30,086 bases of DNA from a virus: IMG/VR virus record IMGVR_UViG_3300036398_001164, positions 1 to 30,086 of that record, one strand, 5' to 3'. The notes beneath the pieces were generated by a model. The model had not been told where the DNA came from. It did no database searches and saw only the letters and a program-made list of their open reading frames with translations. The position numbers were made by a program, and so were the translations under genes. Of the stretch, positions 1-30,086 are shown piece by piece (the first letter of the stretch is position 1; each line of letters starts with the position of its first letter).

Positions 1-182
1 GTGCTGAGCGCTGGCTGTAGAGCCATTGACCCCACTCCTATGTAATGCCGGCAGGGTGCCTGGCGTGGTTGCTGGGATGTGTGTTGCACATTTGTTCGAA
101 TGTTTTGTGATGCCACCGGGTGGTGGGGGGTGGGTTGTGTACCGTTGCGGTGTGGGTGGGCCGCCCCCTCCCCCTCCTCCCC
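1..182. other. Non-coding GC-skewed terminal region, candidate cos/packaging region
   Basis: No convincing gene here. The plus strand has a G-rich run at about 118-134 and GGGTGGG at 154-160. This is followed by C tracts at 164-168, 170-174 and 179-183, so the minus strand carries three runs of five G. GGGC-C-GCCC around 158-166 is a short dyad. If the window is a circular genome, this stretch lies between the HNH gene and terminase small subunit, where cos sites of such phages usually sit. The cos assignment is inferred from position and base composition only. The proline-rich reading frames across it are products of the homopolymer tracts. Confidence 0.45.
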
Positions 183-515
183 CTACCGGGGTGGGATTGT
201 TTTGTTTCCCTTGCTCTGATTGCAGAACGCATGAGTGATAGCTAAGGGTGATGTCGGATCTGATGGGTACACATGATCTGCTTGTCCTGTTCCAGGTGGC
301 ACCACCCTGCCGCACAGGTAGCAGGTACCCCCCCTGGTTTTCAAAAGCATTGCCTTCTTCCTATATGTGCTGTCGTATAGGGTTGCTTTCTTTTGTTTCC
401 TTGCTGGGTCGTTGTCGCGGATTCTATTGCGAGCCTGCTCCTTCTTCAGGTGGCAGGATCTACAGGTGGCAGCGCGTGAGAGGACACCACACTCAATGCA
501 AGGTTTGTTGAACAT
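183..515 (-). CDS. HNH endonuclease, packaging-associated type
   Basis: About 110 aa. Two N-terminal CxxC pairs (CIEC, CRSC) are followed by CYLC, an ADH segment and a later HAFCNQSKGN segment, the zinc-knuckle and HNH pattern of small phage nucleases. In HK97-like phages an HNH protein coded next to the terminase genes is needed for cos cleavage and packaging (known for the family). Here it would be the gene immediately before terminase small subunit if the window ends are joined. The start ATG at 515 overlaps the stop of the upstream glycosyltransferase (TGATG). A GTG one codon upstream is an alternative. Homing-type activity cannot be excluded. Confidence 0.8.
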   Translation of the reverse strand: MFNKPCIECGVLSRAATCRSCHLKKEQARNRIRDNDPARKQKKATLYDSTYRKKAMLLKTRGGTCYLCGRVVPPGTGQADHVYPSDPTSPLAITHAFCNQSKGNKTIPPR

Positions 516-1177
516 CACTTGGTCCAGTCGTTCTCTCTGCGCATAGCCAAGTCCCAGCCTCCTTGTGACTGGTCTCCCTCTCTTTGTTTGCGGTCATACC
601 ATGTTTGGTTTCTTTGGAAGGTGGAGTTGTTGCGGAATCTGTAGGTGCTGTCGGACTTGATGGTGGATGAGTTGTCATGCCCGGTTTTCACATCAAGGTA
701 GTTGATGTAGATGCCATGGTATTCACACCGTCTCATGTAGTCAGTGTCTTCAAAGTAGGCAGGGTAGAACGCTTCATCCCAAAGGCCTACCTTCTGCACT
801 ACCTGTTCCCCTATAGCAAATGCGTGGAAGTGTGGGAAGTCTGCGAGCAGGGTGAGCTCATCAGGTTGTGCAGCGGAAAGCTTCTGCAATTCGCCAGGCT
901 GGAAGAACATATCGTTAGAGGCGAAGGTCCAATGGGTATCCATGGGAAAGAGTTTGATTCCCAGATTCCATGAGGCGGCCACACCCAGGTTTGATGGCAT
1001 AGGCAGGTAGGTGGTCTGTTCCACAGACTCTGGAATGTTCAGCTCTTGGTCCTGCTCCACATAGGCTGCACCGTTGTCAATGATGAGCAAGTGTTTGATG
1101 GGGTGGTCAAGGCTGTTTAGAAGTCGTTGAAGTAGATCGTAACGGTTCAGGACAGGGACTATCAGGTTAGGAATCAT
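515..1177 (-). CDS. GT2-like glycosyltransferase (GT-A fold)
   Basis: 220 aa. The N-terminus reads as a GT-A nucleotide-sugar binding strand (VPVLNRYDLLQRLLNSL, then IIDNG), followed by SNLGVAASWNLGI and SNDM, the latter in the place of a DxD-like metal motif. A C-terminal FEDTDYMRR segment resembles the ED acceptor or catalytic-base region of GT2 enzymes. It probably transfers a sugar from an activated donor. The acceptor is unknown. It overlaps the methyltransferase gene upstream by 11 bases and sits in a run of sugar-modifying genes at the end of the leftward operon. Virion protein or host-surface glycan modification are both possible. Confidence 0.75.
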   Translation of the reverse strand: MIPNLIVPVLNRYDLLQRLLNSLDHPIKHLLIIDNGAAYVEQDQELNIPESVEQTTYLPMPSNLGVAASWNLGIKLFPMDTHWTFASNDMFFQPGELQKLSAAQPDELTLLADFPHFHAFAIGEQVVQKVGLWDEAFYPAYFEDTDYMRRCEYHGIYINYLDVKTGHDNSSTIKSDSTYRFRNNSTFQRNQTWYDRKQREGDQSQGGWDLAMRRENDWTK

Positions 1178-1688
1178 TCAGTCCTCCAAAGACGAAGATG
1201 TGTGACAGTTCTTCGGGCTGGTCTTCCAGGTGTAGAAGTTCTACATTGTCGAACATGGTGAGGATGTCATCAACTGTGAAGTCATGCAAGTGATAGGGGT
1301 TGAAGTGTTTGGTAGGTCTTGTCGGCACTGATACCAGGATGATGCGTTTAGTTTGCTTCAGCACTGACACAAGATGGGCTGGGTCTTCCAGATGCTCTAA
1401 GGTTTCGAAGCAGACAGCAACATCAAACTGGTTCTTCGGTTGCCAGGTCATGAGATCTACACCGGACTGGAACTTGCCGAAGCTGGTGAACTCGGGGTCT
1501 GGGGTTATCTTGTCCACGCCAACATAGTCAACGCTCACCTTGTCTGCGATTAGCTTGGCACCGTAACCTACACCGCAAGCAACATCTAGCACCTTGTCAC
1601 CGGGTTTCATCCAAGATGCAGCCAACTCATACCGATACACATGGCCGGTCTGCTCTGGGAGTTGCTCCCCTGTTATGCGCTCAAACAT
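1167..1688 (-). CDS. Class I SAM-dependent methyltransferase
   Basis: 173 aa. The glycine-rich motif I is clear (VLDVACGVGYGAKLI, residues about 33-47), followed by an acidic residue in YVGVDK and by DVAVCFETLEHLED, typical of small UbiE/Methyltransf_11-like enzymes. It starts with ATG at 1688, overlapping the preceding stop by 8 bases, and is followed with overlap by the GT2-like gene. The neighbours are glycosyltransferases, so the substrate may be a sugar or glycan being built by the cassette. It lacks a DPPY or similar catalytic motif, so a DNA methyltransferase role is unlikely. The substrate assignment is inference. Confidence 0.8.
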   Translation of the reverse strand: MFERITGEQLPEQTGHVYRYELAASWMKPGDKVLDVACGVGYGAKLIADKVSVDYVGVDKITPDPEFTSFGKFQSGVDLMTWQPKNQFDVAVCFETLEHLEDPAHLVSVLKQTKRIILVSVPTRPTKHFNPYHLHDFTVDDILTMFDNVELLHLEDQPEELSHIFVFGGLNDS

Positions 1689-2340
1689 CTTTAGGATGCT
1701 TCCACCAGGTCAGGTAAGGGTTGTGGAACTCCCTGCTCGGGAACACACCAAAGTTAGGCTTCAGCTTCCAGACAAGGTAAGGGAAAGAAACCTGGTCTTG
1801 GATGGACCAGCGTAGGTTCTCTTCATGCCAGGCCTTGCCGAAGCTCCTGGCCTTGTCGCTGTTGCGCCACACAATCGCACCGCAAGCCCACAAGCCAAAC
1901 TTCTCCGGCATACCCTCAGCCCGGTAATGCGCTGTCTGCTCGCGTATCGGCCAGTCAGCATACTTAGGCCAGTCCTGACAGAACGCAGCCTCCTCATACA
2001 GGCAGGATCTATGCCACAAGTCTGGGTGCTCCCACACCACCAAGTCCTTATCCACAAGCGCTTCCTCACAGAACTCGCGGAAACCTTCACCAGTGATTTC
2101 AAAGGCTGCATCAATCCACACAGCTATCTCTGACTTCACAAAGTCAAAAGGCAACATCTTGGGAGCTTTAGCGGCCAGTCTGGGATGTTGCTCGCTTGTC
2201 ATCACAACCATGCGCCAGCCGTCAGCCTTCAGCTCCGGGTCATCAGTGAAGCAGACAGCATCATCAAAGCCATGGTGCTCTGGCAAAGGTCGCAACGGTT
2301 CAAAGTCACCGTAAAGCGCTGTTATGAGTGTGGTTGCCAA
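1681..2340 (-). CDS. TOD1/MUCI70-like (DUF616) glycosyltransferase-like protein
   Basis: 219 aa. The sequence follows the DUF616/TOD1-MUCI70 pattern: CFTDDPEL early, then AAKAPKMLPFDFVKSEIAVWIDAAFEI with a D-x-A metal-site-like WIDAA, HPDLWHRSCLYEEA, the GLWACGAIVWRN stretch and a C-terminal SIQDQVSFPYL. These proteins are predicted glycosyltransferases, often without a known substrate. The start appears to be TTG at 2340, with GGGGG five bases upstream; it overlaps the preceding gene by 19 bases. Together with its neighbours it forms a four-gene sugar-modification block. Family recognition is from memory of the motif pattern. Confidence 0.65.
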   Translation of the reverse strand: MATTLITALYGDFEPLRPLPEHHGFDDAVCFTDDPELKADGWRMVVMTSEQHPRLAAKAPKMLPFDFVKSEIAVWIDAAFEITGEGFREFCEEALVDKDLVVWEHPDLWHRSCLYEEAAFCQDWPKYADWPIREQTAHYRAEGMPEKFGLWACGAIVWRNSDKARSFGKAWHEENLRWSIQDQVSFPYLVWKLKPNFGVFPSREFHNPYLTWWKHPKDV

Positions 2341-2936
2341 AAGTTCCCCCAGAATGAGTAGCCGTCACGCATGTTCTTCACAGTCGGTTGCTTCAACCCT
2401 ATCCACCCCTCAGCCTGGTAGCGGTTCTCCACGCCCACTGGGTCAAGTGTGCGCACATAGTCTGAGCGAGCCCACCAGAAGTTTCCGGCAAAGAAGAAGT
2501 CATGATCTACATGCTCTGGCTCCCAAGACTTCAGCCAGTAAGGTCCGGCGGCCTCCACAACCTGCAACGCGGTCACGCACTCCTGCCAGCGTGTCACAGT
2601 GTCATGAGTCATGGACACCCTCCACTGTCTTGCCAGTTCGCTCCTGGAGAAAGCTCCTTTAGTGTGAGCGTAGAAGATAGCGCCATCATCCTGATGTGCA
2701 AACTCATGGACCTTCTGCAAGGTCACTTGCTCCCACCCTGTTGCGCACTCCGCAACACACACACCAGGGAGCTCCCTCTTCACCTTCTCCCGGTTCTCCG
2801 GTGAACCCACAACCCCTAGGAATAGATCGTCAAGGTTATCAATCAAACCTGATATGACTAGCTCTTCAATGTGCTCTGTGGCAGGTGTGAGCCAATCCCC
2901 ATCAGCAAAGACATGATAGAAGTGAGTCAGGCGCAC
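2322..2936 (-). CDS. Glycosyltransferase-like protein with HTKG motif
   Basis: 204 aa. It begins HFYHVFADGDW and contains IFYAHTKGAFS (residues about 87-97) and FFFAGNFWWARSDYVRTL (about 146-163). This arrangement recurs in viral and bacterial proteins annotated as glycosyltransferases or capsule-type sugar proteins. The start is GTG at 2936 with GGGG six bases upstream. It opens the leftmost block of glycan genes, directly after a 101-aa unknown. The biochemical reaction cannot be read from the sequence, and a sugar transfer role is inferred from family resemblance and from neighbours. Confidence 0.6.
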   Translation of the reverse strand: MRLTHFYHVFADGDWLTPATEHIEELVISGLIDNLDDLFLGVVGSPENREKVKRELPGVCVAECATGWEQVTLQKVHEFAHQDDGAIFYAHTKGAFSRSELARQWRVSMTHDTVTRWQECVTALQVVEAAGPYWLKSWEPEHVDHDFFFAGNFWWARSDYVRTLDPVGVENRYQAEGWIGLKQPTVKNMRDGYSFWGNFWQPHS

Positions 2937-2939
2937 TTG

Positions 2940-3245
2940 TCACCCCAAAGCCCTGTCAAAGTTCACCCAGGAGTGAATCACATTCAGGAAGTCGCGGATG
3001 GTCAGGTCTTTCATCTTCTCAAAATCCTCCTCTTCAAAGGCGAGCTCTGCTGCATCAAACAGCAGCAGGATGTCTGAACCATCCTCCCGAAGCTGTGCGG
3101 CCTTCAACTCCATCAGCAAAGCAATAGGCAGGCTAAAGAAGTTCTTAGCTACAGCCCTGAACTTGTCGGTCACAACCTCAACCGGTGGCAGGTCCGAAGA
3201 ATAGAGGGACTTGATCACCCTCAGAAAGTCTTGCTCCTCGCTCAT
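2940..3245 (-). CDS. Hypothetical acidic helical protein
   Basis: 101 aa, not recognised. It is predicted to be mainly helical, with acidic patches such as AELAFEEEDFEKMKD, and ends near a tryptophan-containing helix (VIHSWVNF). It has no cysteine motif, signal peptide or membrane segment. It starts with ATG at 3245 inside the stop of the metallophosphoesterase gene (ATGA overlap), so the two are probably translated together, and an accessory role to that enzyme is conceivable. The next gene starts four bases after its stop. No function is proposed. Confidence 0.65.
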   Translation of the reverse strand: MSEEQDFLRVIKSLYSSDLPPVEVVTDKFRAVAKNFFSLPIALLMELKAAQLREDGSDILLLFDAAELAFEEEDFEKMKDLTIRDFLNVIHSWVNFDRALG

Positions 3246-4393
3246 AGCAGGTCAATCTTTCCCCTGAAAGGTTCACCCTTGACAAGCTCAAAGCAGGTCA
3301 CAGCAGTTGTGGAGTCCCCACCGCCCCCATTCATCCTGGTAAACCAATCAGATCCGTTATCCATGGTGCTCGCCTGAACCCACCAGCGTTCCCGGCCCTG
3401 AGTCCCAGAGAACTGTTCTACCCGGTGATGGTGGAAGTGACCAGTGACCATGAGTGTTGCAGCTGCAAGATAGGTGTCATTGAAGACTGCTTTAGTCCAG
3501 AAGCTTTGGAAGGCATCCGGTCTCTGCACCTGGTGTCCATGGATCGCACCCAGAATGTGTGAGCCGTCACCAAACACATCAAAGGCGAAACCCTCATCAT
3601 GATGTTGTGGGACCAGCCAGCGCTCCACAGGCAAACCCACCTCAGTAGCGAGCCTCCTGACCTGCTGAAGAATCACAATGCCCCAGTCATCCACGCCCGG
3701 CCTGCCCACATGTTGCTTCTGTACCCGGTACTGGCAGTGATTAGATGCCACAGAACCGTAAGTGACCGGTGCATACTTGCTTGCAATCTTGATTAAATCC
3801 CAAATCAGCGCTGCTGCTACATCAGTCTGTTGCATAGGTGACAGCGTTGACATGATTGCTTGCTCCATGTCGGCTTTGTTACTGATGCCTTCCACAATGT
3901 CCCCCATGTCCAAGATGACAATGTGGTCATAGTTTCCGGCTTTCAGCTTCTCCTCAATGCGAGCATAGGAAGCTTGGATTCTCTGGATTGACTCCAGGTG
4001 TCCGCCTCGGCTGCCAAACTTGCCAATCTGGAAGTCAGCAGGACAGATCACATAGGTCCGCTGGTTCTTAGACTTCTTGACAGGTTTAGGGGTTGTCTTC
4101 TTGGCCTGTGCGTACAGAGTAGGTAGGTCGAAGTCTGTGACCTTACGCCGGAAGTGGAACCGGTACGCCGTCAACCACTGCCCATCCCAGCGTTGCCACT
4201 GAGAAGTGCGTGGAGTGCCGACAATCTCATACTCATCCGGGGAGTAACCGCGCTCCTCCAGGAACTCATCAAAGTTAGGTGCCTCCGGCAGGCCTTCAGT
4301 GGTCGCTGTTCCCTCATTGCCGTCAAACTCCAGGCCGGCTCTAAAGTCCTTTGGCGATTGGATTTTGCGTGCTGGTTCTAGATCCTCAAGCAT
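3242..4393 (-). CDS. Calcineurin-like metallophosphoesterase
   Basis: 383 aa. The N-terminal ~110 residues are a separate low-complexity/basic region ending in KKSKNQRTYVICPAD. The catalytic domain has DxQ (D120, Q122) in place of the usual DxH, GDIVEG (about 164-169), SNHCQYR in place of GNHD (about 217-223), an IHGHQ and a final GHFHHH. It therefore looks like a divergent metal-dependent phosphatase or phosphodiesterase. Such genes are frequent in actinophage replication regions, where a nucleic-acid end-processing role has been suspected. The start ATG overlaps the preceding gene by 8 bases, and its first residues MLEDLEP nearly repeat the start of that neighbour. Confidence 0.8.
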   Translation of the reverse strand: MLEDLEPARKIQSPKDFRAGLEFDGNEGTATTEGLPEAPNFDEFLEERGYSPDEYEIVGTPRTSQWQRWDGQWLTAYRFHFRRKVTDFDLPTLYAQAKKTTPKPVKKSKNQRTYVICPADFQIGKFGSRGGHLESIQRIQASYARIEEKLKAGNYDHIVILDMGDIVEGISNKADMEQAIMSTLSPMQQTDVAAALIWDLIKIASKYAPVTYGSVASNHCQYRVQKQHVGRPGVDDWGIVILQQVRRLATEVGLPVERWLVPQHHDEGFAFDVFGDGSHILGAIHGHQVQRPDAFQSFWTKAVFNDTYLAAATLMVTGHFHHHRVEQFSGTQGRERWWVQASTMDNGSDWFTRMNGGGGDSTTAVTCFELVKGEPFRGKIDLL

Positions 4394-4394
4394 G
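4379..4394. repeat. 16-bp direct repeat at gene start (copy 1; copy 2 at 4611-4626)
   Basis: TAGATCCTCAAGCATG occurs at 4379-4394 and again at 4611-4626. Each copy covers the start codon and first codons of a minus-strand gene (metallophosphoesterase and the small HTH-like gene). Extending to 21 bases (4374-4394 and 4606-4626) adds only one mismatch. Both encode MLEDL followed by an acidic or amide residue and proline. Confidence 0.9.
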
Positions 4395-4625
4395 CGGCCA
4401 CCCTACCGGACAAGAACACTTGCCCACCCGGTGTTTCCGTATAGGGGTCTCGCTAAGAGAAAGACCGCGTGCCTTCAAAGCTCGCTCCAAACCCTTATTC
4501 GACCAAGCATCCAAATCTTGGATTGCTTTGAGAAAGATTCCCTTGTCGTTCGGTTCAAAGGATTCCCACATGGTCCTGACAGCGCAAGGAAACACTCTGG
4601 CTTCCGGTTGTAGATCCTCAAGCAT
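4386..4625 (-). CDS. Small DNA-binding-like protein with C-terminal CxC
   Basis: 79 aa from ATG 4625. The central part (residues 30-66) runs LKAIQDLDAWSNKGLERAL, then a turn, then LSETPIRKHR, a helix-turn-helix-like arrangement. It ends with KCSC and a short tail. Proteins of this shape accompany metallophosphoesterase genes in many actinophages, and a DNA-binding adaptor role is plausible. A longer reading from 4637 adds four residues but the repeated MLEDL start at 4625 is favoured. It overlaps the phosphoesterase start by 8 bases. The function is unproven. Confidence 0.6.
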   Translation of the reverse strand: MLEDLQPEARVFPCAVRTMWESFEPNDKGIFLKAIQDLDAWSNKGLERALKARGLSLSETPIRKHRVGKCSCPVGWPHA

Positions 4626-4649
4626 GAAACATTCCACCTTTCATTGAGA

Positions 4650-5096
4650 CTAGGGCAAGTCTAACCCCAAAGACTCAAATAGTGGGGTTATTTTGACCGA
4701 AGCTCCGGGCTCCCGAGTGTCCGCATAACACTTCCACGCAGTCACCTTCACAACCTGGCCGTCATCCTCCCACACACCTGCATCAGTGAGAGCATCACAG
4801 ACACCCCTGACAAGCTTGTCAATGTCCGGAGGTTTGATAGGCCAAGGGCGCTGCTTGACACTAATGGTTGCAGGTCTCTCCAGAAAGAACATCACCTCTA
4901 GCTCCACCGGCCCCTGAAGTGGTGAGTGCATCTCATCCAGGATTGCCTCAGAAGCAGCATCAGTGACAGCCTTCCTCCACGCCGGCAGATACTTGGAAGC
5001 CTCAATGAAGCGGCCACCCTGCTTAGGTGAGTGTCCTATGAAGCGCTTGGACCCCTGTGGTGCAGGTCTGCCAAAGACTTCAAAAGTTAGGCTCAC
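4650..5096 (-). CDS. rusA: RusA-family Holliday junction resolvase
   Basis: 148 aa, the usual size for the family. It has the N-terminal PAPQGSKR basic loop (residues 11-18) and the acidic active-site series KPPDIDKLVRGVCDAL (D91, D93, D101) followed by VWEDDGQV (D111, D112). These enzymes act as dimers to cleave four-way DNA junctions, here likely to resolve recombination or replication intermediates before packaging. The start is GTG at 5096 with a weak AGG just upstream. It lies nine bases after a small membrane-protein gene and near SSB. Confidence 0.92.
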   Translation of the reverse strand: MSLTFEVFGRPAPQGSKRFIGHSPKQGGRFIEASKYLPAWRKAVTDAASEAILDEMHSPLQGPVELEVMFFLERPATISVKQRPWPIKPPDIDKLVRGVCDALTDAGVWEDDGQVVKVTAWKCYADTREPGASVKITPLFESLGLDLP

Positions 5097-5105
5097 CTAA
5101 CCAGT

Positions 5106-5261
5106 CTACTTGCGTGGTCTAATCAGGTTCAGTAATGCCAGAATCAACAGCAGTGCTGCGCATGCGTAACCGAAACCTGCAAGCAGGCCGTCAGCGTTCT
5201 GCGAAAGCAGAAAGTAGAGCACAGCGAGCAAGCTGAGAATCAACGCACCAGACCAGCGCAT
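5106..5261 (-). CDS. Small two-helix membrane protein
   Basis: 51 aa, beginning MRWSGALILSLLAVLYFLLSQ. Two hydrophobic helices (residues about 5-19 and 27-46) are separated by a short loop, and the C-terminus is basic (IRPRK). The ATG at 5261 shares a base with the SSB stop (TGATG), which supports real, coupled translation. The function is unknown. Such short proteins in early operons may act on the host membrane, but nothing here shows which process. Confidence 0.65.
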   Translation of the reverse strand: MRWSGALILSLLAVLYFLLSQNADGLLAGFGYACAALLLILALLNLIRPRK

Positions 5262-5641
5262 CAGAAAGGAGCGCTCTCATCAACAGCGCCACCAATGCTG
5301 GCTGTCGGCCAAGTCTCCATGATTGCTGCCTCCAAAACCTTGTCCGAAGCAACAGTCACACTCTCAGCACGCACCTTGATGGCGGCGCCTGTAGATCCGT
5401 CACGCTTCTGAAAAGTGCTGGTCCCAGTGATGCGGCCTTTCACCGTCACCTGCTTCACACCCTCCAAAGCTGTCCTGCCATCAGTGGTGATGTCATAGGT
5501 GGTCTTGTCCACCGTCTCCCACTCGCCCTGATGGTTCTTCTTGCGAACATCAATGGAAACCTTCAACGCGGTCCCCCAGTCGAACGCCTTAACATCATTC
5601 AACCAGCCAGTCAACTCAACCTGAGCCTCATTCTTGATCAT
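5261..5641 (-). CDS. ssb: Single-stranded DNA-binding protein
   Basis: 126 aa. An OB-fold pattern of strands (VELTGWLNDVKAF; TALKVSIDVRKK; VKQVTVKGRITGTSTF; AAIKVRAESVTV) is followed by a short tail ending DESAPF, which resembles the acidic SSB tip (DDDIPF in E. coli) that recruits partner proteins. It probably coats phage ssDNA and recruits host repair or replication enzymes. The start ATG at 5641 has AGAGGGA upstream. It overlaps the zinc-protein gene by 14 bases. The N-terminal sequence is divergent from bacterial SSB, so the call rests on fold pattern and tail. Confidence 0.72.
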   Translation of the reverse strand: MIKNEAQVELTGWLNDVKAFDWGTALKVSIDVRKKNHQGEWETVDKTTYDITTDGRTALEGVKQVTVKGRITGTSTFQKRDGSTGAAIKVRAESVTVASDKVLEAAIMETWPTASIGGAVDESAPF

Positions 5642-5903
5642 TGCTTTCCCTCTCTATATGACTTGGATTCGTACAATCATTGTGACCGCAACGCCTGACA
5701 CCAGGCATCACAGCCCTCCCCTCATCATCACATGGTGTGATGTCATCCGCAAGAAAGTTTCCATGCCAAGGCAGGCACTTACCCTTCTTGGTGTGAACTG
5801 TCTGCACCTTCTTAGCCCGGCAAGAAGCGCAAAGAATAGTTTTCTGTCTACTGCCACTGAGTTCCCATTCAAAACCGCAGCGCTCACAGTGGATTGTGGG
5901 CAT
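5628..5903 (-). CDS. Zinc-binding protein of a conserved actinophage family
   Basis: 91 aa. It has two CxxC pairs at the N-terminus (CERC, CASC), as in a zinc ribbon, and then the block KGKCLPWHGNF, DDITPCDDEGR, VMPGVRRCGHNDCTNPSHI. The second half matches a motif set seen repeatedly in mycobacteriophage and related phage proteins, whose role I do not know. The Cys/His arrangement in CGHNDCTNPSHI suggests a second zinc site or an HNH-like knuckle without an obvious catalytic histidine pair. It overlaps the genes on both sides, consistent with an early operon. Confidence 0.65.
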   Translation of the reverse strand: MPTIHCERCGFEWELSGSRQKTILCASCRAKKVQTVHTKKGKCLPWHGNFLADDITPCDDEGRAVMPGVRRCGHNDCTNPSHIERESNDQE

Positions 5904-6192
5904 CTAGGACAGCCCGAGCAATCTGAAGCTGTGTTTCTGTGAAGTCATAGCGCCCCACTTTAGCGCGTTTCTTCCGAGGCTTCACCGGTTCAGCAGGGGT
6001 GTCTTCAGTTATAGCTTTGGAACTATATTCAAGGCGTGCCAGGAAACGCTCCCGAGCCCAATAGTTCTCAGCCTTCTTAGTGATGATCCGCTTGAGTCGG
6101 AGCTGGTCCGGGTGACTAGGGTGCTCATGCGCAAGCTCCTCTAGATCTATGCCAAGCTCATCAGCCCAAAGGTTGTCAGTGTAGGCGCTCAC
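5884..6192 (-). CDS. Hypothetical protein next to DNA methyltransferase
   Basis: 102 aa, not recognised. It is helical and charged, with a basic central stretch (KPRKKRAKVGRYDF) and a C-terminal helix ending in AVLDAHNPL. It starts with GTG at 6192, which shares one base with the methyltransferase TAG stop, and has AGGAGAG upstream, so translation is well supported. The basic region suggests nucleic-acid contact. It is not a recognised HTH protein. Confidence 0.65.
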   Translation of the reverse strand: MSAYTDNLWADELGIDLEELAHEHPSHPDQLRLKRIITKKAENYWARERFLARLEYSSKAITEDTPAEPVKPRKKRAKVGRYDFTETQLQIARAVLDAHNPL

Positions 6193-6863
6193 TAAATCTC
6201 TCCTAGCTCAAAAACCTGCTGCGACAGTCGCACAGCCATAAGCTCACAATACTTCTCCTCAAGCTCAATGCCAATAACCATCCGCCCAAGATTCCTGGCC
6301 GCTAGAAGCGTAGACCCACTACCTCCAAAAGGATCCGCAATAACACCTTCAGGACACCTGGCAATCAGCTTCTCCATCAAACCGACAGGCTTGGGAGTAG
6401 GGTGGCCAGCATCCCTCACAGCAGTAGACCTGTGCTCCTCTGTGCTAATGACCGAGCGCATAGGTGGCGAAGTGGAGAGGAAGCCTTTGCCAAGGATGTA
6501 AATCTCTTCATCTTGTGTCATGAAAGGAGCGTTGAGTGGTCCCGGCGGTTGCCCTTTCTTGTGCCAGATAAGCCTGTGCTGTGTCTTGACCGGCTTAGGC
6601 ACTCTCCATGATCCGAAAACTACTGCCGGCTTATCGCCCCACAAGCTGAGCACATCATCCCGAGCATTTCCGTTACTGTCTCCAGCGATACCATCCTTGT
6701 GCTTGTCATAGCCCTTATTCACGCCGGTGGTAATACCTTTCCAGGCAATGCCATAAGGAGGGTCAGTGACTAGAACATCAGCCTCCAGCCACGCAGTTAC
6801 CTCCAGGCAGTCACCATGAAACAGTGTCACCAAGTCATCCTGATAGTAAGGTTTCACAGCCAT
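6192..6863 (-). CDS. DNA adenine/cytosine-N4 methyltransferase (beta-type order)
   Basis: 223 aa. The catalytic motif TDPPYG is at residues 33-38, the SAM-binding motif ADPFGGSGSTLLAAR at 176-190 and GIELEEKY just after it. DPPY before FGGSG is the beta-class order of amino-methyltransferases. HPTPKPVGLMEKLI (about 154-167) is the usual region before the SAM motif. It probably methylates an exocyclic amino group at a short site to protect phage DNA. It overlaps by 10 bases with a PD-(D/E)XK-like nuclease gene, so the pair may form a modification/cleavage unit or an anti-restriction device. The recognition sequence cannot be read. Confidence 0.9.
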   Translation of the reverse strand: MAVKPYYQDDLVTLFHGDCLEVTAWLEADVLVTDPPYGIAWKGITTGVNKGYDKHKDGIAGDSNGNARDDVLSLWGDKPAVVFGSWRVPKPVKTQHRLIWHKKGQPPGPLNAPFMTQDEEIYILGKGFLSTSPPMRSVISTEEHRSTAVRDAGHPTPKPVGLMEKLIARCPEGVIADPFGGSGSTLLAARNLGRMVIGIELEEKYCELMAVRLSQQVFELGEI

Positions 6864-7345
6864 GCTAGAAACTCCTCAAAAGACTTCAACGCAAACCTAG
6901 GACACTCCAACACCGTCACCTCAAAGCCCCTCTTAGAATCGTAGACAGTCTTCTGCGACCACACCGCTGCCGAACTCATAGGCACCATCACAATCCCACC
7001 AGTAACCTGCGACACCACAGCAACAGCAACAGGCTTCACAGCTTTCACCGCCCACCCCTCCACCGTATCCACAAACACAGTCTCGTAAGGGTAAGACTCC
7101 ACACCGGTAAACGCAAAGCTCCGAGACTTCACCTCAAGCGACCTGTCACCATCCAGCAGAATGTCCTTCTCATACCGGGTGAACTGTTCAATCTCAGCCT
7201 CACTAGCTGCAACCTTCGTTGGTGTTGCATAAGCAGACTTGCCAGCTTTCATGATCATGTCGGCCACATGGTCAGCCCACTTGTCACCTATGCGCAGCTG
7301 TTCCAGGAAGTAAGCCCGGCGCTCTTCAGGAGTCCTATCCACCAT
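6854..7345 (-). CDS. PD-(D/E)XK-like nuclease
   Basis: 163 aa from ATG 7345. The region YEKDILLDGDRSLEVKSRS (residues about 58-76) has the D-(x)n-ExK signature of the restriction-endonuclease-like fold (D61 or D67, E71, K73), followed by alternating strands (WAVKAV, VAVAVVSQVTGGIVMV) expected for the core. It sits immediately before, and overlaps, a DNA methyltransferase. TTG and GTG codons at 7354 and 7351 are alternative starts. A TATATT box lies seven bases before the ATG. Site-specific restriction, host DNA attack or repair are all possible; the fold call is from motif only. Confidence 0.6.
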   Translation of the reverse strand: MVDRTPEERRAYFLEQLRIGDKWADHVADMIMKAGKSAYATPTKVAASEAEIEQFTRYEKDILLDGDRSLEVKSRSFAFTGVESYPYETVFVDTVEGWAVKAVKPVAVAVVSQVTGGIVMVPMSSAAVWSQKTVYDSKRGFEVTVLECPRFALKSFEEFLAWL

Positions 7346-7375
7346 GACCACCAATATACACAGCCTTTGGCGGAA

Positions 7376-8173
7376 TCACTTGCAACCAAACTCGCCAGGT
7401 TTGCACTCAAAATGCTCACCCAAATCATGTAGATCCTGAACCCACTCCCGAGGCCCACCCACATAAGGAGACTTAGACACACCCTTACTCACCCCAGGAA
7501 TCTGAGCCGGATCCACAGCACTATAAGGCTCATCATCCCAGCGCTCCTGGTTCAACCAAGTAGCAGCTCTCGGAATGAACTGTGGTGCAGGCAAATTAGG
7601 ATCACTAGCAAACCTGGTCACACCCTCCAGCACAACATCAGCGCCAAACTTGTCAACCGCTTTCACAAAAGCGCCTTTAGCTTCACCTTTGCCAAGCTTG
7701 CGAGGGTAGATCTCCCAGAAGGAATTGAACTCTTGAATAAGCTTCTTCTGTCGGTCTTCTTCTATGTGTTCTTCTTCTAAATGGTTTTCTCTAGTAATAG
7801 TCTTCTTATGTAGCGGATTAGCCTGCGTAGGTTCAGCCTGCGTAGGAAAACCCAACATAGGTGAATCCTGCGTAGGGTCACAGGTCACATAGTCATATCC
7901 GGCCAGTTGTCCGGCAGTGTTGCGCTGCCGTTGCTCGCTCCGTTGCAGATAACCAGCGGACAACAGCTCATCAATGATGGTCCTAATGCGGTCACGCCCA
8001 CAACCGTTAGCATGCGCCAGGTTCTCCTGTGTGATCTCCCATCCTGGCCTGTGGCTCATGAGCTGTGCCATCAGACCTATGGCCGCTAGAGAGATTCTCT
8101 TGTCGCGGAGCCATGCGTTAGGGATCTGTGTGAACTGGTCATCAAAGTTGTGATGCCCTCTAATTAGTGCCAT
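7376..8173 (-). CDS. Replication initiator, lambda-O-like, with HTH and internal origin
   Basis: 265 aa. The N-terminal winged-helix region (residues about 28-85: IGLMAQLMSHRPGWEITQENLA, GCGRDRIRTIIDELLSAGYL) resembles replisome organisers. A linker holds 5-residue repeats ending PTQA or PTQD (about 101-120). A charged AT-rich-coded spacer follows. The C-terminal part (FNSFWEIYPRKLGKGEAKGAF, FIPRAATWLNQERW) matches the conserved end of phage replication proteins. It probably binds its own repeats and loads host helicase. No phage helicase, primase or polymerase is visible, so dependence on host enzymes is expected. It overlaps the GIY-YIG gene by 14 bases. Confidence 0.8.
   Translation of the reverse strand: MALIRGHHNFDDQFTQIPNAWLRDKRISLAAIGLMAQLMSHRPGWEITQENLAHANGCGRDRIRTIIDELLSAGYLQRSEQRQRNTAGQLAGYDYVTCDPTQDSPMLGFPTQAEPTQANPLHKKTITRENHLEEEHIEEDRQKKLIQEFNSFWEIYPRKLGKGEAKGAFVKAVDKFGADVVLEGVTRFASDPNLPAPQFIPRAATWLNQERWDDEPYSAVDPAQIPGVSKGVSKSPYVGGPREWVQDLHDLGEHFECKPGEFGCK
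7733..7813. other. AT-rich putative DNA-unwinding element
   Basis: This segment inside the initiator gene is visibly AT-rich and strand-asymmetric. The minus strand has repeated AGAAGAAG units and the plus strand TTCTTCT units, ending in TAGTAATAGTCTTCTTATG beside the iterons. A neighbouring AT-rich purine-skewed stretch is what follows the iterons in lambda-type origins. The unwinding role is inference. Confidence 0.55.
7822..7876. repeat. Four 15-bp-spaced iterons, putative replication origin
   Basis: CCTGCGTAGG occurs on the plus strand at 7822-7831, 7837-7846 and 7867-7876, with a diverged copy (CCAACATAGG) at 7852-7861. The copies start exactly 15 bp apart. They encode the five-residue repeat (x)PTQ(A/D) in the initiator protein. 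Iterons inside the initiator gene followed by AT-rich DNA are the arrangement of the lambda O/ori region. Confidence 0.75.
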
Positions 8174-8711
8174 CTGCTTCTACCTCTCTCTTGTAGTCCC
8201 ATGCTATGAAAGCTTTGAGTGAAATGTTGTTCCAGTTTCTAAGTGTCTGCCACTGGTTCAGCGCCTGGCAGTTCACACATTCTAGGGAGTTTGGAACATC
8301 CACAAAACCAGATATCAGGATTGAAGCAATGTCCACAGACTTTTTCCCACGCAGCTGATAGAACTCGGCAGATCTATAGAAGTCTCGCGCAAACTCTATG
8401 AGCTCCTTGTGCTCCTCATCAACCGGAACATCAAAGTGAATATAGAACTTGAGCTTGTCGAAGTGTTCCTGATAGCCCTCAAAGGTGTGCGAGTGCTGCC
8501 TATTGTGCAGTGGTCGCTCTGTCTTGATTGCAATCTTCTCAGCATCAACCACGGCCTCCCGAGTCTGGAAGTTCTCCAGGGTTATTGTGGCAACCTCATC
8601 CCACCATGGCTGATTCTTCTCATGAGCATGAAGGCGCTCATACCACTTGCTAGAAATCCCAACATACAGAAGTTGGTTGCGCCTGTCCCAAAGGCGATAA
8701 AGGGTTTGCAT
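8160..8711 (-). CDS. GIY-YIG domain nuclease-like protein
   Basis: 183 aa. The N-terminal domain reads LYRLWDRRNQLLYVGIS (GIY-like and YIG-like strands, residues 4-20), followed by a tyrosine/arginine helix (KWYERLHAHE) and a downstream glutamate helix (DAEKIAIKTERPLHNRQ) with the conserved Pro and Asn. These are the positions of the metal-dependent GIY-YIG nuclease. The C-terminal half is not recognised and has one CVNC pair. A ribosome-binding AGGA lies upstream of ATG 8711, directly after a series of hairpins. It could be a homing enzyme or a repair or regulatory nuclease; its position before the initiator suggests a replication-linked role. Confidence 0.7.
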   Translation of the reverse strand: MQTLYRLWDRRNQLLYVGISSKWYERLHAHEKNQPWWDEVATITLENFQTREAVVDAEKIAIKTERPLHNRQHSHTFEGYQEHFDKLKFYIHFDVPVDEEHKELIEFARDFYRSAEFYQLRGKKSVDIASILISGFVDVPNSLECVNCQALNQWQTLRNWNNISLKAFIAWDYKREVEADGTN

Positions 8712-8723
8712 TGCTAGTCCTAT

Positions 8724-8815
8724 CTACCGGCTTGAGTCCGGTAGTATGGACTAAGCCAGTGCTCGTACCACTGGTTTTCTGATGAGGGTCAGTCTGTCAT
8801 GGGCTGGCCCTCATC
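8724..8815 (-). other. Three consecutive hairpins between HNH and GIY-YIG genes
   Basis: Three inverted repeats fill the 117-base gap. The first pairs CTACCGG (8724-8730) with CCGGTAG (8738-8744). The second pairs CCAGTG (8756-8761) with CACTGG (8769-8774), extendable by A-T and G-T pairs. The third pairs GATGAGGGTCAG (8781-8792) with CTGGCCCTCATC (8804-8815), 12 pairs with one wobble. None is followed by a U tract on the minus strand, so they do not look like simple terminators of the leftward transcript. The first ends a few bases before the ribosome-binding site of the GIY-YIG gene. Confidence 0.65.
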
Positions 8816-8828
8816 TCTATGTTACACC

Positions 8829-9170
8829 TTAGAACGCTGCATCTTTCCAAGTAGCGCGTGTCTTAGAACCGTCAGCCTGAAGATACCACCAGCCCCCCAT
8901 ACGGTCAAAGAGGGGAAGGTGTTGCTTCTCCCACACAGCCTGCTTGTGATTCCATGCCCGAGCCTGTCGCGCAGCAGTCACATTACTCTCCATGTCCTGA
9001 TTCCAGCGTGCGCAAACCATGACCAAGTTGTCCACAGTGTCCAAAAGTTTAGATCCACCCATGCCCCGGTTCTTCACATGGTGTGGCACAAGGTCATCCT
9101 CTAGGCCGCAATGCCAGCAGTGATCATCACGCTGCTGAACCAGCTTCAGAACCTTCTTAGGGATAGCCAT
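8829..9170 (-). CDS. HNH endonuclease
   Basis: 113 aa from ATG 9170. CWHC (residues 18-21) is followed by LVPHHVKNRGMGG with the paired histidines (30-31), then the asparagine-containing LDTVDNLVMVC and a later RAWNHKQAV helix, the standard HNH order. It is placed between the hairpin cluster and the tmRNA-like RNA, in a region with another nuclease, which is typical of mobile homing genes. A GTG at 9185 is an alternative start, but neither start has a strong ribosome-binding site. Its 5' end lies within 25 bases of the divergent plus-strand RNA. The function could be homing or DNA processing. Confidence 0.8.
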   Translation of the reverse strand: MAIPKKVLKLVQQRDDHCWHCGLEDDLVPHHVKNRGMGGSKLLDTVDNLVMVCARWNQDMESNVTAARQARAWNHKQAVWEKQHLPLFDRMGGWWYLQADGSKTRATWKDAAF

Positions 9171-9180
9171 GCCACCAGGG

Positions 9181-9186
9181 TACACT
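9181..9186 (+). promoter_or_regulatory. -10 box for the tmRNA-like RNA
   Basis: TACACT at 9181-9186 is spaced so that transcription would begin about base 9193, the first base of the acceptor stem. A TTAGGG 18 bases upstream is a poor -35. The assignment rests on the spacing and on the use of TACACT as the apparent -10 in two other promoters of this genome. Confidence 0.4.
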
Positions 9187-9192
9187 TAGGGT

Positions 9193-9274
9193 GGGCTTGG
9201 ATGGTTTCGACCTGTCAGCAAACCGCGCAAGCGATCTGATGGGGGCCGGAGTTCGACTCTCCGCAAGTCCACCA
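9193..9274 (+). ncRNA. tmRNA-like RNA lacking the message domain (tRNA-like domain only)
   Basis: This 82-nt sequence folds like the tRNA-like end of tmRNA. The acceptor stem pairs GGGCTTG (9193-9199) with CAAGTCC (9264-9270), including G3-U70, the alanine identity pair, followed by encoded ACCA. GGTTTCGAC follows the 5' acceptor strand, as in actinobacterial tmRNA. The T arm is CGGAG-TTCGACT-CTCCG (9247-9263). CCTGTCAG (9211-9218) pairs with CTGATGGG (9236-9243) as a P2-like helix, capped by a small CGC-GCAA-GCG hairpin instead of the message and pseudoknots. No cloverleaf with an anticodon fits. Alanine charging and binding to SmpB or EF-Tu are inferred, not shown. Confidence 0.7.
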
Positions 9275-9413
9275 CCTAAATTGTGTGCGCGAGCTTGCAT
9301 AAAGTAGCGATTAGCGAGCCTGAAGCGCCCCAAAATGTGCAAATAATGTGCGCTCACACATAACAGCGGAAGCGAACTAGACATCCGGGCAGGCGTGAAC
9401 CTTACAGACCGTC
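9275..9413. other. Non-coding region with repeats after the tmRNA-like RNA
   Basis: No gene with support. It contains TGTGC-AAATAA-TGTGC (about 9336-9351), GCGC arms at about 9325 and 9350, and one arm (ACATAACAG, 9358-9366) of a perfect 9-bp inverted repeat whose partner CTGTTATGT (9425-9433) lies inside the small acidic gene to the right. It may be a 3' extension or terminator of the plus-strand RNA, but no clear U-tract terminator is visible. Confidence 0.4.
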
Positions 9414-9515
9414 TCAACCCTGCTCTGTTATGTCCTCAGAAGAATCCAGGGAATCAAGCCAAGCCTGCAGCTCTTCCTCCGACAGCTCCCCATCATCCTC
9501 CAGAATCAGGCTCAC
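9414..9515 (-). CDS. Small acidic protein
   Basis: 33 aa, beginning with GTG at 9515 that overlaps the preceding stop by four bases (GTGA). The product is strongly acidic, with 12 Asp/Glu (LEDDGELSEEELQAWLDSL in the middle), and could form one amphipathic helix. The overlapping start and coding-like codon use support translation. The function is unknown; such acidic peptides can act as DNA mimics or regulators, but no such claim can be drawn from sequence alone. Confidence 0.5.
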   Translation of the reverse strand: MSLILEDDGELSEEELQAWLDSLDSSEDITEQG

Positions 9516-9835
9516 AGCTTCATCTCCGCCTGCATAATCTTCGACATGGTGGCCTGCGCCATAATCGCAGACTCAATCACCCGAAGCTTCATGCGAATCC
9601 GGTTCACCTCCGCCTTAGCCAAATCCCTTGCCAGCCGCGCTTCCGCCGCAGATAACTTCGCCTTGGCAGTTCTCTCAGCAACCGACCCTTCTTCAGCAAG
9701 GAACGCGTGAGCCTCCTCTGTGTCAAGTCTATTTTCCGCGTAAGCCAAGCGATCCTCAGCCTCCTTAAGATATTCAACACCCCTCCTGTTTTCGTTAGTT
9801 AGTTCCTGAAGTTCCTTGATGATCTCCAATGGCAT
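9512..9835 (-). CDS. Coiled-coil protein of the recombination region
   Basis: About 107 aa from ATG 9835 (GTG codons up to 9844 are alternatives). It is almost wholly alpha-helical, with heptad-like stretches (LQELTNENRRGVEYLKEAEDRL and LSAAEARLARDLAKAEVNRIRMKL), ending AQATMSKIMQAEMKL. Proteins with this ending are common beside recombinase genes in actinophages, but their role is not known to me. It lies downstream of a candidate annealing protein and exonuclease, so an accessory role in recombination is a reasonable guess. Confidence 0.65.
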   Translation of the reverse strand: MPLEIIKELQELTNENRRGVEYLKEAEDRLAYAENRLDTEEAHAFLAEEGSVAERTAKAKLSAAEARLARDLAKAEVNRIRMKLRVIESAIMAQATMSKIMQAEMKL

Positions 9836-9879
9836 CACAAACACTCACCAACCTTCTGCATAGTTCAATCCTAAACAGT

Positions 9880-10455
9880 TCACTTAGCACTGGATCGTTT
9901 GCTCTTTGCGCCTCCAGGTACGCTTGTGTCAGCTCCCTCACTGAGGCCAGCAGGGGTAAGTGCTGTGGCATGAGCTTTCACTTTCTCCAGGATGTCTGGT
10001 GGCGCACCCTGCTTGGATGCTTCAGCCCATAATAGGCGCAACTGGTCCACATCCTTTAGTGATTCTGCTTCTTCAAGCCAGTCCCTAGAGACTTTGCGCT
10101 CCTCAAAGCGCTGCACTTTCTCCATCTCTTCCCTAGAGGCACGCTTGTTGCCTGAGTAGCCTGCATTGGCTAGAGCTCTTCCAATCGCGCTGGTCTCGCA
10201 CACCTCAAGCGCCGAACTTTGCTGAGGTCCAGAAACACTGTCCACCTCATAAGCGAGCCCCGAAGCTTTAGGACAGTTCCTCTCTAGATCCTCACCAGTC
10301 AAAAACACAAGTGCTCGGACAACCCAAATCTTCTCCACCCGATACTCCGGGATTGTTTCGTTCTCGGTCAGGATGCGACCATCAGGCCAGTCCCCATAGA
10401 ACCGTTTGATGCGCTCCTCAACCGTCTCATAGTCAGCAAGATTGAACCTAGCCAT
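9880..10455 (-). CDS. Candidate single-strand annealing protein (ERF-like)
   Basis: 191 aa. The segment SALEVCETSAIGRALANAGYSGNKRASREEMEKV (residues about 81-114) is characteristic of a widespread actinophage family located with exonuclease genes and resembles the SAIGRAL core of ERF-like annealing proteins. The C-terminus is a charged, proline/serine-rich tail (about 160-191). With the YqaJ-like exonuclease it would form an exonuclease/annealing pair for end repair or concatemer formation. The ATG at 10455 overlaps the preceding stop (TGATG), with AGGAG five bases upstream. The ERF relation is my reading of one motif, and the function is not certain. Confidence 0.5.
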   Translation of the reverse strand: MARFNLADYETVEERIKRFYGDWPDGRILTENETIPEYRVEKIWVVRALVFLTGEDLERNCPKASGLAYEVDSVSGPQQSSALEVCETSAIGRALANAGYSGNKRASREEMEKVQRFEERKVSRDWLEEAESLKDVDQLRLLWAEASKQGAPPDILEKVKAHATALTPAGLSEGADTSVPGGAKSKRSSAK

Positions 10456-10601
10456 CACTTCTCCTCCAAGTAGTTAGCCAAAGCAAGCATGGCCACATCA
10501 GACACACTCACACCCATCCTGTTCGCCACAACCAGCAGCCGAGTGTAAAGCTCCTCATCAATCGCTGTCACCAGGATTGTCACATCAGCTGTCTCTGCCA
10601 T
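10455..10601 (-). CDS. Ribbon-helix-helix-like small protein
   Basis: 48 aa. A short N-terminal strand (ADVTILVTAI) is followed by two helices (DEELYTRLLVVANRMG and SVSDVAMLALANYLEE), the size and order of Arc/CopG ribbon-helix-helix proteins, which bind DNA as dimers. It starts at ATG 10601, which shares a base with the preceding stop, and its own stop shares a base with the next start. It may regulate the recombination operon. The family call rests on predicted secondary structure, not on a known sequence match. Confidence 0.6.
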   Translation of the reverse strand: MAETADVTILVTAIDEELYTRLLVVANRMGVSVSDVAMLALANYLEEK

Positions 10602-10738
10602 CACTTGCCCCTCTTCTGTTCCAAAATCTTTGCTTCAAGCTTCCAATAGTCACGCCACAGTTCAGGGCGCTCCGACTGCCGTAAATCCTGCACATACTTT
10701 GTTGCGATATTCAGTACCGCCTGGTCCTTCTTATCCAT
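10601..10738 (-). CDS. Small hypothetical protein
   Basis: 45 aa, basic and helical (KKDQAVLNIATKYVQDLRQ, then LWRDYWKLEAKILEQKRGK). The ATG at 10738 overlaps the exonuclease stop by 8 bases and the stop overlaps the next start (TGATG), so it sits in an uninterrupted coupled chain. The two amphipathic helices suggest a protein-interaction role, possibly as an adaptor for the neighbouring exonuclease. No family is recognised. Confidence 0.6.
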   Translation of the reverse strand: MDKKDQAVLNIATKYVQDLRQSERPELWRDYWKLEAKILEQKRGK

Positions 10739-11312
10739 GATGGATCCTTTCCCACAACCTGTCAGCTGTATCAATCAATGAACTAATCATGTCCTCATCC
10801 CGGTCAATCCACAACACCTGCGGCTCAAACCACGCCGGAGCAAACACCCCATCCACATCAATGCGCAACATCCAAGCGAACAGGCACCGGCTTGCACCTG
10901 TCACATGTAACTGCCACTGCACCTGCCTCCGGTACTGAATAGGGATGCTCCGGCTCTCCCAGTCCTGCCCGGTAGTCTTGATCTCCGCAATCAGCTCATG
11001 ATCTAGAGACAACCCATCAGGGGTTGCAAGATGCCACACAGTGTCCCTGTTAGCAATCAGCCACTCATTAGGGAGAATCCCGAAACGCTCATGCACAAAC
11101 TTTGCCAGGACCGGCTCCATGTCCCTGCCGAACTTCATGAACTCGTTATCAGTCTCCTGAAAGTCCTCAAACCAGTTCTGCACAGCCTGCTCAAACCCGG
11201 CAGGAGTAGCAGCCTTAGACACTTGTGTCGCGGTCACACCCTCCTTGCGAGATCTAACCCAGTCAGCCGGGAAGAGCGCTTTAGAGGCAATGAACTGCTC
11301 CGGGGTGAGCAT
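10731..11312 (-). CDS. YqaJ-like/Cas4-type exonuclease
   Basis: 193 aa. The catalytic signature is visible: GRDMEP (E66), ATPDGL (D99), LIAEIKTTG (E110, K112) and the YRRQVQWQLHVTGA helix (Q130-Q134). This is the order of YqaJ/lambda-exonuclease-type nucleases, which resect double-stranded ends to make 3' single strands. The downstream candidate annealing protein and SSB fit a phage recombination set. The ATG at 11312 shares a base with the preceding stop. A possible GTG start one codon upstream changes nothing important. Confidence 0.88.
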   Translation of the reverse strand: MLTPEQFIASKALFPADWVRSRKEGVTATQVSKAATPAGFEQAVQNWFEDFQETDNEFMKFGRDMEPVLAKFVHERFGILPNEWLIANRDTVWHLATPDGLSLDHELIAEIKTTGQDWESRSIPIQYRRQVQWQLHVTGASRCLFAWMLRIDVDGVFAPAWFEPQVLWIDRDEDMISSLIDTADRLWERIHHG

Positions 11313-11509
11313 CACCGGCCCAGATTCTCATAACGCTCTTTGGCGAGCTCATAAGCCTGCTTGACCAGTTCCTCACCAGCCTCTTGCTTAGCTAACTTCA
11401 AAGCCTCATTAGACTTACGCCACATAGATCCGTCATCAGACATTGAATCCATCCATGTTGCGAAAATCTGCTGCGCTAAACGCTCCACAGCCTTGTCATT
11501 GTCTTCCAT
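11312..11509 (-). CDS. Hypothetical helical protein
   Basis: 65 aa from ATG 11509, with AAGGTGG a few bases upstream. It is mostly helical and acidic (MEDNDKAVERLAQQIFATW, then LKLAKQEAGEELVKQAYELAKERY). It begins 29 bases from the divergent WhiB gene and is the first gene of the exonuclease run, so it may be transcribed from the divergent interval. No function recognised. Confidence 0.6.
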   Translation of the reverse strand: MEDNDKAVERLAQQIFATWMDSMSDDGSMWRKSNEALKLAKQEAGEELVKQAYELAKERYENLGR

Positions 11510-11538
11510 AGTGTCCACCTTTCCGTTACTCTGATTGT

Positions 11539-11793
11539 ATGAAGGACCACCCACACAGACCCTACGCTAACCTGATGGCCGCTGTAGATCGCGTGGGAAC
11601 CACACCCTGCATGGACTGTCCTGAAGTGTTCTTCCCTGAAGACTTCCCCGACAAGGGGACCAGGGAGTACGCCATCACCCTTGCTAAGAAGCTGTGTGAT
11701 GGTTGCCCTATCAAGGATGAGTGTTTCATGTACGCCAGTGAGCGCAATGAGCGTTATGGGGTTTGGGCTGGCACTCTGCCTTCAGAGCGTTAG
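11539..11793 (+). CDS. WhiB-family iron-sulfur transcription factor
   Basis: 84 aa. The four-cysteine cluster pattern is present: C24 (or C27), then C53-x2-C56-x5-C62 in LCDGCPIKDECFMYA, followed by the GVWAG turn (74-78). WhiB proteins bind a [4Fe-4S] cluster and act with the host housekeeping sigma factor. In phages they can redirect host genes or block septation or superinfection (known for some mycobacteriophage WhiB proteins). It stands alone on the plus strand inside the leftward operon, divergent from the 65-aa gene and overlapping the convergent next gene by four bases. TACTCT (11527-11532) would place the start of transcription on the ATG. Confidence 0.93.
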   Translation: MKDHPHRPYANLMAAVDRVGTTPCMDCPEVFFPEDFPDKGTREYAITLAKKLCDGCPIKDECFMYASERNERYGVWAGTLPSER

Positions 11794-11981
11794 CAGTCCG
11801 GGCAGTCATGAACCGCGCTCGCAGCCCTATCCAGGCTGTCCCAAGATGAGTCATCTTTCCGGTTGTCCATATTGTTCAACCAGTTCACCATGTGCCTTTC
11901 ACTCACACCCATATGCTCAGCCCACACATTCAGCACCTTACGCTGAGAATCGTTTAGCTCGCCTAGTGATCGCTTAGCCAT
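11790..11981 (-). CDS. Hypothetical DNA-binding-like protein ending in CPDC
   Basis: 63 aa from ATG 11981, with AGGAG seven bases upstream. LNDSQRKVLNVWAEHMGVSERHMVNWLNN (residues about 9-37) looks like a small helix-turn-helix, and the end AVHDCPDC holds a CxxC pair. The stop overlaps the WhiB stop region on the other strand by four bases, so the two genes converge tail to tail. It may be a regulator. I do not recognise the family. Confidence 0.55.
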   Translation of the reverse strand: MAKRSLGELNDSQRKVLNVWAEHMGVSERHMVNWLNNMDNRKDDSSWDSLDRAASAVHDCPDC

Positions 11982-12150
11982 CTTCGGGCTCCTGCTCAAA
12001 CTCAGGCACCGTAGCCAACTGGTTTAGGTGCAGCCGTAGAATCTGAGCCTGCTTCCGAGTCAGACACAATGTGCCTGGCTCCAACATGCCCCACACATCA
12101 TCTCTTAGGCGCACAGTAACTTCACGCCCATCCCAGTTCACATCCATCAT
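11974..12150 (-). CDS. Small hypothetical protein
   Basis: 58 aa. It begins MMDVNWDGREVTVRLRDDVW and continues LCLTRKQAQILRLHLNQLA, a strand-rich first half followed by a helix. The ATG at 12150 overlaps the preceding stop (TGATG), with AAAGG upstream, and its end overlaps the next gene by 8 bases. Position in the coupled chain and codon pattern support translation. The function is unknown; the TRKQAQILRLHL part could be a DNA-recognition helix, but this is only a possibility. Confidence 0.6.
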   Translation of the reverse strand: MMDVNWDGREVTVRLRDDVWGMLEPGTLCLTRKQAQILRLHLNQLATVPEFEQEPEDG

Positions 12151-12284
12151 CACAGTGCCTTTCTAGTAGCAAGAAAATATAAGGAAGCAAGGAACAGCCA
12201 CACCCCGGCCATCAGGTAGGCTTCAGGGTTCCTGCCGACAACCGCAAGGAAGGCGGCAAAGCCCAGGACCAGCGCGAGCTTCAC
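12150..12284 (-). CDS. Small membrane protein
   Basis: 44 aa, from GTG 12284 (GTGA overlap with the preceding stop, GGTGG seven bases upstream). It is two hydrophobic helices (LALVLGFAAFLAVVG and YLMAGVWLFLASLYFLA) with a basic end (TRKAL). It follows a gene that also ends in a membrane helix. Both may form a membrane complex made early in infection, possibly for superinfection exclusion or membrane modification. The role is unproven. A longer in-frame start within the upstream gene is unlikely. Confidence 0.6.
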   Translation of the reverse strand: MKLALVLGFAAFLAVVGRNPEAYLMAGVWLFLASLYFLATRKAL

Positions 12285-12631
12285 AGGTTCACCACCAAAA
12301 GTGCAACACTTGTCACAAGTGAAACACCTATCAGCGACCATCCGAGCACACACTGAAAGTTGCGTTTAGGTTTCCTTAGATCTTTGCGCGACTCCTGCAA
12401 AGCAACATGCTGTTTGGCAGGCTTGGGAGTGAGCAGAGCGTTATCCCACACTGTCAGAGCCTTCTGGAAGAACTCCTCATCAGTCAGGATTGCTCGCATC
12501 AACTCCGGTGGGAGCTTAGCTGCGTGCTCCCGATACCAGGCCACAGTGTCAGCGAGCTCCTTGTCGGCTCCGTTCACAGCGGTAATCATGGCCTCTTGGA
12601 AGGCCACATCAATCTGCTTATATACGCCCAT
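12281..12631 (-). CDS. First gene of leftward early operon, C-terminal membrane anchor
   Basis: 116 aa from ATG 12631, with AAAGGGTGG upstream. The cytoplasmic part is helical (FQEAMITAVNGADKELADTVAW, LPPELMRAILTDEEFFQKALTVW) and followed by a basic linker (SRKDLRKPKRNF) and one membrane helix (VLGWSLIGVSLVTSVALLVV) ending at residue 116. It is the first gene after the divergent control region, so it is expected to be expressed early. No family is recognised. Confidence 0.7.
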   Translation of the reverse strand: MGVYKQIDVAFQEAMITAVNGADKELADTVAWYREHAAKLPPELMRAILTDEEFFQKALTVWDNALLTPKPAKQHVALQESRKDLRKPKRNFQCVLGWSLIGVSLVTSVALLVVNL

Positions 12632-12652
12632 GGTTTCCACCCTTTCTGTTGG

Positions 12653-12665
12653 ACACTCTGAGTGT
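12653..12665. promoter_or_regulatory. Perfect palindromic operator candidate
   Basis: ACACTC-T-GAGTGT is a perfect 6+1+6 palindrome overlapping the -10 and probable start of the leftward promoter. It is a likely repressor site by position. The divergent HTH protein is the nearest candidate to bind it. Confidence 0.6.
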
Positions 12666-12690
12666 ATAGCGCCACACACACAAAAAGCAA
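12661..12690 (-). promoter_or_regulatory. Leftward early promoter
   Basis: On the minus strand, TTGCTT (12685-12690) and TACACT (12661-12666) are 18 bases apart, or TATACA (12663-12668) at 16. The start would be near 12654, giving a short leader with a good ribosome-binding site for the gene at 12631. The same region holds AGTGTATA, then five bases, then ACACAC on the plus strand, as at 24320. Confidence 0.6.
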
Positions 12691-12710
12691 TAACGAAGCT
12701 TTCCGGCGTG

Positions 12711-12716
12711 TATAGT
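12711..12716 (+). promoter_or_regulatory. -10 box of the rightward HTH gene
   Basis: TATAGT lies so that the transcript would begin at about 12723-12724, on the ATG of the HTH gene, which implies a leaderless mRNA. A GTGTATA match overlaps it (12708-12714). No convincing -35 hexamer. Confidence 0.5.
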
Positions 12717-12723
12717 TGTGGCC

Positions 12724-12933
12724 ATGATGATTCCAGGAAGCTACAATCTCCAAGAACAGAACCTGCAACAGCTCGCAGACCTGCGCATCTGGCAACTAGA
12801 ACGACTAGAGCGTGTCACCAGCGAGCTCCGCGCCAAAGTCAGGGATGAATATCGGGATGGCGCAAACATCAAACAGCTTGCCAAGAAAGCCGGTGTCACC
12901 CGGCGCACAATCTACGCCTGGCTTGAAGAATAA
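12724..12933 (+). CDS. Small helix-turn-helix protein, probable regulator
   Basis: 69 aa. The first 50 residues are a long helix (EQNLQQLADLRIWQLERLERV and further) suited to dimerisation. The last part, NIKQLAKKAGVTRRTIYAWLEE, is a clear helix-turn-helix like those of resolvase/Hin-type C-terminal domains. It is transcribed rightward, away from the leftward early promoter, and ends three bases before a strong terminator. This position suggests a switch or feedback regulator of the early and possibly capsid promoters. GTG at 12718 is an alternative start, but the TATAGT box favours a leaderless start at 12724. Confidence 0.72.
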   Translation: MMIPGSYNLQEQNLQQLADLRIWQLERLERVTSELRAKVRDEYRDGANIKQLAKKAGVTRRTIYAWLEE

Positions 12934-12934
12934 G

Positions 12935-12967
12935 GAAACCCCCCAGAGGTGGAGTCTGAGGGGTTTC
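12935..12967. terminator. Bidirectional intrinsic terminator
   Basis: GAAACCCC (12935-12942) pairs with GGGGTTTC (12960-12967), with CAGA/TCTG pairing inside after one mismatch and a 7-base loop. It directly follows the HTH stop. On the minus strand the stem is followed by CTTATTCTTC. It separates the convergent late and regulatory transcripts. Confidence 0.85.
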
Positions 12968-13002
12968 ACTCAAGAGAGGCACATGGCCTTGAGCTCAGTG
13001 TA

Positions 13003-13083
13003 TCACTGACAAGAATCACATTGGAGTAGGTCCATAGGATCTACAGGAACCTCAAACCCCTCCACAATGTCACGCTCTGTCAT
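13003..13083 (-). CDS. 26-aa peptide with CxxC
   Basis: The reading frame starts with ATG 13083 overlapping the holin stop by four bases (ATGA) and ends with LLQCDSCQ. It is the last gene before the terminator in the late transcript. The coupled start and the Cys pair suggest a real peptide, perhaps lysis-associated, but there is no independent evidence of function. Confidence 0.4.
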   Translation of the reverse strand: MTERDIVEGFEVPVDPMDLLQCDSCQ

Positions 13084-13283
13084 GATAAGTCGGCCTTATC
13101 ATATGTGAGAACTGAGGTGAGCAGGGACATAATCCCGGCAAGAGCTGACACAGACAACACCTGCAACCAGTCAACCTCCATGATGCCTGCAGCTGTCACG
13201 CCGATTGTTGCTAGGGCAACCTGAGCGCAAGTTTTCAGTGCGCGTTCCCCAGCAAAGTTCCAGTAAGCAATCCACTTATCCAT
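13080..13283 (-). CDS. Holin, r1t type
   Basis: 67 aa from ATG 13283, with GGAG seven bases upstream. The pattern KWIAYWNFAGERALKTCAQVALATIG, then a second hydrophobic helix VLSVSALAGIMSLLTSVLT, matches r1t-type actinophage holins. It would assemble in the membrane and release or activate the endolysin coded upstream. It is preceded by two other small membrane proteins, so lysis uses several membrane components. Confidence 0.82.
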   Translation of the reverse strand: MDKWIAYWNFAGERALKTCAQVALATIGVTAAGIMEVDWLQVLSVSALAGIMSLLTSVLTYDKADLS

Positions 13284-13509
13284 CTTCATTCTCCTCTTTC
13301 ATAATCTTGCTGCGGTCTTCCCAAGCTGCACCGAATATGTAGCTTGTGAGAATCAAGGTTATCAAGGCAACGCCACCGGTCACTAGGTCTCCGGCCCCGA
13401 GCTTGTCATCCCAGATAGCAATGACAGCTGAGACAATCATGGCAACACCTAGAGCGAACGCTGCGAAAATGTAGCGCCTGCGAATAGTCCAGCCAGCGTT
13501 GTGTCTCAT
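13276..13509 (-). CDS. Two-helix membrane protein of the lysis cassette
   Basis: 77 aa from ATG 13509 (ATGA overlap). An N-terminal basic part (MRHNAGWTIRRRY) is followed by IFAAFALGVAMIVSAVIAIW and a second membrane segment LVTGGVALITLILTSYIFGA, then a charged tail ending KEENEDG. It resembles a second holin or antiholin. The order endolysin - coiled-coil membrane protein - this - r1t holin supports a lysis role. Confidence 0.7.
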   Translation of the reverse strand: MRHNAGWTIRRRYIFAAFALGVAMIVSAVIAIWDDKLGAGDLVTGGVALITLILTSYIFGAAWEDRSKIMKEENEDG

Positions 13510-13745
13510 GACAGAATGGCAACTAATGGGCTGATGATGGCGGCCAGGAAGCCAAAGACACCTATGACCTGCCACATGCGGCGCTCTAACGCCCTTATGC
13601 GGAGCTCATGATCGTCAATCTTTGCTTCACTGTCAGGCAGTGAGTTGGCAATCTTCTCCAACAGGCGGCCCTGCCTCTGGACTTCCAAATATATGTCGCG
13701 CATTGACACCTTCACCGTTGCTGTTTCTAGGTTCTCGTCAGTCAT
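13506..13745 (-). CDS. Coiled-coil membrane protein, XhlA/holin-accessory-like
   Basis: 79 aa. The first ~55 residues are helical with heptads (VQRQGRLLEKIANSL, then IDDHELRIRALERRMW) and the last part is a single membrane helix (VIGVFGFLAAIISPLVAIL). This is the layout of haemolysin XhlA-like proteins that act with holins. It overlaps the endolysin stop by four bases (ATGA). Function is by layout and context. Confidence 0.7.
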   Translation of the reverse strand: MTDENLETATVKVSMRDIYLEVQRQGRLLEKIANSLPDSEAKIDDHELRIRALERRMWQVIGVFGFLAAIISPLVAILS

Positions 13746-14434
13746 AGTGAGCCCTCATTGAGTTTGCGCTGAATTGTAGACCAAGTGCTACGCCCCCACA
13801 CACCATCAGGCGTGACACCGATACGCTCCTGCACAGCCTTCCGAGTGACAACATCAAGCTTGCCGGTTCTAGGCGTTCCCACCCAAGACTGAATCGCCCG
13901 GTAAGTCATGGCCCCGGCCACACCGTCAACGCGCCCCTCATAGAAGCGTTGCTCCTGCAACCAGGTCTGCCACTGCTTCCATGTTGCGCGATCTTCACGC
14001 CCAGACACCTTCAGCGTAGACACAGCAGCGTTGCCGTTTAGGTAGGGTGTGGGATCTACATCCGACCCCCAGGTCTTGCGCTTGCGAACCTCAAAATGTA
14101 GGTGAACCCCGGTGCTTGCCCCGGTAGTCCCCGAAGTGTAAATGAAAGTCCCAGCCTCCACACGCTGACCAACCCGAAGCCCCGTCTTGTGAGCCCCATG
14201 ATAGTAAGCAGTGTGAACTTCCCCATGATCTATGACAACAGTGTGACCGCCACCCTTAGGGCTCCACCCAATGTGAGCCACAACACCAGGTCCAGCAGCA
14301 GTCACCGGGAAAGTCCCTGCAACATCAAGGCCGCGGTGCTTAGTCTGCCTGCCAGTAATCGGGTGCTTTCGCATCCCATACTTGCCATTAGGGTTGATTG
14401 TGAAACCGTCAGGCCAAGGTTTAGACAGCCTCAT
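13742..14434 (-). CDS. Endolysin: M23 peptidase plus peptidoglycan-binding domain
   Basis: 230 aa from ATG 14434 (GAGG six bases upstream; a TTG two codons earlier has no spacing). The M23 domain has GMRKHPITGRQTKHRGLDVAG with H33 and D37 and the HxH motif VHLHFEV (H111, H113), the zinc ligands and catalytic residues. The C-terminal part (about 155-230) carries two repeats of the peptidoglycan_binding_1 type (FYEGRVDGVAGAMTYRAIQ and IGVTPDGVWGRSTWSTIQ). It would cut peptide crossbridges in the host wall. The absence of an N-terminal signal fits release by holin. It overlaps the preceding gene by 14 bases. Confidence 0.92.
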   Translation of the reverse strand: MRLSKPWPDGFTINPNGKYGMRKHPITGRQTKHRGLDVAGTFPVTAAGPGVVAHIGWSPKGGGHTVVIDHGEVHTAYYHGAHKTGLRVGQRVEAGTFIYTSGTTGASTGVHLHFEVRKRKTWGSDVDPTPYLNGNAAVSTLKVSGREDRATWKQWQTWLQEQRFYEGRVDGVAGAMTYRAIQSWVGTPRTGKLDVVTRKAVQERIGVTPDGVWGRSTWSTIQRKLNEGSL

Positions 14435-14765
14435 CTTCAACCTCTACCCAAGAGCCGGAACCCTCATCCCAAACACAAGTCGAATTGGTGTTTGGCCGAG
14501 AAACAGGAGGAATCCATAGACAGGTTTGCTTGTCAAGCGACCAGGAGGCGTAGGGTTTAGGCGGAATAAAGGAGTCTAAATCTTTATCGTAAATAAAACC
14601 TGCGGCAGCAAAGTGTTTTCTAGTAGTTCCATTGTAGGAAGTTTGAACCCAAGTGCCTCCAAGGTTCTTGTTAATCCAATCCAGACCTTCATTAGGCTCA
14701 TTGTTGTTTCCAACTAGCACCCGAATGACAACATTGTTTTCATCTAGTTCAGCCCAATGGCTCAT
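14421..14765 (-). CDS. Tail-associated protein of an aquatic-phage family
   Basis: 114 aa. It begins with MSHWAELDENNVVIRVLVG and continues with NLGGTWVQTSYNG, AAAGFIYDKDLDSFIPPKPY and a tryptophan-rich end (SWSLDKQTCLWIPP, CVWDEGSGSW). I recognise this pattern from small proteins of cyanophages and other aquatic phages, often coded beside tail-tip or fibre genes; the exact function is not known to me. The ATG overlaps the glycine-rich gene stop (ATGA). It supports an aquatic origin and may accompany the tip protein. Confidence 0.75.
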   Translation of the reverse strand: MSHWAELDENNVVIRVLVGNNNEPNEGLDWINKNLGGTWVQTSYNGTTRKHFAAAGFIYDKDLDSFIPPKPYASWSLDKQTCLWIPPVSRPNTNSTCVWDEGSGSWVEVEDEAV

Positions 14766-15811
14766 AGTGGATACCTCACAATTACAATTCCGGAACCGCC
14801 ATTCATTCCGCCATGAGCCAACCCCGAAGCTCCGCCTGAACCACCGGCCCCAATAGTTATTGAATAGGCAGTAGCGGAAAGATCCTTGAAACCATACAGC
14901 AATCCGCCAGCGCCACCGCCACCGCGACCAGTACCATTGCCAGAACCGGAAGCCCCACCACCACCACCAGTGTTCGCTGCACCGGCAGTTTTCGTTCCAG
15001 TCAATCCCTGGCCGTTACCGCCACCACCAGCACCGCCGGTTCCGCCAACCCCAACATCATTGCGCATAGACCCACCACCACCACCAGCGTAGTAAGTTAG
15101 CGTGCCAGATATGTCGAACTCGCGCCCAATTCCACCACCACCAGCCGTCTGAACACCTGACACTGTGCGAGCCGGCAAGCCAAGAGCCCCGGCTCCACCA
15201 CCGCCACCACCGTTGCGGTCTGAGGCGCTTGAACTAGATGGCCCGCCAGCAAAACCCTGCCCAGCTGTGCCAGCCCCCCCAGCGGAAGCATCACTACCAC
15301 CACCACCACCGGAACCACCCGAAAGTCCAGCGATATTTTGATACCGACCACCACCACCACCACCGGTAGCTGTCCCAACTGTTGCAAAAGTAGTGTTTTC
15401 GCCAGAAGAACCAGTCACTTCATTTGTGCCATTATATCCACCGCCGCCTCCACCCCCAGCGACAATCAAATACTCAACCGACCCACCAGCGGTTACCGTC
15501 AAAGTCCCATTGCTTGTGAAGGTGTGCGTTCTGTAGTCAACCCCTTGTGAACTAACTGTTCCCAATGTTCCACCAGTAGCAACGACGGAACCCGGAGAAG
15601 TTGCAAGCGCTGTCCAAGCCGAACCGTCATAGAACTCAACGCTGTCAGAATCTTTCAAGAAACTAAACTGGCCTTCCACCGGGGAAGTAATCGCAGACCC
15701 ACGCGCAGCAGTACCAGCAAAGACGAGCATCCCTTGTAATAGGTAGTCATTGATTGAGTCTTCATCAAGCACCTCACCGGCAACGAACTCCTTGAAACCG
15801 CCTGCAGCCAT
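14762..15811 (-). CDS. Glycine-rich tail tip/receptor-binding protein
   Basis: 349 aa from ATG 15811 (TGATG overlap). Residues 1-65 are an attachment-like domain also present in the next gene to the right. After a short beta region (about 95-125) it becomes a very glycine-rich sequence to the end (many runs of 4-7 Gly), ending GSGIVIVRYPL. Such domains form polyglycine-type trimer or monomer fibres at phage tips and bind host surfaces (known for T4-like gp38-type and related tips). It lies between the baseplate-like protein and endolysin, so it probably makes first contact with the host. Confidence 0.78.
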   Translation of the reverse strand: MAAGGFKEFVAGEVLDEDSINDYLLQGMLVFAGTAARGSAITSPVEGQFSFLKDSDSVEFYDGSAWTALATSPGSVVATGGTLGTVSSQGVDYRTHTFTSNGTLTVTAGGSVEYLIVAGGGGGGGYNGTNEVTGSSGENTTFATVGTATGGGGGGRYQNIAGLSGGSGGGGGSDASAGGAGTAGQGFAGGPSSSSASDRNGGGGGGAGALGLPARTVSGVQTAGGGGIGREFDISGTLTYYAGGGGGSMRNDVGVGGTGGAGGGGNGQGLTGTKTAGAANTGGGGGASGSGNGTGRGGGGAGGLLYGFKDLSATAYSITIGAGGSGGASGLAHGGMNGGSGIVIVRYPL

Positions 15812-16020
15812 CAGAAATCTCCCCAACTGGTTGTGTAAACCGTAAGTGTGTCAGTGTCCTTCAAAAACGCGAACATCCCCTCACTTGGAGAAAGAATCGC
15901 AGCATCCCGAGCAGCCGCATCAGCAAACACCATAATCTGCTGAACCATCATGTAGTCCATAACTTCAGAGGCCAAAAGTACCTGGCCGTTGGAAAACAGC
16001 TTGAACCCAGCACCAGCCAA
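15811..16020 (-). CDS. Short tail protein, copy of the tip attachment domain
   Basis: 69 aa. The start is TTG at 16020 with a perfect AGGAGG seven bases upstream. FKLFSNGQVLLASEVMDYMM, VFADAAARDAAILSPSEGMFAFLKDTDTL correspond position by position to the N-terminus of the glycine-rich neighbour (FKEFVAGEVLDEDSINDYLL, VFAGTAARGSAITSPVEGQFSFLKDSDSV). It is therefore a stand-alone copy of the attachment domain, perhaps plugging some of the sites or making an alternative tip. Confidence 0.75.
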   Translation of the reverse strand: MAGAGFKLFSNGQVLLASEVMDYMMVQQIMVFADAAARDAAILSPSEGMFAFLKDTDTLTVYTTSWGDF

Positions 16021-16031
16021 TTCAACGCCTC

Positions 16032-17228
16032 CTAGAAACCAAGAACGCCCGGAGCGCCCTCACCTATTGTACCGAACTCCGGGTCACCAATGACAAACAG
16101 TGAAGTCTGAAGAGAGCCTACACCGACAGTCATAATGTGATCGTCAGCAGACACCTGATGGTTGATGGCAATGACTATGCCGTAGCGTTCAATGGCCGGC
16201 CCAATACCGTTAGGGGTGAACTTGACCTGAATCACAGAGCCCATGTCCAGGCCGAACATTGCAGCCTTCTGGGAGCTGTCCAGGTTGGCCATGTCCACAG
16301 CAATCCTGGCAAACCGGTAATCCGGTTCCGAATAACGCCCCACAAGAAAGTCTGCGTAGTCTTCCACCTGTGTCAGCGTAGACAGCAGGGTTTGCACATT
16401 CTGTTCCAGGATGCCGTAGCGAGTCTGTGACAGGGCACCGTTAGCCGTAGCGGTCCCAGCGTTCGAAGACACTGTAATCTGGTTGAACAGCTCCTCAGTG
16501 CCATACTCCACAAGTGCTGGTGCAAAGGGAATCCCTGTGCCGTCATCAGCAAACACAGTCACATTGTCTGTTGTGGGTGTGGCTAGGCGGTCTTTGAAAG
16601 CGACCCTGCCCTGCTTATCAATGAAGAACAGTCCACCCTCCGACAGTTCCACCTGTTGCAGATAGGTCAAAGCGTTGCCCTCAAAAACATCAGCGCCAAG
16701 GGTGGATGCTCCGGTGTCAATGTTGCGCTCACCCAAAGGCCAGTCAACTGAAGGCATGCTCAGCACAGCCTCAACCCTGGCACCAGAAGACTGCACCGTT
16801 GCGGTCCCAGCCGTCAACACCTGCTGTGCCAGGAAGGTCAAACCATCCGCAGCCTGCAACTCCGCAATAGACTGCCCTGCCGGATCATAACCAAGATTCC
16901 AGTCAGTAACCTTCCCCACATATTGTGCTGTCCCATCAGCGAGCACGCGCACATCACGCCTAGGGACAATGTTCCCTGCGAAAGGTGAAGCAGTGTATAG
17001 GGGGTCGAAAGCTCGGTCAGTGTTATTGAACTCCACACTCAAGGAACCGGCGTTGAACCGGTCCAGGTCGCGGTTCTTACCCCTGGCAATGGTTATAGAT
17101 CTAACCCTTGATGTCACATCCTCAAAAGACAGCCCACCAATAGTGAACTCTGTCGAACCGATAACACCAGCAATAGGGTCATCCAGGGTGAAAGCCTTAG
17201 ACAGGCCAAGCTCAACTGTTACCGCCAT
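16032..17228 (-). CDS. Minor tail (Dit/Tal-like) baseplate protein
   Basis: 398 aa. Beta-rich, with VRSITIARGKNRDLDRFNAGSLSVEFNN near residues 42-70, PRRDVRVLADGTAQYVGKVTDW, and a C-terminal ring-like half with HQVSADDHIMTVGVGSLQ. These features are common to actinophage minor tail proteins found directly after the tape measure. It probably forms the distal tail hub that connects the tube to the tip proteins. The start ATG at 17228 overlaps the tape-measure stop. No Tal peptidase or lysozyme-like catalytic motif is visible. Confidence 0.75.
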   Translation of the reverse strand: MAVTVELGLSKAFTLDDPIAGVIGSTEFTIGGLSFEDVTSRVRSITIARGKNRDLDRFNAGSLSVEFNNTDRAFDPLYTASPFAGNIVPRRDVRVLADGTAQYVGKVTDWNLGYDPAGQSIAELQAADGLTFLAQQVLTAGTATVQSSGARVEAVLSMPSVDWPLGERNIDTGASTLGADVFEGNALTYLQQVELSEGGLFFIDKQGRVAFKDRLATPTTDNVTVFADDGTGIPFAPALVEYGTEELFNQITVSSNAGTATANGALSQTRYGILEQNVQTLLSTLTQVEDYADFLVGRYSEPDYRFARIAVDMANLDSSQKAAMFGLDMGSVIQVKFTPNGIGPAIERYGIVIAINHQVSADDHIMTVGVGSLQTSLFVIGDPEFGTIGEGAPGVLGF

Positions 17229-19003
17229 CAGGCGCTCGCAAACACTGGACCGCTAGTGCGTTCAAACTTCTTGATAGCCGACACAATCTGAGCCCCAAGC
17301 GCAGCACCGTTAGTTCCCATACCGGCGTTGACTGTTATGTTGTAAGTGTTCCCACCAAGTGAATCGTTAGGGGTGATCCTGCCACCGCCCGAAGAAGGTG
17401 TGAACAGCTCCGGCCCCATCTCACCCACCAGATAAGAACTACCGGAAGCGACAGGCCCACCACCGGCCCTGCGCCCACCAAAGTTATTGCCACTAACGAC
17501 ACCCTTCAACTGGTTCAACCCACCAGCAGCCTGGAAACGCTCATAAGCTTCCCTGGCAGCGTTCAAAGCATCAGCCACCGCCTTGACTGCTTCCTGCAAC
17601 CTGCGCATAGGATTGATTTGCTTTTCCAGCCAATCCACAATGTTAGGTGTCTCCTCACCCCAGTCCCCGAAAAGACCTAGCACTTCACCAGTGAAGAACC
17701 CAAGGTCATTCATGATTGAAGTTAGATCTGTGAACAGTGGGATGACCTGCTCAAGAGAGTCAAACAGGACAGGGGTTAGCAGTGCCACCAGTTCACCCAA
17801 CTGTGTGACAGCCTCTTGAATCTCCGGCCACAACTCAGCAAACCTTTGAATGATGTTTGCCATAACTTCGCTAGTAATAATCTGGTTGATGGCGTTGAAG
17901 ATGTTGATGAAGCCCTGCTCAATGGCCGGCCCATTAGTTTCCATCCAAGCCTGGAAAGAATCCAGGTGAGGGGTGAGGCCGTCAAGAAGTGCAGTTCCAA
18001 TGTCCAGCAGGCTGTCCTTAGCGGTAGCCATAGCAACATCAAACTTATACTGCGAAGTCTCCGCGACCAGCGCCATAGCCTCATCAAGGACACCAACATT
18101 GTCTGTCATCTGAGAGATGATGTCAGTGTTGGTTTGCAGGTTAGGTCCAGTCAAAGCCAGGACAGCGTTCAAACCTTCAATAGATCCAAAGACCCTAGTG
18201 ATGGCATCCTCATTGTCACCGAACGCTTCACGCATCTCAACGACTGTGGCAAGAAAGCCCTTCTCTCGGAGGCTCTGCCTGACACCCTCAGCGCTCATGC
18301 CGAACTTCTCCAGCATGTCATTAGCCTCACCAGAAGGCTTCAGGAAGGCTTGGAACGCGCCACGCACACCAGTCACAGCTTCAGAAGCGTTCAGACCGCC
18401 CCTGGTCAGACCAGCAATCACACCAAGAGTTTCCTGCAAGCTGATACCAAGCTCAGCAGAAATAGGGATAACCCGGCCAAGAGCTGAAGCCAACTCCTCC
18501 GGTGCGAACTGACCAAGGCGGACAGCCTCAGCGAGGGCATCCACAGCCTCAGTACCAGAGATCACTGAAGGACCGTAAGTGTTCATGGCCGCTGTTGCAG
18601 CGTTAGCAATGGAGCTCATGTCACCAAGGCCGACAGCTGCACCCTTTAGTGAAGCCTCCAGGACATCTATAGCATCAGCGCCTCGCAACCCCGAAGAAGT
18701 AATGAAGAACAGTGCCTGGCCAGCTTCATTAGCTGATCTACCGAACTGAGGACCAAGCCTCCTAGCAGCCGCCTCCAGCTCATCAATCTCATCAGTGGTA
18801 AGCCCCACCAAACCCTGAATCTTCGCAAAGGTAGACTCAAAAGCTGCGGCCTCACGCACAGAAGCCACACCCACAGCAGTAATAGCTGCGGCTGCCACCC
18901 GGCCAACATCCACCGCAAAGTTCTGGAAACTAGCAAGCGCCCTCTGAGCACCCTCCAAACCCTTAGCATCAAACTTAGTAACCAGCGGAATGAAAATAGC
19001 CAT
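17228..19003 (-). CDS. Tape measure protein
   Basis: 591 aa, the longest gene in the window. The first ~330 residues hold the TP901-type core (FESTFAKIQGLVGLTTDEIDEL, LGRVIPISAELGISLQETLG, TRGGLNASEAVTGVRGAFQAF), followed by a helical middle (about 340-470) and a C-terminal glycine/serine region (about 505-555) with YLVGEMGPELFTPSSGG, as in phage tape measures. Its length implies a short tail, very roughly 90 nm by the usual 0.15 nm per residue. It shares one base with the preceding stop. No lysozyme or peptidase domain is apparent. Confidence 0.92.
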   Translation of the reverse strand: MAIFIPLVTKFDAKGLEGAQRALASFQNFAVDVGRVAAAAITAVGVASVREAAAFESTFAKIQGLVGLTTDEIDELEAAARRLGPQFGRSANEAGQALFFITSSGLRGADAIDVLEASLKGAAVGLGDMSSIANAATAAMNTYGPSVISGTEAVDALAEAVRLGQFAPEELASALGRVIPISAELGISLQETLGVIAGLTRGGLNASEAVTGVRGAFQAFLKPSGEANDMLEKFGMSAEGVRQSLREKGFLATVVEMREAFGDNEDAITRVFGSIEGLNAVLALTGPNLQTNTDIISQMTDNVGVLDEAMALVAETSQYKFDVAMATAKDSLLDIGTALLDGLTPHLDSFQAWMETNGPAIEQGFINIFNAINQIITSEVMANIIQRFAELWPEIQEAVTQLGELVALLTPVLFDSLEQVIPLFTDLTSIMNDLGFFTGEVLGLFGDWGEETPNIVDWLEKQINPMRRLQEAVKAVADALNAAREAYERFQAAGGLNQLKGVVSGNNFGGRRAGGGPVASGSSYLVGEMGPELFTPSSGGGRITPNDSLGGNTYNITVNAGMGTNGAALGAQIVSAIKKFERTSGPVFASA

Positions 19004-19626
19004 TAGCGGCCCATCCTTATTCTTTCAATCTCCATAGTGGCATCACGCATGTAAGCATCAATGGCACGCTTCCCAAGCCCCTCAATGGTCTTGTAACGCT
19101 GCACAGCCGCATCAAAGGCAAAGTATCCAGCCCGGCCCCTAATGGGCTTAGCCTCGCGTATACCCCTGTTGAAGGCCGCTCCCTGACCGTTCACCCGGTG
19201 CTGAAAGCCAGGAATACCATTCTTCTCATACACTGCCGAGAAAGAACGCCCCGGCCTCTTGCTAGATCCTGCAAGCTCCGCATAATCAAAGCCGATACCG
19301 CCCGAACCCCTAGTGCCACCAGTGAACTTCATGGCCAAAAGGCGTTGAGTATTACCGCGCCCGGTCCCAGGAGTAAACGACACAGAAGCTTTAGGCACAC
19401 CAGTCCACCTGGTCACACCGTTCACAGGGTTTCCACCCCGGCGAGTGTTTGGACCCATACCCGAAAGCGGTGGAGTCTGAGGAACATCACCGGCAATCTC
19501 ACGCGCAATCGGGAGAATCATCCCACGCATCTCAGAGCGCAACTTGTTGACAGCCTTACGATCTAAATCGCGTAACTCTTTAGTGACCTCCACAAGGCCT
19601 TCAACGCGCATTTGAGTAGACAGCAA
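19003..19626 (-). CDS. HK97 gp10-like/minor tail protein
   Basis: 207 aa. It starts at TTG 19626 (GGAG six bases upstream; the next ATG at 19611 has no ribosome-binding site). The N-terminal KELRDLDRKAVNKLRSEMRGMILPIAREIA helix region and later basic segment resemble HK97 gp10-like head-tail or tail-completion proteins, which are usually coded before the tail terminator. Here it sits between the chaperone and tape measure, an unusual place for that family. It could therefore be a distinct tail protein. Confidence 0.5.
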   Translation of the reverse strand: MLSTQMRVEGLVEVTKELRDLDRKAVNKLRSEMRGMILPIAREIAGDVPQTPPLSGMGPNTRRGGNPVNGVTRWTGVPKASVSFTPGTGRGNTQRLLAMKFTGGTRGSGGIGFDYAELAGSSKRPGRSFSAVYEKNGIPGFQHRVNGQGAAFNRGIREAKPIRGRAGYFAFDAAVQRYKTIEGLGKRAIDAYMRDATMEIERIRMGR

Positions 19627-19652
19627 GACGGACTCCGTTCCTGCTTCCTATT

Positions 19653-20071
19653 CTATCGCTTGCGCTTGCGTGGCCTCTGGGTAGCCTTATATTTAGCTTC
19701 TACAGCACGCTGAATAGTAAACAGCATGCGAGGGTTCAAGTTAGCAAGCTCTGTAGGGCTGATGCCGGTTTCCACCGCAAGCTGAGCAATCATCCAATGG
19801 GCTGATGTGTCACCCAGCCCAACTATTTTTTTGGCGAACCAGCCTCAACAGTGTCAACAGTCTCAACCCACTGCTCAAAGGTCAGACCGGTAGCACCAGT
19901 CCGCTTCAGAACATGCCAGGCAAGCCAAAGCAAGTGAGTGATTTTGACACCATGACCGAGCGAAGCAACGCTCAAATCAAACTGTGCCTCAAAAGCCACA
20001 AGGTCAGCAGCAATGCCACTGACCTCTTGGCTGGACCCATCCAGTAGTGTGACAAGAAGATTGAAGTTCAT
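19653..20071 (-). CDS. Tail assembly chaperone, long -1 frameshift product
   Basis: The 0-frame gene (20071 to 19823) ends GSPKK and stop. Shifting back one base at the A7 run gives a continued reading of 57 residues (KIVGLGDTSAHWMIAQLAVETG, then LANLNPRMLFTIQRAVEAKY and a basic end RPRKRKR), stop at 19653-19655. The total is 139 aa. The order tail tube, chaperone with frameshift, then tape measure is conserved in long-tailed phages, where the two products coat the tape measure during assembly (lambda gpG/gpGT is the model). The continuous, coding-like extension strongly supports the shift. Confidence 0.85.
19823..20071 (-). CDS. Tail assembly chaperone, short (G-like) product
   Basis: 82 aa. 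It begins MNFNLLVTLLDGSSQEVSGI and continues with helices including THLLWLAWHVLKRTG and GLTFEQWVETVDTVE. This resembles the short helical chaperones between tube and tape-measure genes. It stops directly after the slippery run and is expected to be the more abundant product, with the longer one made by frameshifting. The ribosome-binding site is weak, so translation may be coupled to the tail tube gene just upstream. Confidence 0.82.
   Translation of the reverse strand: MNFNLLVTLLDGSSQEVSGIAADLVAFEAQFDLSVASLGHGVKITHLLWLAWHVLKRTGATGLTFEQWVETVDTVEAGSPKK
19826..19832 (-). promoter_or_regulatory. Slippery heptamer for -1 frameshift
   Basis: The minus strand reads CCA AAA AAA TAG. The A AAA AAA heptamer lets both ribosomal sites slip back one base, bypassing the TAG at 19823-19825. 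The downstream frame is open to 19655. Confidence 0.85.
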
Positions 20072-20090
20072 GTCACAGATACTACCCTAT

Positions 20091-20501
20091 TTAGGCTGCG
20101 GTGCCCCGAACGATTGCACCGTCAACCGGCCATGTCACATCCATGGTGGCTAGATCGCCAACATTGGAGCTGAATGGGGTGGTCTGGACCACAAGCGCGT
20201 TGAAGCGGTACTCAGGATTTGCGGTGCCAACAGTGGCACTGGTAGGCCTGATGGTAATTGCGACAGTGCCGCCCAGGTTAGTGAACAGGGTGCTGTCAAC
20301 AGAACCGGCAGCAAAGTCCTGGTGGAAGCTCAGGGTGACAGAAGCATCCTGAAGGCCGGCGATATATCTGCGAGCAGAATTGCCAAAGCTGGTAACTTCC
20401 AGCTGCTCCCTTGTGATGTCAAGGGTGACTGCGGCAAGGCTGTTCGAAAAGTCGACAGATCCAATTGTTATATCAAAGTCAGTAGCCGAAAACTTCGCCA
20501 C
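20091..20501 (-). CDS. Major tail tube protein
   Basis: 136 aa from GTG 20501 (AAGGAG six bases upstream). Beta-rich, with ATDFDITIGSVDFSNSLAAV at the start and LQDASVTLSFHQDF, TVAITIRPTSA and NPEYRFNALVVQTTPF in order, ending AIVRGTAA. This pattern and its place between tail terminator and chaperones mark it as the tube subunit that stacks as hexameric rings. No Ig-like surface domain is fused. Confidence 0.85.
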   Translation of the reverse strand: MAKFSATDFDITIGSVDFSNSLAAVTLDITREQLEVTSFGNSARRYIAGLQDASVTLSFHQDFAAGSVDSTLFTNLGGTVAITIRPTSATVGTANPEYRFNALVVQTTPFSSNVGDLATMDVTWPVDGAIVRGTAA

Positions 20502-20511
20502 TTTGGTCTCC

Positions 20512-20913
20512 TTAGTCTGCGTAAACTATGGCCGCAAACTCTGCTGCCAAGTATTGTTGCTCCCCTAATGTTATCGCACCAATGTTGGTCATCTCTTGAA
20601 GTTTCACATCAAAAGCTGAACCGCCAAGAGTGCGATCTGATTCCAGGGCAGTCTTCACACCACCTGCACCTGCGGAGGCGTAAGCGTTCAATCGTTGCTG
20701 TGCGAGGCGCTCTGCGACCTTGCCCACAATGACTGTGATAGTGAAGTTGTAAAGGACCAGGCCATTCTGAAACGCCTGATCATAGGTGACATTGTTCAGC
20801 TGGACCACAGCTATAGGTGGGTTTGGCTGGTCCGGGAGCTCAGCGCTAGTGCGCAAACCAGGAATGGTTGCCAGGTTAGCGGCAATACCATCCCTAATGT
20901 CGGTAATACTCAC
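20512..20913 (-). CDS. Tail terminator/completion protein
   Basis: 133 aa. The start is GTG 20913, overlapping the connector stop by four bases; longer readings into the connector gene are not credible. It begins SITDIRDGIAANLATIPG and contains NPPIAVVQLNNVTYDQAF, YNFTITVIVGKVAERLAQQRL, as in small tail-terminator proteins that cap the tail tube. It is positioned directly before the tail tube, as expected. There is no separate head-closure gene between connector and this, so one of the two may do that job. Confidence 0.72.
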   Translation of the reverse strand: MSITDIRDGIAANLATIPGLRTSAELPDQPNPPIAVVQLNNVTYDQAFQNGLVLYNFTITVIVGKVAERLAQQRLNAYASAGAGGVKTALESDRTLGGSAFDVKLQEMTNIGAITLGEQQYLAAEFAAIVYAD

Positions 20914-21527
20914 GCGAGGAACATCCTTCGGAAGGGCATGAGCAAGGCTTGAATATCGGGGTCCACAGAACCGACACGCATGACACCTAAATCTCCGAAG
21001 CCCATAACACCTGTAGGTGAATCGTAACGCTTGAACTGTCTCATAGAAAGGATGATTGTGGCCTGCCTGATTGCTGTCGGGATGGCGGCGAAACCCCACA
21101 CACCCTGCACCTGCACACTAGCCTCATTAGAGTTCACATTGCGTGGCTCATAGATGGGGAACAGGTAGTCACCCACAGCCCGAATCTGGGTGTAAGGCGA
21201 AGTGATACCACCGGTCAGCCGGTTCAAAGGGTTCAGCTGGTAATCGGTAGCTGACCAGGTTGTCGAAAACACACCGCTGCCGTCAGGGTCAGTCTTCAGG
21301 AAGGTCAAAGATTGCAGATCATCAATGTCCACAGTGAACACATCAGTAGGCCGATAAATCCTGGTCGCGGTTGACTGGGTAAATACGCGCTCACAAAAAC
21401 CGTCAATCTGTCTTGATGCTGCCTCAATGCTCAACTCAAGCAGGAAGTCATCCTGAGTGTCATTAGTGGGGATGCGAAGCGCCGCTTTCACATCAGCGAG
21501 TGTCGCGTAACCATTGCTTATTGCCAT
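20910..21527 (-). CDS. Head-tail connector (gp6-like adaptor)
   Basis: 205 aa. The N-terminal region YATLADVKAALRIP, then LLELSIEAASRQIDGFCERVF, is typical of phage gp6-like adaptors, and a later VQVQGVWGFAAIPTAIRQATII also fits the family. It binds the portal ring and forms the platform for tail attachment. It follows the GT4 gene after about 40 bases. A C-terminal extension (about 170-205) is longer than in some members. Confidence 0.8.
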   Translation of the reverse strand: MAISNGYATLADVKAALRIPTNDTQDDFLLELSIEAASRQIDGFCERVFTQSTATRIYRPTDVFTVDIDDLQSLTFLKTDPDGSGVFSTTWSATDYQLNPLNRLTGGITSPYTQIRAVGDYLFPIYEPRNVNSNEASVQVQGVWGFAAIPTAIRQATIILSMRQFKRYDSPTGVMGFGDLGVMRVGSVDPDIQALLMPFRRMFLA

Positions 21528-21570
21528 GAAAAGCCTCCAGACTCTAGTTTAGCGCCAGAGCCCACCCACA

Positions 21571-22758
21571 CTATTGAGAAAGAGCCTTGCGGAAGAAAGG
21601 AAGCCAGTGGTCCTCCCAGACCTTCTCAACATCAAACTGAAGGGCAAACTCCCTGGCTACTGTGGAAGTGTCTCTATCGGCCTTGTATGCCTTCTCAAGG
21701 GCTTCCACAAGGGAGGCGAGAACCGGAATCTGAAAGAAGGCGCTTTGGGGAGCATCCCAGAAAGGCTGTCCGACTACATGGAAACTGTCCTCAGCAATCA
21801 GGTCAGCGGTTGCAGCCCAGTCAGAAGCAATCACCCTGGTTCCACAAGCTTGCGCCTCAATCGTAGGCACCCCGAAACCTTCACCATAGGTTGCCATCCA
21901 CACAACATCAGAAGCGGTATAGATCGCGGCCATCTCAGCTTCACTGTAACCAGTGCGCAGCTCATCCCTGTTAGCGAAAGTCACAGCCTTCTCAGGCACA
22001 CCGCAAGACTTCATGAGAGTGCCAAGGTGGAACCCTCCGACAACTGGGAGCACATCAGCGTGGACATACAGGTGTGAATCCGGGTGGTCTTTGTGGAAGA
22101 TACCGAAGGCGAGGAAGAGCTCCGCAAACCCTTTTCTGTGGACAATGGAGTTTGCTTTGTTCGCTAGGACAGCTGTAACCAGGAACTTGTCTTTGCTTAT
22201 ACCCATGAAGTCGCGAGTCTCCACACCCCTAAACAGGCCGGTAGGTTTGAAGACTTTAGTGTCTACAGCGTGCGGAATATAGTCACCCTCAAAACCTGCT
22301 GCAGCGAGCTGTCGCTGACCATGCGGTGCCATAGCAATCGGAGTCACATTGTCCTTCTGCAAAAACTTCTTCACCAAAGGAGGCATGGTCACATGATCTA
22401 AAGGCACCCAAGAATAGATGGGAATGTCCGTCTCCAGGTCGTTGTAAACCCAAACATCATAGAGAGTCATCATGAAGTGTGGCAGAGTCTCCCGGTCCCT
22501 ACGGTGGTGGTCATGCCACAACTGCATCACATCATCAGAGTAAGGTTTGAACCCTTTAGGGTAGATGGGGATGTCACCGGCTTTGGTCCGGTGTTTGGCA
22601 ATGTAGCCTTCAGTCCCATAGTTGGACAGCACACCCACATGGATCCCATGGCGTTTCATACGCTCCACAAGCATGCTCACCTGCACTGAGTACCCGGTAG
22701 GAAGACCGGGTGAGTTGGATGCGACAGACACAACACCCTTAAGTTTCTCTATAGCCAT
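21571..22758 (-). CDS. GT4-family glycosyltransferase in the head module
   Basis: 395 aa from ATG 22758. The glycosyltransferase GT-B layout is visible: N-terminal VVSVASNSPGLPTGYSVQV with a GT4-like glycine loop, and the C-terminal donor site EGFGVPTIEAQACGTRVIAS (E293 to E301, EX7E pattern), followed by a long C-terminal helix region. It uses a nucleotide-diphospho sugar and transfers it to an unknown acceptor. The position between capsid and connector is not that of a core structural gene; glycosylation of capsid or tail proteins, as reported for some mycobacteriophages, is the best guess. A terminator-like hairpin separates it from the capsid gene. Confidence 0.85.
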   Translation of the reverse strand: MAIEKLKGVVSVASNSPGLPTGYSVQVSMLVERMKRHGIHVGVLSNYGTEGYIAKHRTKAGDIPIYPKGFKPYSDDVMQLWHDHHRRDRETLPHFMMTLYDVWVYNDLETDIPIYSWVPLDHVTMPPLVKKFLQKDNVTPIAMAPHGQRQLAAAGFEGDYIPHAVDTKVFKPTGLFRGVETRDFMGISKDKFLVTAVLANKANSIVHRKGFAELFLAFGIFHKDHPDSHLYVHADVLPVVGGFHLGTLMKSCGVPEKAVTFANRDELRTGYSEAEMAAIYTASDVVWMATYGEGFGVPTIEAQACGTRVIASDWAATADLIAEDSFHVVGQPFWDAPQSAFFQIPVLASLVEALEKAYKADRDTSTVAREFALQFDVEKVWEDHWLPFFRKALSQ

Positions 22759-22773
22759 GCCCCCACAATAGCG

Positions 22774-22810
22774 GAAACCCCCACCAGTCACTAGGACCGG
22801 CAGGGGTTTC
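22774..22810 (-). terminator. Terminator-like hairpin after the capsid gene
   Basis: On the plus strand GAAACCCC (22774-22781) pairs with GGGGTTTC (22803-22810), with CC/GG inside. The same outer stem as the terminator at 12935. The run of T after it on the minus strand is poor, so it may reduce rather than stop transcription, allowing more capsid than glycosyltransferase. Confidence 0.6.
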
Positions 22811-22830
22811 TGCTTGTTAGCTTTTCAGCC

Positions 22831-23961
22831 TTATGGCATCAAGAGTGCCTTGAGGTGCGAGCTGCCGTTAGCCACAGCTGCGCCGACCCGGTAGGTGTAA
22901 CGGAAGCCGGTGATGTCGTTTGCGAAGTAGGCATCCTGGCTCACTGCGACAGAGAGACCAGTCTGGACTACCTTCACCGAAGGCCAGTGTCCGAAGAACA
23001 CAGGCTTGTTTCCGCTGGCAATGCTTTGCAGTGCCGGGTTAACAATTACCGGAATGCCAAGGATGGTCGAAGGACCACCAGTGACAACATCCAGAATGTA
23101 GGTTCCATCACCATTCTTGAGCTTGCGAATCGCGCCCAGAGTGGAGTTGTTCACCATATAAGCCGCCCCGGGAAGCTGCCTAACGAGGCCATCAGCGCTG
23201 AATTGCAAATCAATCAATTCGTCTGCGGTGATAGCGGTTGCGGTTCCAGCAGTTCCACCAACACCAGCAACAGCGGTAACAGCGGCGTGGACAACAGCGT
23301 TGACTCGCGTACCGATTGCGTTACCGGCCTGCTCAGCAAGGTTGGCCTCTAGTGGGAATCCGGCATCAGTCAAAAGTTCATTTGAAATCTTGCTGATGAA
23401 GCCCTGTTTTGCCAAACTGACGAGCAGTGAGGAGTAGGTTCCCTCAGACTCGGAGATAGCAGAACCAGCAGCGGACTCGGTTGCGGTGGGGTAAGCGGTC
23501 ATCACAGGGATGCGCAGATCCTCACCAGAAGTCCGCGTGAAGACCTCAGAGGTCTCAAGGTACGGTCCAACCAGGCGAGCCAGGTTGTAAACGCGGTCCA
23601 GGAACGAAACTGGGACAGTGTTTGCGGAAGGAATCAGCGTTGCGCGCTGTTCGGTTCCGAAGTGGTGCTCGCGGATCTCGCCACGCGCCATGGCGCGGAA
23701 GATCTCTACATCAGAGCGAGACTCAGCAACAGGAGCGAAACCGCGAGCGGCCTCAGCAGCCTGAGCAGCGCGCTCTTCGTTGCGGTGTGCAACCTCAAGT
23801 GCTTCGTCAGCGCGAGTGATGTCGGCCTCAATGCGCTCAATCTTTTCCAACTCAGCCTGGGAGATCCCACGCTTGTCCTGCTCGGCCAAATCCAAAACTT
23901 CACGGATCTGCATGGTCAGGTTAGCGCGGACTTCTTCCTGAGTCTTGATGAACTCAGACAT
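22831..23961 (-). CDS. Major capsid protein, HK97 fold
   Basis: 376 aa from ATG 23961 (AAAGGA upstream; an upstream in-frame ATG at 24015 is not used by spacing). The first ~90 residues are a helical coiled-coil scaffolding-like delta domain (EEVRANLTMQIREVLDLAE, IERIEADITRADEALEVAHR), expected to be removed by the prohead protease. After that follow RIPVMTAYPTATESAAGSAISESEGTYSS and the axial-domain region GIPVIVNPALQSI, as in HK97-family capsids. It would self-assemble with the protease and portal. It belongs to a short transcription unit starting at the strong promoter 24320-24348. Confidence 0.92.
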   Translation of the reverse strand: MSEFIKTQEEVRANLTMQIREVLDLAEQDKRGISQAELEKIERIEADITRADEALEVAHRNEERAAQAAEAARGFAPVAESRSDVEIFRAMARGEIREHHFGTEQRATLIPSANTVPVSFLDRVYNLARLVGPYLETSEVFTRTSGEDLRIPVMTAYPTATESAAGSAISESEGTYSSLLVSLAKQGFISKISNELLTDAGFPLEANLAEQAGNAIGTRVNAVVHAAVTAVAGVGGTAGTATAITADELIDLQFSADGLVRQLPGAAYMVNNSTLGAIRKLKNGDGTYILDVVTGGPSTILGIPVIVNPALQSIASGNKPVFFGHWPSVKVVQTGLSVAVSQDAYFANDITGFRYTYRVGAAVANGSSHLKALLMP

Positions 23962-24085
23962 GTAATGTCCTTTCAATAGGTTTGTGTTTGTATGGTTGCG
24001 CTGCGGTGGTGACACTCAACAGCTCTCAGCAGCGGTAACGCACAAATCTGATGTCTCTATTCTACGCGGTAAGGCTCACCGAACT

Positions 24086-24313
24086 TTAGTGCGTGCAATC
24101 AGAAGGGCATCTGCGCAGGTCATCCATAAGATCGATGAGCTCATCGTAGATGTCTGCTTTTGTCAAATAGCCGCGCTCGGCAATCTGACTCACTATGTGA
24201 TATTCACCCAGAGTGAATCCTTCAGGCGCATAAAGGCTAACTTCATCTTGGTCAACTCGGAGCTCACAATTAGTTTTTTGTGCCTTCAGGATGACCTGTT
24301 GTTTTGTGCTCAT
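24086..24313 (-). CDS. Small conserved phage protein upstream of the capsid gene
   Basis: 75 aa. MSTKQQVILKAQKTNCELRV, then EVSLYAPEGFTLGEYHIVSQI and KADIYDELIDLMDDL. This LKAxKTN ... YAPEG ... DLIxxMxDL pattern recurs in actinophage proteins of unknown role. The ATG is seven bases from the -10 of a strong promoter, so the mRNA is probably leaderless. The capsid gene follows in the same unit. It is placed between a terminator and capsid like an inserted moron, but sharing the capsid promoter. Confidence 0.7.
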   Translation of the reverse strand: MSTKQQVILKAQKTNCELRVDQDEVSLYAPEGFTLGEYHIVSQIAERGYLTKADIYDELIDLMDDLRRCPSDCTH

Positions 24314-24319
24314 GTTCTT

Positions 24320-24348
24320 AGTGTATACCAATACACACAAGATGTCAA
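24320..24348 (-). promoter_or_regulatory. Strong promoter of the capsid unit with operator-like repeat
   Basis: Minus strand TTGACA (24343-24348) and TACACT (24320-24325) are separated by 17 bases, an almost ideal sigma70-type promoter. Between and over the -10 lies GTGTAT-ACCA-ATACAC (24321-24336), a perfect 6-bp inverted repeat. The AGTGTATA(5)ACACAC arrangement is shared with the early leftward promoter. Confidence 0.8.
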
Positions 24349-24372
24349 ATCAAAATTACAGAAAAGAGAAAA

Positions 24373-24405
24373 CCCTGGCCAGCCGAAAGGGGAAACTAGC
24401 CAGGG
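24373..24405 (-). terminator. Intrinsic terminator after the first head gene block
   Basis: CCCTGGC (24373-24379) pairs with GCCAGGG (24399-24405), extendable by AG/CT after one mismatch. On the minus strand the stem is followed by TTTTCTCTTTTC. It lies just after the gene ending at 24415 and directly before the capsid-unit promoter. Confidence 0.85.
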
Positions 24406-24414
24406 AGAAACTCG

Positions 24415-24630
24415 CTATCGCTGTTCAACAGCCCCAAGAACGCGAGTCTCTTTTTCTCTCTGCTGAACTGTCCCCTGAACAGGGTTCACCCTCTTTGGTG
24501 TGTCAGCAGGATCCTCATCCAAAGCGACAATTGCATCAGCGAAAGCTCCAGCCATGTCCCGAATCACACCAGAGACAGGGTTCCCGGCAACATCAAGGAT
24601 GGCCTGTTCAATGTCTCTCCTGGAGGCCAT
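24415..24630 (-). CDS. Small conserved head-region protein
   Basis: 71 aa. MASRRDIEQAILDVAGNPVSGVIRDMAGAFADAIVALDE is followed by a charged linker and KETRVLGAVEQR. The pattern AILDVAGNPxSGVIRD...A and KETRV occurs in small proteins coded between prohead protease and capsid in actinophages. Function unknown. It shares one base with the preceding stop and ends ten bases before the terminator hairpin. Confidence 0.7.
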   Translation of the reverse strand: MASRRDIEQAILDVAGNPVSGVIRDMAGAFADAIVALDEDPADTPKRVNPVQGTVQQREKETRVLGAVEQR

Positions 24631-26285
24631 TAGTAGCCCATCAAAAGTTCAAGCTTCTTCTTCTTCAAAGCCAGCATCTCCATGCCGTTGTCAACCTGTG
24701 CAGGTTCCTCAACAGGTGCAAGCTTGTCCAGGACCGTTGTGATCAGGTTGCGGTCAGCGGTAGTGATGTCCTCACCGTTCTCAATCTTCAGCAGTGCATC
24801 AGCGAGCTCATCAGCATCAACCTCAGCACGCTTAGCAACCTTGTCCAAACCTCGGACCGCTGTGGAGCCGGCTGTGGCTGTGTAGGCAGGGAAGGCCACA
24901 ATGCTTACCTCATGGAGATTGATGCGCTTGAGCGTGCGCACAGCGCCGTCAGAGGACCATTCATCACCGTTACGCGCCACAGTGAAACCGAAACTCATAG
25001 AATCAACGATTCCTGTGGAGACAAGCTCGCGGACATCATTGGCGAGGGTAGTGCGTGGCAAGGTGGCCTCAACATATAGGCCTCGCTCATTTTCAGTCAG
25101 GCGAAGGTTTCCGGCGCGAGTAGATCCGAGCACCTGCCCTGTGTCATGGTTCCACAACAGTTTGATGTCGTTGCGGTTGCGGAGCGAACCCCGGAAAGCT
25201 CCAGGAGCAATGCGCTCAATGAAAGGCAAAGGTTGACTGTCCGAATTGAAGACAGCAGCGTAACCGCTAAAGGTCATGCCCTGCTCGGTTTCGCGCACCT
25301 CAAACTCGGAAGAGTTGATGCGAGTTTCCATCTTGCTCAATGCTTGCCCCTTAGCTCGGCCTTCATTCTCTGCTTCTATTCTACCAATGACCTCATCCGC
25401 GTAGTCCATAGCGCGTTGCGCAGACCGGCGAGAAGTGCCACCCCCCCAAAGAGCGATAGCGACAACACCAGGGCTAGGGAACTCATCACTGGTAGGTGAG
25501 GCCGCTGGTGCATCAAAGTCCACCATGTGCCTTGCAAGGAAAGCGCGGATTCGCACCCACTTGTCACTTGTGACAGAACCATCAGCCATGGCGCGAGCTT
25601 CACGCACAGTCTCAGGCTGTAAACCATCCCCAGACAATCCGGCCTCATGCCACTGCAAACCCCGGCGAGCAGAAGCCCTCATGTAGGCCGGTGGTGTCAA
25701 ATCAACCTGGCGAATCTCAGCTCGGTCCTCATCAGGAACATCAGGGACTTCATCAGTGGCCAAAGCTGTGATGCCTAGGGCGCGGAAGCGCTCCCGGTTC
25801 TCGGGATTGTTGTCAACCGCAACCATCACATTCAAAGTCTCCAGAAGTCTCCGAGCAACAGCTTCCTTGAAGTCCGGGGTGATGGTATCAACGCTTGGCT
25901 GCATAATCAGCTGGTCGTAGTCAATGCCCAAAGAATCAAGCTCAGTGACAGTTTCTTCCCGGCGCTCCTCAGCGCGGCCAGTCACAATGATGATCTCAGT
26001 GTCATCAAAAGATTCCAGATAGTTGTAGAGGCGCTCATTGCGCATACCATCCACAATCAGGGTGCCGTCAATGTCCACAATCACAGCAGGCGGTCCAGAG
26101 TCAAGGCGCTTCTCAGAACGCTCACCCTCAAAAGTTGACTCCTCAGACAAGGCAATCGCAACACCCTGTTCAATCGCACCATCTTTAGTTGCGTGGCATG
26201 CCATCAGCTCGCCATCCTCTTTCACAGTGGCCCACTCGCCCAAAGCGCAGCCAGGGTTATCTTCCTCAATGTAATAAGGAGCCAT
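24630..26285 (-). CDS. Fusion: HAD-like phosphatase + phage domain + prohead protease
   Basis: 551 aa, about twice the length of a usual prohead protease. Residues 1-55 hold a short head-protein-associated segment (CALGEWATVKEDGELMACHATKDGA). Residues 66-185 are HAD-like: DIDGT (D71, D73), VTGR (101-104) and VDNN (158-160), so catalysis looks intact. Residues 200-285 hold a phage domain (ARRGLQWHEAGLSGDGLQP and FPSPGVVAIALWGG). Residues 319-480 are the U35 prohead protease (LLWNHD with H380, SMSFGF with S431). The protease matures the capsid precursor. What the phosphatase-like part does is unknown. A TTG at residue 316 or ATG at 319, after AAGGGG, could make a free protease. Confidence 0.85.
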   Translation of the reverse strand: MAPYYIEEDNPGCALGEWATVKEDGELMACHATKDGAIEQGVAIALSEESTFEGERSEKRLDSGPPAVIVDIDGTLIVDGMRNERLYNYLESFDDTEIIIVTGRAEERREETVTELDSLGIDYDQLIMQPSVDTITPDFKEAVARRLLETLNVMVAVDNNPENRERFRALGITALATDEVPDVPDEDRAEIRQVDLTPPAYMRASARRGLQWHEAGLSGDGLQPETVREARAMADGSVTSDKWVRIRAFLARHMVDFDAPAASPTSDEFPSPGVVAIALWGGGTSRRSAQRAMDYADEVIGRIEAENEGRAKGQALSKMETRINSSEFEVRETEQGMTFSGYAAVFNSDSQPLPFIERIAPGAFRGSLRNRNDIKLLWNHDTGQVLGSTRAGNLRLTENERGLYVEATLPRTTLANDVRELVSTGIVDSMSFGFTVARNGDEWSSDGAVRTLKRINLHEVSIVAFPAYTATAGSTAVRGLDKVAKRAEVDADELADALLKIENGEDITTADRNLITTVLDKLAPVEEPAQVDNGMEMLALKKKKLELLMGY

Positions 26286-26560
26286 TAGTCAACCTGCCTA
26301 ATATCCAAAACGCCCACCACAAGGCCGGCAGGGTCAGAAACAGCGAAGAGCCTGTCACCTGGTCCCAAGTCAAACTGGATTGTCTCGCCTGGATCAATGT
26401 GTGGCGCGTTAGTAGTGCTGACAGCGGAACCGCCAAAGTAAATGTATTGATTGCTGCTCTTAGTCATGTTGTGCAAGATTACATGGTGAGGCATGTTGTC
26501 ATGGCCTACAATCTCAACCGCAGCTGTGCCAAGTGTTACCTGTGAATGGACAATCGGCAT
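26285..26560 (-). CDS. Small beta-strand-rich head-associated protein
   Basis: 91 aa from ATG 26560 (TGATG overlap with the portal stop). It reads as a beta-sandwich: VTLGTAAVEIVG, HHVILHNMTKSSNQYIYFGGS, DPGETIQFDLGPGDRLFAVSDP, GVLDIRQVD. Small proteins with this NxTxxxNxYIYxGG pattern are seen near phage portal or tail genes and may decorate or stabilise the head or neck. No domain name is certain. Confidence 0.65.
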   Translation of the reverse strand: MPIVHSQVTLGTAAVEIVGHDNMPHHVILHNMTKSSNQYIYFGGSAVSTTNAPHIDPGETIQFDLGPGDRLFAVSDPAGLVVGVLDIRQVD

Positions 26561-27927
26561 CACTGCACCTCATCCTTGTAAACACTGTCCGGGTTCTCAG
26601 GGTCCACTTGTGCTACACCCTGCAACTGCACTGAAGGCAGGCCAGTGTGCGCAACCGGTGGCAAACCAATCATCTCCATAGCCTCAGCAGGACTAAACCC
26701 GGCAAAGACTAGATCGCGGACCATTTGCACCTTCTCACGCTGTGCGCGGACACCAGACTCAGACAAGTTCACATTAGCCAGAGGCACGCGGACCTGTGTG
26801 GCTGCTTCACCTTCCTGAGCTTCCAAGTCTTCCCAGCCCCGAATGTCGTTGATGGTGAGGAAGCCGGACTGGATGCCGGTGGAGTAAGCGGAGAACCTGG
26901 CCTGAATATCGGCTCGCAGGAGCCCATTCATGTTGAAGCGCAAGAAGCTCTCAGCGCCGCCAGGATAGCGAGCCATCAGAGGAGTGAAGGATTCCTCCAG
27001 CAAAGTCACATAGGGTCGCAAAGTGTGAGTGACGAAAGCAAGCATGTTCTGCTCCACGCTGCTGTAGGTGTTGGTGCCTGGCAGGTTCAGCATGTGAGAA
27101 GGGATGCGCCAAATGCGTGCGACATCTTCGACAGCCATCCGGCGAGCCTCAAGCGCTTGCGACTTCTCGGGATCCGCTTGGGTTGCTTTGAAGGTTGCCC
27201 CACCGGAGAGGATGCCGGTACGCCCAGACTTCCTCCAGCCCTTGTGAGAGTTGTCAAAAGAGTTGCGGAGCGACTCTGCCTGCTCCTGGGTCAAAGCGTT
27301 AGGGTACTCAATGACACCCTGGAGTGTGGTCGAATTGCCGAAGAAGTTAGCGGCATACATCTCAAGGCTCTTACCTAAAGCCAGGTTCTCCTTCATGGCG
27401 GTCACTCTGGACACACCGCGGATTGTGCCAGGCTTCAAAAGGTCTGGGATGTAAATCACTTCCTCAGAGCTCAGAGGCTTGTCCTCACCCACAACAGTAA
27501 ACATAAGGCGGCCCAAACCGTTGCGAGAAACCTCAACCTGGTGAGGGTTCAACACCACAAGGTTCACAACCTCACCGCGAGGGTTGCTGAAAATCCTGAC
27601 AAAAGCGTTGCCATCAATCAGAAGGCTAACCAGCACGCTCTTATAGAAGGTGCTGTGGCCGGGGAAGTTCACATCCGGCTGCGCCACCCATGAAGGCTTA
27701 GGGCGGAAAGGTTCCCGATTGCCACCGTTGCGATAGAAAACATCCACCGGGAGTGTGCCAATAGTGTCACTGATAAGCGACACAGCAGACCACACAGCTG
27801 CAATCTGGTAGGCGTTCTCCTCATTGACATAAGTTCCAGCAACACTGCTGAACACAATGTCATCACCAGTCTCAAAGATGGTCTGAAAACTAACTGCCCG
27901 GTCTTCCCAAAGTTTGTTGAATACCAC
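26560..27927 (-). CDS. Portal protein, HK97 family
   Basis: 455 aa. The start is GTG 27927, immediately after the previous stop. It shows the HK97-family portal sequence order: VWSAVSLISDTIGTLPVDVFYRN (about 46-68), FYKSVLVSLLIDGNAFVRIFSNPRGEVVNLVVLNP, NLALGKSLEMYAANFFGNSTTLQGVIEYP, and a C-terminal stem/wing region with VRVPLANVNLSESG. It would form the dodecameric ring at one capsid vertex, through which DNA enters and the tail attaches. The following genes are typical head genes. Confidence 0.93.
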   Translation of the reverse strand: MVFNKLWEDRAVSFQTIFETGDDIVFSSVAGTYVNEENAYQIAAVWSAVSLISDTIGTLPVDVFYRNGGNREPFRPKPSWVAQPDVNFPGHSTFYKSVLVSLLIDGNAFVRIFSNPRGEVVNLVVLNPHQVEVSRNGLGRLMFTVVGEDKPLSSEEVIYIPDLLKPGTIRGVSRVTAMKENLALGKSLEMYAANFFGNSTTLQGVIEYPNALTQEQAESLRNSFDNSHKGWRKSGRTGILSGGATFKATQADPEKSQALEARRMAVEDVARIWRIPSHMLNLPGTNTYSSVEQNMLAFVTHTLRPYVTLLEESFTPLMARYPGGAESFLRFNMNGLLRADIQARFSAYSTGIQSGFLTINDIRGWEDLEAQEGEAATQVRVPLANVNLSESGVRAQREKVQMVRDLVFAGFSPAEAMEMIGLPPVAHTGLPSVQLQGVAQVDPENPDSVYKDEVQ

Positions 27928-28059
27928 TTATCGCCCCAAAGCTAATCCGATTAGAACCATGAAAGCGCCTGCCACAATCAACCCCACAGGGAGACTGAAA
28001 AGGACCGCGCCTGCTGTAATAGCCACTGCACCAGTAATCTGAAGAATGTTAGACATCAT
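27928..28059 (-). CDS. 43-aa two-helix membrane protein between terminase and portal
   Basis: 43 aa, mostly two hydrophobic segments (ILQITGAVAITAGAVLFSL and VGLIVAGAFMVLIGLAL) separated by a short turn. The start (ATG 28059) follows three bases after the terminase stop and the stop is immediately followed by the portal start, so it lies in the middle of a coupled chain. It could be a holin-like or anchoring protein. Its position and even hydrophobic profile support translation. Confidence 0.6.
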   Translation of the reverse strand: MMSNILQITGAVAITAGAVLFSLPVGLIVAGAFMVLIGLALGR

Positions 28060-28062
28060 CAC

Positions 28063-29586
28063 CTATCCAAAGAATTGTGGCACTGGTTCTAGTTTAGCGC
28101 CTGTCAGTGCTCTATCTACAGCCAGCACCATTGCAACAGCGCCGTCAATCTTTCTTGGGCTGTTCCTAGAGTCTTTCACAATACGCGGCCCAAGGTTGTC
28201 AATCTTCGTCACCGCGTTGCTCAGGTGTCGCGCCAGCAAAGGATTACCGTCATGGATCAGCCTGGACTCCATCACAGCATCAAAGACTTTGGCACAGGCT
28301 GGCACCATCCGCCTTGCGCTGGTTGAAGGCCACTCCACAATGGGAACGCCCTTCTCCTCCAAAGCCTGCATAGATCTCTGCCAGCGGAAAGGGTCGCAAG
28401 CCACCTCACGCACTTTAGGGTGAGCTTGGCAGAAGTCCAGAACAGTCTGCTCCACTTCAGCAATGTCCACGCGCCAATCATCATCATGCAGGTTCAGGTC
28501 TTTCTCCCAGGCCTTCACCAGGAACACTTTGACAGGCTCATCATCCTTTGGCACAACAGCACCGACAATGACTGAGGCATCCCCGGAGAACGAACCGTCA
28601 AACCCTAGGACAATCTCATCATCAGGTGATACCTCAAACTCTTCCTCACAAGCCTCCCATGCTCCAGAAGGCAACCAGGAAGTCTGCGAGCTGACCCACT
28701 GGTTGCAGCGCTTAGTCCGAAACTCTGCTTCCGGTGTGCGCCTCACAGCTGACTCAAAATCCGAGACAGCGTTTAGATCCCCGAACCCAGGGTTAGCTAT
28801 AGCCCAAGTCTCCGGCTTCCTATGATCTGACTCCTCCGGTGCCTCCCACGCTGCCATGAAGAAGCTCGGATCATCAACTTCACTGCGTGCAACCTTCTGG
28901 CCGTATTGGTAAAGACTGAAACAGATTGAGTCTCGCCCAGTCGAATCCATGCGCACACCAGCGGTACTGATTGCAATCAAAGTGGAGAGCTTGCCACGCG
29001 CACCCATAGCTAGAGAGAAAGTGTCATAGAGATCTCGGTTCTTCTGAGCATGCAACTCATCCATCACCGTCATAGTTGGTGACAGACCTTCTTTGGAGTA
29101 AGCCTCAGCCGACACAACCCGATAGACAGAGCCAAGTTTAGGAAGCTCAATCGCATCCCGGTAAAGTTTCGTTATTGAAGACAGCTCTGGGCTTGCCTCA
29201 ATCATGCGCTTAGCATCACTAAAGACAATCCTCGCCTGCTCCTTTTCCGCAGCGACAGAGTAAACCTCAGCGCCCTTTGGTCCCACAATCAAACCGTAAA
29301 CAGCAATGACAGAACCAATAGCGGACTTACCGTTCTTGCGAGGCATCAACACCAGCTGGGACTGGTGGCGATAACCACCATTCTCATAAGCAAACATGTG
29401 CTCCAACAGCGACACCTGCCAAGGGCGCAAACGCAGAGGCTCACCAGATCGCCCGGCCACAGAGTCTTTGGTAATCAGACCGTAAGCCTCAGCGAAGGTA
29501 GTGATGGGCTCCATCCTCCGCCCGGCTTCAATCGCCTTCTCAGGAACAGGAGTCAACCAGCGAGGCGGCCAGCTAGACTGCTCCAT
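28063..29586 (-). CDS. terL: Terminase large subunit
   Basis: 507 aa from ATG 29586 (GAGGAG seven bases upstream). The ATPase has a Walker A-like motif MPRKNGKSAI (81-90) and Walker B VMDE (174-177) followed by LHA; the C-terminal RNase H-like nuclease has GFDGSFSGD (D330, D336) and a late DGAVAM segment. This is the Terminase_1/HK97-like group, using cos ends as a rule. It drives DNA into the prohead through the portal. It overlaps the small subunit gene by 14 bases. Confidence 0.95.
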   Translation of the reverse strand: MEQSSWPPRWLTPVPEKAIEAGRRMEPITTFAEAYGLITKDSVAGRSGEPLRLRPWQVSLLEHMFAYENGGYRHQSQLVLMPRKNGKSAIGSVIAVYGLIVGPKGAEVYSVAAEKEQARIVFSDAKRMIEASPELSSITKLYRDAIELPKLGSVYRVVSAEAYSKEGLSPTMTVMDELHAQKNRDLYDTFSLAMGARGKLSTLIAISTAGVRMDSTGRDSICFSLYQYGQKVARSEVDDPSFFMAAWEAPEESDHRKPETWAIANPGFGDLNAVSDFESAVRRTPEAEFRTKRCNQWVSSQTSWLPSGAWEACEEEFEVSPDDEIVLGFDGSFSGDASVIVGAVVPKDDEPVKVFLVKAWEKDLNLHDDDWRVDIAEVEQTVLDFCQAHPKVREVACDPFRWQRSMQALEEKGVPIVEWPSTSARRMVPACAKVFDAVMESRLIHDGNPLLARHLSNAVTKIDNLGPRIVKDSRNSPRKIDGAVAMVLAVDRALTGAKLEPVPQFFG

Positions 29587-30037
29587 CCTCAAACTCCTCA
29601 ACCCGATTAGCCCTACGCTCCATGAGCTCCTCCAGCTTAGACTTAGCCTTCACCTGAGCCAGGCCAAGGCGCGACCTATCCGAAGGCGTAAACCCAAGCA
29701 ACGACAAGGAAGTCTGAATCAACTTCTCAGTCTCCAACAGACTCATGTTCACCTTGCGCTCAGTAGGGTCCGCAAGAAACTCCTCACGCAGAATCTCGCG
29801 CCTATCCAAAAGCTCACACACCATCTGCAACAGCTGCGTGTCACTCTGCGGACTAATCCACATACCGCCCACCTGGTAGATCTCATCCCACAACTGTCGG
29901 CCAGCCTCACCCAAAGGGCGCAACGGTTCCCGGAACCCACCATCAATAGTCATCAGCTCACCCTCGCCAGGCATGGCCCTCTTGCCGGGGTTCCCAAGCT
30001 TTCGTTTCAACTCAATCGGCTTCGCAGGATTAGGCAT
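29573..30037 (-). CDS. Terminase small subunit, P27 type
   Basis: 154 aa. Begins with a basic RKLGNPGKRAMP motif and is followed by helical regions (EAGRQLWDEIYQVGGMWISPQSDTQLLQMVCELLDRREIL, and LLETEKLIQTSLSLLGFTPSDRSRLGLAQ), the layout of P27-family small terminases that recognise the packaging site. The start ATG at 30037 follows AGGGGG. Upstream are only 49 bases to the window edge. It is the first gene of the late block. Confidence 0.9.
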   Translation of the reverse strand: MPNPAKPIELKRKLGNPGKRAMPGEGELMTIDGGFREPLRPLGEAGRQLWDEIYQVGGMWISPQSDTQLLQMVCELLDRREILREEFLADPTERKVNMSLLETEKLIQTSLSLLGFTPSDRSRLGLAQVKAKSKLEELMERRANRVEEFEDGAV

Positions 30038-30086
30038 ACCCCCTAGAGTACCCCAAACCTTTGAAATGCGGATGCCTACAAAGAGG
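30038..30086 (-). promoter_or_regulatory. Upstream region of terminase genes at the right edge
   Basis: On the minus strand TACTCT lies seven bases before the terminase start, with AGGGGGT between. The G run can serve as a ribosome-binding site. The -35 is unclear. If the window is circular, this joins the GC-rich region at base 1 and the whole interval would be about 230 bases. Confidence 0.4.

Follow-up and report, generated by a model that had tools for sequence, protein, structure and literature searches.

The 30,086-bp window analysed here, a whole linear IMG/VR record from a tailed phage, carries at positions 9193-9274 on the plus strand a complete tRNA-like domain (TLD) of tmRNA with neither message nor pseudoknots. 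In bacteria, tmRNA frees ribosomes that have become stuck and adds a tag to the incomplete proteins on them. A TLD-only form had been an oddity of mycobacteriophage DS6A, but sequence searches indicate that it recurs as a diverse phage RNA family with over a hundred distinct sequences. The window element is best explained as a phage gene whose product is a stable RNA of about 82 nt, and such RNAs probably serve phages to step in for, or to block, the tagging system of the host.

When the Rfam tmRNA model RF00023 was run against the whole record, the element matched with 49 bits (E=2.9e-20). Over a 351-nt stretch, the model aligned from end to end (positions 1-374) with 40.4 bits (E=5.8e-15), about 303 of its positions being replaced by 12 nt, and the mRNA-like domain with its resume codon and tag reading frame is absent from the alignment. 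This upholds the proposal of an earlier sequence-only reading that the element is a tmRNA cut down to its TLD. That reading had also noted a complete acceptor stem, a T arm and an encoded CCA, and the coordinates it gave for the element are exact. The 5' acceptor strand GGGCTTG (9193-9199), including the pairs G1-C72, G2-C71 and G3-U70, forms 7/7 pairs with CAAGTCC (9264-9270), which is followed by A73 and the CCA (9271-9274), and the T arm CGGAG-TTCGACT-CTCCG (9247-9263) forms 5/5 pairs. The D-segment GATGGTTTCGAC (9200-9211) was assigned by alignment to the D-region of RF00023. Within it, GGTTTCGAC (9203-9211) is present as had been claimed, but it is weak evidence for an actinobacterial type, as the four closest relatives have GGATTCGAC. 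P2 is a short helix of 8 bp, starting with C9211-G9243 and running inwards, with the strands CCTGTCAG (9211-9218) and CTGATGGG (9236-9243). Its P2-like character had been recognized correctly, but its closure is less simple than the GCAA hairpin given in the sequence-only reading: the apical insert CAAACCGCGCAAGCGAT (9219-9235), identical in four relatives, folds into a purine bulge and a small CGC-GCAA-GCG hairpin, giving an asymmetric internal loop with the hairpin inside. This insert stands in place of the tag message and of the pseudoknots, for which 9219-9235 leaves no room. The complete order is GGGCTTG, GATGGTTTCGAC, CTGTCAG, CAAACCGCGCAAGCGAT, CTGATGGG, GGC, CGGAG, TTCGACT, CTCCG, CAAGTCC and ACCA.

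No anticodon loop is present in the element, and it has neither the anticodon arm nor the D stem of a tRNA-Ala. With default settings, cmscan returned no match, scoring the element just under the Rfam tmRNA gathering score of 47 bits, a threshold that lies between the 40.4 and 49 bits of the two other runs, and ARAGORN makes no call at 9193-9274, either as tmRNA or as tRNA. That both programs miss it explains the lack of annotation for such genes. The fold energy of the element is unremarkable (z = -1.93) and uninformative; its reality rests on homology and covariation. It is hardly credible that the element is one piece of a split or permuted tmRNA with its message part elsewhere. Although the permuted-order tmRNA of Tunturiibacter phage Tunturi_3 has the same acceptor sequence and a permuted model gave a weak, partial match at 9246-9310 (E=0.25), the parts in the window stand in normal order, P2 closes on itself within 82 nt, and a relative that lacks the downstream region (L225) keeps the TLD. 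Searches of the stretch and of the whole 30-kb record with RF00023 revealed no second match and no other part of a tmRNA, ruling out a longer or permuted tmRNA in this record. The Tunturi_3 tmRNA itself (PP885686.1, L002:2995-3100) is unannotated and consists of the T arm and CAAGTCCACCA, then a spacer, then GGGCTTGTCACGGTATCGAC.

The genes identified in the record, almost all of them read from the minus strand, comprise terminase, portal, protease, capsid, tail, RecE-like, RepO-like, methylase, RusA and lysis genes. Its closest named phage is Pontimonas phage phiPsal1, the large terminases being 68% identical, and the host is therefore probably an aquatic member of the Microbacteriaceae. The 30-kb genome also has three glycosyltransferase-like genes (515-1177, 1681-2340 and 21571-22791; minus strand), and phiPsal1 likewise has several, adjoining its capsid gene. 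The RNA gene is flanked by an HNH gene and a small gene; the roughly 340 bp in which it lies have no convincing ORF. It is oriented against all neighbouring genes, and no tRNA is nearby. The same site is occupied in four other contigs (L225, L228, L229 and L230), in which the TLD is 95-98% identical to that of the window, the HNH gene 85-86% and the next coding sequence 65-67%; no other block of the locus is as conserved in these four relatives as the TLD. The non-coding stretch just downstream of the TLD (9275-9412) is 91-92% conserved in three of them and deleted in L225.

Relatives of the element proved numerous in phage sequences. In a loose scan of 2.9 million viral contigs (IMG/VR), with only TTCGAC, GTTCRA and ACCA fixed and the acceptor left free, 122 matches were found, 23 of which are true TLD-only elements by acceptor and T-stem pairing, the rest being mostly chance matches or ordinary tRNAs. 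A tighter pattern gave at least 120 matches in the 2.9 million contigs, with variant acceptors giving 13 and 3. The matches listed comprise 106 distinct TLD-only elements, mostly from viral contigs. From a sub-pattern with 22 matches in all, 18 of them already listed, the main type was estimated at about 146, and the estimate for IMG/VR as a whole is about 160 TLD-only elements, a lower bound because elements that do not encode CCA, or that depart from the exact conserved bases, escape the patterns. By comparison, 6 pattern matches were found in bacterial and archaeal genomes taken one per species (84,980 species, 257 Gb), indicating that these are virus genes.

The pair G3-U70 directs charging by alanyl-tRNA synthetase. 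The three pairs G1-C72, G2-C71 and G3-U70 (GGG/TCC) are kept in 23/23 true elements of the acceptor-free scan. Moreover, the G3-C70 version of the tighter pattern, which doubles as a chance control, has no match in the 2.9 million viral contigs, as against at least 120 with G3-U70, indicating that the alanine identity pair is under selection. These sequence patterns are strong evidence for selection for charging across the family, and alanylation of the window RNA is strongly predicted. Covariation was scored in structural register, on those pairs alone that the search patterns leave free. In the T stem, all four such pairs are Watson-Crick in 117/117 unique matches listed, with all pair types used, and the acceptor pairs 5-68 and 6-67 are standard in 107/117 and 106/117, respectively. 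Among 66 non-redundant elements listed, P2 pairs 2 to 7 form in 66, 65, 63, 58, 51 and 46 of 61-66 cases, compared with means of 25-34 in shuffles, and five to six pair types occur at each position. The GAC linker after P2, which the pattern does not impose, is kept in 81 of the 106 elements listed.

Five isolated phages carry intact TLD-only copies that are not annotated as such. In phiPsal1 the gene lies at 5569-5650, before the capsid gene, with the acceptor GGGGCCG/CGGTTCC; this phage and the window phage have a common genome backbone, with the element at different places. The other four are the Streptomyces phages LuckySocke, GiJojo, BRock and pSt2308, whose copies, unannotated or called a protein, are located between tRNA-Val and tRNA-Ser genes. 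The CCA is not encoded in some of the isolated-phage copies. Gene 44 of GiJojo (L243:2499-2741), a hypothetical protein by annotation, shares sequence with the TLD-only RNA gene from its first bases onward and is probably a misannotation. In Streptomyces phage Alone3, a decayed copy with changes in the D-segment and T stem (L249, about 1205-1290) occupies the same position in the tRNA cluster as the intact copies of related phages.

A full tmRNA accompanies the TLD-only element in 1 of 44 viral records, a phage record of 123,582 bp (L030). There, the TLD-only element is found at about L246:587-668 and a full-length tmRNA of 392 nt at L245:689-1080, with an ARAGORN-predicted tag, SPEYRIRLLTNTKW, that lacks the usual AA end. 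In each of the four bacterial assemblies with a TLD-only element, a full tmRNA with an ordinary tag is present too, giving the element something to compete with; in 3/4 of them the acceptor of the full tmRNA differs from that of the TLD-only RNA. Integration of phages in ssrA is common. A relic or an att-site copy of host ssrA devoid of RNA function would fit this habit, which is described for mycobacteria (PMC10654092), but it is very improbable here: an att copy would carry a single end of ssrA and not, as here, the two ends linked through a new helix that covaries, no integrase was found among the 30 window proteins scanned, and the acceptors just mentioned mostly differ within one assembly. 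Neither a relic nor an att copy is in keeping with the TLD as the most conserved block of its locus, and the family covariation is incompatible with drift. A relic or att-site copy was rejected for the family, and in the window both TLD halves are present. The earlier proposal of selection as RNA rather than an att-site copy is supported by covariation in P2, acceptor and T stem, by the invariant G3-U70 and by a TLD more conserved than the neighbouring genes. Of the refuting conditions set by the sequence-only reading, the two that computation can decide, a lack of covariation among relatives and a longer tmRNA built from other parts of the genome, both turned out false.

The interior of P2 shows a recurrent motif. 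Among the 71 non-redundant elements listed, P2 is closed by a short, often UUCG-like loop in 9 and has an A+T-rich loop in 5, while in many of the remaining elements a small CC/GG hairpin comes after a purine bulge. Compared with shuffles, AARRCC occurs inside P2 in 29/71 elements (2.8 expected) and AARRCC followed by GG in 21/71 (0.8 expected). The CAAACCGCGCAAGCGAT of the window is a variant of this type of motif at the equivalent place, and in the Streptomyces phages GAAAGCCGCACGCGGA is unchanged while the surrounding P2 changes. A sub-family (L025, L062, L081, L156, L200, L205 and others) has the loop GTAAAATTAATTTAGC within a freely varying P2; this loop has a self-complementary core and matches no known motif. 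Since many loops begin with UAA, a mini-message consisting of a stop codon was considered and rejected: stop triplets are found in 55/71 elements listed versus 54.5 in shuffles, with none in the window loop, giving no sign of a built-in termination codon.

ARAGORN finds a tRNA in 32 of the 106 loci listed. In 32/32 the closest tRNA shares the strand of the element, and it lies within 300 nt in 20 loci and within 10 nt in about 15. Transcription and processing of the RNA in the manner of a tRNA would lead one to expect such same-strand proximity. G seldom directly precedes G1 (4/103 elements listed). TAnnnT at 6-8 nt before G1 is mildly over-represented (15/103 elements listed), and with so mild an enrichment a general promoter upstream of G1 was rejected for the family. 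A consensus promoter scan of the window found nothing. TACACT (9181-9186, plus strand), kept in all five close relatives, could be a -10 element starting the RNA at G1, although it is only suggestive.

The TLD of tmRNA binds SmpB and EF-Tu and enters stalled ribosomes. By analogy, the window RNA would be charged by the host alanyl-tRNA synthetase, would be bound by SmpB and EF-Tu-GTP as tmRNA is, and would enter stalled ribosomes, where it could add no degradation tag because it has no resume codon. During infection, TLD-only RNA would then compete with host tmRNA for SmpB and stalled ribosomes, lowering trans-translation tagging both through occupancy and through the transfer of nascent chains to it in a reaction that is a dead end or leaves no tag. 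On balance, we lean towards TLD-only RNA as an alanine-charged stand-in that competes, in a broad sense, with host trans-translation. A complete TLD without a message and the rarity of a full tmRNA in the same viral record support such competition; the window gene, with no tRNA nearby, an orientation opposed to its neighbours and only a weak promoter candidate, speaks against it, and the phage with both forms would be odd for a pure inhibitor. The decoy or inhibitor of host trans-translation suggested by the sequence-only reading is plausible, and this kind of RNA has a precedent in the 'TLD only' tmRNA of DS6A (PMC4131195, PMC11915505).

According to these two papers, tmRNA is strongly inhibited by a DS6A-like TLD-only molecule whether or not this can be charged, with titration of SmpB as a possible cause (PMC4131195), and in E. 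coli the endogenous tmRNA is inhibited by the DS6A form (PMC11915505). The proposed titration would suit a sponge that binds SmpB or EF-Tu off the ribosome, and the SmpB-like domains of CoCoNuT systems, predicted to target RNA (PMC11090510), would suit a decoy for a host RNA-targeting defence that recognizes tmRNA or SmpB. We regard a sponge or decoy of this sort as improbable, and a pure sponge would have no need for G3-U70, which never changes. Inhibition in the cited work is independent of chargeability, yet the charging identity is strictly kept here, hinting at more than SmpB titration.

The strict G3-U70 also keeps alive a tagless rescue, in which the alanylated TLD with SmpB would take the nascent chain, and drop-off, peptidyl-tRNA hydrolase or release factors would make recycling of the ribosome possible; ribosomes would be freed without marking the truncated proteins of the phage for destruction. 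Peptidyl transfer requires the alanine identity whereas SmpB titration does not, some mitochondria retain a message-less tmRNA together with SmpB and plastids have such RNAs as well (PMC11915505), and a phage with both forms is easier to reconcile with such a scheme. However, there is no clear route to ribosome release without a codon, stop triplets in P2 are at the shuffled level, and in the literature consulted the sole reported experiment on such an RNA is tmRNA inhibition (PMC4131195), so that we consider this rescue possible but doubtful. A bolder reading, to which we give slightly less than even credence, is that the DS6A molecule and its relatives form one family of alanine-charged, message-less tmRNA mimics. 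On this reading, their retained chargeability (no G3-C70 in 2.9 million viral contigs) would mean that they engage in an actual reaction on stalled ribosomes, a tag-free takeover of trans-translation aided by the P2 motif, which would contact a partner.

Nearly all bacteria have trans-translation, which is a drug target. The TLD-only design recurs in growable Streptomyces and Pontimonas phages with strong evidence for selection as RNA and for alanine charging, so that the question of whether blocking or replacing rescue tagging by means of an RNA is routine among phages can be put directly to the test.

Phage tmRNAs of the TLD-only kind were already known; the literature consulted has a single phage example, the DS6A molecule credited to Mao et al. 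2009 (via PMC4131195 and PMC11915505); the main text of a 2025 tmRNA database paper, which surveyed RefSeq viruses, names only DS6A. What appears to be new is the diversity of the family, the pair statistics, the absence of G3-C70, the tRNA-cluster context and the P2 motif. The DS6A and window genes are alike in amounting to barely more than a TLD and in their predicted partners, a likeness drawn from the published description of the DS6A gene. DS6A, however, is a single reported case in a mycobacteriophage, whereas the window element has four close and many distant relatives and sits in a small phage related to Pontimonas phage phiPsal1. The message-less tmRNAs of organelles (jakobid and other mitochondria; Mallomonadaceae plastids, about 65 bp) are also reduced to the TLD (PMC11915505), but they are products of reduction, the mitochondrial ones alongside a nucleus-encoded SmpB, whereas the window element belongs to a phage and coexists with an intact host system. 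Full-length phage tmRNAs (Bxz1, Wildcat, Bacillus phage G and Melnitz) are likewise phage ssrA genes with a TLD, that of Wildcat being the most highly expressed lytic gene of its phage (PMC7474061). They keep, or are predicted to keep, the tag reading frame that the window element lacks. Bacterial tmRNA (RF00023) shares with the window element the G3-U70 acceptor, the D-segment, the T arm, the CCA and the base of P2, and differs from it in having pseudoknots, a resume codon and a tag.
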